In this document: positions 1 to 64,000 of the stretch, in pieces
Layout of the letters: every line of letters starts with the position of its first letter
Numbering within the stretch: the first letter of the stretch is position 1
Source of the DNA: Dielma fastidiosa
Lineage (GTDB): Bacteria > Bacillota_I > Bacilli_A > Erysipelotrichales > Erysipelotrichaceae
Reading direction: 5' to 3'
Length of the DNA: 64,000 nt
Assembly (NCBI RefSeq): GCF_000313565.1
Contig: NZ_HE578928.1
Location: forward strand, 1 to 64,000
Notes under the pieces: model-generated
What the model saw: only the letters and a program-made list of their open reading frames with translations
Databases searched by the model: none
What the model was told of the DNA's origin: nothing
Made by a program: the position numbers and the translations under genes

Positions 1-253
1 CCGTCCCCCCATGTCAACATTATTTTTTACTTTTTTTAAAACTTTTTTGCTTATTATTCATGCCTTTTTCATGTGAATATTTAATCATAAAATTGTAAGC
101 GGTTCATGTCCTGATTTCATCATCTTATGCTTAAATGCTCCTTTGATTTGCATGATCTGTGCCCTTTCAAGTATCGCTTACACAATCATTTGCTTGGCAA
201 AAGCAACTGATAAGAAAAGGCAGTCCTCAATATTGAAGCACTGCCCTTAATTA
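1..253. other. gene-free AT-rich stretch at window start
   Basis: No convincing ORF is seen here. The stretch holds only the terminator at 211-248 and poly-T/A runs. Whatever gene lies to the left begins or ends outside the window. Confidence 0.5.
211..248 (-). terminator. rho-independent terminator after the catalase remnant
   Basis: Read on the minus strand, GGGCAGT pairs with ACTGCC around a partly self-pairing centre (CTTCAA/TTGAGG) and is followed by TTTTCTT. It lies just downstream of the stop at 254. Confidence 0.7.
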
Positions 254-478
254 TTACATATCAGGATTCATAGTTGCCTGATTCAATTCATTATTGGTTA
301 ATTGCGCTAATGTCTTCACTTTCTCAAAATCCAAATTTGCGGCCTCACTAAACCTCATGCCGTATTCTTGATCCGCTAAGTAGCAATGTACCGCATGACG
401 ATACTTAATATTCTTAGTAACCGGTTCAATATTACGGGCCGTATTATCAAGCAGTATCCGGCGCTTTTCTTCACTCAT
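254..478 (-). pseudogene. catalase C-terminal remnant (74 codons)
   Basis: The 74-residue reading frame resembles the extreme C-terminal tail of clade-3 (KatA-type) catalases. That tail has the pattern E-x-R-x-x-L-x-x-N-T-A-R, then I-K-Y-R-H-A-x-H-C-Y-x-A-D-x-E-Y-G, then L-D-x-E-K-V. The haem-binding and catalytic parts of a roughly 480-540 aa catalase are absent. The space upstream is taken by an intact lipoprotein gene whose terminator (491-525) lies directly before this frame. I see no Shine-Dalgarno sequence before the ATG at 478, so it is probably untranslated. Inference: the residue of a catalase gene lost by deletion. It could instead be a short stand-alone ORF. Family assignment is from memory of catalase tails and should be checked by search. 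Confidence 0.6.
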
Positions 479-490
479 TAACCGATATAA

Positions 491-525
491 TTAAAAAAGA
501 TGAAACAGCATGATTTCATCTTTTT
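491..525 (-). terminator. rho-independent terminator overlapping the lipoprotein stop
   Basis: A perfect 12-bp stem (AAAAAGATGAAA, 494-505, with TTTCATCTTTTT, 514-525) has an 8-nt loop and a T run on the minus strand. The stop codon of the lipoprotein gene (524-526) lies at the edge of the stem. Confidence 0.85.
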
Positions 526-1636
526 AGTAATAGATACAATTGTAATGCAGCGGCAGATGCAGTTCCGTATAAATTCTTGGTGCTTCATAAACCAATTCAG
601 AATCAACTAGGATTGCCGGCACATCAGCTTTAACTCCCTGACCATGCATATCATACCCATATATATGATAGATTGGTATCGCATCATACTGATAATCCTG
701 ATAAGCATAGGTTAATTCAACGGCTCTGATATCCATTGGCAAATTTAATTCAGGATCTATAACCTGAAGCTGCACAACAGCTTCATATGGATCAAGCAGC
801 AAACCATTGCCGACATATTCACCATTCAGACAACTGATCGTAAAGCCTGTCAATCCTTTCTCATCAAATTCAACATCGATACGCTGGAAAGCCTGCGCAA
901 GTAACTGATCAGTCATAGAAGACATTCTTTCATTATATATATAGCCATGATATACATTTTGAAGCTTGCCATCAACAAGCTGGGTTTTCGTATCAACCTG
1001 GATGATTTGTTTTTCAAAATTCACAAGAACGTTTAGATATTGATTATAGAAAAACTCAGCTGCCGCCTTGATCCCCTGCTCACTATACTCATACACAAAG
1101 CCTTCATCATAAGGTACATTTAATTCCACCGCAATGCTGCCGTTTTGTTTAATCAAAAGATTTCCCTCTTTGAAAACAGCCAGCAATTCACTTTGGGTAC
1201 TCATTAATTCAGTTTCATGAGCAATTATAAAATCTTCAGCATGATAATCAAGCGGTTCATAATAGTCATAACTGATTATTTCCACATTTAAAGCGGCTGC
1301 CATTAAATCTGCTTTTATCCGCATCTGATCTTCATTCAGCGCAGTCTTATGATATACTGGCAAACTTGTCAGTGAATTGAAGTTATTAAGATTAAATTTG
1401 CTGTTTAAGGCTCTTTCAATATCAGCTTGACTCAGCAGGCGATCATCACTCATGCCAGGCTCATCATACAACGTGTACCCTGCAGAAAAATAACTGTATT
1501 CTAAATTATCTTCAACACCCGGAATCGGGTTTACCAATGCATTCTTAGGTGCTTCCACTTCTAATTTCCATTCCGGCTCAGCCGCAGTACAAGCACTAAG
1601 CAGAAATGCCAGCAATACTACACAAATTCCTCTCAT
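524..1636 (-). CDS. secreted lipoprotein of unknown function (370 aa)
   Basis: The start is the ATG at 1636, which has AAGGAG 6 nt upstream; an ATG 13 codons earlier lacks this. The N-terminus is a type II signal peptide ending in a lipobox (LLSAC), so the mature protein should be a membrane-anchored lipoprotein beginning at Cys16. The rest is acidic and rich in Tyr, with no motif I recognise and no further membrane segment. It is the last gene of a run of lipoprotein and membrane-protein genes (2542, 2995, 4252, 4722) and is followed by a strong terminator, so it probably closes that operon. Function unknown; a sensor or envelope-associated role is only a guess from context. Confidence 0.8.
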   Translation of the reverse strand: MRGICVVLLAFLLSACTAAEPEWKLEVEAPKNALVNPIPGVEDNLEYSYFSAGYTLYDEPGMSDDRLLSQADIERALNSKFNLNNFNSLTSLPVYHKTALNEDQMRIKADLMAAALNVEIISYDYYEPLDYHAEDFIIAHETELMSTQSELLAVFKEGNLLIKQNGSIAVELNVPYDEGFVYEYSEQGIKAAAEFFYNQYLNVLVNFEKQIIQVDTKTQLVDGKLQNVYHGYIYNERMSSMTDQLLAQAFQRIDVEFDEKGLTGFTISCLNGEYVGNGLLLDPYEAVVQLQVIDPELNLPMDIRAVELTYAYQDYQYDAIPIYHIYGYDMHGQGVKADVPAILVDSELVYEAPRIYTELHLPLHYNCIYY

Positions 1637-1762
1637 AAGAACTCCTTCTTTAATCATTATCTTATATTTTACCACAGATTTAAGAAGTTGAAACGGAAAG
1701 TTAGCATCATCATTTCATGTGTCACTCTGATTCATGTTTCAGTTGTATATAGAAAGCCTAGA

Positions 1763-2542
1763 TTACTGATATTGATAAAATATATAAGGATACATATGCG
1801 GATAACCAAATCCGACATTTTCAAAAATTTTCTCGCTATAAAAACAAAGATTCTTATTTTCATCAATATAATAGACTAAATCAGCCGCTGACAGATCCTC
1901 TGCATAACAGTTTTCCTGCTTATCATCGCAGACACCTAACCCTTTAGCTTGCAGCTGATCAAACAGGCTCGTCTCGATACTCTTTTCATCAAGCATATAT
2001 AAATCCAGCACTTCTTGATCATCAAGCAGCTTACCGCTGTACAGATCAATATTAAAGGTATTGAACTTTTTTTCAATTTCCCCATTCTCTTTATAATATG
2101 CGGAAAGCACAATTACAGAAAGGAAATCGCTGTTTTCTCGATATAGTGAGCGCGACACAAATATTGCCGGTTCACGATCACCAGCAAGATCATTGAGTGT
2201 ACTTAATTGAATTTCAATACTCAATTCCGCTTCCATCCTCTGGTTTAAGTCACTTATTTCCTGAGTATCTATATTAATATAAGGTATGTCCACAAACGCG
2301 CAACCATTTTGACATAATTGATTAAATGTTTCGTTTTCCAACTCTGTTCCGCACATTTCCGATTGTAACGTAGTATCGGTGAAGGCATACGGCCGGCTTT
2401 CATAAACCTTAGCGATTTTCTCAGCTGGTTCATTTTCCTTTAGCGTATCATTTTCCTTAATATCCGGTTTTGCTTCCTTAGGCTGACTCGAACAGCCAGC
2501 AAAAAGCAGCAGTGCCGATAAACATAATAATAATTTTTGCAT
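1763..2542 (-). CDS. lipoprotein with a possible DUF3298/RsiV-like domain (259 aa)
   Basis: The ATG at 2542 follows GGGGGGAG by 5 nt. A short signal peptide ends in the lipobox LFAGC-SS, followed by a charged Lys/Glu linker of about 30 residues. The central part has the layout of DUF3298/DUF4163 proteins (RsiV, PdaC N-domain): a stretch predicting 'xYxNIDTQEISDLNQR', then strands around 'LSVIVLSAYYKENG', then 'FNIDLYSGKLL' before a helix. That resemblance is by pattern only. In RsiV this domain senses lysozyme; here there is no anti-sigma helix, so only an extracellular ligand-binding role can be suggested. It lies between a membrane protein gene (2558-2995) and another lipoprotein gene. Confidence 0.65.
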   Translation of the reverse strand: MQKLLLCLSALLLFAGCSSQPKEAKPDIKENDTLKENEPAEKIAKVYESRPYAFTDTTLQSEMCGTELENETFNQLCQNGCAFVDIPYINIDTQEISDLNQRMEAELSIEIQLSTLNDLAGDREPAIFVSRSLYRENSDFLSVIVLSAYYKENGEIEKKFNTFNIDLYSGKLLDDQEVLDLYMLDEKSIETSLFDQLQAKGLGVCDDKQENCYAEDLSAADLVYYIDENKNLCFYSEKIFENVGFGYPHMYPYIFYQYQ

Positions 2543-2557
2543 ATTTTCTCCCCCCTC

Positions 2558-2995
2558 TTACTTATGCTTAATTAGCTCGCACATTGCGTAATATTTTTGC
2601 ACAACATAAGCAGCGGCACATGCGAAACCAAAGACTGCCATCTGAAAAATGACAAGATCTAAAATCGATGTCCATTGATTCAAAGCCATGCCAACCATCA
2701 CACACAAAAGCAATTCTCCCAAAATAATTTTCATGTGTTTAACGATAAAGTCACGCCATGTTATCTGCTTCGTATACAGCTTCTTGCACCAGATAGATTC
2801 ATATAACAGATAGGCAATGGAGAAGCCATTGATATAAACCTGAAGCTGGCTTATACCCGCCTGCGCCTTAGCAACAACGTCATAGCTTTGAGCAGTCATA
2901 AAATCATTGACCGCAGCACTCCTGAAGAATGTTAAAACAGCACCAATTAAAATGATTATAAAAACATCGGCTTCCTTTCTTATGATCGTTTTCAT
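2558..2995 (-). CDS. small integral membrane protein, unknown (145 aa)
   Basis: The ATG at 2995 has GGGGAG 7 nt upstream. Four hydrophobic segments are visible (about residues 12-30, 45-65, 88-105 and 110-130) with short charged loops, so it is a four-helix inner-membrane protein. The layout (four short TM helices) recalls the DUF3021 family often linked to two-component or ABC loci, but I cannot confirm this. It sits 15 nt upstream of the 2542 lipoprotein gene and 24 nt downstream of another lipoprotein, in the same direction, so co-transcription is likely. No catalytic motif is seen. Confidence 0.7.
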   Translation of the reverse strand: MKTIIRKEADVFIIILIGAVLTFFRSAAVNDFMTAQSYDVVAKAQAGISQLQVYINGFSIAYLLYESIWCKKLYTKQITWRDFIVKHMKIILGELLLCVMVGMALNQWTSILDLVIFQMAVFGFACAAAYVVQKYYAMCELIKHK

Positions 2996-3019
2996 TCCCT
3001 ATCTCCCCCTGCAATTCAC

Positions 3020-4252
3020 TTACTTTATGATCCAGAAACAATCAGCGGTATTAACCAGTATTTCATCATCATTCACTTTGATAATCCTGCTTCTAGTTTC
3101 AGGTAATTCATCAAATTCTATCTTTGCGCTCATAAGCAGCCCATCATTGACAGCCAGCATTGCATATGAAGCAGGAGTGCTTTTCGTAACATCAGACTGA
3201 TCTGAATGGGCAAGCATTTTACCCTCAGCCCATGAATCAACAGTATCATATCCATAAAAATAATCATCGTTTTTTACTTGTTTAAATTCACCGGTTTCGG
3301 TATCAAACAGCATATTATCAACTATTTTGATGCTTGTATCGATGGCATAAAGCGTATTTTCATCAACAAAACAGCTGAATTCCACTTCCTTATCACTTTG
3401 AAATTGTTTTAACTCAGACGTAGTATCGTCATAAATATAAATAGCCTGACGATCGTCAGAGTATATATATTTTTCAGATTTCTTGTTGTCATCCTCATAA
3501 GTAACCAGCTGCATATCCGGGGTCTGCTTGATGATTACCGCCAGCTTACTGCCATAGCTAAAGATTTTTTCATAAGCATTATATACGCCCATGAAATCCT
3601 CTGTATCCGCATTTTCAGAGATCAAATCTACTCTTTTATCGCCATCAAGCATAACGAAACGGGCATTATATGCACTATCATTTTCATAATCTTTCGTATA
3701 ATCCTCAGTAGCATAGAATACTTTCTCACCTGCTTTAATCAGCTGCGGAGAATGCATCTTTGCATTATATGAAATATAATCAGTCGTCAAGCCATGATCA
3801 ATTTCACGGCTGCCTTCTTCTGTTTCCATCATAACAGTGAAACGATTGTAATTATCAATTTCCGAAACTGGCTCAATTTTACTGTAAATAAGCGCATCCT
3901 CTGTATAAACAAATGAATTGATAACATAATTTCCTTCCAATTGCTTTAATACTTCAACTGTATGATCAGTCAAATCATATCTGCATAAGAAATTAACAAC
4001 ATTCTCATTGTCTAAATGAACAGCACTGTAATACAATTCATTATTTTCAACATACTGTGCCATCAAATAATCATGCTCGCCCATATTCAGTATTTCAGTA
4101 TCCAACAGTTTTTTGGCTGTATACACAGGCAGTTCAGTTTTAACTGATATCGGCTCTGCCTTAGCTGGCGGACTGTTTTCAAGCTTTTCTTTTGCACATG
4201 AGGTAAGCATTAGAAAACATAGGAAACATAATAACGATTTACCTATTTTCAT
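3020..4252 (-). CDS. lipoprotein, possibly beta-propeller-like (410 aa)
   Basis: The start is the ATG at 4252, 7 nt after GGGGG; the frame upstream offers only a TTG. The signal peptide is typical of lipoproteins, with the lipobox MLTSC. The mature part consists of repeated short strand-rich units in which Tyr/Phe-rich strands alternate with Asp/Asn turns (for example 'LYYSAVHLDNENVVNF', 'LYAIDTSIKIVDN'). This spacing resembles extracellular beta-propellers such as the DUF5050 or WD-like lipoproteins. There is no catalytic signature. It lies between two small membrane-protein genes in the same direction and is likely part of one operon with them. Confidence 0.7.
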   Translation of the reverse strand: MKIGKSLLCFLCFLMLTSCAKEKLENSPPAKAEPISVKTELPVYTAKKLLDTEILNMGEHDYLMAQYVENNELYYSAVHLDNENVVNFLCRYDLTDHTVEVLKQLEGNYVINSFVYTEDALIYSKIEPVSEIDNYNRFTVMMETEEGSREIDHGLTTDYISYNAKMHSPQLIKAGEKVFYATEDYTKDYENDSAYNARFVMLDGDKRVDLISENADTEDFMGVYNAYEKIFSYGSKLAVIIKQTPDMQLVTYEDDNKKSEKYIYSDDRQAIYIYDDTTSELKQFQSDKEVEFSCFVDENTLYAIDTSIKIVDNMLFDTETGEFKQVKNDDYFYGYDTVDSWAEGKMLAHSDQSDVTKSTPASYAMLAVNDGLLMSAKIEFDELPETRSRIIKVNDDEILVNTADCFWIIK

Positions 4253-4275
4253 CTTGATGCCCCCTTTCAATTTTA

Positions 4276-4722
4276 TTAACCTTGATATCTTTTTAAATTT
4301 ATACCGAGCAGCGTTATTCCCATGTTTGTCATTTCAATGCAAATAAACAACGCGATACTATTTCCAGTCTGAATAAATTGAAACTGATAAATAAGGAAAG
4401 CAGTAACAATCAGCATAACCACGGCTATTAAACTGATAATATATATCACAGCTTTGGGCAGCAGCAAACTCATTTCACTATATTTCTTCATCGGTTTAAA
4501 CATAACCAGATAGAAGATACAGCAAAGCACATATATTATAATGATTGAATATCTGGAGATAAGTTTCCTATATTCAGGAAATAACGAGCTTAAAGCACTA
4601 AATTCCATGTCAAAAACTGGATAGCCATAGATACCCAATTGACCTAAAACTATATTTATTAAAGTAAGAACACCAAAAAGTATAAACGCATCATTCAATG
4701 CACCGACTAGTTTTATTTTCAT
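4276..4722 (-). CDS. small integral membrane protein, unknown (148 aa)
   Basis: The ATG at 4722 has GAGGAG 4 nt upstream. Four hydrophobic segments are visible (about residues 8-30, 55-75, 85-110 and 118-140), with a short extracytoplasmic loop after the first. The topology is like that of the 145-aa protein at 2558-2995, and each is followed by a lipoprotein gene, so the membrane-protein/lipoprotein pair occurs twice in this stretch. A perfect palindrome (AGTCTGATCAGACT, 4742-4755) lies just upstream. No function can be given. Confidence 0.7.
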   Translation of the reverse strand: MKIKLVGALNDAFILFGVLTLINIVLGQLGIYGYPVFDMEFSALSSLFPEYRKLISRYSIIIIYVLCCIFYLVMFKPMKKYSEMSLLLPKAVIYIISLIAVVMLIVTAFLIYQFQFIQTGNSIALFICIEMTNMGITLLGINLKRYQG

Positions 4723-4741
4723 GATTCTCCTCTTTAAAAAT

Positions 4742-4755
4742 GAGTCTGATCAGAC
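4742..4755. repeat. 14-bp perfect palindrome AGTCTGATCAGACT
   Basis: The palindrome sits between the 36-aa ORF (stop at 4758) and the start of the gene at 4722. It could be an operator or, with the following ATTTTT on the minus strand, a weak terminator. The stem is only 5 bp if a 4-nt loop is allowed. Confidence 0.4.
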
Positions 4756-4757
4756 TT

Positions 4758-4868
4758 CTATTTTGACTTTTTTCTCAAAAATCGAATGATTTCATAAGCT
4801 GCTCTAAGCGCAACTACGCAGATAAGTAATAGTATTAATTCTCCCGTGCCAATACGTCCGTTAAACAT
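4758..4868 (-). CDS. 36-aa single-pass membrane microprotein
   Basis: The ATG at 4868 follows GGGAGG by 6 nt, a strong ribosome binding site, which makes translation likely in spite of the length. The product has a short N-terminus with 'RIGTGELI', one hydrophobic helix (about residues 10-22) and a basic tail (RFLRKKSK), so N-out/C-in insertion is expected. The 'G-x-x-E-L-I' start recalls the N-terminus of TatA/TatE, but the FG hinge and amphipathic helix are missing, so it should not be called Tat. It stands 174 bp after the ABC ATPase gene and before the 4722 gene. It could be an accessory subunit of the ABC exporter or a small secreted/membrane peptide. Confidence 0.6.
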   Translation of the reverse strand: MFNGRIGTGELILLLICVVALRAAYEIIRFLRKKSK

Positions 4869-5042
4869 AATTATTCCTCCCTTTGAGTTAGTACCCACAT
4901 TTCTTTAGATAATTTTATTATACAGTAATAAAGTAAAATATTCTACTAAAAGGGCTGTACGAATGTATTACAGGTCTGTGGAGGAATTATCTCCTATATA
5001 AACCCTGTAAGACTAATTTTTAACTTTAATCCCATGTTATTC

Positions 5043-5678
5043 CTATTCACAAATATAGAGCTTCTGATCTTTAATTAACAAGATTACATCTGCCAGATCT
5101 TCCACATCATCAATATGATGACTAGTAAATATTAAAATTTTATTTGGCTGTCTGATGAATTTATTTAATATATCCTTAACAACTTTTACCGAATTTTCAT
5201 CTAATGCATTAAATGGCTCATCCAAAATAAGGATATCCGGATTTTCCATTAAAGCCTGCGCAAGTCTAAGTTTCTGCTTCATGCCTAAAGAATAGGTTTT
5301 ATATTTCTTATTCAAAGCTTGATCAATCCCAAGCTGTCGGCATAAATTATGTATATCTTCATCGGTACATATATTCTTTATTTCGGCCAATGCTTTTAAA
5401 TTTTCATAACCTGTCATTGTTTTGACAAATTCAGGAGCATTGATCGATACACCCGCATTGGGTATAAAATCATATTTTACCCCCAGCTTTTCACCATTAA
5501 TATGCACAGTCCCCTGATCAGGTAAACTAAACCCGCAGATTATCTTCAACAGCACACTTTTACCACAGCCATTGATACCGGTTATCGCATAACTGGTGTT
5601 TTCCTTGAAGTCAAAATTGATATTGTCAAATATGAGATTATCCTTATACTTCTTTTCAATATTACGAAGATTAATCAT
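5043..5678 (-). CDS. ABC transporter ATP-binding protein (211 aa)
   Basis: The start is the ATG at 5678, 6 nt after AGAGGTG; a GTG at 5687 is also possible. It is a complete ABC ATPase: Walker A GINGCGKS (34-41), signature SLGMKQ (130-135), Walker B ILILDEP (149-155) and switch His in TSHH (185-188). The signature S-L-G-M-K-Q is typical of ABC-2 type drug/lantibiotic exporters (BcrA/NatA/CcmA group). It is the last gene of a four-gene operon with three membrane proteins (7811, 6997, 6354) and overlaps the stop of the one before it by 8 nt. It should power export or immunity for an unidentified substrate; a regulator with peptide-binding architecture lies directly upstream of the operon. Confidence 0.9.
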   Translation of the reverse strand: MINLRNIEKKYKDNLIFDNINFDFKENTSYAITGINGCGKSVLLKIICGFSLPDQGTVHINGEKLGVKYDFIPNAGVSINAPEFVKTMTGYENLKALAEIKNICTDEDIHNLCRQLGIDQALNKKYKTYSLGMKQKLRLAQALMENPDILILDEPFNALDENSVKVVKDILNKFIRQPNKILIFTSHHIDDVEDLADVILLIKDQKLYICE

Positions 5679-6354
5679 TTTGTTCACCTCTGAATTTTAA
5701 TGTAATGATGCTGCTTATCACCAAAACAACGATTAAGATACCAATTTGAATACCGTTTCCAATCATCGACTGTGGAAAATGTATGATTAAATTAAAATCA
5801 CCCATACACTCAATCAGCGCAATCGTTGATAGACCTATTAACAAATAATAAGAAATAAAATTAACTTTACATTTATATTGTATGATGACGATCAATTCCA
5901 CAAACACCAATAAGAAATATACGAGACGGACTACGATCAGCAGCAGCATGACAGCATCACTAGCTGAAGGAAAGCTGCCAATAAAACACCAAGTCCAAAA
6001 TAAGATGCTGACACATAAATCAATGGCAATTTGAATGCTGCTTCTTATTATTGATTTTTGTATATGAAGCATAAAGCTTTTCATTGATCCATAACGAATC
6101 ATATGAAGCGATCCCAGCTCATTAAATACTAAGCTGAATTGTTCTAGGAACAAAATCACTGAAAGAATAATTACCAACAACAAACATGCGATCAAAACAA
6201 CATTGATTGTACTGTAATGATACTCCTGCAACACCTTGGGAAAGAGGAAGAATAGTTTTAAGCTGTCCACATAAGGAAGATTTTTAAACTGCATACCAAT
6301 ATAACCAAAGGAAATCGCGGGCAGCATGAATAATAATAGATATTTTTTCCACAT
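5671..6354 (-). CDS. ABC-exporter membrane subunit, unknown family (227 aa)
   Basis: Six hydrophobic segments spread over 227 residues, with no soluble domain, fit an ABC-2 type permease. The start ATG at 6354 lies 1 nt after the stop of the preceding membrane-protein gene, so translation is probably coupled; no strong Shine-Dalgarno is seen. The C-terminus overlaps the start of the ATPase gene. Its position directly beside the ATPase, in the same operon, is the main evidence for function. Three dissimilar membrane proteins share a single ATPase here, as in lantibiotic-immunity or gliding-type exporters (LanFEG), but I see no sequence match that settles which. Confidence 0.7.
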   Translation of the reverse strand: MWKKYLLLFMLPAISFGYIGMQFKNLPYVDSLKLFFLFPKVLQEYHYSTINVVLIACLLLVIILSVILFLEQFSLVFNELGSLHMIRYGSMKSFMLHIQKSIIRSSIQIAIDLCVSILFWTWCFIGSFPSASDAVMLLLIVVRLVYFLLVFVELIVIIQYKCKVNFISYYLLIGLSTIALIECMGDFNLIIHFPQSMIGNGIQIGILIVVLVISSIITLKFRGEQND

Positions 6355-6355
6355 A

Positions 6356-6997
6356 TCAATCGCCCATTTCCTTGAATCTAAGGGAAGAACACCAATAAAC
6401 CAATAAATATACTAAAATAAGCACCGATGTCATTTGGAAGTCATTAAGTTCTCTCATATATAAGGGATAAGCCATAAAAAGATACGGCCGTAAAGTATCT
6501 GAATACATAGCAAACAACATTTGAAGAATGAATAGAATAATCAGCGTTATTTCATAAACCGTTCGCTTACCGATATAGGTGCTGTAAATATAGAAACAAT
6601 TAAACAAAACAAACAACATACCACACCACCATAAATAATACAGCAGCAAATCAAAGTCTAATTTTACTGACAAGATTTCATGTAAGAAGTACATTGTAAT
6701 AAACAAATATGCTAAGTAAATCACCGTCAGACCCAATTGTTCAATAAATCGTTTTTTGAAGTACTGCGTGAAATTTTTATATCTCACAATCTCTGTTTTA
6801 TTAAATTCATATGTAGAAAACAATAAGGCAAAATAGAATGGCTGTATCACAAAATTCATCCACAAAGTCAGAAATAAATTCTCTGTATAATACAATGAAT
6901 AGTAATAACAAAGGGCAAAATTTAAAACTAATGAGCCGCCTATAATCAGGCCCCATTTTGTGAGTGGAATCCTAAGTAAGACTTTTTTCTTTCCCAT
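6356..6997 (-). CDS. ABC-exporter membrane subunit, unknown family (213 aa)
   Basis: A 213-residue protein with about six hydrophobic helices and short basic cytoplasmic loops (for example the 'KKRF' and 'RYK' positions). Its start (6997) lies inside the end of the preceding permease gene (26-nt overlap), so it is translationally coupled. The downstream gene begins 1 nt after its stop. It is distinct in sequence from its neighbours but similar in size and topology to the 227-aa subunit; the two may form a heterodimeric permease with the ATPase at 5043-5678. No other function is visible. Confidence 0.7.
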   Translation of the reverse strand: MGKKKVLLRIPLTKWGLIIGGSLVLNFALCYYYSLYYTENLFLTLWMNFVIQPFYFALLFSTYEFNKTEIVRYKNFTQYFKKRFIEQLGLTVIYLAYLFITMYFLHEILSVKLDFDLLLYYLWWCGMLFVLFNCFYIYSTYIGKRTVYEITLIILFILQMLFAMYSDTLRPYLFMAYPLYMRELNDFQMTSVLILVYLLVYWCSSLRFKEMGD

Positions 6998-7811
6998 AAC
7001 ACAGTCTCGCTAGTATTAATATCATTGAAATAATAAATGGTATGATTAAAGCCAGAGGAAGCATTAACGTATTCAAATCATTAAATGATGACGCCGCCAT
7101 AATAAAGCTTGGTGCAAAGTAATACCTTAAATCATAATCAGGCAGCAGCATCATAAGAGCGCTAAAACCTAAATAATAAAGTGTTGGTATAAAAATCACC
7201 ATGAATTTTTTATTGGTCCATAATGAAATTCCTAAACTGAACAGTCCATATACAAAAGGTACTAGTATATATTTAGGTATACCTTCCATAAAATAAAACA
7301 AATACCGATGGTCTCGATACAGCCCATTCCCCAAAATATCTCTAAACATTTCTCGATAACCATTAACCTCAACGTTGAGTTCACTTGAAATTCTAAAAAA
7401 CACAACACCCACAACGTAATAAATCATATACCCTGCAAAACAAGTAGCTGCCGCAATTAAAGCATATTTAAGTATAGTTTTAATATAGAATTTAAAAGAT
7501 GATTTATATCTTATAGCAAGTTGATCGAAAAAGCCGCGTTTCTCATCTATAAAACGTAATACCGGAAGTGATGAGAAAATCGGTAATAAGAACTGCATCG
7601 GCAATGCTCCCCAAATCATCATATAATCATAGTTAAACTCAGAATTCATGTATTCCCATTTATCCGGCCATCCTTCAGTAGGAACAAAGAAAAATAAATT
7701 TTGGAAGTATCCGAATGTAGTGCCGTAGTAAAGAAACATTACCAAAAACATACTGACGGCAGTTATAACTGTAATTTTATTAAAAGCTCTTTTCTTAGTC
7801 AATAACTTCAT
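6972..7811 (-). CDS. ABC-exporter membrane subunit, first gene of exporter operon (279 aa)
   Basis: The start is the ATG at 7811, 7 nt after GGGGG; the in-frame TTG two codons upstream lies too close to it. One TM helix near the N-terminus (residues 15-33) is followed by a long extracytoplasmic loop of about 40 residues, then five further helices, the pattern of an ABC-2 permease (ABC2_membrane type). The gene heads the exporter operon. A 13-bp operator-like site (7906-7918) and a weak promoter lie just upstream, between it and the end of the regulator gene. It is likely the activated target of that regulator. Confidence 0.7.
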   Translation of the reverse strand: MKLLTKKRAFNKITVITAVSMFLVMFLYYGTTFGYFQNLFFFVPTEGWPDKWEYMNSEFNYDYMMIWGALPMQFLLPIFSSLPVLRFIDEKRGFFDQLAIRYKSSFKFYIKTILKYALIAAATCFAGYMIYYVVGVVFFRISSELNVEVNGYREMFRDILGNGLYRDHRYLFYFMEGIPKYILVPFVYGLFSLGISLWTNKKFMVIFIPTLYYLGFSALMMLLPDYDLRYYFAPSFIMAASSFNDLNTLMLPLALIIPFIISMILILARLCYGKEKSLT

Positions 7812-7875
7812 TTTCAATCCCCCTTTTTTATTTCATAATAAAATTAATTACATATCAGCCTCATGATTTGCTTAG

Positions 7876-7904
7876 ATAATAGTATGAATGAACACATTTA
7901 TGTT
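7876..7904 (-). promoter_or_regulatory. candidate activator-dependent promoter of the exporter operon
   Basis: The minus strand shows a -10-like TATTAT (7881-7876), with TACTAT in an overlapping register. With a 17-nt spacer the -35 would be AACATA (7904-7899), far from consensus. A poor -35 directly next to an operator is what a positively regulated promoter looks like. Confidence 0.4.
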
Positions 7905-7905
7905 T

Positions 7906-7918
7906 TGTTACGTCACAA
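7906..7918. promoter_or_regulatory. operator site 1a (TGTTACGTCACAA)
   Basis: This 13-bp sequence occurs identically at 9374-9386, upstream of the regulator's own promoter. The core is a near palindrome, TGT-TA-CG-TC-ACA. It abuts the stop codon of regulator 1 (7919) and precedes the ABC exporter operon. It is proposed as the binding site of the XRE-TPR regulator encoded between the two copies. Confidence 0.6.
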
Positions 7919-9169
7919 CTAGCTGTTTTGAAGTAAATTTACTTTCATTTTAAGATATTTTATAGCGCTGATTTCATCATTGTTACGATCTAATAAATCT
8001 AAAACAATATCAATATAAAAAATACAACGTTCATATTGATCTGAATCATATAATTGATCTACCACTTTCATCGCCAAATTTAAACAAGCTTTAGTAGGCT
8101 TTCCCTCACCAATTTTCAAAAGCATAACAAACAATCTAAAATAAATACCATATTTACTATTTTCTTTTAATTGTTGATTTTGATTTATTATTTCTTGAGC
8201 CGAATTATAATTATTAAGCTTAAGATTACACCATATGCCATATAAGACAGCAAGAGGATGTTTAGGCTCCTTCATTTTTGCTTCATCTAAATATTCTAAA
8301 GCTTCTTTATATCTTTTCGCAAGCATCATTGTCCAGCACATATTCCGATAATCCATAGCTATAATATCATTACCAAAGCCTAATTGTTCGCTGCCGCACA
8401 AACTTTTTTTAAACATTTCGATTGCTTCATCATATTGTCTAGTAGCTTTCAAAACTAATGCAAACTCAGAAAGGCAAAAACTAGCCCTTCGATAAGATGC
8501 ATGCTTCGAAAAAAGAACATTCGCTTTTTCCAAGCTTGCCGCTGACTGTAATAGTTTTCTAACACTTGTATAAGAACTAGTTAAATGATAGTAAATCATG
8601 GCAATTATTTTTTCATCTGATGTCAAATTCAAAGCCTTTTCCTGCCAAACTATTGCCTTTTTATATTCTTTTTTTATTCTAAATTTCAAACCGATATAGT
8701 CATAAAGCATAGCATTACATTCAGAATCATTTTTAAAATATTCCAATAGACATTCTTCTAGTTTTTCGGCATTATCTAAATCGTTATTTATAATTTTTAA
8801 TATATACTCCATTAATAAAATCTTAGCATTATTAAAGTCTAATTCAGAACCTATGACACCATTGACCTGCTTATATTTACTAATTTTTAACTCAAAGTAA
8901 TCAAGATTTTGAGTATGGTAAAATAAAGAATCAGAAAAATCAGCAAATAATTCATTTATTTCCTCAAATACTTTTCCTAAATCATTAAAATTGATATTTA
9001 ATGATTTTTCTATAATATTTACTGCATTTTCAGTTGGTATTTCTTCACCGCGCTCATACTTACCCAAACGCATATAACTGATACCAGTCATTTTTGATAA
9101 ATCCCTTAGAGTTAAGTGATTGAACTTACGTATTAAACGTATTTCTTTTCCAATATTCTCTTTCCTCAT
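7919..9169 (-). CDS. XRE-TPR transcriptional regulator 1, RRNPP-like (416 aa)
   Basis: Residues 5-60 form an XRE-type helix-turn-helix with the pattern 'IRLIRKFNHLTLRDLSKM...ISYMRLGKYERGEEIP'. The remaining ~350 residues are helical with TPR-like pairs (for example 'YKKAIVWQEKALNL', 'YDEAIEMFKKSL', 'YKEALEYLDEAKMKEP'). HTH plus a TPR domain at about 400 residues is the architecture of RRNPP peptide-sensing regulators (NprR, PlcR, AimR, Rgg). That ligand type is inferred, not seen. It is a paralogue of the regulator at 12467-13699, conserved over the whole length. The start ATG at 9169 has only a weak Shine-Dalgarno. The gene lies between two copies of one 13-bp operator, pointing to autoregulation and control of the exporter operon. 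Confidence 0.85.
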   Translation of the reverse strand: MRKENIGKEIRLIRKFNHLTLRDLSKMTGISYMRLGKYERGEEIPTENAVNIIEKSLNINFNDLGKVFEEINELFADFSDSLFYHTQNLDYFELKISKYKQVNGVIGSELDFNNAKILLMEYILKIINNDLDNAEKLEECLLEYFKNDSECNAMLYDYIGLKFRIKKEYKKAIVWQEKALNLTSDEKIIAMIYYHLTSSYTSVRKLLQSAASLEKANVLFSKHASYRRASFCLSEFALVLKATRQYDEAIEMFKKSLCGSEQLGFGNDIIAMDYRNMCWTMMLAKRYKEALEYLDEAKMKEPKHPLAVLYGIWCNLKLNNYNSAQEIINQNQQLKENSKYGIYFRLFVMLLKIGEGKPTKACLNLAMKVVDQLYDSDQYERCIFYIDIVLDLLDRNNDEISAIKYLKMKVNLLQNS

Positions 9170-9202
9170 TTACTTTAACAATGATAACTAACATATAATA
9201 AT

Positions 9203-9277
9203 TTATACTCTGTAATACTTGCAGATGTAGTTCTCCCCAATCTCATACTGAATTACCAGTTTATCTATCTTAACCAT
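9203..9277 (-). CDS. possible 24-aa leader peptide
   Basis: An ATG at 9277 opens a 24-codon frame ending at 9203 ('KIDKLVIQYEIGENY' within it). It overlaps the stop of the 14-codon frame upstream, so it could be reached by coupled translation. It has no Shine-Dalgarno of its own. The codon pattern looks protein-like, but at this length chance is a real alternative. It would be co-transcribed with regulator 1. Confidence 0.25.
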   Translation of the reverse strand: MVKIDKLVIQYEIGENYICKYYRV

Positions 9278-9314
9278 ACATCTGCAAAACAGAATATAAA
9301 TTATTATATACCAC
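9270..9314 (-). CDS. possible 14-aa leader peptide, GTG start
   Basis: A strong ribosome binding site (AGGGAGG, 6 nt upstream) precedes a GTG that opens a 14-codon frame (MVYNNLYSVLQMYG). No other start uses that site. The frame lies in the transcript of regulator 1, directly after its promoter. It may be a peptide ligand precursor, a regulatory uORF, or the relic of a longer gene. It carries no signal peptide, unlike the peptide gene at 13739-13903. Confidence 0.35.
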   Translation of the reverse strand: MVYNNLYSVLQMYG

Positions 9315-9338
9315 TGTTATCCTCCCTCTTTGTTTGAT

Positions 9339-9367
9339 ATTATAACGATTATCAGAACATATGTCTA
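9339..9367 (-). promoter_or_regulatory. promoter of regulator 1
   Basis: On the minus strand, -35 TAGACA (9367-9362) and -10 TATAAT (9344-9339) are separated by 17 nt. The operator at 9374-9386 ends 6 nt upstream of the -35. The leader to the regulator ATG is about 160 nt. Confidence 0.65.
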
Positions 9368-9373
9368 CAATTC

Positions 9374-9386
9374 TGTTACGTCACAA
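9374..9386. promoter_or_regulatory. operator site 1b (TGTTACGTCACAA)
   Basis: It is identical over 13 bp to the site at 7906-7918. Its place 6 nt upstream of the -35 box matches an activator that contacts RNA polymerase, as with Rgg-type regulators. The near-palindromic core suits a dimeric HTH protein. Confidence 0.6.
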
Positions 9387-9510
9387 AAGCTTATTTTATA
9401 AGAATAGTATGAATTAATTGTATCAATTAAATGTCCGTATTGTATAAAGTAATCCTATTATTAAATCTATAATAGCTTTCAGGTAATTGATCAATAATCT
9501 GAAAAGTTTC

Positions 9511-9560
9511 AACAAAAACAGCTTATGAAAGCCACTCACATGTTTGCTATCATAAGCTGT
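9511..9560 (-). terminator. rho-independent terminator after the aldo/keto reductase
   Basis: A perfect 11-bp stem (ACAGCTTATGA at 9518-9528, TCATAAGCTGT at 9550-9560) is followed on the minus strand by TTTTTGTT. It lies 27 bp downstream of the stop at 9588. Between it and operator 1b (9387-9510) I see no gene. Confidence 0.8.
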
Positions 9561-9587
9561 AATTTATCTAAAATATCCTTAATCTAA

Positions 9588-10514
9588 CTATGGCAGCATT
9601 CTTCCGATAGCTTTAGTATAAATGTGATACCAATCTTCTCGGCTTAATTCGATTGAACAGCCAGCTGCCATTTCTTTAAGGTGCCTTGTTTTAGTTGTGC
9701 CAAATATGGGCTGCATATTGGCCGGATGACGTAAGATCCAAGCAATTACGATTGCTGATTTGCTGACGTTGAATTGATCAGCATATTCCTGAAGGCAATC
9801 ATTAAATGCGGCATAATTAGGGTTATCCAAGAATGTTCCTTCTGCCCAAGATGCCTGCATGATCGACCATGCCTGAATCGTAATATCTTCCATCCGGCAA
9901 TACTCAAGGATACTGCCATCATGATCAAGAGACTGCTCCTCTCTCATGTTCGCAAATATACCGTTGGTAACCATTCCACAATGAATAGGACTGAATTGCA
10001 GCTGATTAAATATCAGTTTTTGATCTAAATGCTTCTGCAGCATCTGAATCTGCATACTATTCATATTAGAAACACCAAAGTATTTTACTTTACCACTTTG
10101 CTGAAGCTCGTTGAAAGCCTCTGCCACTTCATCAAATTCCATCAAAGTATCAGGACGATGCAGCAGCAGCACATCCAGATATCCGCATTGCAATCTTTCA
10201 ATGCTTTGATTTACTGAATAAATAATATGTTCCTTACTGAAATCATAATAACCAACTTTACCTTTACGAATCGCGCATTTACTTTGAATAATCATTTTTT
10301 CTCTGTATTCTGGGTGCAGCTTTAATACTTCACCAAACAGCGCTTCAGACTTGCCGCCGCCGTAAATATCTGCATGATCAAAGAAATTTATGCCTTCTTC
10401 TAATGCACATTGTATTAATTCATCAAGTTCACTCACACTCATTTCAGAGATACGCATACATCCGAAAACTAGTTGTGATACTTCTAAATCATTATTAAGT
10501 TTTAAATATTTCAT
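9588..10514 (-). CDS. aldo/keto reductase, YdhF-like (308 aa)
   Basis: A complete (alpha/beta)8 aldo/keto reductase of normal length, expected to reduce aldehydes or ketones with NADPH in the cytoplasm. The catalytic tetrad is visible as Asp46, Tyr51, Lys79 and His119, and 'GVSNMN' and the C-terminal 'IFGTTKTRHLKE' (cofactor phosphate-binding loop) are in place. The overall sequence is nearest to the E. coli YdhF group (AKR11/12-like oxidoreductases acting on unknown substrates). The ATG at 10514 follows GAGGT by 8-9 nt. It is a single-gene unit with its own terminator, with no clear link to the regulator modules around it. Confidence 0.9.
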   Translation of the reverse strand: MKYLKLNNDLEVSQLVFGCMRISEMSVSELDELIQCALEEGINFFDHADIYGGGKSEALFGEVLKLHPEYREKMIIQSKCAIRKGKVGYYDFSKEHIIYSVNQSIERLQCGYLDVLLLHRPDTLMEFDEVAEAFNELQQSGKVKYFGVSNMNSMQIQMLQKHLDQKLIFNQLQFSPIHCGMVTNGIFANMREEQSLDHDGSILEYCRMEDITIQAWSIMQASWAEGTFLDNPNYAAFNDCLQEYADQFNVSKSAIVIAWILRHPANMQPIFGTTKTRHLKEMAAGCSIELSREDWYHIYTKAIGRMLP

Positions 10515-10606
10515 AAGTTATTTACCTCGCTGAATTTATTGTATCACGAATTAATTGAGAAAGATGATTTATTACTTAACAATGATCAAAACATTTTGTT
10601 ATTTCC

Positions 10607-10756
10607 TTAATCAATCATTTCAGACATAACTTCCTGTCTAAGCTGTGCATATTTCTCATTTAGCTTATCACCAATTCCCAGTTCTTCATCTTGTGAGTAT
10701 ATATCTATGTGATATTTGCAATTGTACTTTGTATGTGCTAATGTATCTTTGTTTAT
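10607..10756 (-). pseudogene. IS200/IS605-type TnpA remnant
   Basis: A 50-codon frame begins with the residues typical of IS200 TnpA N-termini (N-K-D-T-L-A-H-T-K-Y-N-C-K-Y-H-I) and then runs into unrelated sequence, so all catalytic parts (HUH motif, Tyr) are lost. A good ribosome binding site (GGAGG) remains, but the codon at the start position is ATA instead of ATG. The upstream 100 bp retain the element's hairpin (10859-10879). It is a decayed insertion, evidence of past mobile-element traffic in the accessory region. Confidence 0.65.
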
Positions 10757-10855
10757 TTTGAACCCTCCTTTTGTTTTCCTTGTTCGGTCAGCAAACCTTT
10801 ACAAGTATATCATTAGGAGGTCTTTTTTGTTCCTCCTCCCCTTGCTGAAGCTCTT

Positions 10856-10885
10856 TGGTACTACCGGCTAAGCCAGTAGTTTTCT
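10856..10885 (+). terminator. IS200-type leader hairpin with T tract
   Basis: ACTAC and GGCT pair with AGCC and GTAGT around 10859-10879, followed by TTTTCT on the plus strand. IS200 elements carry such a hairpin upstream of tnpA to block read-in transcription; here it is the companion of the remnant at 10607-10756. Confidence 0.5.
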
Positions 10886-10892
10886 ATGATAG

Positions 10893-10923
10893 AAAAAAGG
10901 CCATCCATACTTCATGGACGACC
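10893..10923 (-). terminator. rho-independent terminator of the secreted-protein operon
   Basis: A 10-bp stem with G-U/mismatch positions (GGTCGTCCAT with ATGGATGGCC, loop of 5) is followed by TTTTTTC on the minus strand. It lies 220 bp downstream of the stop at 11145. The stretch 10924-11144 shows no convincing gene. Confidence 0.7.
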
Positions 10924-11144
10924 TATTCCGAACCTTAAACTTATTCGAGGTGCAACACCCTCATAGTAACTTAAAACTTTTTTCATCGCACCCTGTTCAA
11001 TTTTGAGTTCCCTTATTGTTAAATACATTTTAAGGTAATTCTACCTCACTTTGTAATCATGCATCTACTATTTCATAACATCACACTATTGGAGATATTT
11101 TTACAATATATTTTAAACTTCAAATTTATATGACTCAACTAACG

Positions 11145-11879
11145 CTAATACTTATACTCAGTACTTTTATAGAAATTATTTCCATTATCGGTACTGCTCA
11201 ATATTTCAATTAAACGATTATTTTCATCATATACATATTGTAGCCTAATTAATTCTGACCCGTCACTCTTAAAAGTTATTTGTGTATTTAGGAGTTCATC
11301 TTTGTATGTTGAAATAATATTACTATCCACTATACCATTTAGATATGAAGTTTCTTGAATACATTTTTCGGAACTATCATACTCATAAGTTGTTTTATAA
11401 TTATCAACCATAACTGTGACTAATTTACCAGTTTTGTCAAAAGTATAAAGTGAAACTATAGGTTCTTCACCAATCACTTCATAAGCACTTCTCACGACAT
11501 TTCCATTGTCATCATATTCATGAGTACGTGTTTCAATTAATTCATTGTCTAGATTATAGGTATCTATCCTAGTCAATTGTTTCATATCATCGTATGTGTA
11601 ATTACTATACCCAGTTGACCTTATCGACTTCACAACAACATCATCCTCATAGACATATGTTATTTCATCATTTTCACTTGTTTTCTTTATCAGTTGATTA
11701 TTGTTGTTATACTCGAATTTATCTATAGAAATTATTTTTCCATCGTTACTATATTGGACTTCCTCAATTGGGTTTAGCGATAATTCATTACTAACAACAT
11801 CATTGCTACTATTAGTATTGGAGCATCCAACACACATACTCAACAATACAACCAAAATACTTTTATCGATTTTCTTCAA
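11145..11879 (-). CDS. YD-repeat-like lipoprotein (244 aa)
   Basis: The start is uncertain. The ATG at 11888 sits directly on the GGAG of the ribosome binding site, so the TTG at 11879, 9 nt after it, is the better start. A signal peptide ends in the lipobox SMCVGC. The mature chain is made of repeated units of about 20 residues of the form Y-x-Y-D-x-x-x-Q/N-L-x-x (for example 'YNNNNQLIKK', 'YTYDDMKQLTRI', 'HEYDDNGNVVRS', 'YVYDENNRLIEI'). These are the YD/RHS repeats of Rhs and teneurin-like beta-barrels, here as a small stand-alone shell without toxin or core domain. It follows the secreted-protein gene at 11905 and probably shares its promoter. Confidence 0.75.
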   Translation of the reverse strand: MKKIDKSILVVLLSMCVGCSNTNSSNDVVSNELSLNPIEEVQYSNDGKIISIDKFEYNNNNQLIKKTSENDEITYVYEDDVVVKSIRSTGYSNYTYDDMKQLTRIDTYNLDNELIETRTHEYDDNGNVVRSAYEVIGEEPIVSLYTFDKTGKLVTVMVDNYKTTYEYDSSEKCIQETSYLNGIVDSNIISTYKDELLNTQITFKSDGSELIRLQYVYDENNRLIEILSSTDNGNNFYKSTEYKY

Positions 11880-11904
11880 TAGTATCATCTCCTAATTTAC
11901 AATT

Positions 11905-12339
11905 TTAAACAGTTACAGTTTGCATTGTGTAACTATACCCACCACCTATAGGACAATCAAAGTAAGGTTGTAAAAATTTATAAGAAATTTTTACCGTAAC
12001 GCTATCCTTGTTTAATACATAAGTTACATCTGTTATCTCTAAATCCCATTCAGCAGTTAAAGAATCAATGGTTACATCTAAGCTTGCATCAGTTACAGTG
12101 TAACTTGATCCGTTATGAGTAATATCATAAGAGCCTTTAACTCTAAAAGTTACACTACCATTGCATCCAGCCTTTTGCAGATTATATTTAAATGTTTTGT
12201 TGACGTTAACTGTATTAACAGTAGCATATGGAATAATTTCATCATCAGATGCTTTAATCTCTACTGAATTAACTGCAAAAATAGAAAAGAATAGAGAAAA
12301 TACTGTGAATAATGATAATAAGATTTTTTTCATTTTCAT
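11905..12339 (-). CDS. secreted protein of unknown function (144 aa)
   Basis: The ATG at 12339 follows AGGAGG by 5 nt. A classic type I signal peptide (basic start, hydrophobic core to about residue 25, likely cut near VNSVEIKA-S or just before) leads to a mature domain of about 115 residues. That domain is strand-rich, Thr/Val/Tyr-rich and has two Cys (in 'KAGCNGS' and 'FDCPIGG') that may form a disulfide. It fits a small secreted beta-sandwich. No family is recognised. It is the first gene downstream of regulator 2, whose proposed operator and a good promoter lie in between, so it is the likely main target of that regulator. Confidence 0.75.
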   Translation of the reverse strand: MKMKKILLSLFTVFSLFFSIFAVNSVEIKASDDEIIPYATVNTVNVNKTFKYNLQKAGCNGSVTFRVKGSYDITHNGSSYTVTDASLDVTIDSLTAEWDLEITDVTYVLNKDSVTVKISYKFLQPYFDCPIGGGYSYTMQTVTV

Positions 12340-12417
12340 GTTAACCTCCTAATTTGCTTTATAAGTTAAAAATTTAAAATAATCAACAAAACAACTCTTG
12401 CAAGATTTGTTACCTAG

Positions 12418-12446
12418 ATTAAATCACACAATTAAAATTTATTCAA
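12418..12446 (-). promoter_or_regulatory. promoter of the secreted-protein operon
   Basis: -35 TTGAAT (12446-12441) and -10 TTTAAT (12423-12418) with a 17-nt spacer on the minus strand. The perfect palindrome at 12453-12464 begins 6 nt upstream of the -35, the same spacing as in the promoter of regulator 1. Confidence 0.6.
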
Positions 12447-12451
12447 ATATC

Positions 12452-12465
12452 TTGTATCGATACAA
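12452..12465. promoter_or_regulatory. operator site 2a, perfect palindrome TTGTATCGATACAA
   Basis: A 14-bp perfect palindrome lies 1 nt after the stop codon of regulator 2 and 6 nt upstream of the -35 box of the next operon. Eleven of the 12 core bases recur at 13963-13974. It has the same TGT-NN-CG-NN-ACA frame as sites 1a and 1b. Confidence 0.65.
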
Positions 12466-12466
12466 A

Positions 12467-13699
12467 TTAGAAATTTCTAGTTAAATTTACCTTCATTTCA
12501 AGATATTTTATTTTTTCTAGCTCATTCCCACTTCTATTTAATAAATCTAAAGCGATGTCAATATAAAAATTAACTCGTTCATATTCCTCGCCTTGCTTAA
12601 AATTTTCGATAATTTTAGTTACTAAATTTACTGATTTTGCAGAAGGCACTCCCTCTCTGCACTTCACTAACAGATCAAACAATTCATAAAAACTACCATA
12701 TTCTACATTATTATGCAAATCAATATTAGCCTCAATCCATCGTTCTGCTTCTTGATAGTTCTGCAATTTATAGTTACACCAGATTGCATAAAGAACTGTA
12801 AAACCATGCTTCGGCTCAATCTCTATTGCTTCTTCAAGATATTCCAGTCCTCTTTTATAATCCCCCGCTAAAATCATTGTCCAACACATGTTACGATAAA
12901 CCTTCGCATAGAGTGATTCTGAACAGTCAATCATTTCTAAGGCTTTTATTGCAATGTTAAAATAAGAAATCGATTCTTTATATTGAAAATTAGATTTTAG
13001 TAAAAGAGCCTGTTCTATAAAACAATATGCTACCCTTTTTAGAGAACCATACTCAGAAAAAATTCTGTGCGCTTCTTCAATACAAAACATCGCTTTTGCT
13101 ATATTTCCAATATCTTTATAGGCAATACTTGAATGCAAACATAACATTGCTTTATTTTTTCTATTTATTGTCATTGACATAGCTTTTTCAAAATAGTATA
13201 TCGCTTTATCATAATGCTTTTCTATTCTATGAGATAGCCCTATATATTGATAAATAATGGCTTTACATTCAAAATCACTGTTAAAATATTCTAAAAGACT
13301 AGATTCCATCAATCTAGCTTTTTCAAAATTCTCATCTAAAACTAATATTATATATTCAATTAATTGAGCTTTTCCAAATGAAAAATTTATAATTGAATTT
13401 ATTTTACCATTTGTTATCCTTGTCTTAAATAAATCATTACTATCATCATGATAGAATAAAGAATCTAAAAATTCATTAAACATAATATCTATTTTTTTTG
13501 CCATTTCAAAATATTCATGAAAGTTCATATTCAAAACTTTCTCTATTTTTGAAATAGCTTCATCAGTTGGCATTTCTTTCCCACCTTCGAATTTTCCTAG
13601 GCGACTATATGGTATTCCCGTTTTTTGTCCTAATTCTCTAAGTGTGAAACCACGATATTTTCTAATTAATCTTAATACCTTCCCAATATTTTGATCCAT
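12467..13699 (-). CDS. XRE-TPR transcriptional regulator 2, RRNPP-like (410 aa)
   Basis: A paralogue of the regulator at 7919-9169, alignable from 'NIGKxxRLIRK' to the C-terminal 'IxxIKYLxMKVNL'. Residues 4-55 form the XRE helix-turn-helix ('LRLIRKYRGFTLRELGQK...IPYSRLGKFEGGKEMP'), and the rest is a TPR-like helical array. The size is close to that of NprR. The ATG at 13699 is chosen because it aligns with the paralogue's start; a TTG nine codons upstream is the alternative, and Shine-Dalgarno support is weak. The gene follows a 54-aa secreted peptide gene (13739-13903) in the same unit. A good guess is that the processed peptide, or a host-derived peptide, is its ligand; nothing in the sequence proves this. 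Confidence 0.85.
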   Translation of the reverse strand: MDQNIGKVLRLIRKYRGFTLRELGQKTGIPYSRLGKFEGGKEMPTDEAISKIEKVLNMNFHEYFEMAKKIDIMFNEFLDSLFYHDDSNDLFKTRITNGKINSIINFSFGKAQLIEYIILVLDENFEKARLMESSLLEYFNSDFECKAIIYQYIGLSHRIEKHYDKAIYYFEKAMSMTINRKNKAMLCLHSSIAYKDIGNIAKAMFCIEEAHRIFSEYGSLKRVAYCFIEQALLLKSNFQYKESISYFNIAIKALEMIDCSESLYAKVYRNMCWTMILAGDYKRGLEYLEEAIEIEPKHGFTVLYAIWCNYKLQNYQEAERWIEANIDLHNNVEYGSFYELFDLLVKCREGVPSAKSVNLVTKIIENFKQGEEYERVNFYIDIALDLLNRSGNELEKIKYLEMKVNLTRNF

Positions 13700-13720
13700 A
13701 TATTCTTTAAACAATGAAGT

Positions 13721-13740
13721 AGCCAATAAAACTATTGGCT
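13721..13740. repeat. inverted repeat AGCCAATA...TATTGGCT between peptide and regulator 2
   Basis: An 8-bp perfect stem with a 4-nt loop overlaps the stop codon of the peptide gene and precedes the regulator start. There is no T tract, so it is unlikely to terminate. It could lower downstream translation or protect the upstream peptide mRNA. Confidence 0.5.
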
Positions 13741-13903
13741 AGTTAGGTGCATGTTCATCATTCAATAATGTTACATGATAACACTCATGTTTACAATTGA
13801 TGCCATTCTCTCCACATTCTTCAGTATGCACATGAGTGCAGCTAAAGGTGCATAGACCAAACATCAATAGTGCAGACATTGCCATTGATATTATTTTTTT
13901 CAT
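13739..13903 (-). CDS. 54-aa secreted Cys/His-rich peptide
   Basis: The ATG at 13903 has GGGGAGGAAAAG upstream, a strong ribosome binding site, and a consensus promoter precedes it. Residues 1-21 form a signal peptide (MKK start, hydrophobic core, 'FGLCTFSC'), which could be cut by signal peptidase I or, less clearly, lipidated at Cys22. The mature part carries a pattern of Cys and His (C-T-H-V-H-T-E-E-C-G, then C-K-H-E-C-Y-H), as in the 'CTHxHxxxCG' units of larger Firmicutes surface proteins, and may bind metal or form disulfides. It is the first gene of the unit with regulator 2. Inference: a signalling-peptide precursor or small secreted effector. Confidence 0.65.
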   Translation of the reverse strand: MKKIISMAMSALLMFGLCTFSCTHVHTEECGENGINCKHECYHVTLLNDEHAPN

Positions 13904-13926
13904 TGCTTTTCCTCCCCTCTATTCGC

Positions 13927-13955
13927 ATTATAACTGATATTAAAAAATACGTCTA
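13927..13955 (-). promoter_or_regulatory. promoter of the peptide-regulator 2 unit
   Basis: -35 TAGACG (13955-13950) and -10 TATAAT (13932-13927) are 17 nt apart on the minus strand, almost a copy of the regulator 1 promoter (TAGACA-17-TATAAT). The operator at 13963-13974 lies 7 nt upstream. Confidence 0.65.
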
Positions 13956-13962
13956 CTACTGT

Positions 13963-13974
13963 TGTTTCGATACA
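13963..13974. promoter_or_regulatory. operator site 2b (TGTTTCGATACA)
   Basis: It differs by one base from the core of site 2a (TGTATCGATACA) and lies 7 nt upstream of the -35 of the peptide-regulator unit. It completes the pattern in which each paralogue is bracketed by its own pair of sites. Confidence 0.6.
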
Positions 13975-14009
13975 TATAAGTCAAAATATGCAATATTATC
14001 CCGAAACGT

Positions 14010-14040
14010 GAAAAAGAGCAGATTTCTCCACTCTTTTCAT
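14010..14040 (-). terminator. rho-independent terminator after rpoC
   Basis: On the minus strand, AAAAGAG pairs with CTCTTTT around a 12-nt loop, followed by further T and C. It ends the large rplJ-rpoC transcript, 18 bp downstream of the rpoC stop. Confidence 0.7.
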
Positions 14041-14057
14041 TATACCGTTAATTGTTT

Positions 14058-17000
14058 TTATTCCTCAGCATCAACGACGCTCAAGCTTTCATCAGCAAGC
14101 ATTTCCTGAATGACATCTTCATTCACTTTTTCTGCTGCTGAGAAGTTCATAACTTCGCTTTCATCTTCGTTGCTGCTTCTTGAAATACGTTCAGCTCTTA
14201 ATTCTGCCGCTAATTCTTCAATCTGGCGTGATGTTTCACGATCAGCGTTGCAGCCTGTTCCGGCAGGAATCAGCTTACCGATAATTACGTTTTCTTTCAG
14301 ACCCATCAAGTAGTCTTTCTTACCCTTGATTGCAGCTTCCGTCAGAACCTTTGTAGTTTCCTGGAATGATGCTGCTGACAAGAATGAGTCAGTTTCTACT
14401 GATGCTTTTGAAATACCCAGCAATACTGGTGAGAATACTGCCGGCTGTTTGCCAGACAATAATGCGTTGCGGTTGATCTTTGTCATTTCCGGTAATGAGA
14501 TTTGAACACCTGGGTTCAGGTTTGTACCATTGCCTTCTACAACAACAACTTTTCTCAGCATCTGACGAATCATAACCTCGATATGCTTATCAGAAATATC
14601 AATACCCTGACTTGCGTATACCTTTTTAACTTCCTTCAGGATGTATTTTTCTACTTCCTGAACACCGGCAATACGCAGCAGTTCTTTAGGATCAATTGGG
14701 CCTTCAGTGATCTTATCACCGGCTTCAATCATACTGCCCTCTTTCAGCCAAGAACGAATTGCCTGAGTTGGAGCCAGTTTGTGTTCCTTACTTTCCTTAT
14801 CATTGGTAATAATTACTTCAACGCCATTGCTGTTTTCCAACTGATGGATTGATGTAATTTCACCGCTGATCTGAGCTAATACGGCTGCACCCTTTGGACA
14901 ACGTGCTTCGAATAATTCCTCTACACGCGGCAAACCTTGAGTGATATCACCGCCGCCGGCAGATGCTACACCACCGGTATGGAAGGTTCTCATTGTCAGC
15001 TGTGTACCTGGTTCACCAATTGACTGCGCTGCCATGATACCGATTGACTCACCAACTTCAACAACCTTACCAGTTGCCATGTTGCGTCCATAGCACTTCT
15101 TGCAGACACCGTAAATTGATTTACATGTAAATGCGGAACGAATATACATACCTTCAACACCCGCATCAACGATACGCTGTGCAATAATTTCATCCATGTA
15201 TTCATCAGAATCAATAATTACTTCGTTAGTTTTAGGATCGACAACCTGCTGTTTTGAATAACGGCCGATCAAACGATCACGCAGATCCAGAACCACAGTT
15301 CCTGTCTTACGGTCAATAATAGTTTCTACCCAGAATCCCTTATCCGTACCACAGTCTTCCTGTTTAACGACAACATCCTGAGCAACATCAACCAGACGAC
15401 GGGTCAGATAACCAGATTCAGCTGTCTTCAAGGCTGTATCGGTAAGACCTTTACGCACACCGTGGGTTGAAATAAAGAATTCAGATACATTCAGACCTTC
15501 ACGGAAGCAGCTATAAATAGGAACCTCGATGATTGAAGGCTGATAGCCTTTTGCTGATTTAGACTGAGAAGGTTTACTCATCAATCCACGCATACCGGCC
15601 AGCTGTGTAAAGTTTGATTTATTACCACGGGCACCAGAAGTCGCCATCATGTTGATTGTATTCTTACGATCCAGGTTATCCATCAGCTCATCACCGATTT
15701 GATTTTTAATGCTGTCCCACAATTTATTTAAGTGAGCTTCCCATTCCTGCATCGTCAGCTTACCTTTACGGCGCAGACGCATTAATTCTTCCGCTTTCTG
15801 CTTACCGTATTCAATCTTATCATCCTTGTTTTCTACAACCTGAATGTCAGATAAGGCTACGGTAATACCGGCAACGGTTGAATATTTGAATCCCATGTTC
15901 TTGATTTCATCAAGAATTTCAGAAGTTTTCTCAGTGCTGTAACGAGCAAATACCTGAGCGATAACTAATCCTAACTGTTTCTTCTTTACTTCCGGAATAA
16001 TTGGCTGTGAAGCGATAATCGCTTTAATATCTGAACCTGGTTCGATAAAGAAACGATCTGGTGTAGCGATGAAGTTTTCATCTGATACTTCATTCAGATA
16101 TGGGAAGTCAGCTGGGAACATGTTATTGAAAATAACTTTACCCACGGTTGTCATCAGATATTTTTTATTCTGTGCTTCTGTAAATGAAGATTTCTTTAGT
16201 GATTTAGCAGCAATCGCAATACGTGTATGCAGATGCACGATTTTGTTGTCATAAGCCATTAAGACTTCATTAACATCTTTAAATACATGTCCTTCATTTT
16301 CCGCATAACGATCCCACAGTTCAGCTTCCTTCGGGCAGCCGACGCTTCTGTAACGTTCAGCTTCCTGACGGAATTCCTCAGCAGTTTCTTCCATTGTTAA
16401 GTAGAAGTTACCGAGAACCATGTCCTGTGACGGCGTAACGATTGGCTTACCATCTTTAGGACCCAGGATATTGTTTGAACCCAGCATTAAGACTAATGCT
16501 TCAGCTCTTGCTTCTTCACTCAAAGGTACATGGACAGCCATTTGGTCACCGTCAAAGTCGGCGTTGAATGCTGTTGTAACCAATGGATGCAGACGGATTG
16601 CGCGTCCTTCAACAAGTTTTGGTTTAAATGATTGGATACCCAAACGGTGCAGTGTAGGCGCACGGTTTAATAATACCGGATAGCCGTCGATAACATCTTC
16701 TACGATATCCCAAACACGCGGATCAAGACGATCGATCAGCTTTTCAGCGGTCTTTGGATTGCTTGCGATTTCACGGTTTACGATTTCGTTGATTACGAAT
16801 GGTTTAAATAATTGAATTGCCATTTCACGTGGAATACCGCACTGATACATTTTCAGATCCGGTCCTACCGCGATAACTGAACGGCCTGAGAAGTCAACAC
16901 GTTTACCTAACAGGTTCTGACGGAAACGGCCTTGTTTACCTTTCAGCGAGTGGCTCAGTGATTTCAGCGCACGGCCGCCGGCACCGCTGATTGGCTTAGA

Positions 17001-17903
17001 ACGGCGTCCATTATCGATCAGCGCGTCGACAGCTTCCTGAAGCATACGCTTTTCGTTTTGTACGATGATTGCCGGTGTGCCAAGTTCAAGCAGTTTCTTT
17101 AAACGATTATTTCTTGTGATAACACGGCGATATAAATCGTTCAAGTCGCTGGTTGCGAAACGGCCGCCATCCAATTGCAGCATTGGACGCAGATCAGGCG
17201 GAATAACTGGCAGCATTGTCAGTACCATCCACTCCGGCTTATTGTCTGAATTACGGAATGCTTCAATAGTATCCAAGCGCTTGATCAGTTTCTTACGTTT
17301 TTCACCTTGCGCATTCTTTAATTCAGCTTCTACATTATTGAATTCTTTTTCAAGATCAACTTCTTTTAATAATGTCTCAACAGCTTCAGCACCAGTCTGA
17401 GCAGTAAATGAACCTGGGCCGTAAATTGCCACATTTTCACGATATTCCTTCTCAGAAAGCACTTGCTTATACATCAGCTTTGTATCCTTAGGGTCAGTAA
17501 CGATCCAAGATACGAAATAAACTACTTCTTCCAATTGCTTTGGCGTCACATCAAGTAATAAAGCCATACGAGATGGAATACCGCGCAAGTACCAGATATG
17601 AGCAACCGGCGCCGCCAGTTCAATGTGTCCCATACGTTCACGGCGTACTGATGATTTAGTGATTTCAACACCGCATCGATCGCAGACAACACCCTTATAT
17701 CTTACCTTCTTGTACTTTCCGCAATAACATTCCCAGTCCTTGCTCGGACCGAAAATACGTTCGCAGAATAAGCCATCTCTTTCCGGTTTTTGTGAACGAT
17801 AGTTAATCGTTTCCGGTTTCTTTACTTCACCATGAGACCATTCCAAAATTCGCTGCGGCGAGGCAAGCTGAATCTGGATTGAGGCAAAATTGTTTACACT
17901 CAT
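14058..17903 (-). CDS. rpoC: DNA-directed RNA polymerase subunit beta'
   Basis: Complete beta' subunit (1281 aa). The N-terminal zinc site (Cys59, Cys61, Cys74, Cys77), the catalytic Mg-binding loop (NADFDGDQM), the bridge helix/trigger loop region and the second zinc site (CGTD...C-x6-C-x2-C) are all present. The ATG at 17903 follows AAGGAGG by 8 nt. It is 16 nt downstream of rpoB and ends with a terminator, in the conserved order rpoB-rpoC. The length is slightly above that of Bacillus RpoC (about 1200), partly through an extended acidic C-terminus after '[10 protein letters not shown]'. No unusual substitutions are noted in the active-site loop. Confidence 0.98.
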
Positions 17904-17919
17904 CGTTTACGCCTCCTTC

Positions 17920-20900
17920 TTATTCCATGTCACTGTCGTCATCCAACAGTGCATCCACTTCATCTTCAATTTCTTCATCAGATTCTAATTCTTCATCTAA
18001 CTCATCATCAACGATTTCATCAACAAGTTCTTCTTCCGGTTTAACTTCCTCAAACGGTGTAATCGGCGGAATTACCGCTGTTGCTTCCTCACCGTCAGTC
18101 TTAGAAATATCAACCTCATTGCCGAACTCATCAAGCATCTTCACATCAAGCGCTAATGCCTGCAGCTCATGTTTCAATACACGGAAGGATTCAGGAATAC
18201 CCGGTTCAGGAATATCCTTGCCCTTAATGATTGCTTCATAAGTCTTTGTACGGCCGACGATATCATCAGATTTAACCGTTAAGATTTCTTGTAATGTGTG
18301 AGCGGCACCATAAGCTTCCAGTGCCCAAACTTCCATCTCACCAAAACGCTGACCACCATTTTGAGCTTTACCTCCCAATGGCTGCTGAGTAACTAAACTA
18401 TATGGACCAGTAGCACGCGCATGCAGCTTATCGTCAACCATGTGCGCCAGCTTGATCATGTACATTACACCCACTGAGATACGTTCATCGAAGGCATCAC
18501 CGGTACGTCCATCATAAAGTACCTGCTTACCATCCTTTGTCATTTCAGCCTCAGCCATGATGGAAGCTAATTCATCGTTATTGATACCATCGAATACCGG
18601 TGTCGCAAACTTAACGCCCAGCTTCTTAGCAGCGTAACCCAAGTGAATCTCCAATACTTGTCCGATGTTCATACGAGATGGTACACCGAATGGATTCAAC
18701 ATGATATCAACTGGTGTTCCATCAGGCATATACGGCATATCCTCCACTGGCAGGATCTTAGAAATAACACCCTTGTTACCGTGACGGCCAGCCATCTTAT
18801 CACCTTCAGAAATCTTACGTTTCTGAACGATGTAAACTTTAATTGTTTCATTTACGCCAGGCGGCAGTTCATGACCTTCACTGCGCTTGAATACACGCAC
18901 TGAATGAACGATACCGGCACCGCCATGCGGAACCTTTAATGAATTATCACGAACTTCACGTGATTTTTCACCGAAGATCGCCAGCAGCAGTTTTTCTTCA
19001 GGAGAGATTTCACTCTGTCCTTTAGGTGTAACCTTACCAACTAAGATATCGCCTTCCATAACTTCAGCACCGACCATGATGATACCTCTTGAGTCCAAGT
19101 TACGGCATGCGTTTTCGCTGACGTTTGGAATATCACGGGTAATTTCTTCAGGTCCCAGCTTTGTTTCACGGCAGTCAATATCATATTCCTCGATATGAAT
19201 TGAAGTATAGACATCATCACGAACAAGACGTTCTGACATGATGATGGCATCCTCATAGTTATAACCATTCCATGACATGTAGGCAATTGTTACGTTTTGA
19301 CCTAATGCCAATTCACCTTTTTCCATCGAAGGACCGTCAACAAGGATATCACCCTTTTCAACGCGTTCTCCCTTCTTCACGATAGGAATTTGGTTGATAC
19401 TTGTTCCGGCATTGGAACGAGCAAATTTACGCAGCTTATATTCGCGGCGGTCACCATTGTCCTGAGCAACCACAACACGGGTAGAATCTACATATTCAAC
19501 GATACCGTCACCTTTGCAGACAACGCCGCTGCCTGAATCCTTGGCTACACGGTATTCAATACCAGTACCAACAAATGGCGCGTGCGGAGAAATCAAAGGT
19601 ACAGCCTGACGCTGCATGTTGGCACCCATCAGGGCACGGGAAGCATCGTCGTTTTCTAAGAATGGGATACAAGCGGTAGCTACTGAAATAATCTGTTTCG
19701 GAGAAACGTCGGCAAGCTCAACGCGTTCACGTTTAGCCAGAATTGTTTCACCGCGGTAACGGGCTACGACCTGTTCATTAATTAAGTGACCGCCGACAAC
19801 CTCATTGGCCTGAGCGATAACATAATCGGCTTCTTCATCCGCTGATAAATAAACCGCATCCTCAAGAACTGAACCATCCGGCATAACTCTGCGGTATGGT
19901 GTCTGGATGAAGCCATATTCATTAATACGAGCATAAGAAGTTAAGTTCGTAATCAAACCGATGTTTGGTCCTTCTGGTGTCTCGATTGGACAGATACGGC
20001 CATAGTGTGAGGAGTGAACGTCACGAACCTCAAAGCCGGCACGGTCTCTTGTCAAACCGCCAGGACCTAACGCAGAAATACGGCGTTTATTGGTCAATTC
20101 AGCAAGCGGATTCTGCTGATCCATGAATTGTGACAGCTGAGAAGAAGAGAAGAACTCTTTAATAGCTGCCGTCAATGGACGGATATTAGTTAATTTTTTC
20201 GGTGTTAAGGTTTCAATTTCCGCAATAGACATACGTTCCTTAACCACTCTTTCCATACGGCTTAAACCAATACGGAACTGATTTTGAATCAATTCACCGA
20301 CAGAACGGATACGGCGGTTACCCAGCATATCGATATCATCAGTTTCACCGACACCTTCCATAACATTCAACATATAGTCATAGAAAGCATACATATCGGA
20401 AATAGTAATTGTGTGTTTATTGGCAAATGGGTCATTACCGATGATCTTAATCACTGCATCATCTTCATCACGCACTAAGATTTCCTGTACGGCAGCACCA
20501 ACCAGCCATACTGCAACCTGTTCGCCATTTCTTACACGGCCTTTTAATTCATCATTCTTATCGGCTGACATTGTCGTTGATTCCATGCGCGGCAGATAAC
20601 CGTCAGCAAAGCTCAGACCATCTTCAGCAAATAATTCATTGCCGTTTTCATCAGTAACTCTTGCAAGCACATATAAACGCTGGCCATAGTTCAATACAGC
20701 ATTCATATTTTCCTGTGTCAGCATTACTTTCTTCGCAATGACACCGCCCTGAATATTTACTTTTTCACAGCTTGCCATTAAGTCCTTTAATACGCATTCA
20801 GTAATGACATCACCTGTGTAATATGTAACATCATCAAGTTCAACATCCTTCGCAAGCACACGGCCTAACAAGCCTGTACCAACAGATGTCTCAATCGCAA

Positions 20901-22092
20901 CCACATCATCATGAGAGAATAATGGGTTGAATGGGAAGGCGTTAACATAATAACCCTTTTTCAATTCAGCCTTTAATGCTTCACGCTCATCACGGTTAAT
21001 CATCGTACCGCTTGGCATAAATACTGTACCGTCAGCACCAACGATATCCTGAGCCAGACGGTGATGCTCAATGCGGTTGATCGCATTCAGCTTTTTACCT
21101 AATTTATAACGGCCGGCTTTCGTTAAGTCATAACGGCGGCGGTCAAAGAATTTCGCATTCATTAAAGTGATTGATCCATCTAATGTAGGAATTTCGTCTG
21201 AACGCTGGTTTTCATAGATTGAAAGCAATGCTTCCTGAGTAGTTTTAACCTTATCAGCCAGCAATGTATTTTCAATATCTTCATATTTACCGAAGAATGC
21301 AGAATATAACGTTAAGTATAAATTCATGAATTCACGGTTTTCAGTATCCTGCGGAAGATCATCGACCAAAGTTCTGCCGATAGCTTTCAGGAAAGTTTCC
21401 ATCTGTTTTGTATCATAAGGATCATCACTGCGGTCCATATCCAAAGCCATACCAATCGCTTTAAACAGAATCGTAGAAGTCATCTTACGCTTACGGTCAA
21501 TACTAACCGTTAATGAACGGCCATTCACCGGTTTCTTCATTTCAGTGAAGAACTCCAGCCAAGTACCGCGGCTTGGAATTAATTCACTGCTGAATGTTTC
21601 CTTACCTGTCTTATCTTCAAATCCACTGGCAAAATACGCTCCAGGAGAACGCACAATTTGCGAAACGATAACACGTTCCGCGCCATTAATAATAAATGTT
21701 CCTGTTTCTGTCATTAATGGGAAATCACCAAGGAACACATCCTCCCATTTATTCAAGACTTCACCTGTTGAGTTATCAGTAATTTCCAGTTCCATCTTCG
21801 CCTTTAAAGGCGCGGCAAAATTGCATTCGCGGAACTGTGATTCCTCTGCGTTGTATTTCGGCGTTCCGAATTCGTAATCAATGAAGTTAAGCTTTATGTT
21901 TCCTCCATAGTTGGTTATCGGGTAAATCTCATTAAATACTTCAGCAATGCCCTCTTTTATAAACCAATTAAAAGAGTCAGTCTGGATTTCTACCAGATTT
22001 GGTAGTTCAAGATTTCCGCTAACCTTAGAATAGTTTCTGCGTTCAGCTTTTTTCCCTGAAGGTACGATTCGATAAGTCTTCTGTTCTTCCAT
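17920..22092 (-). CDS. rpoB: DNA-directed RNA polymerase subunit beta, enlarged, Asn at position 526
   Basis: The start is the ATG at 22092, 9 nt after AAAGG (MEEQKTYR); earlier in-frame ATGs lack a binding site. That gives about 1390 aa, against about 1190 in Bacillus. The extra length is in two places: about 130 residues in the lobe region between 'GRYKLGKKL' and '[15 protein letters not shown]' (roughly 20340-21110), and an acidic Glu/Asp tail. The rifampicin region ([22 protein letters not shown]) has Asn (codon 20089-20091) where most bacteria have His526. Asn there is known from mollicutes such as Spiroplasma, which are naturally rifampicin-insensitive. The other catalytic regions are normal. 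Confidence 0.97.
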
Positions 22093-22173
22093 GTACGCCA
22101 TCCTTTCTCCGAGCAAAGTGTCAAAACAGGGCACTTTGACCCATTTTAAATTTTTAGTATTATGCAATTTAGT

Positions 22174-22202
22174 ATAATATCAAATTATTGTCAAATTGTC
22201 AA
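22174..22202 (-). promoter_or_regulatory. candidate promoter of rpoB-rpoC
   Basis: -35 TTGACA (22202-22197) and -10 TATTAT (22179-22174) with a 17-nt spacer, directly after the stop of the methyltransferase gene. A second TTGACA lies 8 nt further on (22194-22189). It would allow rpoBC expression apart from the ribosomal protein genes. Confidence 0.5.
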
Positions 22203-22203
22203 T

Positions 22204-22797
22204 CTATTTCGTTGATTTGAGGACAAAATATCCTCGTTCCTTATGAATGATGTCACAGTTACCAAATACGGATGCGATCTCTTTCTGAGCGCTTAAGGCG
22301 CCATGCTGCTTGCGGATCACCACATACAGATGCCCGCCGGCTGCCAGATGTTCGTATGCTTCATCAAATATTTTATAAATTACTGCCTTACCGGCACGTA
22401 TCGGCGGATTTGTGATAATATCCGTAAAATTATCTTCCGATACTTTCTCATAGATATCACTCTGACGGATATCCACCTCGGTTTCATTCTTCTCGGCATT
22501 GATGGCAGCTAATTCAAGGGCCCGGGGATTAACATCAATCATCGTCACCTTTGATGCCGGATTCATTTTCTTCAGCACAACTCCCAAAGTCCCATAGCCG
22601 CAGCCAACGTCAAGCAGATTATTCCCTAATTTTTCCTTTTCAAGCGCTTCTAAGAAAATCATTGAGCCATAATCGACATATTCCTTAGAAAACACACCAT
22701 TATCAGTTATAAATGAAAACTTAAAGCACGAAAACCGGAAAGTTATTTCCTTCCGGTTTTGAGCTAATTGACGATTATCTGTAAAATAATGATTCAT
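22204..22797 (-). CDS. ybxB: class I SAM methyltransferase, RsmC/YbxB-like (197 aa)
   Basis: The start is the ATG at 22797 (MNHYFTDN). Residues about 55-65 form the SAM motif 'LLDVGCGYGTLG', and the substrate motif 'TNPPIRAGK' (NPPI/F type) is that of RsmC-like N2-guanine rRNA methyltransferases. Length and position (between rplL and rpoB) match ybxB of Bacillus subtilis, where the same gene occupies this place. The likely substrate is 16S rRNA, but the B. subtilis enzyme's target is not something I can read from sequence. An attenuator hairpin lies just upstream, so its level probably follows read-through from rplJL. Confidence 0.88.
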   Translation of the reverse strand: MNHYFTDNRQLAQNRKEITFRFSCFKFSFITDNGVFSKEYVDYGSMIFLEALEKEKLGNNLLDVGCGYGTLGVVLKKMNPASKVTMIDVNPRALELAAINAEKNETEVDIRQSDIYEKVSEDNFTDIITNPPIRAGKAVIYKIFDEAYEHLAAGGHLYVVIRKQHGALSAQKEIASVFGNCDIIHKERGYFVLKSTK

Positions 22798-22820
22798 AGT
22801 ATCGCCGTCCTTTTTAGGTG

Positions 22821-22845
22821 ACAAAAAGCCTTTACGGCTTTTTGT
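22821..22845 (-). terminator. attenuator/terminator after rplL
   Basis: A perfect 10-bp stem (ACAAAAAGCC, 22821-22830; GGCTTTTTGT, 22836-22845) with a 5-nt loop. The run of T in the 3' arm acts as the U tract. It sits between rplL and the methyltransferase gene, as the partial terminator between rplL and rpoB does in other bacteria. Confidence 0.7.
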
Positions 22846-22869
22846 ATTAAAAATTCTGAATGAAGACTA

Positions 22870-23241
22870 CTATTTAATTTCTACAGTTGCGCCAGCTTCT
22901 ACTAATTTAGCCTTGATAGCTTCAGCTTCTTCTGGTTTGATGTTTTCTTTGATTGCAGATGGAGTCTTATCAACTAAGCCCTTAGCTTCTACTAAGCCTA
23001 AGCCAGTGATTTCACGTACTGCTTTGATAACAGCAACTTTAGTAGCACCAACATCAGTTAATGTAACAGTAACTTCAGTAGGTCCTGTAGGAGCAGCAGT
23101 GTCAGCAGCAGCAGCAACAGCAACTGGAGCAGCAGCAGTAACACCGAATTCTTCTTCGATTGCTTTGATTAAGTCGTTTAATTCAAGAATTGTCATCTCT
23201 TTAAGAGAAGCAATAACATCTTCTGTATTTAATTTTGCCAT
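22870..23241 (-). CDS. rplL: 50S ribosomal protein L7/L12
   Basis: 123 aa with the N-terminal dimerisation helix ('[26 protein letters not shown]'-like stretch), an Ala-rich hinge (residues 34-52) and the C-terminal factor-binding domain ('[32 protein letters not shown]' region). This is the usual size for the family. It binds L10 on the ribosome stalk and recruits translation GTPases. The ATG at 23241 has an AGGAGG-type site upstream. It lies 27 nt after rplJ, in the same transcript, which starts at the L10 leader. Confidence 0.98.
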
Positions 23242-23267
23242 GATTTATTTCCTCCTGTAATTTGAAT

Positions 23268-23777
23268 TTATTCAGCTGATTCAGCTGTTTCACCTTTTTG
23301 ATCTGCAACTGCTTTAACAGCGCATGCGAAGCTGCGTACTGGAGACTGTAAGCATCCAAGTAACATAGAGATCATACCTTCGCGGTTTGGCAGTTTTGAT
23401 AATGCAGTGATCGTTTCCTGATCAACCACTTTACCTTCAACAGCACCAGCTTTAATCACTAACTTGTCGTGTTTTTTAGCAAATTTTGCAAGTACACGTG
23501 CCGGAGCAACAGCATCTTTACCAAATGCAATTGCGTTAGGTCCGGTCAGGGTTTCAGTTAATTCTGCATAACCAACTTCTTCAGCGGCGCGCTGTGCAAG
23601 TGAATTCTTGTAAACTTTGAATTCTACTTCTTCTGCACGCAGTTCGCGGCGAAGTTCAGTAACTTCTTTAACTGTCAACCCACGATATTCGACAACGACT
23701 GCAGATTGCGATTCGCGCATTTTCTCGGCGATCTCAGCAACGACTGCCTTCTTGCCATCGATAATCGTTTGGTTCAT
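23268..23777 (-). CDS. rplJ: 50S ribosomal protein L10
   Basis: 169 aa, the normal length. The N-terminal RNA-binding domain ([20 protein letters not shown]) and the C-terminal helix that carries L7/L12 dimers are present, with an acidic end (GETAESAE). The ATG at 23777 follows AGGAGG by 7 nt. L10, in complex with L7/L12, binds the leader of its own mRNA (see 23795-23930) to repress the operon. The gene is the first of the rplJ-rplL-(ybxB)-rpoB-rpoC unit. Confidence 0.98.
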
Positions 23778-23794
23778 AGTTTTGCACCTCCTAA

Positions 23795-23930
23795 TTTATC
23801 TATCACAATATATCCGCATAATAAAATGCTCACACCGAAAGACAGCATGAGCATGAAAGAGTAATGTTTCTTTCTACCTCGGCAACGTGATTAAGCCATA
23901 GGCCGTTGCTGTCTGTGGTATATATTGATA
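23795..23930 (-). ncRNA. L10 leader (autoregulatory ribosomal protein leader)
   Basis: The 5'UTR of rplJ has the hallmark parts of the bacterial L10 leader: 'CAGACAGCAACGG...TTAATCACGTTGCCGAGG' (a kink-turn next to a GC stem), followed by a strong hairpin (ATGCTCATGCTGTCTTTC paired with GAAAGACAGCATGAGCAT-like bases) near 23828-23860. It should bind the L10-L12 complex and lower transcription or translation. Boundaries are approximate. Confidence 0.75.
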
Positions 23931-23938
23931 ACAGTCTT

Positions 23939-23967
23939 ATTCTAATCTATAACTTTTTGTTTGTCAA
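23939..23967 (-). promoter_or_regulatory. promoter of rplJ-rplL-rpoB-rpoC
   Basis: -35 TTGACA (23967-23962) and -10 TAGAAT (23944-23939) with a 17-nt spacer on the minus strand, directly upstream of the L10 leader and just after the rplA stop. Confidence 0.75.
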
Positions 23968-23973
23968 CAAAAA

Positions 23974-24651
23974 CTAGGCAACTTTGATGCCAGGACCCAT
24001 TGTTGATGAAAGTGTAGCGCCTTTTAAGTAGATGCCTTTAACAGCAGCAGGACGGGCACGCATGATTACATCATTGATAGCCTGGAAGTTTTCAGCAAGC
24101 TTAGCTTCATCAAATGAAACTTTACCGATCAGAACATTGATATTTCCTTCTTTGTCTACACGGTATTCAATCTTACCTTTTTTAACATCTTCAACTGCTT
24201 TCGCAATATCCATTGTTACAGTGCCAGTTTTAGGATTTGGCATTAAGCCCTTAGGACCTAACACACGGCCTAATTTACCTAATTCACCCATCATTGCAGG
24301 GATAGCGATTAATACGTCAAATTCGAACCAGCCTTTGCCGATCTTTTCGATCAGTTCTTTGCCGCCTACAAAATCTGCGCCAGCATCGATAGCTTCCTGT
24401 TCCTTAGGTCCGTTAGCGATAACACAAACTTTTTGTGTACGGCCTGTACCATGAGGAAGTACCATTGCGCCACGAATCTGCTGATCAGCATGACGAGGGT
24501 CTACATTCAATCTGAATGATGCCTCTACTGATGCATCGAATTTTTCATAGCTAGTTTTCTTAACTAAAGCTACGGCTTCTTCGATTGTGTATACTTTGCT
24601 GCGGTCAACTAATTTAGCAGCTTCTGAATATTTCTTTCCTACTTTTGCCAT
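23974..24651 (-). CDS. rplA: 50S ribosomal protein L1
   Basis: 225 aa, the usual size (228-232) of L1. The two-domain fold signatures are present: '[31 protein letters not shown]', '[41 protein letters not shown]', and the C-terminal '[20 protein letters not shown]'. L1 forms the mobile stalk that handles E-site tRNA. It is 20 nt downstream of rplK and probably translated from the same mRNA. The ATG at 24651 has an AGG-type binding site upstream. Confidence 0.97.
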
Positions 24652-24671
24652 TTTATGTTACCTCAGCCTTT

Positions 24672-25088
24672 CTATTCCATACCTTCAACTTTAATACCCA
24701 TGTTACGAGCTGTACCAGCGATGATTTTCATAGCTGATTCTACGTCATTGGCATTAAGGTCTGGCATTTTGTATTCTGCGATTTCACGAACCTGATCAGC
24801 AGTAATCGTACCAACGATTTGTTTCTGATTAGTTCCGGCTTTTTTAACGCCAGCAGCTTTTTTGATCATGATAGCAGCTGGTGTAGTCTTTAATACGAAG
24901 TCAAAGCTCTTATCTTCGTATGCAGTGATTACGACTGGTACTAAGTCACCAGCACGTTCTCTTGTAGCATCATTGAATGCTGAACAGAACTGCGGCATGT
25001 TGATACCTGCTGATGCAAGCGCCGGTCCTGGTTTAGCTCCCCCTGCAGGGAATTGTAATTTGCAGATTTTTGCAACTTTCTTACTCAC
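24672..25088 (-). CDS. rplK: 50S ribosomal protein L11, mollicute-type N-terminus
   Basis: The start is the GTG at 25088, 8 nt after AGGAGG; the GTG at 25097 is too close to the site. The C-terminal rRNA-binding domain is normal ('[14 protein letters not shown]', '[12 protein letters not shown]'). In the N-terminal domain the usual Pro-rich turn (N-P-x-P-P-V-G-P-A-L-G) is shortened by four residues to [10 protein letters not shown] (near 24999-25055), the form found in mollicutes. This turn contacts the thiostrepton/micrococcin binding cleft, so altered sensitivity to these drugs is possible. The protein is otherwise ordinary and part of rplK-rplA. Confidence 0.95.
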
Positions 25089-25097
25089 AAGACACAC

Positions 25098-25190
25098 CTC
25101 CTATATTTTGTTTGTCTTATGCTGTGGTTTTATGAACGGTTGCTCGCTCTCCCACGCATGAATAAAAACGCACATTGCGTGCATTTAATA
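25098..25190 (-). ncRNA. probable L11 operon leader
   Basis: The leader has 'GTGGGAG...AACCGTT...ACCACA', a layout I associate with rplK leaders in Bacillota, where a ribosomal protein (L1 in many bacteria) binds. The exact fold and ligand were not tested. A hairpin (ACGCA/TGCGT) with TTTTTATT at its start may instead end the proC transcript. Confidence 0.4.
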
Positions 25191-25195
25191 GTTTA

Positions 25196-25224
25196 TCGTA
25201 TAAAGCCGATAAAATCAATACTTT
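25196..25224 (-). promoter_or_regulatory. candidate promoter of rplK-rplA
   Basis: TTGATT, a 17-nt spacer and TAAACT on the minus strand, between proC and the L11 leader. Only fair matches to consensus. Confidence 0.4.
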
Positions 25225-25234
25225 TTTGAAACTT

Positions 25235-26038
25235 TTAGGAATTCATTTCCTTTAAACGGTCAGTGCATGCCTTCATACCTGCCAAAACCGCATCCCGGAA
25301 GCCTTTTTCTTCTAATTTAGCAACCGCTTCAATCGTTGTGCCGCCTGGTGAGCAGACCATGTCTTTTAACTGTTCCGGATGAATGCCGCTTTCAAGCACC
25401 ATCTTTGCCGAGCCTAAGACTGCCTGAGCAGCAAAGGTTAAGGCCATGGATCTTGACATACCGTCACGCACCGCGCCATCGCACAATGCGTTAATCAGCA
25501 TAAAAATATAAGCCGGTGATGATCCGCTGACCGCCGGTACTGCATCCATTAGATGTTCAGGGATTATTTCCGCTTTGCCAAAGCTTGTGAAGATTGCCAT
25601 CGTTTCTTCAATATCCTTTTGGGTACAGTTCTTATTCGGGGTAACCGCGCTCATTCCCTCGCCTACTGAAGCCGGGGTATTAGGCATCGTGCGGATGATC
25701 TTTGTTTCCGCGCTGCTCAGCTTCTCCATATTCGCCAGACTCTGACCGGCAGCCACAGAGATCAATACCTTATCCTCGCTAAGCACCTCCTTGATCTGCG
25801 CAAACACTTCATCAAACAGATAAGGCTTAACCGCCAAGATGATTAAATCTGCGTTTTCAACAACCTCGCGATTGCTGTTTACCGCGCAGACATGAAGCTT
25901 TGCCGCCAGTTCCTCCCGCTTAGCTGGGGTAGCCGTATGGATAAAAATGTGCTCTGGGGCCAGCAAGCCAGCCTTTAATATACCATTTAAAATAGCGCCG
26001 CCCATATTTCCGCAGCCAATAAAACCAATATTTCTCAT
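25235..26038 (-). CDS. proC: pyrroline-5-carboxylate reductase
   Basis: 267 aa, normal length. An N-terminal Rossmann motif (GFIGCGNMGGAI, residues 4-15), the central 'RTMPNTPASVGEGM' and the C-terminal dimerisation helix signature ('SGSSPAYIFMLINAL' and 'AAQAVLGSAKMVLESGIHPEQLKD'-type) identify ProC, which reduces pyrroline-5-carboxylate to proline with NAD(P)H. It interrupts the otherwise Bacillus-like order nusG-rplK. With its upstream terminator (26082-26105) it is likely a separate unit. The ATG at 26038 has AGGAGATG upstream. Confidence 0.95.
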   Translation of the reverse strand: MRNIGFIGCGNMGGAILNGILKAGLLAPEHIFIHTATPAKREELAAKLHVCAVNSNREVVENADLIILAVKPYLFDEVFAQIKEVLSEDKVLISVAAGQSLANMEKLSSAETKIIRTMPNTPASVGEGMSAVTPNKNCTQKDIEETMAIFTSFGKAEIIPEHLMDAVPAVSGSSPAYIFMLINALCDGAVRDGMSRSMALTFAAQAVLGSAKMVLESGIHPEQLKDMVCSPGGTTIEAVAKLEEKGFRDAVLAGMKACTDRLKEMNS

Positions 26039-26081
26039 ATGTTCATCTCCTGATTTCTGCTTCCATCATATCACACCCAAA

Positions 26082-26105
26082 GAAAAAAGAGGACTAAGTC
26101 CTCTT
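26082..26105 (-). terminator. rho-independent terminator overlapping the nusG stop
   Basis: AGAGGAC (26088-26094) pairs with GTCCTCT (26098-26104), loop of 3, followed by TTTTTTC on the minus strand. It separates the sigH-rpmG-secE-nusG unit from proC. Confidence 0.8.
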
Positions 26106-26652
26106 AAAATTCGATTTTTTCAAGATCGCCGTAACTGATTTCCGTTGGTGTTTCACGGCCAAACAGAATAGTCAGCACAGTAGCTACCTGAGTTTCATCA
26201 TTTAATGATTCAACACTACCCTCAACGCCCTGGAAAGCTCCTGTTAAGATCTTCACACGGTCGCCGACAGCAAAATCGATCTGTACTTTTGTCTCACGAA
26301 TTCCTAAACGACGGAGAATAGACTCCATTTCATCCTCAGCAACCGGGAAAGGCTTCGCACCACCCCCAGATGATCCGATAAATCCAGTTACACCTGGTGT
26401 ATTACGCACAACATACCAAGCTTCATCTGTCATTTCCATTTCAACGAATAAGTAACCAGGGAATAGATTATAAGTCTTTTCTACCTTTTTACCATTCTTG
26501 AATTCAATTTCTTTTTCTTCAGCTACAATGATCTGAAACAGATAATCCTGCAGATTCATTGTATCAATACGTCTTTGAAGATTTTCTTTTACTTTATTTT
26601 CATGTCCGGCATATGTATTAACTACATACCATTCGCGCTTAATATCTTCCAT
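26104..26652 (-). CDS. nusG: transcription termination/antitermination protein NusG
   Basis: The start is the ATG at 26652 (4 nt after AGGTG); an ATG six codons earlier lies within the secE end. The 182-aa protein has the NGN domain ('EWYVVNTYAGHENKVKENLQRR', then 'FPGYLFVEMEMTDEAWYVVRNTPGVTGFIG') and the C-terminal KOW domain ('GDRVKILTGAFQGVEGSV'). It binds RNA polymerase and modulates pausing, and in many bacteria couples to Rho or ribosomal S10. It directly follows secE, the standard order. Confidence 0.97.
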   Translation of the reverse strand: MEDIKREWYVVNTYAGHENKVKENLQRRIDTMNLQDYLFQIIVAEEKEIEFKNGKKVEKTYNLFPGYLFVEMEMTDEAWYVVRNTPGVTGFIGSSGGGAKPFPVAEDEMESILRRLGIRETKVQIDFAVGDRVKILTGAFQGVEGSVESLNDETQVATVLTILFGRETPTEISYGDLEKIEF

Positions 26653-26659
26653 GATACAC

Positions 26660-26836
26660 CTACATTCCAATAAATCTTATAAAAGACACTGCGATGAATT
26701 CACAAAGAACAAAGAACAATGCGAATGAAGCTGTGAACAACAGTACGATTCCTGACTTCTTCGCAAGCTCACCGAGCTTCGGCCAGCGCACGCGCTGCAA
26801 TTCCTGTATAATTCCTGAGATACTAAACCACTTCAT
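26660..26836 (-). CDS. secE: protein translocase subunit SecE
   Basis: The start is the ATG at 26836 (MKWFSISG), 7 nt after AGGAGG, giving 58 residues, the usual size in Bacillota. One C-terminal membrane helix follows the conserved 'LQRVRWPK' amphipathic segment. SecE holds the two halves of SecY together. It sits between rpmG and nusG, as in Bacillus. The end of secE overlaps nothing, and NusG begins 7 nt downstream. Confidence 0.95.
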   Translation of the reverse strand: MKWFSISGIIQELQRVRWPKLGELAKKSGIVLLFTASFALFFVLCEFIAVSFIRFIGM

Positions 26837-26847
26837 AAATTGCCCTC

Positions 26848-26997
26848 CTATTTTGTTTCCTTGTGAATCGTATGCTGTCCGCATTTAGGACAGTATTTCT
26901 TCAATTCGATTCGTTCCGTATGCGTTTTTTTATTTTTAGTCGTCGTATAATTACGAGAAAGACAAACAGTACATGTCAAGATAACCTTATCTTTCAT
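26848..26997 (-). CDS. rpmG: 50S ribosomal protein L33 (zinc-binding form)
   Basis: The start is the ATG at 26997 (5-6 nt after AGAGGTG), giving 49 residues. Four Cys in two CxxC pairs (C-T-V-C and C-P-K-C) mark the C+ zinc-binding version. The '[19 protein letters not shown]' stretch is typical of L33. It lies just upstream of secE, as in Bacillus (rpmGB). Confidence 0.95.
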
Positions 26998-27037
26998 GTG
27001 TTTCACCTCTTTCGTATGCCTATTAACTTTATCACAA

Positions 27038-27661
27038 TCACTTTTGATAGTCAATTATTCCAGCTAAAATCTTTTTTATCTTATGCAGAATATAACCGAC
27101 ATGTTTAACCGTATGACCGCTTTTTTCAGCAATTTCACGATAAGTACAGCCAGCCTTGCGCAGCAGCCAGATCTGCCGTTCATCTTCACTGAGCTGCGCT
27201 TCTACTTCTTTTACCTTATTCTGTGCTTCTTTTAATTCAAAACTCCATTTAGGATCAAACTCAGCCTGATTATTTTGTACCAGGGAAATCAGGTAACAGC
27301 CCTCATCCTCGCTTAAATCTAAATCTAAGGAAGTACATGTCGCAAACATATAGTTAGCCTGCGAACGCGTCTTCCGCAAGTATGAACGCACACAGGTAGT
27401 AATGCATAAGGACGCGTAATAAGAAAAAGGCACTCCGGTTTCATCATGATACTGATTTACCGCTTCAATCAGCGACAGCATACATTTTGATTTAAGATCA
27501 TGAAATTCATCACTGCGCAGATGCTTACCGCCGCCGCTGGATACCGTTTTGCGTATAATTCTCTCAATCCGCTGTTCATAAAGCTTAATCAGCAGCTTCT
27601 GTGCTTCCTCATCCTGTTCACTCATCAAATACAAAAGCTCATAATCATTCATTGTTTCCAT
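27038..27661 (-). CDS. sigH: RNA polymerase sigma factor, SigH-like (207 aa)
   Basis: A sigma-70 family factor with region 2 (residues about 28-105, '[29 protein letters not shown]') and a region 4 helix-turn-helix (about 150-205, '[28 protein letters not shown]'). Position (rlmB-sigH-rpmG-secE) and length match the SigH (sigma-30) gene of Bacillus. In Erysipelotrichia and mollicutes this gene may have a role other than sporulation, for example in competence or stationary phase; no target promoter was found in the window. The ATG at 27661 follows AGGTGG by 8 nt. Confidence 0.88.
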
Positions 27662-27686
27662 TCCCTGCCCACCTCTTTTTTAATTA

Positions 27687-28412
27687 CTAAAGCGGATGGC
27701 GATGACTGTAAATCTCATAAAGCAGGATTGAGCAGGCAACTGACGCATTCAGCGATGTAACACTGCCTGCCATCGGCAAAGCGATGCAGTAATCACAATT
27801 TTTCCGCACCAGATTGGAGATGCCAAAGCCCTCTGAGCCAATGACTAACAGCAGCGGCACATCATACTGCCCTTCGCGATAATCTTTAGCGTCATGCGCA
27901 TCAGCGCCAACTGCCCAAAACCCCTTCTCTTTTAAATCCTTGATTGTCTGAACCAGATTCGTTACTACAGCAACCTTCACCGTATCGATAGCACCAGTAG
28001 ATACCTTAGCAACCGTCGGCGTAAGCTGTACACTGCGATGCTTGCCGATAATCACGCCGTCAGCGCCGACACAGTCACACGTTCTAAGAATGGCTCCCAG
28101 ATTGTGCGGATCTTCCAGACCGTCCAGCATGACTAATAACGGGGTTTTGCCTGCTGGTACAGCCTTTAAAATCTCATCGACTGAATAAGTTTTATATTCA
28201 TCAATGCTTGCCGCGATTCCCTGATGATGATCAGTTTTAAGCAATGCTTCAAGCTTCTTCTTATTCAGCACGCGCACCGGAATCTTTTTCTGTTTCAGTA
28301 AGTCTTCAAAAGAACGATCCTTCATCCCTTCCTGAATCAATACCTCATAAATCTTTTTATCGTCATTCAGCAGCTGCTTCACGACATTCTTCCCGTATAC
28401 ATATTGTGCCAT
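27687..28412 (-). CDS. rlmB: 23S rRNA (guanosine-2'-O-)-methyltransferase RlmB
   Basis: 241 aa SpoU/TrmH-family methyltransferase. The N-terminal substrate-binding domain (residues 1-75, 'MAQYVYGKNVVKQLL') is followed by the SPOUT knot domain with its three motifs: 'DPHNLGAILRTC', 'LLLVIGSEGFGISNLVR' and 'LPMAGSVTSLNASVACSI'. RlmB methylates G2251 (E. coli numbering) in the peptidyl-transferase loop. It starts 1 nt after mrnC stops, so translation is coupled, and precedes sigH, the Bacillus order (yacO). Confidence 0.95.
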   Translation of the reverse strand: MAQYVYGKNVVKQLLNDDKKIYEVLIQEGMKDRSFEDLLKQKKIPVRVLNKKKLEALLKTDHHQGIAASIDEYKTYSVDEILKAVPAGKTPLLVMLDGLEDPHNLGAILRTCDCVGADGVIIGKHRSVQLTPTVAKVSTGAIDTVKVAVVTNLVQTIKDLKEKGFWAVGADAHDAKDYREGQYDVPLLLVIGSEGFGISNLVRKNCDYCIALPMAGSVTSLNASVACSILLYEIYSHRHPL

Positions 28413-28413
28413 A

Positions 28414-28797
28414 TTATTGCGCTCCTAACATAACAATTTCGTTCCAAAGCTGTTCCATTCTCAACAATTCACCGCTTAGCTGATAATAACCCCAGATAGC
28501 CTCAAGCCCGGTAGCCAGCCGATACGTAGCAACATCGGCATTTTTGGCAATGGAAGCGGTCTGCGCGTTGCGGCCCCGGCGGATGATTGCCAATTCTTCT
28601 TCGGTAAAGAAGCCTTTATCAATCAGCGTCATCAGATAATAAGCCTGTGCCTTGGCACTGACCCATTTCGCTGTCATACGCTGCAGTTCATTAGGTTTCT
28701 GCAGACCTCTTGATACAAGCAGCTCACGCACCTTCAGCGTCATTACCGCATCGCCGATAAATGCCAGGGTCGTACCATTGTAAGGAACGATTTCCAT
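28414..28797 (-). CDS. mrnC: Mini-ribonuclease 3
   Basis: 127 aa RNase III-type catalytic domain without the double-stranded-RNA-binding part, which is the definition of MrnC. The motif 'LAFIGDAVMTLKVRELL' holds the catalytic Asp; 'GRNA' and the C-terminal 'YRLATGLEAIWGYY' are typical. MrnC trims both ends of 23S rRNA precursor. The start ATG at 28797 overlaps the cysS stop by one base, so it is translationally coupled to cysS. Same neighbours as in Bacillus (cysS-mrnC-rlmB). Confidence 0.95.
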   Translation of the reverse strand: MEIVPYNGTTLAFIGDAVMTLKVRELLVSRGLQKPNELQRMTAKWVSAKAQAYYLMTLIDKGFFTEEELAIIRRGRNAQTASIAKNADVATYRLATGLEAIWGYYQLSGELLRMEQLWNEIVMLGAQ

Positions 28798-30131
28798 TAC
28801 AGCAGACCTCTTTCCATTAAGACAGCACGGTATTGATCAGCAGCTTCGAAATTCTTTTCCGCCTTAGCTTGGTTCCAGTTTGCGAAAACATTCTTATCAT
28901 CATCACTTAAAACAATGCGGTCAAGCTTAATACCTAACACATAAAGCATCTTTTCAATCGTAATCACCAAAGCAGCTACACGGCCATAATCAATCTCTCG
29001 TGTACGCACCGCCGCATTCAGCTGCTTATTTGTATCAAACAAAGCTTTAAAGGCATTAGGCGTATTCAAATCATCACTCATCGCGTCAAGAAATGCCTGC
29101 CAGAGTGTTTCATCTGGATTACCTGCCAGCTCAATACCCGCAAGCCCTAACTTAACATAAGCCTGTTTCAGTGATGTCTTAATTTTCTCTAATTCTGTCT
29201 GCGCTGTTTCAACCGCCTGATCATTAAGATTTAACGGTGCACGGTAATGCGCTGACAGCATCAGCCATCTTACGACATTGCCGCCCAGCTTTTCCACAAT
29301 ATCTTTTACCCAAATCACATTACCCAAGGATTTAGACATTTTTTCACCATCGATGTTGACCATGCCATTATGCAGCCAGTAATTCGCGATATGCGTACCA
29401 TAAGCCGCTTCAGACTGAGCAATCTCATTTTCATGATGCGGGAATTTGAGATCCATGCCGCCGCCGTGTATATCGATTTGATGCTGATGGAATTCATTGT
29501 TAATCATAACCACACATTCACTGTGCCAGCCCGGACGTCCCTTAGACCAAGGTGAATCCCATTTAATTCCCTCCTCTGTCTTTTTCCACAAGGTAAAATC
29601 AAGCGGGTTTTCCTTTAACGCATTTTCATCGATACGCGCGCCTACCATCAAATCCTCGATCTGCTGATTGCTGAGCTGGCCATAATCATCAATTTTATTA
29701 ACTCTGAAATAAACATCGCCATCAATCTCATACGCAAAGCCTTTATCTACCAGCAGTTTTATGAAATCAATGATTTCATCCATTGTCTCCGTAACCTTTG
29801 GTGTCACATCCGGCAGATCCGCATTCAAAGACTGACGATCCGCGTTATAAGCATTGATGAAATGCTCAGTGATCGTTTTCTCATCAACATTCATTTCAAT
29901 TGCCTTTTTAATGATTTTATCATCAACATCGGTGAAATTAGAAACAAATTTAACCTTGTAACCCAATGCTTCAAAAGTCTTTTTTAATGTATCAAATACA
30001 ATGATTGGCCGGGCATTGCCAATATGCGGATAGTTATAAACTGTTGGTCCGCAGACATACATGCTCACTTCATTTTCATTCATCGGTTTAAATGCTTCTA
30101 CTTTATTATGCAGACTATTAAATAATTTCAT
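28797..30131 (-). CDS. cysS: cysteine--tRNA ligase
   Basis: The start is the ATG at 30131 (MKLFNSL) after AAAGGAGAGAG; upstream in-frame codons lie in the T-box leader. The 444-aa product has the class I HIGH-type motif (YNYPHIGNARP) and KMSKS (GEKMSKSLGN), with the zinc-binding Cys/His residues of CysRS (C in 'MYVCGPTVYN', 'GWHSECVVM', His in 'HGGGMDLKFPHHENE'). It charges tRNA-Cys. Expression is controlled by the T-box at 30140-30372. It heads the cysS-mrnC-rlmB unit. Confidence 0.97.
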   Translation of the reverse strand: MKLFNSLHNKVEAFKPMNENEVSMYVCGPTVYNYPHIGNARPIIVFDTLKKTFEALGYKVKFVSNFTDVDDKIIKKAIEMNVDEKTITEHFINAYNADRQSLNADLPDVTPKVTETMDEIIDFIKLLVDKGFAYEIDGDVYFRVNKIDDYGQLSNQQIEDLMVGARIDENALKENPLDFTLWKKTEEGIKWDSPWSKGRPGWHSECVVMINNEFHQHQIDIHGGGMDLKFPHHENEIAQSEAAYGTHIANYWLHNGMVNIDGEKMSKSLGNVIWVKDIVEKLGGNVVRWLMLSAHYRAPLNLNDQAVETAQTELEKIKTSLKQAYVKLGLAGIELAGNPDETLWQAFLDAMSDDLNTPNAFKALFDTNKQLNAAVRTREIDYGRVAALVITIEKMLYVLGIKLDRIVLSDDDKNVFANWNQAKAEKNFEAADQYRAVLMERGLL

Positions 30132-30139
30132 GTTTCTCT

Positions 30140-30372
30140 CTCCTTTAACAAATAAAAAAGCGCCCCTGTATAGAGACGCTTCAACACGCGGTTCCACTCT
30201 AATTGAAATAAATTCCACTCTGACCGTTAACGCCGGCAACGTTTCCTTCTACATATCGAAAGAACCCTAAGAGGTGCATTCAGCAAGTCGCTCATTCAGC
30301 GTTTCCACCCTTCCGCTGTCTCTGTAAATCAGCTCTACTGCTTACTATTCCCCTATTACTGGTTTGTTTAAT
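30140..30372 (-). promoter_or_regulatory. T-box riboswitch (Cys specifier)
   Basis: The leader of cysS shows the T-box sequence (AGAGTGGAACCGCG, near 30180-30195), a terminator hairpin just downstream (GCGTCTCTATACAGGGGCGC, then TTTTTT, near 30147-30175), and a stem I region with a specifier TGC (complement of 30276-30278) in 'GAATGCACC', i.e. cysteine followed by a purine. Uncharged tRNA-Cys should stabilise the antiterminator and turn on cysS-mrnC-rlmB. Confidence 0.9.
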
Positions 30373-30374
30373 AT

Positions 30375-30403
30375 AGTATAACAACTATCATCAGAATTTT
30401 CAA
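30375..30403 (-). promoter_or_regulatory. promoter of the cysS T-box transcript
   Basis: -35 TTGAAA (30403-30398) and -10 TATACT (30380-30375) with a 17-nt spacer on the minus strand. The -35 overlaps the 3' end of the small gene upstream. Confidence 0.7.
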
Positions 30404-30627
30404 ATCATTTCTCTTGATAAGAAGTAATACTCAACATTCAGTTTTTCAATAGCCGTAACAATATCAACCAGCTCTACATGATTCTTGTACGTAATTGAGC
30501 ATTTCTTGCGCTGCAGATCCGTATCGATTGCCACAACGCCATCAATTTCCTTCAAGCTCTGACATAACTCATCAGAATTTTTCTGATTATTCAGCAGCGG
30601 TATATAGTATTTAATAACTTTTGTCAT
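30400..30627 (-). CDS. small ferredoxin-fold protein, HMA-like but lacking CxxC (75 aa)
   Basis: The start is the ATG at 30627 (MTKVIKYYI) after GGAGG. Its layout is beta-alpha-beta-beta-alpha-beta, as in copper chaperones of the HMA type ('VIKYYIPLL...ELCQSLKEIDGVVAIDTDLQRKKCSITYKNHVELVDIVTAIEKL'), but the metal-binding CxxC loop is missing, so metal handling is unproven. A CTACCC/GGGTAG inverted repeat (30677-30696) and a second perfect repeat (ATGGACA/TGTCCAT, 30646-30664) lie upstream; such GC-rich repeats are typical of CsoR/FrmR operators. No membrane segment. It stands alone between gap and cysS. Confidence 0.55.
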   Translation of the reverse strand: MTKVIKYYIPLLNNQKNSDELCQSLKEIDGVVAIDTDLQRKKCSITYKNHVELVDIVTAIEKLNVEYYFLSREMI

Positions 30628-30645
30628 AAATTTTCCTCCAAACCT

Positions 30646-30696
30646 TATATGGACAAAACATGTCCATAGTAGTCTACCCAACTTTTAGGGTAGGTG
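30646..30696. promoter_or_regulatory. two inverted repeats upstream of the HMA-like gene
   Basis: ATGGACA/TGTCCAT (30646-30664) and CTACCC/GGGTAG (30677-30696), next to each other. The second has the look of a CsoR-type operator; the first may be the main control site or a leader hairpin. 'GGGTAGGTGxTTC' recurs near 30879. Stretch 30697-30940 holds no gene; it contains this repeat and AT-rich DNA only. Confidence 0.4.
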
Positions 30697-30940
30697 TTCA
30701 TTTTATTATATGAATTTAAAAAAATAAAGGAAAATTTTAACATTTTTAGTAATTAATTAATGTTTTTAGAGCAATTTACATAAAAAAGCCCTTACTTAGC
30801 CATTATTTTGTGAAGTTCACCCGATGTTTTGACTAAATATTACGGGTGCTGAACAGTTAACATAATTAAATAAAAGCGGGTAGGTGCTTCCTTGTATGTA
30901 TTTTATTTGTGATTGAATTAATAAAGCAAAAATTTTACAT

Positions 30941-30970
30941 AAAAAAGGATGACCGTTTCCAGTCACCCTT
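30941..30970 (-). terminator. rho-independent terminator after gap
   Basis: On the minus strand, AGGGTGAC pairs with GGTCATCCT around a short loop, followed by TTTTTT. It lies 15 bp after the gap stop. Confidence 0.8.
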
Positions 30971-30984
30971 GAATATTCAGTGAA

Positions 30985-31998
30985 TTAAGCTAATTCAGAG
31001 AAGTATTTGATAGTTCTAACCATTTGGCTAGTGTATGAATTTTCATTATCGTACCAAGAAACAACCTGAACCTGAGTAGTTCCGTTTTCCATCTTGTGTA
31101 CCATTGTTTGAGTTGCATCGAATAATGAACCGTATTTGATACCGATAACATCAGAAGAAACGATTTCGTCTTCATTGTAACCGAATGATTCATTAGCAGC
31201 AGCCTTCATAGCAGCATTTACTTGATCAACAGTTACTTCACCGTCAACAACAGCTACTAAGATAGTAGTTGAACCTGTAGGAACAGGAACACGCTGTGCA
31301 GAACCGATCAGTTTACCGTTCAATTCAGGAATTACTAAACCGATAGCTTTAGCAGCACCTGTTGAGTTAGGAACGATGTTAACTGCAGCAGCACGAGAAC
31401 GTCTTAAATCACCTTTTCTTTGAGGTCCGTCTAATGTCATTTGGTCACCAGTGTATGCGTGAACAGTAGTCATGATACCACTCTGAATAGGTGCTAAGTC
31501 ATTTAATGCTTTAGCCATAGGAGCTAAGCAGTTAGTAGTACAAGAAGCTGCAGAAATTACTGTATCTTCTGGTTTTAAGATGTTGTGGTTTACATTGTAA
31601 ACAACTGTAGGCAGATCGTTTCCTGCTGGAGCAGAGATAACAACTTTACGAGCACCTGCAGCGATATGAGCAGAAGCTTTTTCTTTTGAAGTATAGAAAC
31701 CAGTACATTCAAGTACAACGTCTACACCTAGTTTACCCCAAGGTAAGTTCTTAGCATCAGCTTCCTTGTAGATTTCGATAGTTTTTCCGTCAACTGTGAT
31801 TGATGATTCACCAGCTGTAACTTTGTCAGCTAAACCATATGTGCCTTGTGCTGAATCATATTTTAATAAGTGAGCAAGCATCTTAGGGCTAGTCAAATCG
31901 TTGATAGCTACAACTTCGTAACCTTCAGCACCGAACATTTGTCTGAATGCTAAACGACCGATACGTCCAAATCCATTAATAGCAACTTTTACTGTCAT
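30985..31998 (-). CDS. gap: glyceraldehyde-3-phosphate dehydrogenase
   Basis: 337 aa, complete. The NAD-binding start ([16 protein letters not shown]), the catalytic Cys153 in '[12 protein letters not shown]' and the phosphate-binding '[10 protein letters not shown]' stretch are as in GapA-type glycolytic enzymes. It converts glyceraldehyde-3-phosphate to 1,3-bisphosphoglycerate with NAD. It is a single gene with a near-consensus promoter and its own terminator, fitting high expression; codon use (GTT, GCA, AAC rich) also looks like that of a highly expressed gene. It is transcribed away from clpP. Confidence 0.98.
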
Positions 31999-32027
31999 TT
32001 TAAAAGTCCTCCTTTTATAACAATATT

Positions 32028-32055
32028 ATTATACGATATTTTATAGAAATGTCAA
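32028..32055 (-). promoter_or_regulatory. promoter of gap
   Basis: Perfect -35 TTGACA (32055-32050) and -10 TATAAT (32033-32028), 16-nt spacer, on the minus strand. Confidence 0.85.
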
Positions 32056-32133
32056 TTGTGAACTCTTTCACTTTAGCCTTTTTGTATTAAACATGCACCT
32101 ATGTGCATACTCTATAAAGATTGGAGGGATTTA

Positions 32134-32703
32134 ATGAGTTTTATACCCACAGTTATTGAGCGTTCAGCGAATGTTGAACGGGTCTATGACTTATACTCCT
32201 GTTTATTAAAGGAACGCATTATTTTATGTGTCGGTGAAGTAAATGATGAGATGGCAGCCTCAATCACTGCCCAGCTTTTATATCTGTCATCACTGAATAA
32301 TGATGATATTTTAATGTATATCAATTCACCCGGCGGCAGCATTTCCAGCGGCTTGGCAATCTATGATGTCATGAACCACATCAGCTGCGATGTGTCGACG
32401 ATCGGCATGGGCTGCTGCGCGAGCATGGCTTCAATCTTACTGGCTGCCGGCACAAAAGGCAAACGGCTGATCCTGAGCAACTGCGAAGTAATGATCCACC
32501 AGCCTATTGGCAACTCACAGGGACAAGCCAGTGATATGGAGATTGCGACCCGTCATATCCTAAAGGTACAGCGTAATATCTATAATATCTTAGCCCAGCG
32601 CTGCGGCAAGCCCTATGACATGATTAAACATGACTGCGACCGTGATTGTTACTTAAGCGCCGAAGATGCTTTAGCCTATGGTATTGTGGATAAAATCGTA
32701 TAG
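32134..32703 (+). CDS. clpP: ATP-dependent Clp protease proteolytic subunit
   Basis: The start is the ATG at 32134 (5-6 nt after TTGGAGGG); the earlier ATG at 32101 has no site. The 189-aa protein has the ClpP fold with catalytic Ser97 (in 'CCASMAS'), His122 ('MIHQP') and Asp171 ('CDRDCYLSAEDAL'). The N-terminus 'MSFIPTVIER' is typical. ClpP forms a tetradecamer that degrades proteins unfolded by ClpX/ClpC. The two Cys before the catalytic Ser are unusual against the common G-x-A/C-A-S pattern, but the fold is intact. It is single-gene and plus-strand, divergent from gap; no CtsR-type operator was seen upstream. Confidence 0.96.
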   Translation: MSFIPTVIERSANVERVYDLYSCLLKERIILCVGEVNDEMAASITAQLLYLSSLNNDDILMYINSPGGSISSGLAIYDVMNHISCDVSTIGMGCCASMASILLAAGTKGKRLILSNCEVMIHQPIGNSQGQASDMEIATRHILKVQRNIYNILAQRCGKPYDMIKHDCDRDCYLSAEDALAYGIVDKIV

Positions 32704-32713
32704 TAATATAGAA

Positions 32714-32750
32714 AGAAAAAGGACATCTGTGCGACCAGATGCCTTTTTCT
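32714..32750. terminator. bidirectional terminator between clpP and the PTS operon
   Basis: AGAAAAAGG...ATCTG pairs with CAGAT...CCTTTTTCT around GTGCGAC. A/T tracts on both sides allow use by clpP (plus) and the IIB-IIC-IID transcript (minus). Confidence 0.75.
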
Positions 32751-32795
32751 TATGTTTAGATAGAAATTAATAATTTATGAGAGTTTTATTTACTC

Positions 32796-33662
32796 TTATG
32801 CGTGCCAAGGAACTGAAATCAACGCTGTGTAATCGCCAGACCAGATACCAACAGCACATCCAACGATACCGATAACCAGTAACAGAAGGATACATTGGAT
32901 AGGTTTCCAGCCTTTTTTAGATAACAGATACCAGCACATGCAAGTTAATGCAAATGGCAGCATGCAAGGCAGAATTGTATCTAATTTTTCTTGCAGACTA
33001 ATTACAGATTCACCATTAGGGATATCGATACCGAATTGAGTACCGCCGCCGAAGTTAGCAATTAAAGCACCAACAACGAATACACCAAGAATAGAAGCTG
33101 AACGAGTCAGTTCTTTAGCATTCTTAGTCATGATACCAATAGCACTAGTACCTAAATCATATGCCCAATACATCAACCAGAAACGGATAGCCATTTCTAC
33201 GCCGAATGCGATAATGAAGAATAAGATTGGTCCAAAGATATTGCCATCCATAGCCATAGGAGCTGTGATACCGGCAACGATAGGAATTAATGTAAACCAG
33301 AATAATGAGTCACCAATACCGCCTAAAGGTCCCATTGCAGCAACACGTACTGAACGGATTGTAGCGATATCAGCTTTTTGTTGTTCTAATGAAAGAACGA
33401 TACCCATAACAAATGTTACGAAGAATGGGTGAGTATTGAAGAATTCCATATTATGAGTCATTGAAGCTGCTAAATCTTCTTTGTTTGTATGGATCTTCTG
33501 AAGACCTGGTAACATTGACCATAACCATCCGCAAGCCTGCATTCTTTCATAGTTGAATGAAGCCTGTAATTGGCAAGACAACCAAACCATTTTATTTAAA
33601 GTTGCTTTGTCCAGCTTAGCAGCCGGAGTCAAATCCTTATATTGAGTTGCATTAGATGCCAT
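32796..33662 (-). CDS. PTS system, mannose/fructose/N-acetylgalactosamine family, IID component
   Basis: The start is the ATG at 33662, 8 nt after GGAGG, and lies inside the end of the IIC gene (11-nt overlap). 288 aa with the IID family pattern (N-terminal 'LNKMVWLSCQLQASFNYERMQACGWLWSMLP', then several membrane helices and 'AAMGPLGGIGDSLFWFTLIPI'). Together with IIC it forms the membrane translocation unit that takes up and phosphorylates a sugar. It is the last gene of the unit IIB-IIC-IID. The substrate cannot be read from sequence; galactosamine/hexosamine types are favoured by the nearby AgaS-like gene. Confidence 0.93.
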   Translation of the reverse strand: MASNATQYKDLTPAAKLDKATLNKMVWLSCQLQASFNYERMQACGWLWSMLPGLQKIHTNKEDLAASMTHNMEFFNTHPFFVTFVMGIVLSLEQQKADIATIRSVRVAAMGPLGGIGDSLFWFTLIPIVAGITAPMAMDGNIFGPILFFIIAFGVEMAIRFWLMYWAYDLGTSAIGIMTKNAKELTRSASILGVFVVGALIANFGGGTQFGIDIPNGESVISLQEKLDTILPCMLPFALTCMCWYLLSKKGWKPIQCILLLLVIGIVGCAVGIWSGDYTALISVPWHA

Positions 33663-34455
33663 CACTGAATCCTCCATTTCCGCTGCCTGCATTTTCTTTG
33701 ATGCGAACATTAGTTGTGTAGTCAAAGATTGCAATAGCCACACCGATGAATGCTAATAATACTAAAGTTGCAGAAGATACGCTTGTAGTTCCAAGTACGA
33801 TTGCACCTGCGAAACCAGCAAGCAGGAAGCCCCAAAGTTCGCCAGAAAGCATGATTTTCATCAGAATAGCGAAACCGACGAAACGCATCATACCACCAGC
33901 AACACTTAAGCCGCCCATGAACCAGCTGAACTGTGTACTGAATGCTTCAAGAGCTGGAGCAACAGCTGTACCACCAACGTAAGCAACTACTGAAATGATT
34001 GCGAATAATGCGCCTAACAGACCCATTGAGATAAAGTTAACTTGAACGATACCTGCAGGATTTGCTTCTTCAGCTGCTTTATCAGCTTTAGCCATAAGAC
34101 CAGACATAACAGTAAATGTTAATGTAACTGCATAACCACCGAATACTGAGAATACGATTGCAGCTCCAAGAGCAGCATTGATATCCATGTTAGCACGAAC
34201 AGCAAAGATCATACCAACGATACCACCGATGATTGCGTTAGGTGGCTGAGCGCCGCCTACTGGCATGTTACCAACCATCATTAATTCATAAGTTCCGCCT
34301 AAAACTAAGCCAGTGTTCAAGTCGCCTAAGATTGCACCGATTAAAGTACAGTTGATAATAGGTCTTGAAATGATCTCAGTTAAAGAGAACTGGTCAATAG
34401 CCATAATGAATGTCAATACAGCTAAAAGGATGACCTGAATAATATTAATCTCCAT
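33652..34455 (-). CDS. PTS system, mannose/N-acetylgalactosamine family, IIC component
   Basis: 267 aa, 8-9 hydrophobic helices, with the family signature 'GLVLGGTYELMMVGNMPVGGAQPPNAIIGGIVG' (IIC of the mannose class) at residues 50-80. The ATG at 34455 follows GGGAG by 9 nt. It overlaps the start of IID, consistent with coupled synthesis of the membrane complex. It is closest in type to AgaC/AgaW-like components rather than ManY, but the choice is tentative. Confidence 0.93.
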   Translation of the reverse strand: MEINIIQVILLAVLTFIMAIDQFSLTEIISRPIINCTLIGAILGDLNTGLVLGGTYELMMVGNMPVGGAQPPNAIIGGIVGMIFAVRANMDINAALGAAIVFSVFGGYAVTLTFTVMSGLMAKADKAAEEANPAGIVQVNFISMGLLGALFAIISVVAYVGGTAVAPALEAFSTQFSWFMGGLSVAGGMMRFVGFAILMKIMLSGELWGFLLAGFAGAIVLGTTSVSSATLVLLAFIGVAIAIFDYTTNVRIKENAGSGNGGFSDGI

Positions 34456-34485
34456 GTATTATTTCTCCCTTTCACTTTTTCAAGT

Positions 34486-34962
34486 TTATTTAAATAACTT
34501 ATTGAGGTCTTCAGGTGCTGTATCTGGAACACGTCTGATTTCCAGTTCAACGCCTAAATCCTGCAATTTTTTGAATGCAGCAACGTCAGCATCATCAACA
34601 GCAACAGATGTAGCAACTTGGCGTTTGCCATCTGCCATATGCATGTTTCCGATGTTAACCTTCTTGATTGGCACACCGCCTTCAACAAGTCTTAATACAT
34701 CCTGTGGATTTTCACAGATAATGAAAATTTTCTGAGCAGGGCTGGCCTTGTCAATGATCGCGCAAGTTTTTTCAATAGTGAAATATCTTGTTTGAGCATA
34801 ACTAGGAGCAGCCATGTTCATCAGGCTTTGTCTCAGTTCGTCTTTAGCAACGTTATCATTAGCAACTAATAATAAGTTAACGCCGAGAACACCTGACCAC
34901 ATAGTAGCGACTTGCCCGTGAATTAAACGGTTGTCAATTCTAGTGAGTACGATATTTGGCAT
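34486..34962 (-). CDS. PTS system, mannose/N-acetylgalactosamine family, IIB component
   Basis: 158 aa. Phospho-accepting His15 lies in 'RIDNRLIHGQVA', the IIB signature of the mannose family. It takes phosphate from IIA (37013-37441) and passes it to the sugar. The ATG at 34962 has AAAGGAGAGAG upstream. It is first in the IIB-IIC-IID unit, 30 nt before IIC. The IIA gene is in the other, separate unit, on the far side of the AraC gene. Confidence 0.95.
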   Translation of the reverse strand: MPNIVLTRIDNRLIHGQVATMWSGVLGVNLLLVANDNVAKDELRQSLMNMAAPSYAQTRYFTIEKTCAIIDKASPAQKIFIICENPQDVLRLVEGGVPIKKVNIGNMHMADGKRQVATSVAVDDADVAAFKKLQDLGVELEIRRVPDTAPEDLNKLFK

Positions 34963-35503
34963 TCTACTCTCTCCTTTCTATCTTAAACATGAAGTTGATA
35001 TGCTTAGACCTTGATGAGGGGGCTAAGCAAGTAAACCCTTTCACTTCGCTTCAATTCTATGTCAGTTCAAGCATTTTTTCTTTACACTTTTTATTGAATC
35101 CTTTGTACTTTTTAACAATTTAAAAACTTATTTTTACATTTTTTTATACTCATTTTAATTTTTTTATAAAAATTGCTGTATCACACAAATTTCACACAAT
35201 TAAACAAGCAAGCGTTGAAAAGTTCACATTTTCTTACAGAAAACGGCGATGTAAGCGCTTTAAACGTCTGATTCTGCGAAGCCAATAATTTTGTTTTATT
35301 TATGGCCGGCAAAATTTACATGATTTTTTTATCATTTTATTGATTTTTAAGATCGCATTATATTCAAAAAAACACCAAAATATTCCAAAATTATTACTTT
35401 TGCCAATTTCTACAAATTTATTACTAAAATGTGCAAATTATTGAGTCTTCGTATTCCTTTCGTTTTTCAAATTTGCTATACTAATCATAAGGGGGATTCT
35501 CAC
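34963..35503. promoter_or_regulatory. 540-bp divergent control region between PTS IIB and araC-type gene
   Basis: No gene is seen. The region holds a CcpA (cre) site, TGTAAGCGCTTTAA at 35250-35263, an inverted repeat TGCTTAG/CTAAGCA (35001-35029) in the IIB leader, and AT-rich DNA. A -10-like TATACT (35477-35482) precedes the AraC start. Its length and the divergent layout suit binding by the AraC-type regulator. Confidence 0.6.
35250..35263. promoter_or_regulatory. candidate cre (CcpA) site
   Basis: TGTAAGCGCTTTAA matches the strong half of the cre consensus (TGWAARCGYTWNCW) except near its end. It lies 290 bp upstream of IIB and 240 bp upstream of the AraC gene. Confidence 0.5.
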
Positions 35504-36679
35504 ATGTTTAATAAAACTACCAGTTATATTTTCAATCGCTACGGCGAGATCATCAATGATCTGTCAAGACGTCAGACGATTAAGATGCAGCATCAGAATT
35601 TTAAATTAAAAAACAAGTCAATTACGAACTTCAACGTTTACAATGATGATGTGATTTTGAAAGTAACCTCCGGTATTGTAATGCTGGTCGTAACGCTTGA
35701 TCCTGATTCAGCTGAAATGGAGAAATTCGTCATTCACCGAATGATTAAAATCAAACGCGGTGTCTTTTTCAATCTGATCAGCATCACGGCTTCTGCGAAA
35801 GTTGAAATGGTCTGTGAATTCGGCACCAAGAAACGAACAGTTGATTATACCTTCTCAACAGCGCCGATCGAATATGAAAGAGTGATTCCAACTGTTGAAA
35901 TACCAGAAATTTACGCTTACTATTATCAGGTCCGCAATGCCAACTATCTGTTCCCCGGTGAAAGCCACACGTTCTGGGAGCTGACATTCATTGATAACGG
36001 CACCTTAAATACAACTATCGACAATGAGGATTATCAGCTGCGCAACTTTGATTTAATCTTATACGCGCCCAATCAGTTTCATACTCAGTCCACCGGTATG
36101 CATGAATCATGCTCCTATTTAACGATTCTGTTCGAGATGAATATCAGCGATCCATCACTGATCAGCAACCGCATCTTCAGTTCCCACCGCGATATACACA
36201 ATGCCCTCAATAATTTCATTAAAGTCAGCGGCAATGAGTTATACTTTGATAATGATTTAATGATCTGTTATCTGAAAGAACTGATTATTAAACTGCTTCA
36301 ATATGATTTCCTGCAGACCACGCCGATTGCTTCAACGCCGATGCAGCAGCGGTTTGAAAATGAGATACTGAATGAAATTATCATTTATATCAACGAAAAT
36401 ATCTATCAGTCTTTAACCATTGAGGAGATCTGCCACAAATTCTCAATCAGCCGTTCTTCTCTGCAGACCTTGTTTAAAAATAATCTTAATGTAGCTCCGA
36501 AGCAATATATCAGTGATCTGAAGCTGAATAAGAGCAAGCTGCTGATTAAGGAGTCAATGTATACGATATCAGAAATAAGCAGTATGCTTGGCTTTGCAAG
36601 TATTCACTATTTCTCAAGAAAATTCAAACAGCAATTCGGACTTACTCCGACTGACTACGCGAAAACTATCTATAACTAA
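35504..36679 (+). CDS. AraC-family transcriptional regulator (391 aa)
   Basis: The start is the ATG at 35504 (7 nt after GGGGG). The C-terminal ~100 residues form a two-helix AraC HTH domain ('LTIEEICHKFSISRSSLQTLFKNNLNVAPKQYISDLKLNKSKLLIKE', 'TISEISSMLGFASIHYFSRKFKQQFGLTPTDYAKT'). The middle is cupin-like with 'HTFWELTFIDNG' and 'NQFHTQ' (about residues 150-220), probably binding a sugar or its phosphate; the first 120 residues are of unknown fold. It is divergent from IIB and convergent with yajC-like, between the two halves of the PTS cluster, so it is the obvious regulator of that system. Confidence 0.9.
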   Translation: MFNKTTSYIFNRYGEIINDLSRRQTIKMQHQNFKLKNKSITNFNVYNDDVILKVTSGIVMLVVTLDPDSAEMEKFVIHRMIKIKRGVFFNLISITASAKVEMVCEFGTKKRTVDYTFSTAPIEYERVIPTVEIPEIYAYYYQVRNANYLFPGESHTFWELTFIDNGTLNTTIDNEDYQLRNFDLILYAPNQFHTQSTGMHESCSYLTILFEMNISDPSLISNRIFSSHRDIHNALNNFIKVSGNELYFDNDLMICYLKELIIKLLQYDFLQTTPIASTPMQQRFENEILNEIIIYINENIYQSLTIEEICHKFSISRSSLQTLFKNNLNVAPKQYISDLKLNKSKLLIKESMYTISEISSMLGFASIHYFSRKFKQQFGLTPTDYAKTIYN

Positions 36680-36734
36680 AAACACCTCAGCCGAGGTGTT
36701 TCTATTTATTATTTACCTTTTTCTCTCTATTACC

Positions 36735-37007
36735 TTAAACTATCGGTGTGATCATGAACCTTGAAACAGTAATTACCACATCTTTGGCAATCTCTATTTT
36801 ACATGTTTCCTGACCGGCAGATATGATTTTAGCCTGAATGCCGTTGAATGAACAAGGCTTACCCGGCTTAATCAAAGCATCCATCTGAATTAATGCCTCG
36901 CGTCTTTTCTTCATCATATTGCGGCTGTATAGGAAATAAGCCAGTATCAGAACCGCAGTCAAGACGATGAAGGTCAGGGCTGACCACCCAATCACTTCCC
37001 AATTCAT
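36735..37007 (-). CDS. YajC-like membrane protein in PTS locus (90 aa)
   Basis: One N-terminal membrane helix (residues 8-27) is followed by 'MDALIKPGKPCSFNGIQAKIISAGQETCKIEIAKDVVITVSRFMI', the fold pattern of YajC (small KOW-like/barrel domain after a TM helix). True YajC assists SecDF, but copies like this occur in mannose-family PTS loci, for example the hyaluronan-utilisation locus of streptococci, where the role is unclear. It sits 5 nt after IIA. No plausible function beyond an accessory role is visible. Confidence 0.7.
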   Translation of the reverse strand: MNWEVIGWSALTFIVLTAVLILAYFLYSRNMMKKRREALIQMDALIKPGKPCSFNGIQAKIISAGQETCKIEIAKDVVITVSRFMITPIV

Positions 37008-37012
37008 GCTGA

Positions 37013-37441
37013 TTAAATACCTTCTTCTGCTTCGTTTTGTTCAACTGGTTTGAATTCATATTTAACAACTTGATCCTTACCAGTATTTACTGCCATATCA
37101 GCTAATGATTCTAATTCATTAACAAATTGACGAGCCATTGAAATTTCCACAAGCATCGGCAGATTTGTACCGCCAATTACTTTTACGTTGCCGCGTGCAG
37201 CACCGCATACAACCGCTGTCTTGAACGGAGAACCGCCAGCCAGATCAGAAAGAACTAAAATGCCTTCACAATCCTTCAATTCATCCATTGCCTTATTCAA
37301 TTCTCTTTCCAAATCATCTACAGAGAATTCCTGAACAAAGTCAACATATTTATAATTCTGCTGTTCGCCGCCGATTAAGTTCAATGAGCTTGTTAATCCT
37401 GAACCAAAATGTCCGTGTCCTGTTACAATAATTCCGATCAT
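37013..37441 (-). CDS. PTS system, mannose family, IIA component
   Basis: 142 aa. Phospho-accepting His9 is in 'IIVTGHGHFGSGL', the IIA signature, with 'VLSDLAGGSPFKTA' further on. It takes phosphate from HPr and passes it to IIB. The ATG at 37441 has AGGAGAGG upstream. It lies 15 nt after the agaS-like gene and just before yajC-like, in one unit. That it is separated from IIB/IIC/IID by the AraC gene suggests a later rearrangement or a split operon. Confidence 0.93.
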   Translation of the reverse strand: MIGIIVTGHGHFGSGLTSSLNLIGGEQQNYKYVDFVQEFSVDDLERELNKAMDELKDCEGILVLSDLAGGSPFKTAVVCGAARGNVKVIGGTNLPMLVEISMARQFVNELESLADMAVNTGKDQVVKYEFKPVEQNEAEEGI

Positions 37442-37455
37442 AGTATTTTCCTCTC

Positions 37456-38631
37456 CTACTTTCTAGTATATGGATACAATGTTACACCCTTAACAACACG
37501 ATTTACTTCACCGCTTGGGCATGGGTTGTCCGGTGTGATACCGAATGAAAGTGATTTGTATAATGCAATTAACTGAGCTGCCAGAATGTATTCAAATGCA
37601 AGATACATATTGTCAGCATCTGTTTCATTATCAAATGAATAGAAATAGTCAACCAGAGCCGCAACCTCATCATCTTTTCTTGAAGAAACAGCCATGATTT
37701 TATTGCCTTTGCGCTGTCCGCTCATTTCTTTGATTAAGTCAACTTCATACTGACGAGTATAAGCATTATCACTCAAATAAACAACAGTTAATGTCGTATC
37801 ATCAACAATTGATTTAGGTCCATGTCTGAAGCCCATCGGCGTATCATACATTGTAACAACTTTACCGGCAGTCAGTTCAAGCATCTTTAATGCTGATTCC
37901 TGTGCTGTGCCTTTTAATACGTTGCTGCCAAGATAAACGATACGTTTGAAATCAAATGCATCAACAACCTTCAACATTTCATCATATCTAGTATCTAATA
38001 AAACTCTTGAAGCTGCAAGAATCATTTTAACATTTTTAACAGTTTCTTCTAAATCATCCAGTGAGAAGGCTAATAAAGTAGCCAGCATCATGTTTGAATA
38101 TGAACTTGTCATCGCAAATGACTGGTCATGTGTCTCATCAGTAAGATTGATAGCATAGCAGTTCTTGTTTTCATTTGCCTTTAATGACAAGGCGCCATTC
38201 TTATTGCAAGTAACAAAAATATGCTGTAAATTATTGCATACGGCTTCCGCGCAGTCTACGGCACCTACAGATTCAGGAGAATTACCGCTGCGGCCAAAGC
38301 TTACTAACAAAGTTGGCTTATCCTGTGACAAATAATTTTCAGGAGTCGCTGTAATATCTGTTGTACCATATGATTTAACCTTGTAGTTTAATTTCTTCTG
38401 TAAGTAAGAATACAGGGCGTTGCCGACGAATTCACTAGTACCGGCACCAGTCAGGATAATGTCATAATCAGGCTGAGAAGTTGTCTTAGCGATAAATTCC
38501 TTCAGGCTTTCTTTGTTTGCTTCAATCTGAGCAATCGTCTTTTCCCATGTATCAGGCTGCTGATGAATTTCTGTGGCTGTGAAAATTCCAGAGAGCTCTT
38601 TCCATGCTTGTTCAGTTTTTCCAAAAATCAT
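37456..38631 (-). CDS. agaS: SIS-domain aldose-ketose isomerase/deaminase, AgaS-like
   Basis: The start is the ATG at 38631 (MIFGKTEQ), 8 nt after AAAGGGTG. Two SIS domains are visible: 'YDIILTGAGTSEFVGNAL' and 'PTLLVSFGRSGNSPESV' in the first, 'KVVTMYDTPMGFRHGPKSIVDD' in the second, in a 391-aa protein. AgaS proteins act on hexosamine-6-phosphates (isomerisation or deamination of galactosamine-6-P to tagatose-6-P). As the first gene of the agaS-IIA-yajC unit it links the PTS to amino-sugar use. The exact substrate remains open. Confidence 0.88.
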   Translation of the reverse strand: MIFGKTEQAWKELSGIFTATEIHQQPDTWEKTIAQIEANKESLKEFIAKTTSQPDYDIILTGAGTSEFVGNALYSYLQKKLNYKVKSYGTTDITATPENYLSQDKPTLLVSFGRSGNSPESVGAVDCAEAVCNNLQHIFVTCNKNGALSLKANENKNCYAINLTDETHDQSFAMTSSYSNMMLATLLAFSLDDLEETVKNVKMILAASRVLLDTRYDEMLKVVDAFDFKRIVYLGSNVLKGTAQESALKMLELTAGKVVTMYDTPMGFRHGPKSIVDDTTLTVVYLSDNAYTRQYEVDLIKEMSGQRKGNKIMAVSSRKDDEVAALVDYFYSFDNETDADNMYLAFEYILAAQLIALYKSLSFGITPDNPCPSGEVNRVVKGVTLYPYTRK

Positions 38632-38670
38632 TGTAATGTCACCCTTTCTAACCAAATTTTCTTGGTTCGT

Positions 38671-38684
38671 TGTTTGCGTTTACA
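38671..38684. promoter_or_regulatory. cre (CcpA) site at the agaS promoter
   Basis: On the minus strand TGTAAACGCAAACA matches the cre consensus TGNAANCGNNNNCA at every fixed position. It lies directly after the -10 box, a position where CcpA represses. Confidence 0.75.
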
Positions 38685-38712
38685 TTATAACGAGGTTTTG
38701 CATAAATTACAA
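38684..38712 (-). promoter_or_regulatory. promoter of agaS-IIA-yajC
   Basis: -35 TTGTAA (38712-38707) and -10 TATAAT (38689-38684), 17-nt spacer, on the minus strand; the cre site overlaps its downstream side. Confidence 0.7.
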
Positions 38713-38760
38713 CATAGCGGCTGACGCATTGTTAAAAAGTGCAAAACATTTATTAATTTA

Positions 38761-38789
38761 TAGACTTCATCTTTAAATCACGATATAAT
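38761..38789 (+). promoter_or_regulatory. promoter of the 38812 membrane-protein gene
   Basis: -35 TAGACT (38761-38766) and -10 TATAAT (38784-38789), 17-nt spacer, followed by AGAGGTGG before the ATG. Confidence 0.65.
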
Positions 38790-38811
38790 TGTTGCTAGAG
38801 GTGGATAAAAT

Positions 38812-39375
38812 ATGGCTAATAAAAAACAAGTGAACAACAGTAATAAGAAGAACACACCTGCGCTGAGTGGACATAATATCTATAAGGATAAACATGGTCA
38901 GACGATCTATTTTAACAAAAGAACCCGCGTTGGTTATGTCGTTCCTGAGAAGGATTTCAGTAAATTTCAGATTCTGCAGATGCGTTACATTTTAGCATTG
39001 GTAATCGCTGTTCTGCTTTACAGCATGACAAATATCAGCTACTGGCTGACTGGTATCGTTTTAGTTGCTGTAGCGATCGGTATGGAAGTTACCCTGCGGG
39101 TAAAGGTACTGCCCAGCTATACTCAGTATCAGAATTTTGAACCTGAAAAAGGTGAATCACAATTAGATTTGATGGTTAAAGAAGGCCGCAATAAATTATT
39201 GCTGCGTACATGCCTGCTGCTATTACTTTCAATTCTATTAATTGTCAATCTATTTACGATGGATGAAGAACCGACAATTATATTGATTATTCTCAGTGTT
39301 ATTCTTTCAATCGCCTCATTGGTTTACGCCGGTGTGCAGATCAGAGGTATCATTTACATTCAAAAGCATAAGTAA
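38812..39375 (+). CDS. conserved-type membrane protein of unknown function (187 aa)
   Basis: The ATG at 38812 follows AGAGGTGG. A basic, Asn/Lys-rich N-terminus of about 60 residues (including 'HGQTIYFNKRTRVGYVVPEKD') precedes four membrane helices (about residues 62-80, 84-102, 132-150, 155-178) and a short charged C-terminus. Plus-strand, with its own promoter and terminator, so it is a single gene. No motif gives a function; the N-terminal 'YxNKxTxVGYVV' region may be a small cytoplasmic domain worth searching. Confidence 0.75.
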   Translation: MANKKQVNNSNKKNTPALSGHNIYKDKHGQTIYFNKRTRVGYVVPEKDFSKFQILQMRYILALVIAVLLYSMTNISYWLTGIVLVAVAIGMEVTLRVKVLPSYTQYQNFEPEKGESQLDLMVKEGRNKLLLRTCLLLLLSILLIVNLFTMDEEPTIILIILSVILSIASLVYAGVQIRGIIYIQKHK

Positions 39376-39381
39376 TTCCCA

Positions 39382-39403
39382 ACAGCCTAAGGGCTGTTTT
39401 TTT
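39382..39403 (+). terminator. rho-independent terminator after the 38812 gene
   Basis: ACAGCC-TAAG-GGCTGT followed by TTTTTT on the plus strand. Confidence 0.85.
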
Positions 39404-39404
39404 A

Positions 39405-39431
39405 AAAGAAAAAGACCGGCGAGGGTCTTTT
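39405..39431 (-). terminator. rho-independent terminator after the GNAT gene
   Basis: On the minus strand AAAAGACC pairs with GGTCTTTT, loop of about 6, followed by T residues; the GNAT stop lies inside the stem. Confidence 0.75.
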
Positions 39432-40344
39432 AATATTTCTCATTCAGATACAAGGGTTTAAAACCAATGGCATAAGCATCCTTGCTTGTTCTAACATTGG
39501 CGTTATACAGCTTATTAAACAACGGCAGATTACCGCAGCGCACCATTGTAAAGATGCGTTTTCTTGACATTGCCAGCGGAAATACCTTCTCCAAATGCTC
39601 AGCTTCACTGACCTCAAGGCGCAGCTCCGTATGATTGCCGACTGCCGCCTTCAGTAGCTTTGTCAGAACCGTACTGCCGGAGTAGATACATTCACTGACT
39701 TTGACATGATCCTTTCGTGATCTAAAGCGCACATAGCCTCTGATTCGGCCCTGTGAGTCACGATATGCAAGCAGCTGTTCACCGCAGTGCAGGCATTCAT
39801 TGATCATCCGCTCAAACATCATTACATTACGGATTTTATAACCGTCAAAATGGGTCATAAATTCTTCATAAACAGCCAATAACTCCGCCGCCGTATAGGT
39901 ATCGGTAATACCGATGGTTGTCGCCTTGTCAAAATACTTAGCAGGCAGATCATAGGTGCGGTGAATCGATGCCTGTTGGAAACCGAAACGCTCCAACAGC
40001 TTGGGATTACTCGCTTCCGCAAATGTAAGCAGCACCTTTTTATCACATTCATCAAGCACACTCGCCATGCATTCCTGCATATAACCGCTGCGCCGATAAT
40101 CAAGATGCGTACTCAGCTGAGATAAAAAGATCGACTTCACTGCCATGCCGTTGAGCTGAACATTCATCTCCTGCATATGCACACATGATACGATTCGGTC
40201 ATCAACCTCACAGACAACGCTGCGGCCATAATCATAAACAGACGAAAAGAAGCAGTCCATAAAATCGCTGCTTTTGATTGGAAAGCACATTTTCAATAAA
40301 TTCTGAATGGCCTGTTTATCTTTTTCCACTGCGTCCCTAATCAT
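39430..40344 (-). CDS. GNAT acetyltransferase, Eis-like N-terminal type (304 aa)
   Basis: An N-terminal GNAT domain (residues 1-130) has the acetyl-CoA motif 'LSTHLDYRRSGYMQECM' (R-R-S-G-x-M in place of the common R/Q-x-x-G-x-G/A) and 'LLERFGFQ'. A second, poorly conserved GNAT-like part follows (about 150-290). The tandem layout recalls Eis-type N-acetyltransferases (about 400 aa), but the C-terminal sterol-carrier-like domain is missing, so the protein is shorter. The acceptor is unknown; aminoglycosides or peptides are the known Eis substrates. The ATG at 40344 has GCGGGGT upstream. Confidence 0.72.
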   Translation of the reverse strand: MIRDAVEKDKQAIQNLLKMCFPIKSSDFMDCFFSSVYDYGRSVVCEVDDRIVSCVHMQEMNVQLNGMAVKSIFLSQLSTHLDYRRSGYMQECMASVLDECDKKVLLTFAEASNPKLLERFGFQQASIHRTYDLPAKYFDKATTIGITDTYTAAELLAVYEEFMTHFDGYKIRNVMMFERMINECLHCGEQLLAYRDSQGRIRGYVRFRSRKDHVKVSECIYSGSTVLTKLLKAAVGNHTELRLEVSEAEHLEKVFPLAMSRKRIFTMVRCGNLPLFNKLYNANVRTSKDAYAIGFKPLYLNEKY

Positions 40345-40355
40345 AATTTACCCCG

Positions 40356-40640
40356 CTATTCCTCTTCTTTTTCTGTATATTCTACATCAATTACATCAGG
40401 ATTTACTCTGCCGTATGTATCAAAATGAATATTTTCATTTTCAATATTAGGTTCTTCATAATAATGCTGATTCGATGAATAATGCGTATTACGGCGCTTT
40501 CTGCCAGTAATTGAACCAATCAGATTAGCAGCAAGTGAAATTACCAAGAATATAATGGCGATTCCGCCCAGGTAAGGAAGCAGACTGATAAAGAGAAAAA
40601 CCAGCGCAACTCCAATGATGATTCTAACTAAATCCGTCAT
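40356..40640 (-). CDS. small membrane protein, unknown (94 aa)
   Basis: The ATG at 40640 follows AGAGAGG by 7 nt. The first 45 residues form two closely packed membrane helices ('IIIGVALVFLFISLLPYL' and 'GGIAIIFLVISLAANL'), and the rest is a hydrophilic tail rich in His, Asn and acidic residues. It lies 12 nt upstream of the GNAT gene in the same direction and probably shares its mRNA. No family recognised. Confidence 0.65.
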   Translation of the reverse strand: MTDLVRIIIGVALVFLFISLLPYLGGIAIIFLVISLAANLIGSITGRKRRNTHYSSNQHYYEEPNIENENIHFDTYGRVNPDVIDVEYTEKEEE

Positions 40641-40731
40641 TCAAATACCTCTCTTTCATTGTCTATTATAAACTATTTACTATGTTTTCTCAAAGTTTTT
40701 AATCGATTTGATAACTTCACATAATTTTACG

Positions 40732-41217
40732 TTAAATCTTCTTAAAACCTTTCCGTAAAACACAAATTAACAGCAGCAGACACGGCAGATAGAATAAATC
40801 AACCTCACGATGGTCAACAAAAACCTGCGCATCAGCGACTACGGCTGTTGTTTCAGCTACGCCTTCTTCCATTTCAGCTTCATGAATATATTCAGGGTTG
40901 CGGATATTAATCAAGGCCAGCCCCTTTTCCAACAGCGTTTTCTGAAGCAAGGTGCCATCGGTAAACACGTAAACATCAACGGGCTGATCACGGCTGCTTT
41001 GAGGATCAATTTCTACCTCTACTCGGCGGGCTTTCGTCAGCATTTCACATGCCTGCCGGCGGGCTTCTTCATTCACGAAGCGAATATTAAAAAAGGATGC
41101 CTGAAAACTATGTTCATCCTTTGAGAACACCAGTTCATCTTCATCACATTTTTCTACATCCACAGTCTCTTTTTGATCATAAAGCTCAGAATCAGCAGGC
41201 ATCATTGTCATCACCAC
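40732..41217 (-). CDS. membrane-anchored protein with degenerate SNase-like fold (161 aa)
   Basis: The middle (about residues 18-120) has the layout of the staphylococcal nuclease/SNase fold ('FFNIRFVNEEARRQACEMLTKARRVEVEID', 'VDVYVFTDGTLLQKTLLEKGLALI'). Of the usual catalytic Arg-Glu-Arg set, the third (in the 'G-R-x-L-A-Y-V' position) is replaced, so nuclease activity is doubtful. A C-terminal hydrophobic helix with a basic end (LLLLICVLRKGFKKI) anchors it in the membrane. There is no N-terminal signal peptide, so which side of the membrane the domain faces is unclear. The start is either 41217 or the ATG at 41205. It follows whiA. Confidence 0.65.
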   Translation of the reverse strand: MVMTMMPADSELYDQKETVDVEKCDEDELVFSKDEHSFQASFFNIRFVNEEARRQACEMLTKARRVEVEIDPQSSRDQPVDVYVFTDGTLLQKTLLEKGLALINIRNPEYIHEAEMEEGVAETTAVVADAQVFVDHREVDLFYLPCLLLLICVLRKGFKKI

Positions 41218-41244
41218 TCTTATTCTGAGCTATTTGTTATATCC

Positions 41245-42186
41245 CTATGCGTGTTTATAATTGGCAGCTATTTCTTTAATTTTACTCAGGCGGTGCTTCA
41301 TTCCCGATTTAGAAATCACTTCATTAAAGCCCTCTTCATAATAGTCGCATAATTCAACTAACGATGCCTCTGGATGCTCCTTGCGCAGCAGCGCCACATT
41401 GCGCAGCTTCTCCGGTAAGGATTCCAATCCAGCATAATTTTCAATCCATTCAATATCATCGCATTGACTTTTCCCCGCCGCCAGACTTTTCATTTCATTA
41501 GCCAGCTCACAGTTATCCAAACGCGTCAGATTATTCATGAAATCACGCTGAATCCGACTGTCTTCAAATTCAAATACTGATTGATGAGCACCGACACAGG
41601 CAAGAAAATCAGAGATTTTATCACTGGCTTTCAGATAGACAACTGACTGATTGCGGCGCTGAATCACCTTCGCCGGCAGATAGAACTTTTCCATCTGCTT
41701 CTGGATAAATTTTGCCAAGCCTTCATCATTAGTAGCAATCTCTAAATGATAATTTGCTTTATTCGGTGAATTCACACTGCCGCCGGCTAAAAAAGCGCCG
41801 GCAAGAAAGGCTTTGGCACAGCATTCCTTACTGACCATCTTAGCGCTTGGATGCGCTCTTAAGCCGCCGGCATCCATGATTTCAAGATCTTTTAATATCT
41901 CTGAAGTACGGCTGCGGATACGCAGAACATAGATATTATTCTTCTTCAGATTCATTTTCTTTAATACTGATAACTCACTGGTAACATTATAAAGCTCCTT
42001 CATCAGCTTTAAAATCCGCTTTGCTGTCGGGGCGCTTTCGGTGGAAATCGTCAGATGCATCCCCGAGCTTGTGAAATTCAGCGTTGAGCACATTTTAATC
42101 AATGCCGCGCATTCAGCCCTCATACAGCATGGCTTTAGTTCACCATTCTGTGCTATTTCAGTTTTTACTTCACTTGTAAATGACAT
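41245..42186 (-). CDS. whiA: DNA-binding protein WhiA
   Basis: 313 aa, complete. N-terminal LAGLIDADG-like domain (residues about 1-215, with 'AFLAGAFLAGGSVNSPNKANYHLEI') and a C-terminal helix-turn-helix ('PEKLRNVALLRKEHPEASLVELCDYYEEGFNEVISKSGMKHRLSKI'). WhiA is found throughout Gram-positives and affects cell division and chromosome segregation; in Bacillus the gene is yvcL. It is the last core gene of the rapZ-yvcK-whiA unit, 6 nt after yvcK. Confidence 0.96.
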   Translation of the reverse strand: MSFTSEVKTEIAQNGELKPCCMRAECAALIKMCSTLNFTSSGMHLTISTESAPTAKRILKLMKELYNVTSELSVLKKMNLKKNNIYVLRIRSRTSEILKDLEIMDAGGLRAHPSAKMVSKECCAKAFLAGAFLAGGSVNSPNKANYHLEIATNDEGLAKFIQKQMEKFYLPAKVIQRRNQSVVYLKASDKISDFLACVGAHQSVFEFEDSRIQRDFMNNLTRLDNCELANEMKSLAAGKSQCDDIEWIENYAGLESLPEKLRNVALLRKEHPEASLVELCDYYEEGFNEVISKSGMKHRLSKIKEIAANYKHA

Positions 42187-42192
42187 GCTTCA

Positions 42193-43134
42193 TCAATCCT
42201 TTTTTAAATATTTACTTAACAGATCCCTGATCTTATCCGGATCATGACGAATCAGTTTACCATTAAAATTCAATAATTCTTCTTCAATCACATCATAATC
42301 ATGTTCATTTTCACGGATAATTACCGGGGTTGAACCTTCAAGATTATAACGTGACAGCACTTCCTCACTGATATCATCCTCATAGGCAAATACAGTTTGA
42401 ATGATTCCCTTGTAGGAATGCGCTTCAATCGCCTCTACATGATCCTCCAGTGAATAATTATCGGTTTCGCCGGGCTGGGTCATCGCGTTACAGAAATAAA
42501 CGCAGTTCGCTTTTGACTGCCTGATTGCATCCGTAATGCCTTCGATAATCAAATTAGGAATGACGCTGGTATATAAAGAACCAATTCCGATAACGATCAG
42601 ATCCGCATTAGCCAATGCCTCAATCGCCTGCGGTGTCGCCGTAACTTCTTCTTCATAGTAAACCTTTTGAATGCGGTTGTCGAAATTAGGGATGTTGCTT
42701 TCACCGCGGACAATCGTTCCGTCGATCATCTTAGCAAACAGCGTGATGACCTGAGTAGTTGCCGGTATGATATCACCCTTAACATTTAAAACTTTAGAAA
42801 TAGTCGCAATCGCATCCATGAAATTGCCGCTTTCCTCACTCAGCGCGGTTAAAATCAGATTTCCCAGATTGTGGCCGCCGATATCATGATCCTCACCATC
42901 AAAGCGGTAGTTCATCAAGTGTGAAAATAAGGTTTCTTCTTCTGCCAGCGCGACCATGACGTTGCGGATATCACCCATTGCCGGAATATGAAACTGGCGC
43001 CGCAGCCGGCCAGTGCTGCCGCCGTCATCAGCAACCGTTACAATTGCCGAAATATGCACATCCTCAATTTGCTTTAAGCCTCTTAAAATCACCGATAAGC
43101 CAGTACCGCCGCCAATTACGGTTATATTTTTCAT
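42193..43134 (-). CDS. yvcK: gluconeogenesis factor YvcK (CofD-like)
   Basis: 313 aa. 'ITVIGGGTGLSVILRGLKQ' at the start and 'IGNLIL...NLIVIGIGSLYTSVIPNLIIEGI' mark the CofD/YvcK (UPF0052) fold. YvcK binds UDP-GlcNAc and supports growth on gluconeogenic carbon sources and wall shape in Bacillus. Its ATG overlaps the rapZ stop (ATGA, 4 nt), so synthesis is coupled. Order rapZ-yvcK-whiA is the standard one. Confidence 0.96.
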   Translation of the reverse strand: MKNITVIGGGTGLSVILRGLKQIEDVHISAIVTVADDGGSTGRLRRQFHIPAMGDIRNVMVALAEEETLFSHLMNYRFDGEDHDIGGHNLGNLILTALSEESGNFMDAIATISKVLNVKGDIIPATTQVITLFAKMIDGTIVRGESNIPNFDNRIQKVYYEEEVTATPQAIEALANADLIVIGIGSLYTSVIPNLIIEGITDAIRQSKANCVYFCNAMTQPGETDNYSLEDHVEAIEAHSYKGIIQTVFAYEDDISEEVLSRYNLEGSTPVIIRENEHDYDVIEEELLNFNGKLIRHDPDKIRDLLSKYLKKD

Positions 43135-43994
43135 CGGTGTTTCCCCGCTTTATCACGATGCGACTTATAGCATGTATATTCCTTTGAGTAATGTTCATAA
43201 AGCCAATTGGTGATGGATACTGAACGATGCTGACCGCCGGTGCAGCCAATGCTGACCGTTAAATGATTCTTGCCTTCTTTTTGATACTGAACAAACGCAT
43301 AATCAAGAAATGACTGTAAATGCTTCAGACAATCCTGTGTCTCATCAAAGCTCATTACATAATCATAAACCGGGGCATCATCCCCCGTTAGCGTTTTTAA
43401 TTCATCGATATAATAGGGATTTGGTAAAAAGCGCACATCAAACAGCAGATCGCTGTCCATCGGAATCCCATGCTTATAACCAAAGGATACAAAGGAGATG
43501 GAAAAGACCGGCTTCTCGCCAAGCTTGAGCTGTTCCTCAATCTTATCCTTTAATTCATGCTGAGACAGCTTCGTTGTGTCGATATGAAGTATCGCACCGC
43601 GTTCCTGAAGGCCGTTAAAAAGCTCACGTTCCGCTTCGATCGCATCCTCAAGGGTATTCGCCATTTTAAAAATTAAAAATGGGTGGTGGCGTCTTGTGAA
43701 TTTATAGCGCTGAAGCAGCTTTTCATTGCTGGCATCTAAGAAAACAACGCGTACATTGACATTGATATTTTCAAAATAAGTCAGAAAGGTTGGATAATCC
43801 AGAGCTGATGTTGCCAAAGCGATATTCTGATACCGCGGATCTGGATCATTTTTGATAATTTTACCAAGGGAACTGACAAGCTGTACCGGAAATTGATCAA
43901 TGCAGTGATAGCCCATATCTTCAAGAATCGACATGGCAGTTGACTTACCGGCACCGGACATACCAGTGACTAGGACAATATTCTGTTCACTCAT
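43131..43994 (-). CDS. rapZ: RNase adapter protein RapZ (YvcJ)
   Basis: The start is the ATG at 43994 (MSEQNIVLV), 6 nt after GAGGTG. N-terminal P-loop 'GMSGAGKSTA' (residues about 10-19) and the C-terminal 'SFVSFGYKHGIPMDSDLLFDVRFLPNP' and 'VSIGCTGGQHRSVSI' signatures identify RapZ/YvcJ. In E. coli it guides RNase E in control of glucosamine-6-phosphate synthesis; in Bacillus it has nucleotide-binding activity and affects competence. It is preceded by a terminator, so it probably starts its own unit with yvcK and whiA. Confidence 0.96.
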   Translation of the reverse strand: MSEQNIVLVTGMSGAGKSTAMSILEDMGYHCIDQFPVQLVSSLGKIIKNDPDPRYQNIALATSALDYPTFLTYFENINVNVRVVFLDASNEKLLQRYKFTRRHHPFLIFKMANTLEDAIEAERELFNGLQERGAILHIDTTKLSQHELKDKIEEQLKLGEKPVFSISFVSFGYKHGIPMDSDLLFDVRFLPNPYYIDELKTLTGDDAPVYDYVMSFDETQDCLKHLQSFLDYAFVQYQKEGKNHLTVSIGCTGGQHRSVSITNWLYEHYSKEYTCYKSHRDKAGKHR

Positions 43995-44099
43995 ACTGTT
44001 CACCTCTTCTTTTATTTAGTTTACCATATTCTTTATTTTATGCACAGAAAAAGTTAGACAGAAGCTTCCGGCACAGATAATGGTAATTATTTATATGAC

Positions 44100-44125
44100 T
44101 GAAAACCAGATGCGTGAGCATCTGG
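44100..44125 (-). terminator. rho-independent terminator after trxB
   Basis: On the minus strand CCAGATGC-TCAC-GCATCTGG followed by TTTTC, a perfect 8-bp stem, between trxB and rapZ. Confidence 0.8.
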
Positions 44126-44131
44126 CAGTGT

Positions 44132-45046
44132 TTAATCTCTTAATAAATGAAAAATATTCTGAGCCGCGATAGCACCATCGCTGGCCGCTGTGATTACCTG
44201 ACGGATTTGTTTGCGTCTCACATCACCTGCCGCAAAGATGCCGGGCAGTGAAGTTTCCATTCGCTCATCGGTCAATACATAACCCGCCTCATCAAGAATC
44301 GGCAGTTCACGGCAGTAATCCGTCATTGGGTCCAAACCGATGTATGGGAAAATGCCGCTGGTTTCCAATACTTCTTCACTATCGTCTGCCAGCTTTTTAA
44401 CTTTAATACCGCAGACCTTGGCGCCATCATCAAGTATTTCCACAGGTATATAACCCATCTTGATATGTATTTTTTCATTCTTTTCTGCTTTTTCAATCAG
44501 CATCGCGTCAGCTCTGAGCTTTGAGCGCACAAGAACATTGATGCATGATGCAAACTGGCTCAGATAAAGACTTTCTTCAATGGCTGAATTACCGCCGCCG
44601 ACAATCGTAACAATCTTGTCTTTATAAAAGGCACCGTCACAGATCGCGCAGAAAGATACGCCATGACCGATATTCTTTTCTTCACCGGGGATATTCAGCT
44701 TGCGCTCAACCGTACCGCTGGCCAGCAGCAGTGTTCGGCCATGCAGTGTCGTGCCATCAGAACAAGTAACCGTTTTTGTTTCACCGTCACTGACTTTTAC
44801 TACATTGCTGCTGATCAATTCAGCTCCGAGATTCATTGCATGATTCATCATATCCATGGCCAAGGTCGTACCTTCTGCCGATTCAAGACCTGGATAATTC
44901 TCAATAATTGATGTTCTTACCAGCTTGCCGCCAGGTGCATAATTTTCAATTAATACAACCTCTAAGCCGGCTCTTGCCGCATAGATAGCCGCGCTTAAGC
45001 CAGCCGGGCCGCTGCCGATAATTATAGTGTCGTAAAGTCGCTCCAT
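44132..45046 (-). CDS. trxB: thioredoxin reductase
   Basis: The start is the ATG at 45046 (MERLYDTI), 7 nt after AGGAGG, lying inside the last codons of the lgt-ppaX gene. 304 aa with FAD motif '[17 protein letters not shown]' (11-27), redox pair Cys133/Cys136 ('FCAICDGAF') and NADPH motif '[10 protein letters not shown]'. It keeps thioredoxin reduced. The overlap with the preceding gene suggests coupled translation. Terminated at 44100-44125. Confidence 0.96.
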
Positions 45047-46494
45047 TCGTGATCCTCCTTTAGGATATCTAATAACTGAGGCATTGATGTAATTAGAACG
45101 CATGGCTTAGCCGCCTGTAATTCTTCACGGCGTGTCTTGTCAAAAGAGGCTGCCACGGAGAAGGCTGACATATTCTTACAGGTTTTGATATCACCCACTG
45201 AATCACCGACATAAACAACATTGTCAATGGAGCGGTATAATTCAGCACATGCTTTGATTAAACCTTCCGGATCAGGTTTTACCTTATTCAGCTGTTCACA
45301 GCCGACAATTACCGGAAAATAATCCTTTAAGCCGCAGTATTCCAGACCGTGAGTCACTGTCTGTACTGTTTTATTGGAAACTACACCAATATCATAATCC
45401 TCTTCTTTTAACGTTCTCAATACTTCTTCCACACCATAAAAAGGCTTTACATACTCATCATGATGGGCGAGATTGAATTTGCGGTATTCCGCGATCAATT
45501 CGTCACTGTTTACTTCAGGTATATATTTCTCAAAGCTTTCCTTCAGCGTCGGCCCTAAAAAGCCTTTGAGATCTGCAGTTGTTAATACATAATCAGGACG
45601 GTAAATCGCAAATACATGACGGAAGCTGTCAGCAATCAAAGCCTCTGTATCTAATAGTGTACCATCAAGATCAAATAACACAACTGGTTTGACCTTCTTA
45701 AACGGCCAGATATTCGCGAATAGCTTATCATATACACCAAGCAGACCTAATACGCCTAAAATAATACCGCAGATTGAAATCAGCTGGGCAACCCGAATTG
45801 GTCCCATCATCAATGAATCAGTACGCAGACCTTCCACGAAGAAACGTACTACACCATACCAGACAATGTAAGCATAAGCCATGTCACCGCGTTTTTTACG
45901 GCCATATTTCTTAAAGCCAAAATAGATCAGAATAAAACCAATCAGATTGCCGACACCCTCAAATAGATAGGTTGGCATCCGATAAGCACCATCGATAAAC
46001 ATGCCCTCTTTGATAAAGGCCGGAAAATGATTAAAGAAAGATTCTGAAACCACACCGCCAAAGGCCTCCTGATTCACAAAATTACCCCAGCGTCCGATGG
46101 CTTGCCCAATCAGCAGATTCGGCGCGCAGGCATCCGCAAACCGCCTCGCGTCAACATTTCTTTTCTTCAGGAAGAACCAGCCGAAAATAACAGCTGCGAT
46201 AACACCGCCATGGAATGCCAGACCGCCCTCCCATACATAAAAGATAGAAATCGGATCGGCAATGTACTGCTTCCATTCAAACAGGCAGTACCAAATACGC
46301 GCGCCGATATAAGCAATCGGCAGCATCATGATGAAATAATCTTCGCCAAGACTTTCTTTATAACCCATTTTTTTCAAGGTACGCTGACTCAGATAATAAG
46401 TAACCAGCGCACCGGTAAGACTAAAGATTGCATACCAAGTGATATGCAGTGAACCAAAAGACAGAAAAATCTTTGAAGTTGGAAAAAACTGCAT
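45022..46494 (-). CDS. lgt: Lgt-PpaX fusion: prolipoprotein diacylglyceryl transferase with C-terminal HAD pyrophosphatase-like domain (490 aa)
   Basis: Residues 1-265 are a full Lgt, with seven membrane helices and the motifs '[10 protein letters not shown]' (88-97) and '[14 protein letters not shown]' (134-147). A short linker (about 263-270) leads to a complete HAD phosphatase: DxDGT nucleophile motif ([11 protein letters not shown], Asp275), cap region, 'VVSNKT' motif II, 'KPDPE' motif III and 'GDSVGD' motif IV (430-435). '[12 protein letters not shown]' (337-348) is near the PpaX signature. In Bacillus ppaX is a separate gene near hprK and lgt; here they form one chain. The HAD part would face the cytoplasm. 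No frameshift is needed. Confidence 0.93.
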
Positions 46495-46509
46495 CAGTAA
46501 AGCTCCTCT

Positions 46510-47448
46510 CTAATTATTTTTAGCGATAAAGTCCAGCACCCGCTGTTCAAACTCCTTCGCTGAATCCATTCCCATTTCTGATAAGGTGAAATTTGTGACC
46601 GCGGATTCAATAATAACCGCCATTGAACGGCCTTCCTTAACCGGCAGTATAATTTTTGGTATATCCACACCAAGAATCGTTTCAAATTTCTTATCCTCAA
46701 TACCCACACGATCATAATCATTATCCGGATGCCATTGCTCCAGCTGTACCACTAAGGATACTTCTACCTTATCCAGTACCGAGCTGGCCCCGAACATTCT
46801 TGAAACATTGATAATACCGATACCGCGGATTTCCAGCATCTCACGCAAAATCGTCGGCGCCCGGCCAACAATCTTATTATGAATGCGGGAACAATCCACC
46901 CGGTCATCAGCAACCAGTAAATGACCGCGCTTAATTAATTCGAGCGCGATTTCACTCTTGCCCATGCCGCTTTCACCGCTGATCATGACGCCCTTGCCAT
47001 AGATTGACAATAAACCGCCGTGACGGCTTGCGGTAGGCGCTAATTTCTCATCAAGAAAAGTTACGACATCAATAATTAACCGATAGGTTTCTGACATTGA
47101 ACGCAAAAGCGGAAAATCCTTTTCTTTCGCGATTTCCTTAAGAATCGGCGGACACATATGGCTCTTCGAAATAATAATCGCCGGTGTCACCTCATTAGTG
47201 ATGAAATCAAAGCTGATTCGCTGAGAACGTTCATCCATCGTTTCAATATAGGCAATTTCTTTATCACCGAGAATCACGACCCGTTTAGACTGTGAAAAAT
47301 CAAAGAAGCCAGCCAGCTCAAGGCCCGGACGATTCGTGTCCGCAATTACGATTGGTCTTTCTAATGACTGTTCGCTGCCTTCAATGATTTCAAAATCAAA
47401 ATAATTAACCAGATCCTTTACTTTAAGATTCGCTTCTACATTTTCCAT
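46510..47448 (-). CDS. hprK: HPr kinase/phosphorylase
   Basis: 312 aa. P-loop 'SGESGMGKSEIALELI' (157-172), catalytic His143 ('RHGG') and the C-terminal 'KxVEVSLVVQLEQW' and 'LPVKEGRSMAVIIE' (K3 loop) signatures are in place. It phosphorylates HPr at Ser46 and reverses this by phosphorolysis, which produces pyrophosphate. P-Ser-HPr activates CcpA. The next gene fuses lgt to a PpaX-like pyrophosphatase, which would remove that product. It follows uvrA without a gap. The PTS and cre sites in this window are its expected outputs. Confidence 0.96.
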   Translation of the reverse strand: MENVEANLKVKDLVNYFDFEIIEGSEQSLERPIVIADTNRPGLELAGFFDFSQSKRVVILGDKEIAYIETMDERSQRISFDFITNEVTPAIIISKSHMCPPILKEIAKEKDFPLLRSMSETYRLIIDVVTFLDEKLAPTASRHGGLLSIYGKGVMISGESGMGKSEIALELIKRGHLLVADDRVDCSRIHNKIVGRAPTILREMLEIRGIGIINVSRMFGASSVLDKVEVSLVVQLEQWHPDNDYDRVGIEDKKFETILGVDIPKIILPVKEGRSMAVIIESAVTNFTLSEMGMDSAKEFEQRVLDFIAKNN

Positions 47449-50274
47449 TTATCGTTTACCCTCCAGCACGCGTTTCAGATAGATACCTGTATAGCTGTGC
47501 TCACAAGCCGCAACCTGTTCAGGTGTACCGCTAACCATAATCTGACCGCCTTCATCGCCGCCTTCCGGTCCAATATCAATAATCCAGTCAGCGCATTTAA
47601 TGATATCGAGATTATGCTCAATAACCAACACGGTATCGCCATTATCCACAATACGCTGTAAAACCTCAAGCAGCTTCGCGACATCGCTTGTATGCAGACC
47701 GGTTGTCGGTTCATCTAAAACAAACAGCGTCTTGCCGGTTGCCTTGCGCTGCAGCTCACTGGCTAATTTAACACGCTGTGCCTCACCGCCGGAAAGCGTG
47801 GTCGCGCTTTGTCCTAATTTCACATAGCCAAGCCCCACATCCTTCAGCGTCTGCAAGCGATGACGAATCTTATGTACGTTATGGAAGAAATCAATCGCCT
47901 CCTCCACACTCATTTCTAAAACATCATAGATGCTCTTGCCCTTATAGGTGCAAGCCAATGTTTCTTCATTATAACGGCGTCCCTCACACTGATCACAAGG
48001 CACGTAGACATCCGGTAAGAAATGCATTGAAATACGCAGAATGCCATCACCCTGACACGCTTCACAGCGGCCGCCCTTTACGTTAAAGGAGAAACGTCCC
48101 TTGTCAAAGCCGCGGATTTTAGCTTCGGCAGTCTGTGCGAATAAATCACGGATATCATCAAAAACACCTGTATAGGTAGCTGGATTTGACCGCGGTGTAC
48201 GGCCGATTGGGTCCTGTGAAATATCAATGATCTTATCAATATGCTGGAGACCTTTAATTTTCTTACATTTCCCCGGCAGCACCTTCATACGTCCTAAGGA
48301 ATGCTGAATTCCTTTAGATAATACTTCATTAACCAATGAGCTCTTACCGCTGCCTGAAACACCGGTTACCACAATCAATTTACCCAACGGAAATTTAACT
48401 GTCACGTCTTTTAAATTATTTTCACAAGCGCCGACAACTTCAAGGCATAAACCATTGCCCTTTTTTCGCGTTTCAGGAATCGCGATTTGCTTTCTTCCTG
48501 ATAGATAGGCACCCGTAATTGAATCTGGATTTTCCATTACCTCAGCCGGGGTACCAGCAGCAACAACCTCACCGCCGTGAATGCCGGCACCTGGCCCGAT
48601 ATCAATCAGATAATCACTGGCCCGCATTGTATCTTCATCATGCTCGACAACAATCAATGAATTACCTAAATCACGCATCGCTTTTAACGAAGCAATCAGC
48701 CGGTCATTATCACGCTGATGCAGACCGATACTCGGCTCATCGAGCACATACAGCACACCTGATAAATGCGAACCAATCTGGGTAGCCAGACGAATACGCT
48801 GGGCTTCACCGCCGGAAAGCGTACCAGCCAGACGATCCAAGGTCAGATAATCGAGACCTACATCACTCAAAAACTGCAGACGCTCACGGATCTCTTTCAA
48901 AATCAAGCGGGCAATCTCCTGCTGCTGTTTATTCAGCTGCATCTGCCCCAAGAAAACCAATGACTGTTTCACCGACATCTGCGTCCATTCAAAAATATTC
49001 AAGCCGCAGACACGCACTGACAACGCCTGCTCATTCAGACGCTTACCGCCGCAGACAGGACATGGTGCTTCTGATAAGAAAGTCGCATACCATTCACGGC
49101 TCATCTGTGAAGTAGTTTCCATGAAACGGCGCTCAATCAATGTGCAGACACCTTCAATAAATTCAACCTTTCTAAAGCTCGTTCCCGACTTAGATTCCAG
49201 CTGATAATCAATCGGTTCCGTAGAACCAAAACAAATGATATCCATTTCCTTCTTCGTCAGCTTCTCAATCGGTTTATCAATATCAATCTTATAATGATCA
49301 CATAACGCTTTAAATTTCAGCCATTCCAGATTTTCCTTAGCAATAATATTCTTATAATAAACAATACCGCCCTGACGAATCGACTTCTTACGATCCGGAA
49401 TCAAAAAATCAAGATTTACTTTTTGGGTGATACCAAGTCCCTTACATGAAGGACATGCCCCCAAAGGCGCGTTAAATGAGAAAAGCCGCGGTTCAAGTGT
49501 CGGTACACTAAAACCACAGTATTTACAGCTATAATTCTGGGAAAACAATATTTCTTCATCATTATAGGCTACTAATGCCATACCCTTGCCAAGCTTCAGC
49601 GCTGCTTCTAATGAATCCGCGATACGGGCACGGTCACTGCCCTTCACAATACGGTCAACCACGACATCAATCGTATGCTTTTTATTCTTATCAAAGCCTT
49701 CAGTTTCCTCAAGCAGCACCATGTCGCCATTATGACGGATACGCACATAACCCTCTTTCTTTAATTTATCAAGCAGATCCTTGTGTGTTCCCTTCTTATC
49801 TTTTAAAATCGGCGCTAAAATCATTAAACGTGTCTTATCCTCAAGCTCCATGACACGATCCACCATCTGTTTGATTGTCTGGCTTTCAATCGGTTCATTA
49901 TGTGTCGGACAATAAGGCACTCCGATACGAGCATATAAAAGACGCAGATAATCATAGATTTCAGTAACCGTTCCTACGGTTGAACGCGGGTTGTTGCTGG
50001 TTGTTTTCTGATCGATGGAAATCGCCGGTGACAAGCCCTCAATGGAATCAACATCCGGTTTTTCACTATTCCCTAAAAATTGTCGGGCATAGGCGCTTAA
50101 GCTTTCCATATAACGGCGCTGGCCTTCCGCATAAATCGTGTCAAAAGCCAAGGATGTTTTACCGCTTCCGGATACCCCCGTCATAATTACAAATTGATTG
50201 CGGGGGATTTCAATATCTATATTCTTCAGGTTGTTCTCACGAGCACCCTTAATCACTATTTTATCATTCTCCAT
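47449..50274 (-). CDS. uvrA: UvrABC system protein A
   Basis: 941 aa, normal length. Two ABC ATPase modules: Walker A 'GVSGSGKTSLAFDTI' near the start and 'GVSGSGKSSLVNEV' at about 640; two 'LSGGEAQR' signatures; zinc-binding Cys clusters ('CKYCGF...CPSCKGLG', 'CEACQGDG...CDQCEGRRY'). UvrA scans DNA for bulky damage and loads UvrB. The ATG at 50274 has AGGTG upstream. It starts the unit uvrA-hprK-lgt-ppaX-trxB. uvrB is separated from it by one gene. Confidence 0.97.
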   Translation of the reverse strand: MENDKIVIKGARENNLKNIDIEIPRNQFVIMTGVSGSGKTSLAFDTIYAEGQRRYMESLSAYARQFLGNSEKPDVDSIEGLSPAISIDQKTTSNNPRSTVGTVTEIYDYLRLLYARIGVPYCPTHNEPIESQTIKQMVDRVMELEDKTRLMILAPILKDKKGTHKDLLDKLKKEGYVRIRHNGDMVLLEETEGFDKNKKHTIDVVVDRIVKGSDRARIADSLEAALKLGKGMALVAYNDEEILFSQNYSCKYCGFSVPTLEPRLFSFNAPLGACPSCKGLGITQKVNLDFLIPDRKKSIRQGGIVYYKNIIAKENLEWLKFKALCDHYKIDIDKPIEKLTKKEMDIICFGSTEPIDYQLESKSGTSFRKVEFIEGVCTLIERRFMETTSQMSREWYATFLSEAPCPVCGGKRLNEQALSVRVCGLNIFEWTQMSVKQSLVFLGQMQLNKQQQEIARLILKEIRERLQFLSDVGLDYLTLDRLAGTLSGGEAQRIRLATQIGSHLSGVLYVLDEPSIGLHQRDNDRLIASLKAMRDLGNSLIVVEHDEDTMRASDYLIDIGPGAGIHGGEVVAAGTPAEVMENPDSITGAYLSGRKQIAIPETRKKGNGLCLEVVGACENNLKDVTVKFPLGKLIVVTGVSGSGKSSLVNEVLSKGIQHSLGRMKVLPGKCKKIKGLQHIDKIIDISQDPIGRTPRSNPATYTGVFDDIRDLFAQTAEAKIRGFDKGRFSFNVKGGRCEACQGDGILRISMHFLPDVYVPCDQCEGRRYNEETLACTYKGKSIYDVLEMSVEEAIDFFHNVHKIRHRLQTLKDVGLGYVKLGQSATTLSGGEAQRVKLASELQRKATGKTLFVLDEPTTGLHTSDVAKLLEVLQRIVDNGDTVLVIEHNLDIIKCADWIIDIGPEGGDEGGQIMVSGTPEQVAACEHSYTGIYLKRVLEGKR

Positions 50275-50455
50275 AATTTCACCTCGAACGTACCTATTAT
50301 ACCTTAGGTTGGTGTTTTTTGCACATTTTAAACAATGTTTTTTCTTATCTCACAATCATAATGGCAGATTTATACCGTCATCGATACTAAGTCTTTAAAC
50401 AAAGTGTTAAAAACTTCAACAGCCGCACAATTGATCGTTCTGCTGCCTTTTTATA

Positions 50456-50492
50456 GTACAAAAGGAGTGCCAGTTTCATACATGTCACTCCC
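50456..50492 (-). terminator. rho-independent terminator after the AI-2E family gene
   Basis: On the minus strand GGAGTGACA pairs with TGGCACTCC (partly), followed by TTTTGT. Located 36 bp after the stop at 50528. Confidence 0.7.
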
Positions 50493-50527
50493 TTCTGTGT
50501 TATTTCATAGATTCATTCAAACGTTCT

Positions 50528-51682
50528 TTATTCTGTTTGCTCGATCATAGCACTCGCGTCAGCCTTTTTGGCTTTTTTCAACGCAATCCGGCGCGCCACC
50601 TCATCCCCGCAGAGACGATACAGCACCGCAAATGTCGGCAGTCCCAAAAGCATTCCCATTAAGCCAAACAAACCGCCGCCTAAGGTAATCGCAAATAAAA
50701 CCCATAAACCGCTCAAACCAACTGAAGTTCCAACAACCTTATGATAGATTAAGTTGGATTCAAACTGTTGGAGACAGATGCCAAATACAATGAAGATCAC
50801 TGCCTTAATCGGTGAAACGAACACAATCAAGACCGCACAGACAAAGGTTCCGATGATTGGGCCGAAAATCGGTATGATATTCGTACAGCCAATCACAACC
50901 GCCAAAATCGGCGCATAAGGAATCTTCAAAACCAGACAGCCGATATAACACAGCACACCAATGATGACCGCTTCCACCAGCTGACCGCTGATAAAGCTTG
51001 AAAATGTACTATTAGCCATTGTTGCCGCATGATTCACATAACTATTTACTGGTTCAGGCAAAAATGCATATAAAACATTTTTCAGCTGATTCAGCAATTT
51101 TTCCTTACTGACCGTCATATAAACAGCGATAATTAATGCCAGAAATAAATTCATAATGCCATTCGTAACACCCTTGCCAATTGCCAAAAGCCGCGGCAAT
51201 AAATCAGTGGCAAAGCTCATCAGCCATTTGCTTGCTTCCCCAATCAGATTATTGATCTGTGTCAGCATTTCCTCACTGAATTCAAATTCCGCAGTCAGCT
51301 TATTGATAAATTCATTACTTTTCTCAATATAACCCGGAACATTATCGATTAACATCCCGATACTTTCCTGAAGCTGCGGCGCAATGATTCTGATAATCAC
51401 AAAGAAAATCAAAAGAATTGTTACCAAAGCCAGTACCGCTGCCAATGCTTTGCGGTATTTCATCTGTTCCGGCAGTTTATTCAAATAAAATTTCAAAGGT
51501 ATATTAAAGACATAAGCAATTCCAACCGCAATGAAAAAGGGTGAAATCAAATCAAGAATCTTGCCGATAAATGCCAATATTGGCTGATAATTAATCAGCG
51601 CAAAAATAAGCAGGACTGAATATGTAATAATTAAGAGTACATTCTTTACCGTCAGCTGTTTAACTTTTGTACTTCCCAGCAT
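50528..51682 (-). CDS. AI-2E family (UPF0118/PerM-like) membrane protein (384 aa)
   Basis: The start is the ATG at 51682 (GAGGGGTG, 6 nt upstream), overlapping the uvrB stop. Eight hydrophobic helices and the family patterns ('ILDLISPFFIAVGIAYVFNIPLK', 'IPYAPILAVVIGCTNIIPIFGPIIGTF') place it in the AI-2E transporter family (TqsA, YtvI, PerM). Despite the name, most members have unknown substrates, such as ions or osmolytes. It has a basic-acidic mixed C-terminus. It is between uvrB and uvrA, a break in the common uvrB-uvrA pairing. Confidence 0.9.
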   Translation of the reverse strand: MLGSTKVKQLTVKNVLLIITYSVLLIFALINYQPILAFIGKILDLISPFFIAVGIAYVFNIPLKFYLNKLPEQMKYRKALAAVLALVTILLIFFVIIRIIAPQLQESIGMLIDNVPGYIEKSNEFINKLTAEFEFSEEMLTQINNLIGEASKWLMSFATDLLPRLLAIGKGVTNGIMNLFLALIIAVYMTVSKEKLLNQLKNVLYAFLPEPVNSYVNHAATMANSTFSSFISGQLVEAVIIGVLCYIGCLVLKIPYAPILAVVIGCTNIIPIFGPIIGTFVCAVLIVFVSPIKAVIFIVFGICLQQFESNLIYHKVVGTSVGLSGLWVLFAITLGGGLFGLMGMLLGLPTFAVLYRLCGDEVARRIALKKAKKADASAMIEQTE

Positions 51683-51683
51683 T

Positions 51684-53663
51684 CTATTCACCCCTCAGTT
51701 CGATAATCATATCACGCAGTTCGGCAGCACGCTCGAAATCCAATGCCTTTGCCGCTTCCTTCATTTCTTTTTCCAGTGATTCAAGCAGTTTAACCTTGTC
51801 CTTCTTGCCCAGCTTATTTTTCTTCTTCATGTAAGCAGTCGCCATTTCCTGCGTTTCTTTGCTGTGCATTACTTCATGCACTGGCTTAATAATTGTTTTT
51901 GGAATGATATTATGCGCCTTATTGTATTCAATCTGTATTCCGCGGCGTCGATTTGTCTCATTGATGGCTTTACTCATACTGTCAGTCATCTTATCCGCAT
52001 ACATGATGACTCTGCCATCTGCATTACGAGCAGCTCGGCCGATAATCTGAATCAAAGAACGCTCACTTCGCAAGAAGCCTTCCTTATCTGCATCTAAGAT
52101 GGCAATTAAGGATACTTCAGGAATATCCAGACCTTCACGCAGCAGGTTGATACCGATCAGCACATCAATTTTACCTAGACGCAGATCGCGGATAATTTCA
52201 CTGCGTTCAATGGTTTTAACTTCATGATGCAGCCAGCCAACCTTCAGATCCAGCTGTTTCAGATAATTTGTCAGCTCCTCAGCCATGCGTACAGTGAGAG
52301 CTGTAACTAAGACACGCTCATTGCGCTCAATGCGGGTGCGGATCTCATCAACAAGATCATCAATCTGTCCGGCAGTCGGCCGTACTTCCACCTGTGGATC
52401 AAGCAGACCCGTAGGACGAATAATCTGTTCGACAATTTCACCATGCGTCTGTTCCAGCTCATAATCGCCGGGTGTCGCTGATACATAGATTGCCTGATTG
52501 ATCATCGACGTAAATTCTTCAAAGCGCATCGGTCGGTTATCCAAAGCACTTGGCAGACGGAAGCCATAATTAACCAGTGTTTCTTTACGGGCGCGGTCGC
52601 CGTTGTACATACCGCGGATCTGCGGCAGTGAAACATGGCTTTCATCGACAATCAGCAGAAAATCCTTTGGGAAATAATCAAGTAAAGTATACGGTCTTTC
52701 ACCAGGCTTGCGGCCGTCAATATGCCTTGAATAGTTTTCAATACCCGGACAGACGCCAAATTCACGAAGTGCTTCTATATCATAGGAAGCGCGCTGTTCA
52801 AGCCGTTGTTTCTCAAGCAGCTTACCTTCTCTTTCAAGCTCAGCACTCCGCTCTTTCAGCTCCTCGCCAATCGTATCACATGCCCGCAGCAATATATCTT
52901 TACGGGTTGCATAACCGCTGGCAGGATACATGACATAGACGCTATACGCATTTAAAAGCTTGCCGGTCAGCGGCTCAACCTCACAAATACGTTCAATTTC
53001 ATCATCAAATAATTCAATTCTCAGCATATAGCTGTCCGTATGGCCCGGTGCTACTTCGATTACATCGCCGCGCACACGGAAACAGCCGCGCGTCAAATCA
53101 ATATCATTGCGTTTGTACTGACGGTCTACCAATTGTTTCAGCAAGACATTGCGGTCAATAACTTCACCAACCCGCAGTGTAAAAAACATCTCCCGGTATT
53201 GTTCCGGATTGCTGGCGCCATAGATACAGGCTACCGACGCAACAATAATCGTATCCCGGCGTTCAAGCACTGAATTGACCGCCGCCATCCGCAGCATATC
53301 CAGCTCCTGATTTGTTGTCGCTGTTTTATCAATATAAGTATCAGAGCTTGGCAGATAAGCCTCCGGCTGATAATAATCAAAGTTGGAAACAAAATATTCC
53401 ACACGGTTCTTTGGAAAGAATTCCTTTAACTCCGCATACAGCTGTCCGGCCAGTGTTTTATTATGTGCAAACACCAGCGTCGGCCGATTCATCGCCTGAA
53501 TGACATTGGAAACGGTAAATGTTTTACCAGTACCTGTCGCGCCGAGCAATACCTGGCACTTTTTCCCTTCCTTCAGACCATTCACTAACTCTTCAATCGC
53601 TTTAGGCTGATCACCCTGAGGCTGGTAGGATGAAACCAGTTCAAATAATTGTTTATCTTCCAT
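51684..53663 (-). CDS. uvrB: UvrABC system protein B
   Basis: 659 aa. Walker A '[10 protein letters not shown]' (41-50), the beta-hairpin '[19 protein letters not shown]', helicase motif '[10 protein letters not shown]', the 'GRAARN' motif VI and a C-terminal UVR motif ('[17 protein letters not shown]') for UvrC contact are all present. It verifies damage and positions the UvrC cuts. The start overlaps the ctpA end by 11 nt with GGAGG inside that gene, so the two are translated in series. Confidence 0.97.
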
Positions 53664-55155
53664 TCACGACCTCCATAGCTTTTACAAGCTGTGTATCCAG
53701 CTCAGTCTTATTTTCAAACCACGTATAAGTAGTTGCCGAAAATAAACGAACCAGCAATTCCGTATCAATAACCCCCGTTTCTGTCAAATCATTATCCCTT
53801 TGAAAGGCCAAGATTGCCTGCCTTGTAGCTTCTGAAAAATAACCGTCTGTACGATCGACAGAATAGCCGTTAAACTGCAGATAATATTGAGCGGACTGCA
53901 CGTTTTGAGCCACTGAATCAACCTCATAAACCGTATCATCTTCATAATAACTGATACTTAACGCTTTCGGCAGATCTACATCATAATCCGGCGTGATACC
54001 TACACCATTAATCTTATTATCCTTCGGTGTCAGCCATTGAGCTACCGTATATTTAATAGCACTGCCGTCGCGGAATGGAATTGACTGCTGAACCGTTCCC
54101 TTACCATAAGTCAGCTTACCAATCACATCCACATCTTTTTGTTCCTTTAAAGCAGCTGTCAGCACTTCAGCCGCTGATGCGGTATTTTCATTCACCAGCA
54201 ACGCGATAGAATCAAAATCATAATTATGAATATTACTCTTTGTTTTATATTCCGTAATCTCTCCCGCGCGGTCTTCCTGTTTTAATATAACCGTATCATC
54301 AGGCAGGAAATAAGACGCTGTATCCACAACACTTACCAGATAGCCGCCGGTATTATCACGCAGATCGATAATCAGCTTGTTAATGCCCTGCGCCGCAAAT
54401 TCTTCAAGATACAGGCCTACTTCGTGAGCGGTAGTTTCCGCAAAGGAGCTGATTTCTAAGATACCGACTTGATCCAGCACATAACCATAGGCAGAATTTT
54501 CAATCTCCGCCCGTGTCAAAGTAACATCCATTTCTTCACCGCTGCGATCAAGCACTAAGACAACATCCTTGCTTTCACTCTCGGTAATCATACTTTTTAT
54601 TTCTGTACTTGTTTTCCCTTCAACACTCTGATTATTGATTTTTAAAATTGCGTCACCAGCCAGCAGACCGGCTGCCTCAGCGGGTGAATTTTTGATGATT
54701 CGGGTAATGACAGCCCGATCACTGGTCGGAAAATACTGAATGCCGACACCCTCAAAGCTGCCTTCCAGATTGCTGATAAAACGATTCATTAATTCCGCAT
54801 CCATATACATCGTATGCGGATCACCGCCGCTGTCGACAAGTCCATTAATAGCACCGTCAAGCAATGTATTTTCTAAATCATCCATATCCTTGCCAAAATA
54901 CCATAGTTCCTTCATTACTTCATAAACCGTATTCATTTTATTTGAACTGGCTGACATACCGGAATTTCCCGGCTGAACAAATGAAGATAATGCGAAACCA
55001 GCGGTAAAGAATAGCGCACAGGCCAAAATTGTACCCATGATCTGACGCTGTTTCTTTCTTCTTGCCGCAATTTCATCCGGCCAGCGATGCCGAACCAGTT
55101 TTACCCGAACCACTTTATTTTCATCAGAGAAATTTTCTGTATTTTTTTCTTCCAT
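53653..55155 (-). CDS. ctpA: S41 carboxy-terminal processing peptidase with PDZ and peptidoglycan-binding domains (500 aa)
   Basis: The start is the ATG at 55155 (MEEKNTE) after AGAAGGTG. A basic cytoplasmic stretch, one membrane helix (about residues 42-60), a PDZ domain (about 110-195, '[36 protein letters not shown]' region) and the S41 catalytic core follow, with Ser in '[14 protein letters not shown]' and Lys in '[10 protein letters not shown]'. The C-terminal ~65 residues form a PG_binding_1-like domain ('[30 protein letters not shown]'). It is therefore an outer-surface protease held at the wall, similar to CtpA/CtpB. It probably processes wall or envelope proteins. Confidence 0.92.
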
Positions 55156-55202
55156 AGAGACACCTTCTTTTATCATGTTGATATTTTACCACAAACTCAA
55201 TA

Positions 55203-55230
55203 AAACTAAAACGAGAGAGCATTTGCTCTC
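55203..55230 (-). terminator. terminator overlapping the FemX-like stop
   Basis: On the minus strand GAGAGC-AAAT-GCTCTC followed by TCGTTTTAGTTTT; the stem includes the stop codon of the gene ending at 55229. Confidence 0.65.
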
Positions 55231-56485
55231 AGACTATTTTTTTCAAACGATTATAGATTGCAAACATCATCGCATCGATCGGCAGAATAAAGTCACCCAC
55301 CAATTCCTCCACATGACCGCCAAATCCTTTTTTAAATAGATAAACGCCATAATCGTCAGCCTCTTTATTAAAATCACCGCTTGTACCATAAAAATTATAA
55401 CGCTTAAAGCCATGGTTCAAGGCATATTGAATCATCGTCCACTGAATCGCATACGGTCCGTTAAAACGCATATATTCATCATAAGCCCCACTAGACAGAT
55501 AAATCATTTCATTACCGTTCAGCGTGATAAAAAAGGCAGTTGCCAAAGGTAATTCATTACCTTCTTTAGCTTTCAGCTCCTGGGCCTCTTTTAATCGGCG
55601 CTGCGCAATCTCAATCGCCTCATCGACAACCTTTAAACGTTTATTAAACTTTTTAGAATTTGGCTGTTTAACCAGCATCTCTTCAACTTCCGCTTTCTCT
55701 TTCAGCTGATTATCAAGATCTGCCTGCATGTTTGCTTCATATTTATCCAAATCTAAAACTGCATACGGCACTTTGACGTTTTCTTCACCGTAACAGCGCA
55801 TCTGCCGCTGATAAAATTCCAATTCACGGTCTTTAAACCCCCGGCGTTCACTGGTATGATCCATCATTTTCTTAAAAATCGGCAATTCATCATAAGAAAG
55901 AAAACGCACATCAATTCCCATCTTAACCGTCTTATTGATTGACCAACGTGTTTGCTGATCCATTTCTTTCAAGATTGTATCCGCATCCTTACCTTCTAAA
56001 TCAAGGACAAACATCCATCTTACCTGCTGATCATCCCTAAAGCCTTTTGTTTCTCCGCAGTAATGACAGCCCATATCGATTAGATTTTGAACAATGTCAT
56101 GATTATCAAAACCGCCTTCAACAAGATCCCCATTGATATCACGCTCCTGCAAACAGACATAAGGATCAATCCTTAAATAAAGGCCCTTACGCGCATGACA
56201 GTAATCTTTTATATTTCCCAGGAAATATTTTAATAATTCTTTATTCTTATAGTCAAGAAGGAAACCGCGCTGAGCATAAAAGTAACGGAATTTCTTCATC
56301 ACCGGCATTGACACCAATAGAGTTGCCGCAATAATTTCATCCTTCTCTTTCACGCCTAAATAAGCACCTTCCCAGCCGCCTTCTGCTTTTATATCATAAG
56401 CTTCCTTACTTTGCATGAAGCTGCCATATTGATGGTGCTTTGCGAAAGCCGTATATTCCTGTTCATTTAATTCACAAAATTGCAT
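55229..56485 (-). CDS. FemABX-type peptidyltransferase (MurM/FemX-like, 418 aa)
   Basis: Two GNAT-related domains, with the family hallmark of a long helical arm (about residues 255-310: 'NMQADLDNQLKEKAEVEEMLVK...RLKVVDEAIEIAQRRLKEAQELK') that binds tRNA or the peptide stem. 'YLSSGAYDEYMRFNGPYAIQW' and 'FKRYNFYGTSGDF' are typical of the C-terminal half. FemX/MurM enzymes add the first bridge amino acid to lipid II from aminoacyl-tRNA. The ATG at 56485 has GAGGA upstream. It lies next to the wall-hydrolase and ctpA genes. Confidence 0.92.
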   Translation of the reverse strand: MQFCELNEQEYTAFAKHHQYGSFMQSKEAYDIKAEGGWEGAYLGVKEKDEIIAATLLVSMPVMKKFRYFYAQRGFLLDYKNKELLKYFLGNIKDYCHARKGLYLRIDPYVCLQERDINGDLVEGGFDNHDIVQNLIDMGCHYCGETKGFRDDQQVRWMFVLDLEGKDADTILKEMDQQTRWSINKTVKMGIDVRFLSYDELPIFKKMMDHTSERRGFKDRELEFYQRQMRCYGEENVKVPYAVLDLDKYEANMQADLDNQLKEKAEVEEMLVKQPNSKKFNKRLKVVDEAIEIAQRRLKEAQELKAKEGNELPLATAFFITLNGNEMIYLSSGAYDEYMRFNGPYAIQWTMIQYALNHGFKRYNFYGTSGDFNKEADDYGVYLFKKGFGGHVEELVGDFILPIDAMMFAIYNRLKKIV

Positions 56486-56626
56486 GTCTATTCCTCATTT
56501 CGTCTAAGCTATTATACCACAAAGAAGCTGTTTTCACTCATGAATCAAGGCCAGAACAAGTAAATATAAGAAAAGCGTAAGAATCCTTGATAAATTAAGC
56601 CAGCCTAATTACCGCAAGCTTAACAC

Positions 56627-56657
56627 AATAAAAAAACCTGGCATATTTACCAGGTTT
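56627..56657 (-). terminator. rho-independent terminator after the M23 hydrolase
   Basis: On the minus strand AAACCTGG pairs with CCAGGTTT, loop of 8, followed by TTTTATT. It lies 7 bp after the hydrolase stop. Confidence 0.85.
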
Positions 56658-56663
56658 GCTGCA

Positions 56664-58049
56664 TTATAAGCCTAACATATCTTCCGGACGTTCACGGCAA
56701 GGCACTGCCCAGCCGCGGGCAGAACAAGCTGAGCTTGTATTCCAGCCGCTGCCGCCTGAGAAGTCAGCTGTTGATTGGAACCAGTTATATACATCAGCTA
56801 CACTTTGTGATCCCATATTAACAATTTCAAAATGTAAATGGGGTCCCGTTGAGTTGCCGGAATGTCCAACCGCACCAATTACCTGTCCGGCATTCACCTG
56901 ATCACCCGCTTTAACCGGGAACGGCTGCTGTGACATATGGAAGAATGAGAACATATAGGTTGTACCATTTACTTCTCCAATTAATGAAATCGTATTGCCG
57001 CCGCCATAAGGCCAGCCAATCCAGTTTCCTAAATAACCGCCGTTAGAAGGCGCCGGATTATTAGCATAGGCCACAATACAGTTTGCCGGTGCCACGATCG
57101 GCGTACCGATTGATGCCGCAAAATCAAGACCAAGGTGAGCTGTATTAGTACCATAATAAGCCCAAGTACCCGCGGAAATCGTATAACCTGAAACAGGTAC
57201 GATAAAGCCGTTGCTGCCTTCATAATTGCCAATAACGGTTTCACTTAAATTAGGAATAATACTTAAGATATCTGAACCTGCCTGAGCATTTGTACGCTTT
57301 TCTTCTTCTAAAATAGCCTGCTGCGCATGCAGTTCATCAATAACTCGCTGCAGCTCATCTTTAGCGGCCTGCAAGCTTTCCTTCTGATCCTCAAGCAATG
57401 CCTGCTGGTCAATAGCTTCCTGCTTCAGACGATCTAATTCACTCTTATCAAAGTTAAGCTGTTCAATCTGTTTATTCAATTCTTCAATATTACCCTGTTC
57501 ATAGGCGGTAATATCCTGCAATACAGAAATGCGCCGAATCATATCAATCAGATCACTGGCACCCATGATAATATCAATATACGCATTGACGCCAACATAA
57601 GACTGCATGCTGACCATGCCATCCTTGATTTGACGGTCACGTTCCTCAATATCCGCTTCCTTTTCGGCAATCTGTTCCTCAAGCACTACGATACTGTTTT
57701 CTATTTCAGCGATGCTGGCTTCCAATGCCGTAATCTGATTATTCAAATCTTCAATCTGTGTTTCATAAGCCTTAACCTGAAGACCAGCGGCACTGATATC
57801 ACCCTCAAGAGCAGCGATTTTTTCACCGATTTCACCGGCAATCGCCTGATAATTAGCGGCCTGTTCACGATACCACGCCTTAAATGCCTTACATGTATCG
57901 GCATCCTCCTGAGTCTGTAAAGGTCTTGAACAAAAATCAATATAATAACTCTCCTGACCGCTGAAATCATCCGCCTTCAGCGTTGATGGCACTAAGGTCA
58001 TCACAAACATTGAGGCGCTCAGCATGAGTATTTTCATGTTTTTTTTCAT
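56664..58049 (-). CDS. EnvC-like peptidoglycan hydrolase: coiled coil plus M23 domain (461 aa)
   Basis: The start is the ATG at 58049 (MKKNMKIL), 5 nt after GAGGTGG, and overlaps the ftsX stop (ATGA). Signal peptide to about residue 28; Cys-rich pair (FCSRPLQTQEDADTCK) after it; a long coiled coil (about 60-250); then an M23 peptidase domain with 'HLGLDFAA' (His and Asp zinc ligands) and 'GPHLHFEI' (second HxH motif), both intact, so active enzyme. Coupled to FtsEX in the order ftsE-ftsX-hydrolase, as with EnvC (E. coli) or PcsB/CwlO: FtsEX drives its activity from inside the cell. Confidence 0.92.
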   Translation of the reverse strand: MKKNMKILMLSASMFVMTLVPSTLKADDFSGQESYYIDFCSRPLQTQEDADTCKAFKAWYREQAANYQAIAGEIGEKIAALEGDISAAGLQVKAYETQIEDLNNQITALEASIAEIENSIVVLEEQIAEKEADIEERDRQIKDGMVSMQSYVGVNAYIDIIMGASDLIDMIRRISVLQDITAYEQGNIEELNKQIEQLNFDKSELDRLKQEAIDQQALLEDQKESLQAAKDELQRVIDELHAQQAILEEEKRTNAQAGSDILSIIPNLSETVIGNYEGSNGFIVPVSGYTISAGTWAYYGTNTAHLGLDFAASIGTPIVAPANCIVAYANNPAPSNGGYLGNWIGWPYGGGNTISLIGEVNGTTYMFSFFHMSQQPFPVKAGDQVNAGQVIGAVGHSGNSTGPHLHFEIVNMGSQSVADVYNWFQSTADFSGGSGWNTSSACSARGWAVPCRERPEDMLGL

Positions 58050-58966
58050 CGTTTCCACCTCAAATATTTATTCACAGAGAAGAAGCTGCCGATCAAACCA
58101 ACAGCCATACCGCAGCCAACAAGCGCTAAGCACACATAACCGCCAAACGGCATCAGCGGCTGCAGCGGGAACATTTCCGTGAAGAAAACACCGCCTAATG
58201 ATTTATAGAGCATGTTATAAGCGACAAAGGTAAAGATAACTGGAATAACCGCCCCCATAAAGCCGATTACCATACCCTCAATCATAAATGGTGTCTTAAT
58301 AAACCAGTTTGCTGCCCCGACATTACGCATAATAGCAATTTCTTCATTGCGGGCATAAATCGTCATTTTAATCGTATTAGAAATCAGGAAAATCGCCAAA
58401 AGACTCAGCGCTAAAATAAAGATAGCACCGCCGTTACGGATAGAATCAAAGGCCGTAATCATCTGATTAGCACTTGCACCGCCATATTCAGCACTTTCAA
58501 TGCCGTCCAGCTTTAATATTTCTAAACGCACGTTTTCAATCTGTTCCGGATCAGTTACCTCGATAATAAACGCATTACGCAGCGGATTATTCTCACCGGT
58601 ATAGCGTTCATAATAACTGGCACTGCCGCCGGTACTCTTGATATATTCCATAAATAAATCGAATTCTTCATTCTTATCTGAAAATTCAACGGACTTCACA
58701 TAAGCGATCGTATTCAGCTGACTCTCAAGATTTTGAATGTCTGCTTCTTCACTGACCGTCGGTGCTACCTTCACATGTATCTTTACACTGTTTTCAAGAT
58801 TATGTGTGAAACTGCCGATATTGCCGGCAACCAGCAAAAAACAAGCCATTAAAACAAGCGTCACTGTGACCGCACTGGCTGCCGAAATCGACATTGCCAA
58901 ATGTCTGAAAATACTTTTAAACGCCGCTTTGATATGGTAAGGGATACTCTTAAAAAACTGAATCAT
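58046..58966 (-). CDS. ftsX: cell division protein FtsX
   Basis: 306 aa. One N-terminal helix, a large extracellular loop (about residues 50-170, with 'VKIHVKVAPTVSEEADIQNL'), then three further helices (about 178-300), the FtsX topology. 'NTIKMTIYARNEEIAIMRNVGAANWFIKTPFMIEGMVIGFMGA' is a signature of the family. Start overlaps the ftsE stop (ATGA) and its own stop overlaps the next gene, so three genes are translationally coupled. It transmits ATP binding by FtsE to the hydrolase outside. Confidence 0.95.
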   Translation of the reverse strand: MIQFFKSIPYHIKAAFKSIFRHLAMSISAASAVTVTLVLMACFLLVAGNIGSFTHNLENSVKIHVKVAPTVSEEADIQNLESQLNTIAYVKSVEFSDKNEEFDLFMEYIKSTGGSASYYERYTGENNPLRNAFIIEVTDPEQIENVRLEILKLDGIESAEYGGASANQMITAFDSIRNGGAIFILALSLLAIFLISNTIKMTIYARNEEIAIMRNVGAANWFIKTPFMIEGMVIGFMGAVIPVIFTFVAYNMLYKSLGGVFFTEMFPLQPLMPFGGYVCLALVGCGMAVGLIGSFFSVNKYLRWKR

Positions 58967-59646
58967 CGGATATAACCTCCCTTAGCACTGTCAGCACTGA
59001 CATTTCCCTGTTCCAGCGAAATCGTGCGTTTTTTATATTTATTAACCAAGGTTATATCATGAGTCACCATCAGAATCGTCGTACCTTCTTCAACGTTGAT
59101 TTTTTCCAACAGTTCAAGAATTTCGTTAGACTTCTCCGGGTCTAGGTTACCGGTTGGTTCATCAGCAATCAATACTTTTGGTTTATTGGCAATCGCGCGG
59201 GCGATGGTCGCACGCTGCTGCTGACCACCGGATAATTGGTTAGGAAATGATTTAGCCTTATCACTTAAATCGACCAGTTCCAAAACCTCGCGCACCCGGC
59301 GGCGGATTGAGACCTTATCTTTACCAATAGCTTCAAGCGCAAAAGCGACGTTCTCAAAAATCGTCATATGCGGAAGCAGACGAAAATCCTGGAATACTAC
59401 ACCGATATTACGGCGGTAATACGGAACCCGGCGATGCTTCAGCTTGCCGACATCGATGCCTTCAACGCTGACTGTACCGGCCGTCGGTATTTCTTCACCA
59501 TCCAGCAATTTTATTAAAGTTGATTTCCCTGATCCGGTTGGACCAATTATGTAAACGAATTCACCATCGTTAATTTGTAAGTTGATATTGTCTAGAGCAT
59601 TGACTCCATTTTTGTAACATTTTGATACGTTTTCTAAATAAATCAA
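58963..59646 (-). CDS. ftsE: cell division ATP-binding protein FtsE
   Basis: The start is taken as the TTG at 59646 ((M)IYLENVSK), 9 nt after AAGGA. Upstream the frame runs through a terminator hairpin and a -10 box, so earlier starts are excluded. Walker A 'GPTGSGKSTLIKLLDGEE', signature 'LSGGQQQRATIARAI', Walker B 'VLIADEPTGNLD' and the FtsE-typical 'NIGVVFQDFRLLPHMT' are present. About 227 aa, the normal length. It powers FtsX and so the wall hydrolase. Confidence 0.94.
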   Translation of the reverse strand: MIYLENVSKCYKNGVNALDNINLQINDGEFVYIIGPTGSGKSTLIKLLDGEEIPTAGTVSVEGIDVGKLKHRRVPYYRRNIGVVFQDFRLLPHMTIFENVAFALEAIGKDKVSIRRRVREVLELVDLSDKAKSFPNQLSGGQQQRATIARAIANKPKVLIADEPTGNLDPEKSNEILELLEKINVEEGTTILMVTHDITLVNKYKKRTISLEQGNVSADSAKGGYIR

Positions 59647-59680
59647 GATCTCACATCCTTCACGTATCATTATAACACAA

Positions 59681-59716
59681 AGAGAGTTCCATTTTAAATT
59701 AAAATAGAACTCTCTG
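59681..59716 (-). terminator. strong terminator after yitT
   Basis: AGAGAGTTC(C)ATTTTAA pairs with TTAAAATAGAACTCTCT (15 bp or more, one bulge), with TTTGTG after it on the minus strand. It separates yitT from ftsE; a -10-like TATAAT (59674-59669) follows at once. Confidence 0.8.
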
Positions 59717-59730
59717 AATACCAATATTTG

Positions 59731-60615
59731 TTACTTTTTAATGAGGCCGTTGCGATTCTCCTCCAGATTCATCGTAAAGCCGTTGCCTTTAACTTCTTTC
59801 GCATCTTCAACGATCATAAACGCATTAGGATCAGCACTGATTACCAGCTTATTCAGCATCGGATACTGTTTATTCATAATCACAACCAAAATCACATCTT
59901 TTTCTTCACCTGAATATCCGCCCACACCTTTTAAAATAGTCGCGCCGCGGTCTAATTCAGTATGAATCATGTCAAGAATTTCTTTTGTATGCTCAGAGAT
60001 TATAAAAATTGACTTCGTTGACTGACCGCCAAAACTCAATGCCTTATCAACCATATAGGATGATGACCAGACGGATAAGATACCAATCAGCGCCGCCTCG
60101 ACAGAATGTGTCGCGATTCCCAGCAATACAGTCAAGCCATCGGTAATCATCACTAATGTGCCTAAAGGAATATTTGTATATTTATGCACGATGAGCGGCG
60201 GGATATCCATACCTCCGGTAGACGCTCCGGTTCTGAATACTAAACCAACGCCTAAGCCCAGCACTACACCACCGTATAAACTGGCAAGAATCGGATTGGC
60301 CGTCAGCTGCCGATCTGCCAGAAATAAAGTAATGATGTTTAGAAAAAAGGGATAAGCGATTGTTGAGAGGGCGGTTTTGACAGCAAAGCTCTTACCAAGA
60401 ACTACGGAACCAAAAAGGAAGAAGCCAAAGGTCAGCACCGTGATCAATAATTCCGGATCGATATGAAAGACCGGGTATAGTGCCACCGATATACCGGCTA
60501 AGCCACCGGAAAGAATATTATTAGGTAAAATGAAACCGGCAACCGCGAAAGCTACCAAAAAATTCCCAGCTAATACAAGAAAATAATCAAACAGATGACT
60601 TTTATCTAATTTCAT
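59731..60615 (-). CDS. yitT: YitT-family membrane protein (294 aa)
   Basis: The ATG at 60615 follows AAAGGAGG by 6 nt. Six membrane helices (about residues 10-180) with 'FILPNNILSGGLAGIS' and 'GLVFRTGASTGGMDIPPLIVHKYTNIPLG' (YitT/DUF161 signatures), then a cytoplasmic C-terminal DUF2179 domain ('KSIFIISEHTKEILDMIHTELDRGATILKGVGGYSG'). The function is unknown, though transport of small molecules is suggested for the family. It is in its own unit between prfB and ftsE, and each is followed by a terminator. Confidence 0.92.
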   Translation of the reverse strand: MKLDKSHLFDYFLVLAGNFLVAFAVAGFILPNNILSGGLAGISVALYPVFHIDPELLITVLTFGFFLFGSVVLGKSFAVKTALSTIAYPFFLNIITLFLADRQLTANPILASLYGGVVLGLGVGLVFRTGASTGGMDIPPLIVHKYTNIPLGTLVMITDGLTVLLGIATHSVEAALIGILSVWSSSYMVDKALSFGGQSTKSIFIISEHTKEILDMIHTELDRGATILKGVGGYSGEEKDVILVVIMNKQYPMLNKLVISADPNAFMIVEDAKEVKGNGFTMNLEENRNGLIKK

Positions 60616-60628
60616 AGCAATCCTCCTT

Positions 60629-60654
60629 TAAAAAAAGTAGACAAGCGTCTACTT
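60629..60654 (-). terminator. rho-independent terminator after prfB
   Basis: On the minus strand AAGTAGAC-GCTT-GTCTACTT followed by TTTTTT; the prfB stop (60649) lies inside the stem. Confidence 0.85.
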
Positions 60655-61750
60655 AATCTGTGATTTCAAATAAGCGAAGATGAACCCGTCCAAATCACCA
60701 TCCATGACAGCTTGGACATTGCCCGTTTCATATCCGGTACGCAGATCCTTTACCATGCGGTATGGCTGAAATACATAGGAACGTATCTGAGAACCCCATT
60801 CGATTCGCTTCTGTTCACCCTTAATATCTGCAAGCTTGGCTTCCTGTTCCTCAATCATCTGCTGATAAATGCGCGATTTCAGAATATTCATCGCCTGTTC
60901 ACGGTTTTCATGCTGCGAACGGCCGGCCTGACAGCTTGCTGTTAAACCTGTCGGCTTATGGGTAATACGGACTGCCGAATCTGTTTTATTGATATGCTGA
61001 CCGCCGGCGCCGGAAGCCCGGTGCGTATCAACGATCAAGTCATTGGGATTCAATTCAATTTCAATTTCGTTATTGAACTGCGGCATAATATCTACGGAAG
61101 CAAATGAAGTATGACGTCTTCCCGAAGAATCAAAAGGTGAAATGCGGACTAAGCGATGCACACCTTTTTCAGCTTTCAGATAGCCATAAGCCAAATCACC
61201 CTCAATCAGTAAGGATACTGATTTCAGGCCAGCCTCTTCACCATCCAGATAATCAAGCACAGTGCATTTATAGCCTTTGCTTTGCGCCCAGCGTGAATAC
61301 ATCCGATAAAGCATTTCTGCCCAGTCCTGACTTTCTGTTCCGCCGGCACCAGGATGCAGTTCAAGGATAGCACTTGAGTGATCATATTCATGAGACAGCA
61401 GAACCTTCATCTCAAACTTCTCAAAAGCGTCCTCCGCTTCATGATATTCTTCCTCAAAAAGTTCAAATAATTCAGCATCCATCTCACTTTTTAAAATAGC
61501 TGCTGTTTCTTCCATGGAAGCAAATGACGTATTCAGCTTTTCATATGCCGATACAACATCCTTCAGCGCATTCAGTTTATTGATAATACTCTGGGCATGC
61601 CTTGCATCATTCCAGAAATTCTCACTTTCACTTTCCGCGGTTAATTCATTAATTGTCTGTTTTTTAGCAGGTAAGTCAAAGTGAATCACCTAACTGCTGC
61701 AGCTTGCTGCAATAGTTATCGACTCCCTGTTTAATTTCAAATAATTCCAT
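60649..61750 (-). CDS. prfB: peptide chain release factor 2, programmed +1 frameshift
   Basis: Two frames make one protein. From the ATG at 61750 (1-nt overlap with the secA stop), 24 codons run into an in-frame TGA (61678-61676). The context is CTT-TGA-C after AGGTGA, the classic RF2 frameshift site. A +1 slip joins 'LGDSL' to '[12 protein letters not shown]', as in other RF2 proteins. The downstream part has 'SPF' (anticodon-like recognition of UGA/UAA; in 'RISPFDSSG') and the GGQ motif ('[18 protein letters not shown]'). RF2 reads its own UGA, so low RF2 raises frameshifting. Total about 366 aa. Confidence 0.95.
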
Positions 61751-63999
61751 TATCTTGGCGCTCTTTCCCGAACCTGAATGTTCATTTTATTAGCGTAGAA
61801 GACAACCTCTCTGGCAATCTGTTCCATCATTTCTTCAAACATTGCATATCCCTCTTCAACATAAGCCTGAAGCGGCTGTGTCTGAGCATAAGAACGCAGA
61901 TGAATACCATTTCTTAACTTATCCATTGTATCGATATGATCGATCCAGTTGCGGTCCATCGTTTTTAATACAATATTCTTTTCAAATGGCAGATAGCCTT
62001 CCATTACTGGTTCAATCTTGTCATTATAAGCTTTCCATGCTTTATCAGCCGCTAATGTAGCCGCCTCATCAATACTCTTGCCGTCTAATTCTGAAGCACT
62101 GATTAAGCCTTCCGGACAGCCTAACACATCAAGACCCTTAACCGCTTCTTCACCATTAACCTTATCATGCTTAGGATCAGCATTATTTCTGATTGTAGCA
62201 GTGATTACACGGTCAAACATATCACGGACAATCGCATGAACATCTTCATTTTCCAATACATAATTACGCTGTTCATACATGATTTCACGCTGCTGACGCA
62301 ATACATCATCATATTCCAGCAAGCTCTTACGGATATCAAAGTTCTGTCCTTCAACACGCTTTTGAGCTGAAGTAATCGCCTTGGTTACCATTGGTGATTC
62401 AATTTGTTCATCACCTAATTTATCAAATAATCCTTCCAGCTTTTCACCGCCGAAACGAACCATCAATTCATCTCTTAAAGAAACATAGAAACGAGAATAA
62501 CCAGGATCTCCCTGACGGCCTGAACGACCGCGCAGCTGATTATCGATACGGCGTGATTCATGACGTTCTGAACCTAATACAGCTAAACCGCCTAACGCGC
62601 GCACTTCATCGTTAATTTTAATATCGGTACCACGGCCTGCCATATTGGTAGCAATCGTAACCGCACCCTTACGGCCTGCCAACGCGATAATTTCCGCTTC
62701 ACGGGCATGGTTCTTCGCATTTAACACTTCATGCTTGATACCGATTTCTCTTAACATTTCAGACAGCTGTTCACTGACTTCGACAGAAATAGTACCAACC
62801 AGTACCGGCTGACCTTTTTCATGACATGCGATAACTTCTTTTACTAAAGCGTTAAACTTTAATTTCTGATTCGCAAAGATAGCATCCGGATAATCAATAC
62901 GCTGAACCGGACGGTTGGTAGGAATTGAAATAACCCGCATGTTATATGTATCTAAGAATTCTTCTTCCTCAGTCTTAGCAGTACCTGTCATACCTGCCAG
63001 TTTATCATATAAACGGAAGAAGTTCTGATAAGTAATGGTAGCCAATGTAGAAGTCTCTTCCTTAATTGTTACGCCTTCCTTAGCTTCAATTGCCTGATGC
63101 AGACCATCTGAATAAGCACGGCCTTTCATGATACGGCCAGTGAATTGGTCAACGATCACGATTTCGTTGTCTTGAACTACATACTCAACATCCTTGCCCA
63201 TGATATAGTTAGCTTTTAATGCCTGCTGGATGTGATGTACCAGCTGGGTGTGCTGAATATCATAAAGATTCTTGATGCTGAACATTTTTTCTGCACGGTC
63301 AACACCTGAATCAGTCAGCTGGATCGCCTTTGACTGAGCATCAATCGTATAATCATCAGGTCCTAATGCTTTCGCAAAAATATCTGCTTGTTTATATAAA
63401 TTAGCTGTTTGACGTTTACCGCCGGAAATGATTAACGGTGTTCTTGATTCATCGACTAAGATTGAATCGACTTCATCGACCATCGCAAAGTGCAGACCGC
63501 GAAGTACACGATCCTGTACTCTGGTAACCATGTTGTCACGCAGATAATCAAAACCTAATTCGGCATTGGTTGTATAAGTAATGTCACAGGCATAAGCCGC
63601 ACGTTTTTGATCCGGTGTTAATTCACGGGCATTGACGCCGACACTCAAACCTAAGAATTCAAAAATCTGTCCCATCCAGCGGGCATCACGGGATGCCAGA
63701 TATTCATTGACAGTTACGACATGAACACCTTCTCCTGACAGAGCATTCAGATATGTACACATGATTGAAGTTAATGTTTTACCTTCACCTGTCTTCATTT
63801 CCGCAATATCGCCATTATGCATAACGATTGAACCAATGATCTGAACCATGTACGGGAATTCACCAATAACACGTTTCGCAGCTTCACGGATAACCGCAAA
63901 TGCTTCCGGAAGCAAATCATCCAAAGTTTCACCCTTTTTCAGACGGGCTCTGAATTCCACAGTCTTATCCTGTAATTCACCGTCATTCAAGGCTGCCAT
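61750..63999 (-). CDS. secA: preprotein translocase subunit SecA, N-terminus cut by the window end
   Basis: The 749 residues seen begin around residue 25-30 of a normal SecA; the true start lies beyond 64000. Walker A 'MKTGEGKT', 'DEVDSILVDESRTPLI' and 'GRGTDIKI' motor motifs, the preprotein cross-linking domain and the helical scaffold ('KTMDRNWIDHIDTMDKLRNGIHLRSYAQ') are present. The C-terminus ends 'MNIQVRERAPR', without the Cys-rich SEC-C zinc domain, so this SecA lacks the SecB/ribosome-binding tail. It sits upstream of prfB, as in Bacillus (secA-prfB). Confidence 0.96.
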   Translation of the reverse strand: MAALNDGELQDKTVEFRARLKKGETLDDLLPEAFAVIREAAKRVIGEFPYMVQIIGSIVMHNGDIAEMKTGEGKTLTSIMCTYLNALSGEGVHVVTVNEYLASRDARWMGQIFEFLGLSVGVNARELTPDQKRAAYACDITYTTNAELGFDYLRDNMVTRVQDRVLRGLHFAMVDEVDSILVDESRTPLIISGGKRQTANLYKQADIFAKALGPDDYTIDAQSKAIQLTDSGVDRAEKMFSIKNLYDIQHTQLVHHIQQALKANYIMGKDVEYVVQDNEIVIVDQFTGRIMKGRAYSDGLHQAIEAKEGVTIKEETSTLATITYQNFFRLYDKLAGMTGTAKTEEEEFLDTYNMRVISIPTNRPVQRIDYPDAIFANQKLKFNALVKEVIACHEKGQPVLVGTISVEVSEQLSEMLREIGIKHEVLNAKNHAREAEIIALAGRKGAVTIATNMAGRGTDIKINDEVRALGGLAVLGSERHESRRIDNQLRGRSGRQGDPGYSRFYVSLRDELMVRFGGEKLEGLFDKLGDEQIESPMVTKAITSAQKRVEGQNFDIRKSLLEYDDVLRQQREIMYEQRNYVLENEDVHAIVRDMFDRVITATIRNNADPKHDKVNGEEAVKGLDVLGCPEGLISASELDGKSIDEAATLAADKAWKAYNDKIEPVMEGYLPFEKNIVLKTMDRNWIDHIDTMDKLRNGIHLRSYAQTQPLQAYVEEGYAMFEEMMEQIAREVVFYANKMNIQVRERAPR

Positions 64000-64000
64000 T

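Follow-up and report, generated by a model that had tools for sequence, protein, structure and literature searches.

What does a putative peptide-sensing regulator do directly upstream of an exporter and a row of membrane proteins and lipoproteins in a gut-type bacterium? In the window, the whole 64,000-nucleotide stretch of DNA that was analysed, open reading frames run contiguously on the minus strand from 7811 to 524 behind such a regulator, as the first-pass annotation had described. We give about an even chance to the reading that a signal-less receptor of the RRNPP type, an 'eavesdropper', controls an immunity-like exporter at this locus. The regulator (REG1) and the genes of the run were as follows.

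7919..9169, minus strand: REG1, HTH and TPR regulator, predicted RRNPP-type receptor (Pfam, profile, model)
6972..7811, minus strand: perm1, 279 aa, predicted ABC-2/type V exporter permease (genome survey, model fold)
6356..6997, minus strand: perm2, 213-aa membrane protein (relatives keep position and size)
5671..6354, minus strand: perm3, 227-aa membrane protein (relatives keep position and size)
5043..5678, minus strand: ABC ATPase, 211 aa (PF00005)
4758..4868, minus strand: microprotein, 36 aa, single TM segment (ORF and Shine-Dalgarno-like sequence)
4276..4722, minus strand: 148-aa membrane protein (4 TM segments, hydropathy)
3020..4252, minus strand: 410-aa lipoprotein (lipobox LTSC)
2558..2995, minus strand: 145-aa membrane protein (3 TM segments, hydropathy)
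1763..2542, minus strand: 259-aa lipoprotein (lipobox FAGC)
524..1636, minus strand: 370-aa lipoprotein, 126 nt behind the rest (lipobox LSAC)

A Shine-Dalgarno-like sequence precedes most genes of the run. The distances between genes were, in order, -26, 1, -8, 174, 35, 23, 24, 15, and 126 nt, so that the small gaps claimed earlier were found at most junctions and not at those of 174 and 126 nt, which would accommodate two or three transcription units. The three permeases, the two small membrane proteins and the three lipoproteins were below every Pfam and NCBIfam cut-off, in agreement with the earlier remark that none resembled a familiar family. The lipoproteins total three (410, 259, and 370 aa) and not four, and the run therefore closes with one extra lipoprotein after the 'pairs' and not with two. 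Both membrane proteins had been called four-helix; a crude hydropathy count gave four segments for the 148-aa protein and three for the 145-aa protein. BLASTP showed that these two proteins are unlike each other and that the 259-aa lipoprotein is unlike the other two lipoproteins, so the 'repeated pairs' are a repeated layout only. Paralogous pairs were ruled out both by BLASTP and by all-against-all phmmer, where the only joins touching the run were between the 410-aa lipoprotein and its paralogue and between the 259-aa lipoprotein and a lipoprotein of the genome L066.

The perm1 cassette was found in at least 22 of 315 genomes, its own included, and the exporter is a conserved cassette. The place and size of perm2 and perm3 are conserved in relatives; the two are fused as one ORF in some, perm2 is missing in others, and some relatives have one further permease besides perm1. 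The model of perm1 (pLDDT 83.7, pTM 0.85) matched NosY (Z 15.0) and PmtD (Z 12.1) in the PDB, and Foldseek gave probabilities up to 1.00 with E never below 0.001. A search of solved structures with the perm1 sequence gave nothing meaningful. The model fits an ABC-2/type V fold, an assignment that covers perm1 alone of the three permeases. The ATPase matched PF00005 (E 1.7e-28) with its motifs intact (Walker A GINGCGKS, signature SLGMKQK, Walker B LILDEP). Its best NCBIfam model was TIGR03740 (lantibiotic protection), at 146.2 bits under a cut-off of 309.75, and against TIGR03608 it scored 92.8 bits, far below the cut-off of 254.85. No gene of the run matched TIGR01654. Regarding plasmid spread, the permease and small protein of the relative L045 had no match in 72,556 plasmid records, and perm2 was found in none of the viral contigs. 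Anti-phage defence was considered and rejected: among 10 window proteins, PADLOC hits fell on the ATPase and REG1 only, as generic ATPase and HTH parts.

The rest of the run showed a different distribution. When the five tail proteins were searched for jointly in 309 genomes, two weak matches came from other genomes, and by eye one of them was a different kind of protein; with two candidates scored per genome this search was underpowered, and the 148-aa membrane protein and two of the lipoproteins (410 and 370 aa) were therefore rerun singly. None of the three matched in any other of 125 family genomes. On these single searches (three of the five proteins, 125 genomes) the membrane protein/lipoprotein tail is not co-conserved with the exporter and is lineage-specific. 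The expected co-occurrence of the whole set in other genomes was thus not seen; other genomes share the exporter cassette and, independently of it, the regulator family. The 410-aa lipoprotein has one paralogue in its own genome (27%), which adjoins, as named by eye, two small membrane proteins, a LytTR-type regulator and a histidine kinase gene, with no exporter. Paralogues of the 370-aa lipoprotein lie side by side elsewhere in the own genome, and the 259-aa lipoprotein has a distant relative in one other genome (L066, 26%), away from any exporter. The recurrence of the exporter cassette and these distant relatives of the 410-, 370-, and 259-aa lipoproteins suggest that the run is more than a chance reading. 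The 36-aa microprotein has one TM segment with GGGAGG upstream and no Pfam or NCBIfam family. A likeness to TatA was considered and found no support in Pfam. A structured attenuator in the 174-nt gap was rejected, as the gap folded no better than shuffles, and no terminator-like minus-strand match was found in the 174-nt or the 126-nt gap. The known RNA families in the window were only a T-box and an L10 leader, both outside the run.

To characterize the regulator we compared its sequence and model with known receptors. REG1 matched Pfam HTH_3 (PF01381) at 29.5 bits (cut-off 23) and also TPR; the HTH is N-terminal, as in RRNPP receptors except Rap. The REG1 profile aligned with NprR over profile positions 63-384 (E 2e-9), with generic and designed TPR proteins scoring above NprR in the same search. 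In a second look at the model (pLDDT 90.5), the 11 top-scoring PDB entries were all Rap or NprR (Z 23.3-28.1), with LGN close behind at Z 23.2 and AimR at Z 18.9-22.1. Foldseek ranks 1-14 were Rap or NprR throughout. REG1 is therefore predicted to have the HTH and TPR build of the RRNPP quorum-sensing receptors (Rap/NprR), and the peptide-type regulator proposed upstream of the run was borne out by model and profile search. Its best match outside the own genome was 29% identical, and the 21 other exporter neighbourhoods that we examined yielded no REG1-like ORF, so the receptor/exporter pairing was seen once.

The signal of such a receptor would be expected nearby, as it is for a paralogue in the same window:

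12467..13699, minus strand: REG2, paralogue of REG1 (44%; sequence search)
13739..13903, minus strand: 54-aa secreted-type pro-peptide before REG2 (profile; no counterpart found before REG1)

The own genome has at least four REG1 paralogues, each directly behind a pro-peptide of 52-56 aa, and the pro-peptide/regulator pairing recurs in other Erysipelotrichales. The sibling pro-peptides have a conserved Cys/His core (HxHxxxCG...CxH), and no Pfam or NCBIfam model matches the family. At least four pro-peptides were found in the own genome, none of them at REG1, and the whole window has a single one, that of REG2. A six-frame scan of 9140-9420 before REG1 showed no pro-peptide trace, while the REG2 region scored 100 bits. 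The scans of the own genome scored 5 of 19 regulator candidates and 21 of 45 pro-peptide candidates, so that an additional receptor, or a signal gene lying far away, may have been missed. Receptors lacking a pro-peptide of their own are on record in the RRNPP family (PMC9765709), so that the absence bars a complete receptor-signal pair but not a receptor. As no signal gene was found for REG1, it may listen to signals from elsewhere.

Candidate control sites were mapped around the regulators, with the following results.

9373..9386, minus strand: operator-like site TTGTGACGTAACAG before REG1 (13-mer common with 7905-7918)
9339..9367, minus strand: promoter-like TAGACA-17-TATAAT, 11/12, the best of the region (motif scan)
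9270..9314, minus strand: 14-codon ORF MVYNNLYSVLQMYG, GTG start, GGGAGG upstream, candidate leaderless signal or leader ORF
7905..7918, minus strand: operator-like near-palindrome TTGTGACGTAACAA, beginning right behind the REG1 stop codon (sequence)
12452..12465, minus strand: perfect palindrome TTGTATCGATACAA behind REG2 and in front of a secreted-protein/lipoprotein pair (sequence)

The same 13 bases stand before REG1 and before perm1, a match that 10 of 1000 resamplings equalled. Their 12-mer core TGTGACGTAACA recurs exactly nowhere else in the 3.6 Mb genome, and with one mismatch there were 9 genome matches versus 21 for the reversed control. Shared words at REG2, REG3, and REG5 were no better than chance (816, 814, and 450 of 1000). 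As palindromes, the sites were equalled in 2 (REG2 downstream), 14 (REG1 downstream), 22 (REG3 upstream), 41 (REG5 downstream), 80 (REG3 downstream), 147 (REG4 upstream), 177 (REG1 upstream), 282 (REG2 upstream), and 853 (REG5 upstream) of 1000 resamplings, so that, taken by itself, the upstream site of REG1 does not exceed chance as a palindrome. The promoter-like matches of the region numbered 61, near the shuffle mean of 54.

The neighbours of the exporter in relatives point to what it might handle. A gene for a small secreted-type protein that belongs to no recognised family lies directly before perm1 in 14 of the 28 places found in the order (window included), the window itself being one of the misses. 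By analogy, this layout resembles a bacteriocin locus, and its frequency favours export or immunity over housekeeping. The earlier suggestion of an export, immunity or envelope-stress system was thus strengthened by these neighbours and by the exporter-type fold of perm1, and weakened in that the whole set is not co-conserved. The small proteins of relatives (6 scanned) gave only sub-cut-off hits (best E 0.025), none to the lactococcin 972 family. PF09683 is the Pfam family of this bacteriocin; the genes of the run had no match to it. The small-protein profile had no match in the window genome, which leaves the exporter without a known substrate. Cassettes in two genomes have a 719-aa protein and an ATPase at a distance of about 2-7 kb; the protein and ATPase of L056 resemble lactococcin-972-type transporters, below cut-off, and the 714-aa protein that occupies the same place in L054 had no NCBIfam match.

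In the circuit that we propose, REG1 would be a cytoplasmic peptide receptor and DNA-binding regulator whose own pro-peptide gene was lost or never present. It would most likely bind a short pheromone from sibling systems in the same cell or from neighbours, taken up via an oligopeptide permease; peptide binding and the direction of regulation are both predicted. REG1 would act at the candidate near-palindrome TTGTGACGTAACA(A), which precedes both its own gene and the exporter operon. This operon, presumably a single transcription unit, would encode a three-permease, one-ATPase exporter of type V (ABC-2), and then the microprotein, two membrane proteins and three lipoproteins. The most likely task of the exporter would be to clear the membrane of a secreted bacteriocin-like protein or peptide, and the lipoproteins may protect the cell surface, an arrangement comparable to LanFEG with LanI.

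Three other explanations were weighed against this circuit. The run may be two or three independent units (the exporter; microprotein to 259-aa lipoprotein; the 370-aa lipoprotein) that have a place but not a job in common. We consider this rather unlikely: the 174- and 126-nt gaps, the three lineage-specific tail genes and the exporter-free surroundings of the 410-aa paralogue speak for it, but the same-strand order is tight, and the gaps showed neither a terminator-like match nor, at 174 nt, folding beyond that of shuffles. The exporter could also be a self-standing housekeeping or lipid/envelope-stress ABC transporter, with the receptor there by accident or for envelope upkeep. Half of the places (14/28) have no small secreted-type protein alongside, transporters of lipids and cofactors have the type V fold too, and in one relative the genes that flank the cassette are, by eye, rplL/methyltransferase and rpoB. 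However, its presence is patchy (the 22 or more of 315 genomes), secreted-type small proteins recur as its neighbours, and the 13-bp site is common to exporter operon and receptor, and we regard this reading as unlikely.

It is similarly improbable that the 14-codon ORF encodes REG1's own leaderless communication peptide, which the exporter may release; the locus would then be an ordinary self-sensing pair. Directly upstream of this ORF lie the shared site, GGGAGG and the region's best promoter-like match, and leaderless peptides next to RRNPP receptors are on record (PMC10518010). By the same account, however, known leaderless peptides are mostly of 8-10 residues and very hydrophobic, whereas the product here has 14 residues of mixed character. 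It also fails the profile of the paralogues' signals, and there is no close REG1 relative for comparison.

Returning to the signal-less receptor, a wider reading is a tentative possibility only. The Erysipelotrichales would have an undescribed RRNPP branch, with pro-peptides that have a Cys/His core (CxHxHxxxCG...CxH), possibly metal- or disulfide-stabilised, and that are addressed by a variable C-terminal tail. A single genome would have five or more receptors and four recognised signals, and the signal-less receptor would eavesdrop on the others and switch on the exporter and the lipoproteins as a shield. The shield would be directed against bacteriocin-like small proteins of a new, Sec-secreted class, which elsewhere travel with the same exporter. 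If true, the order would join RRNPP quorum sensing with a new pro-peptide family, a natural multi-receptor, multi-signal network in one cell would be suited to eavesdropping tests, and an uncharacterised secreted small-protein family with a dedicated exporter may be a bacteriocin class of these Firmicutes.

We compared the locus with known systems. Pneumococcal scb loci of the D39 type retain a ComR-type receptor together with its binding site and immunity/transport genes, have no bacteriocin and signal genes, and respond to a S. pseudopneumoniae peptide (PMC11796350). The present locus is alike in having an RRNPP-type receptor directly upstream of predicted immunity/transport genes, with a candidate binding site kept and signal and bacteriocin genes absent. 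ScbR is ComR-type and shown to be activated by peptide, whereas REG1 is Rap/NprR-like and its activation is predicted; ScbBC is of lactococcin 972 type, whereas here a three-permease ABC-2 exporter stands with lipoproteins. NprR/NprX and Rap/Phr are similar in that the REG1 TPR fold is closest to Rap/NprR, the N-terminal HTH is as in NprR, and REG1 paralogues adjoin a secreted-type pro-peptide. However, no pro-peptide was found at REG1, and the sibling pro-peptides differ in their Cys/His core, in matching no Pfam or NCBIfam family and in preceding the regulator.

LanFEG with LanI (PMC5786555) is alike in that the ATPase of the run comes closest to the lantibiotic-protection model, that there is more than one permease gene and that lipoproteins are present. 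It differs in that the ATPase here is below the family cut-off, three permeases replace two (LanE, LanG), and the run's lipoproteins match no known family. The PmtCD/NosFY type V exporters share the predicted perm1 fold, but sequence identity is about 10-15% and there are three different permeases here. Lactococcin 972-type loci resemble the layout of relatives, a Sec-type secreted small protein followed by transporter genes; unlike them, the small protein is outside the bacteriocin's Pfam family, TIGR01654 is missing from the window run, and the ATPase is far under the TIGR03608 cut-off. An 'E-loop' of LanF, a term absent from PMC5786555, was considered for the cassette ATPases and rejected. 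Of the 24 sequences, two of them read separately, 23 have Asn at the equivalent position and the remaining one has Asp.

The genome (3.6 Mb) comprises 95 contigs and the window begins at base 1 of its contig. The genes of the run, starting with the regulator REG1, were ordered as follows:

9169 to 524, minus strand: REG1, perm1, perm2, perm3, ABC ATPase, 36-aa single-TM peptide, 148-aa membrane protein, 410-aa lipoprotein, 145-aa membrane protein, 259-aa lipoprotein, 370-aa lipoprotein

The first-pass annotation had listed these genes correctly apart from the number of lipoproteins, which is three. Its repeated membrane protein/lipoprotein pairs did not hold, as BLASTP showed no relationship between the two membrane proteins, nor between the 259-aa lipoprotein and the other two lipoproteins. 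Overall its observation was mostly right, and its interpretation as an export, immunity or envelope-stress system was partly right.

REG1 showed HTH_3 and TPR matches. A REG1 profile matched the RRNPP-family receptor NprR (E 2e-9, profile positions 63-384), with designed and other TPR proteins outscoring NprR over shorter stretches in the same search. The REG1 model was confident (pLDDT 90.5), and Foldseek ranks 1-14 were all Rap or NprR. In a second structure comparison the 11 best-scoring entries were again Rap and NprR (Z 23.3-28.1), LGN, a eukaryotic TPR protein, ranked 12 at Z 23.2, level with the eleventh, and AimR scored Z 18.9-22.1. The genome holds at least four REG1 paralogues (5 of 19 candidates scored): REG2 within the window (44% to REG1) and REG3-REG5 elsewhere.

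An ORF of 52-56 aa directly precedes each of REG2-REG5. These pro-peptides have a hydrophobic N-terminus, a core CxHxHxxxCG....CxH and a variable tail, and matched no Pfam or NCBIfam family above cut-off. Their profile, built from nine sequences, had matches at 19 places, spread over 12 of the 309 genomes searched. At 18 of the 19 (9 of which supplied the profile) a 360-475 aa ORF came next on the same strand; 16 of these 18 ORFs matched REG1-REG5 (BLASTP E <= 0.001), four being REG2-REG5 themselves, and those of loci L118 and L121 gave no match at E 0.001. At locus L111 an inserted ORF interrupts the pro-peptide-regulator pair, and the nineteenth match (L115) falls inside an unrelated gene. 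Among the papers listed in a limited literature check, none linked RRNPP systems with Erysipelotrichales. The window contains a second complete unit of this kind:

13739-13903: pro-peptide
12467-13699: REG2
between these and the next gene: palindrome
11905-12339: secreted-type 144-aa protein
11145-11888: lipoprotein with RHS-type repeats

With 21 of 45 candidates scored, the genome gave at least four pro-peptides, every one beside REG2-REG5. Searched in six frames, the entire window yielded the pro-peptide of REG2 only, and a search of 9140-9420 that included short frames found no pro-peptide, the REG2 region scoring 100 bits when searched likewise. Between the promoter-like site and REG1 the sole ORF has 14 codons, with GGGAGG ahead of it. 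REG2 is the protein that REG1 resembles most, and this holds in the C-terminal half of the TPR domain as well (47% in residues 241-340 and in 341-416); a REG2-type signal would therefore be the first candidate for REG1.

Two identical copies of TTGTGACGTAACA are present, one ahead of REG1 and the other between REG1 and perm1, directly behind the stop codon of REG1. In resampling, a common word of 13 came up in 10 of 1000 trials, and the exact 12-mer TGTGACGTAACA had genome copies only at these two sites. With one mismatch allowed it gave 9 genome matches vs 21 for the reversed control, so the looser copies are meaningless. As a palindrome the downstream site was unusual (14/1000) and the upstream site ordinary (177/1000). 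Another palindrome, TTGTATCGATACAA, precedes the gene pair downstream of REG2 (2/1000); its imperfect copy before the REG2 pro-peptide was at chance level, and the CG-centred near-palindromes of REG3-REG5 were weak or at chance level. From sequence, we read these sites as putative operators of one receptor family, sharing a central CG. The stretches ahead of REG1 and perm1 also have a 12-bp word in common, ATTCATACTATT (9403-9414 and 7878-7889), which lies on one flank of the operator-like site in the first stretch and on the other flank in the second.

The permease perm1 was present in at least 22 of the 315 genomes from the order, its own among them, in at least 9 of 79 genera and at 28 or more places; seven candidates were scored per genome, which makes all three counts lower bounds. 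In a phylum sample it occurred in 4 of 304 genomes, own included, among them G479 from another family of the same class; one of the four matches was a 53-residue fragment with stops. Gene order was conserved, as perm1-perm2-perm3-ATPase, with perm2 and perm3 as one 433-440 aa ORF, or with a single further permease. The perm1 model, from 19 sequences (pLDDT 83.7, pTM 0.85), gave zero Foldseek matches below E 0.001; PmtD and NosY held the top ranks, with probability 0.97-1.00 within the first six. VIA-align gave Z 15.0 for NosY (rmsd 3.7, 220 aligned) and Z 12.1 for PmtD, on a scale where arrangement alone can lift helical models to Z 13, and almost all of the 50 listed entries were type V transporters (ABCG, ABCA, CcmB, NosY, PmtD). 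We assigned perm1 to type V because the listed entries agree and an ATPase is adjacent. The nearest NCBIfam of that ATPase was a lantibiotic-protection subfamily, at a score under half of the cut-off. In genome G030 (L015 7606-10392) the cassette lies between rplL/methyltransferase and rpoB (named by eye), and the window's copy sits a few kb behind an rpoC-like gene; from these positions the rpl-rpo region may be a cassette hot spot.

In 14 of the 28 places the gene directly ahead of perm1 encodes a small protein (profile E < 1e-5) of 97-156 aa in the initial calls, which by eye begins like a signal peptide. The profile was built from 11 of the 14 loci, with L035, L037 and L040 left out, of which L040 closely resembles one profile-building locus. 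The C-terminus of the small protein approximates YxLxARRExxxDPxTxVxGxWxP. The other 14 places were the window, G020, G021, G030, G136, G157, G119, L028-L030 (one genus), L043, G285 (twice) and L036; both G285 places have a degenerate copy (E 0.046), one truncated by the contig end, and L036 is a fragment at a contig end. The protein was also found in G479, of another family, as one frame split by a stop into two pieces. The window genome gave no match to the profile (all 23 candidates scored, search without positive control), and six small proteins compared with Pfam and NCBIfam exceeded no cut-off. In two genomes (L056, L057) such cassettes are separated by about 2-7 kb from genes for a 719-aa protein and an ATPase; the L056 copies scored 100 bits with TIGR01654 and 229 with TIGR03608, respectively, both under cut-off. 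A 714-aa protein adjoining the L054 cassette had no NCBIfam match. The small protein with the perm1 cassette forms a bacteriocin-locus-like layout. The exporter and receptor are of known kinds; what is new is their combination, together with the families of the pro-peptide and of the small secreted-type protein.

In the working that we consider most likely, a peptide signal supplied by a sibling or neighbour would be taken up and bound by REG1, which would act at the two operator-like sites; the exporter and surface proteins would then be produced, and a harmful secreted protein or peptide removed. The nearest documented case is the D39-type scb locus of pneumococci (PMC11796350). There ScbR has no signal gene of its own, answers a peptide of S. 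pseudopneumoniae and drives scbBC, whose products have a role in immunity that is itself a prediction in that paper. Receptors lacking a pro-peptide are described as eavesdroppers in PMC9765709.

Single searches with the 410-aa and 370-aa lipoproteins and the 148-aa membrane protein found no match in other genomes of the 125-genome family sample; both lipoproteins have paralogues in their own genome. The 410-aa paralogue (L130 2499-6790) lies behind two small membrane proteins and adjoins a LytTR-type regulator and histidine kinase gene (by eye), so the layout of small membrane protein and lipoprotein recurs at another signalling gene pair, and L130 is possibly another signalling-linked set of this kind. 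Judged by eye, the REG2-REG5 loci likewise continue with genes for secreted-type proteins, lipoproteins or small membrane proteins. The 370-aa paralogues (L131 4594-8967) are adjacent, longer and secreted-type. Directly behind the run, at 254-478, lies a catalase C-terminal remnant (Catalase-rel, 31 bits); its spacing from the run is only 46 nt, too little to accommodate the missing part of the gene, and it is perhaps an old recombination scar.

Follow-up and report, generated by a model that had tools for sequence, protein, structure and literature searches.

The window, by which we mean the whole 64,000-nucleotide stretch of Dielma fastidiosa DNA analyzed, contains one gene that encodes both an Lgt domain and a PpaX-like domain of the HAD class. 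Two neighbors in a conserved Bacilli gene cluster (uvrA-hprK-lgt-ppaX-trxB) have probably fused here into a bifunctional membrane protein whose activities are independent of each other, with pyrophosphate as the likely substrate of the HAD half. The adjacent lgt and ppaX genes have merged into a single frame. According to this explanation, the N-terminal Lgt would move diacylglycerol from phosphatidylglycerol onto lipoproteins at the outer face of the membrane. A short linker after the seventh membrane helix would suspend the C-terminal HAD in the cytosol, where it would hydrolyze pyrophosphate, including the share freed as HprK removes the phosphate from P-Ser-HPr. Each activity would ride on the shared gene independently of the other. 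The locus illustrates clearly how two genes of an operon can become one bifunctional membrane protein that most of a family of gut bacteria has retained, and its chief interest lies in the natural separation experiments and in the form found in genus g31. The features of the locus are as follows.

43131-44003, minus strand: rapZ (NF003828, 304 bits), downstream of the fusion
44132-45046, minus strand: thioredoxin-reductase-like gene in the trxB position (TIGR01292, 330 bits, just under the cut-off of 343)
45022-46494, minus strand: Lgt-HAD (PpaX-like) fusion gene, an ORF of 490 codons plus stop with an ATG start and no internal stop (Pfam and NCBIfam matches; AF2 model)
45052-45684, minus strand: PpaX-like HAD domain, residues 271-481 (HAD_2, NCBIfam, HAD tree and structural matches)
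45685-45741, minus strand: short positively charged linker, residues 252-270 (near-constant spacing from AQxxS to FDxDGT; few in-frame starts with a Shine-Dalgarno sequence)
45742-46470, minus strand: Lgt domain, residues 9-251, with both signature motifs kept (Pfam PF01790, comparison with E. coli Lgt, AF2 helices)
46510-47448, minus strand: hprK, HPr kinase/phosphorylase (TIGR00679, 356.5 bits, cut-off 240), directly upstream of the fusion
47449-50274, minus strand: uvrA (identified from the ORF reading), upstream of the fusion within the cluster; relatives show the same order

Genes on the minus strand follow the order uvrA, hprK, lgt-HAD, thioredoxin-reductase-like gene, rapZ, yvcK, and whiA; rapZ, hprK, and the reductase gene were named by profile models, and uvrA, yvcK, and whiA by reading ORFs. 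A preliminary description had reported a 490-codon frame that joins Lgt to a complete HAD domain in the gene right after hprK. The minus-strand ORF matches the reported coordinates 45022-46494 exactly, both domains score above their Pfam cut-offs, and 15 nt separate the hprK stop from the fusion ATG, all of which bears out that report. The reductase-like gene has its ATG and a good Shine-Dalgarno sequence within the 3' end of the fusion gene (AAAGGAGGATCACGAATG); given its score below the TRX_reduct cut-off (330 vs 343), it may encode a variant reductase. Elsewhere in the window, the minus strand carries a T-box leader (30169-30368; Rfam RF00230, 100 bits) and a ribosomal protein L10 leader (23813-23936; Rfam RF00557, 67.6 bits).

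For the Lgt half, Pfam LGT (PF01790) matches residues 9-251 at 218.3 bits (cut-off 24.9), and NCBIfam lgt (TIGR00544) matches the fusion protein at 193.4 bits (cut-off 118.9). Alignment with E. coli Lgt places Y26, H103, R143, N146, E151, G154, R239, E243, and R246 (E. coli numbering, also below) in the window protein; the functions of the signature residues have been described (PMC4728403). Among 75 distinct intact fusions, Y26, G142, R143, G145, N146, E151, G154, R239, E243, and R246 are invariant, and the H103 position is occupied by H, Q, or Y. The AF2 model of the full fusion, built from an input alignment of 15 sequences, has a mean pLDDT of 88 and a pTM of 0.82. It predicts seven membrane helices (residues 20-42, 47-72, 94-111, 116-141, 175-197, 204-223, and 235-251) followed by a complete capped HAD. 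In a Foldseek search with this model, a HAD was the top match, followed by E. coli Lgt (5azb; E 3.5e-11, TMt 0.71). The E. coli enzyme (PDB 5azb/5azc) shares the seven-helix fold and all signature residues with the Lgt half, but lacks a C-terminal HAD domain and is only 25% identical to the window Lgt. The Lgt half is presumably a working diacylglyceryl transferase, and both halves look active from their residues. The predicted arrangement in a single frame also agrees with the earlier suggestion that the fusion places a PpaX-like HAD at the membrane.

In 68 fusions, FDxDGT mostly lies 27 or 33 residues from AQxxS. At the junction, only 5 of 77 fusions combine an in-frame start with an SD-like motif; as a rule, then, the HAD is not made as a separate product, and we rejected general translation from an internal start on these grounds. 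The window gene is among those five (GTG), and a minor internal HAD start is possible there.

The HAD half (Pfam HAD_2, residues 272-448, 162 bits against a cut-off of 23.8) has PpaX NF009804 as its best HAD model at 185.6 bits. Because the curated cut-off of 218 is not reached, the domain is labeled "PpaX-like" rather than PpaX. D275, D277, T279, S373, K406, D431, and D435 are all present in the window protein, together with the cap motif YRKFN..HHD; of these residues, D275, D277, K406, D431, and D435 are invariant in the 75 distinct intact fusions, and the YRxxN..HHD cap pattern is common to the fused HAD and PpaX. In the HAD tree, the HADs of the window's family (f1) form one group (support 96), the fused f1 and sister-family f2 HADs are joined at 88, and Bacilli PpaX, including that of B. 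mojavensis, comes next (95). The window genome's own HAD paralogues fall outside, at 99. The PpaX hallmarks attributed to this domain earlier thus stand as far as the best model, catalytic residues, cap motif, and tree are concerned, but not at the level of the curated cut-off.

Sequence alone cannot fix the substrates of HAD enzymes. One alternative is that the HAD half is a general phosphoglycolate or sugar-phosphate phosphatase, tied to hprK by history only. Structural comparison matched HAD phosphatases at Z 23-27 and does not discriminate the substrate, with phosphoglycolate-type HADs of mixed function as the best solved matches. The HAD pyrophosphatase of Bacteroides thetaiotaomicron (PDB 3quq and 3qu7, deposited as pyrophosphatase) shares the HAD fold (Z ~23), but it is a stand-alone protein with 18-20% identity and is structurally no nearer than many other HADs. 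These matches, the PpaX score below cut-off, and the persistence of the fusion in families f8 and f6, where HprK was not detected, would suit a general phosphatase. This alternative is nevertheless rather unlikely given the placement of the HAD with Bacilli PpaX in the tree, the shared cap pattern, and the scores of the best phosphoglycolate phosphatase models (93.5 and 90.7 bits), which are about 90 bits below that of the PpaX model. Within the overall explanation of a fused operon pair, pyrophosphate, including that made by HprK, is most likely what the HAD half hydrolyzes, an assignment that we consider reasonably probable. The window genome also encodes two CBS-type DHH pyrophosphatase-like proteins (L209 and L210), so the cell does not depend on the fused HAD for bulk pyrophosphate removal. 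These family II pyrophosphatase-like proteins would, like the HAD half, remove pyrophosphate, but they belong to an unrelated family (DHHA2), are unlinked to the locus, and lack a membrane half.

Mijakovic and colleagues proposed that YvoE (PpaX), encoded in the hprK operon, lowers HprK kinase activity and favors P-Ser-HPr dephosphorylation by removing pyrophosphate (as cited in PMC2937029). The window genome has an HPr with the Ser46 region MKSIMGVMSLGI. Across 326 genomes of the class, 114 have both HprK and PpaX, seven have PpaX only, 70 have HprK only, and 135 have neither (PpaX matches counted at E up to 1e-50; association uncorrected for kinship). Many genomes with HprK therefore have no PpaX. 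Given how strongly the two co-occur, the HAD half taken by itself may plausibly be linked to HprK through pyrophosphate. A strict link is opposed by fusion-bearing genomes of f8 (G432 and G414) and f6 (G508 and G514), in which HprK was not detected.

Both halves of the fusion decay INDEPENDENTLY: the Lgt half has been lost in genera g31, g53, g28 with g4, and g5, and the HAD has been lost in genus g37. In g31, g53, g28, and g4, the frame beside hprK retains an intact HAD end, and the membrane half lacks G142, N146, E151, G154, E243, and more (L131, L133, and L148-L152 in g31; L121 in g53; L167 in g28; L153 in g4). The g28 sequence (L167) carries the label "solo" in the HAD tree and is actually a decayed fusion. 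In g5 (L130 and L132), a solo HAD gene lies between hprK and the reductase gene, and in G059 (L154) the HAD is nearly solo. The HAD catalytic residues are kept in four lineages with a decayed or absent fused Lgt, and the HAD tree nests the decayed and solo lineages in about four places among the intact fusions. Conversely, the g37 protein (L166) has an intact Lgt and a HAD remnant of about 105 residues that lacks the catalytic DxD. Pfam LGT still matches three of the four decayed-Lgt fusions tested, and "lgt" matches in these genomes may be catalytically dead, which calls for caution in annotation.

Genomes of all lineages with a decayed or missing fused Lgt half have a second, unlinked Lgt. 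Its motif reads GRxGCF..GCCYG instead of GRxGNF..GExxG (i.e., N146C and E151C; L155-L160, L163, and L164), and it passes TIGR00544 in both copies tested (128.4 and 126.0 bits). Every one of the 21 genomes in the order sample whose fused Lgt half is decayed or missing has this second Lgt (18 from g31, plus G003, G052, and G059). A strong match to it was found in only two of the 76 intact-fusion genomes, both from g57, which keep both copies. The HAD of the decayed lineages stays next to hprK, not next to the new Lgt. Because some lineages have lost Lgt and one has lost the HAD, cooperation between the halves is not required, and these patterns suggest two separate functions that share one gene. 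Such lineage losses amount to a natural separation test that has already been run. The independent decay and the fusions kept in genomes lacking a detected HprK speak against lipoprotein maturation being obligately coupled to carbon control, and this part of the preliminary description is not sustained.

The stronger reading of the preliminary description is that the fusion serves to bring the pyrophosphatase to the membrane, close to HprK and the sugar PTS, where it would remove pyrophosphate locally and couple carbon control to the membrane. The fused gene adjoins hprK in nearly all family genomes read, HprK and PpaX co-occur, and the decayed Lgt half of g31 remains hydrophobic and under purifying selection, all of which fit this proposal. 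It is nonetheless improbable: the HAD of g5 and G059 has no membrane part, the sister family f2 keeps ppaX as a separate gene that is often distant from hprK, f8 and f6 retain the fusion with no HprK detected, and a purposeless fusion of adjacent genes suffices to explain the arrangement. Any benefit of the fused HAD to HprK is presumptive. The dead-Lgt fusions with intact HAD catalytic residues offer a direct way to test whether control of HprK and P-Ser-HPr is affected by a PpaX-type enzyme being located at the membrane.

The dead-Lgt fusion of g31 is the most unusual point of the case. Between species, conservation of its membrane half is 38% vs 55% for the HAD; the corresponding values are 53% vs 53% in neighboring intact clades and 62% vs 52% near the window. 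The NG86 dN/dS ratios for three g31 pairs are about 0.05, 0.15, and 0.16 for the membrane half and about 0.02, 0.04, and 0.10 for the HAD, and these ratios are rough because the larger synonymous distances are near saturation. Such purifying selection suggests that constraint on the dead Lgt half has weakened without disappearing, as would befit an anchor, and its hydrophobic segments are retained. The catalytically dead Lgt half of g31 has apparently been kept as a membrane anchor. A point against the preferred explanation is that the g31 HAD has altered cap residues that are conserved in PpaX (N341 to Q, H345 to P/S, and K375 to R). A bolder possibility, which we regard as doubtful, is that the Lgt fold was co-opted as a membrane anchor or sensor for the pyrophosphatase; the g31 form would then act at the membrane as a regulator of HprK or of some other signal based on pyrophosphate or phosphate, with the enzyme role now taken by the divergent unlinked Lgt.

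Alternatively, the HAD could act on the Lgt product sn-glycerol-1-phosphate rather than on pyrophosphate, so that the two halves would form one pathway. Lgt does release glycerol-1-phosphate (PMC8048626), small phosphate esters are commonly hydrolyzed by HAD class IA enzymes, and many Bacilli have lgt and ppaX side by side. However, the C-terminus of Lgt is cytoplasmic and glycerol-1-phosphate leaves on the periplasmic side (PMC8048626). From this topology we infer a cytosolic HAD, which should reach the products of HprK and not the by-product of Lgt. The HAD also survives the decay of the fused Lgt while staying next to hprK rather than the new Lgt, and the PpaX model outscores the next HAD model by about 90 bits. 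A shared glycerol-1-phosphate pathway is therefore very unlikely, and pyrophosphate remains the more likely substrate.

A full-length, uninterrupted fusion with 39-60% identity is present in 76 of 105 genomes of the window's family (order sample; counted from the printed matches), which bears on the earlier proposal to check for the fusion across Erysipelotrichia. The remaining family genomes are the lineages with a decayed or missing half, G076 (interrupted), G088 (contig end), G038, and three without the locus. Named matches come from Erysipelotrichaceae, Traorella, Solobacterium, and Erysipelothrix, so the preliminary description named the right group, and named loci such as L038-L048 and L061 proved to be one frame when read. 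An assembly artefact, in which a stop and start between the halves had been lost, had nothing in its favor and is refuted with near certainty by this spread across independent assemblies and by the near-constant linker length. Three family genomes rated 98-100% complete (G016, G054, and G112) gave no HprK and no fusion, perhaps owing to assembly gaps; oddly, G016 has no HAD match at all.

Beyond the family, the fusion also occurs in families f21, f11, f8, and f6 of the class. Apparent splits in L217, L218, and L222, where a stop had been counted in the match, turned out to be one frame on reading, and the genes are genuinely separate in L228, L229, and L225. Separate adjacent hprK-lgt-ppaX(-trxB) genes are found in f2 (L118 and L124-L126), f13 (L228 and L229), and f7 (L230), and separate adjacent lgt and ppaX also follow hprK in Paenibacillus, Marinilactibacillus, and Thermoflavimicrobium. 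Because relatives keep lgt and ppaX as separate neighbors, the fusion is best described as a fused operon pair, which had been the more modest alternative of the preliminary description. The Bacillus subtilis-type hprK-lgt-ppaX operon (PpaX = YvoE) shares with the window the three functions and their order, but there lgt and ppaX remain two genes (with about 800 nt between them in B. mojavensis, L074), whereas the window has one frame. The concatenated tree requires three changes between the fused and separate states, and placing all fusions in a single clade is rejected (AU p 1e-6). A single ancient fusion followed by two splits and several independent fusions fit equally well, with three changes each.

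That ptsK (hprK) is associated with lgt, uvrA, and trxB has already been described (PMC2405797), and both halves and the gene cluster are of known kinds. No paper describing the Lgt-PpaX fusion or its decayed forms was found in the open-access literature, which is weak evidence that these forms are without prior description. At three f8 loci that lack HprK and come from small genomes, the Lgt proteins have a hydrophobic N-terminal extension of 150-170 residues (L223, 563-2563; L224, 1114-3108; L225, 564-1820). These extensions have no match to HprK or any other Pfam family, and a triple fusion that includes HprK was rejected. In G076 (L200, contig C16 near 71972-73254), the fusion frame is broken into two frames inside the HAD half, which reflects either a sequencing error or a recent break.
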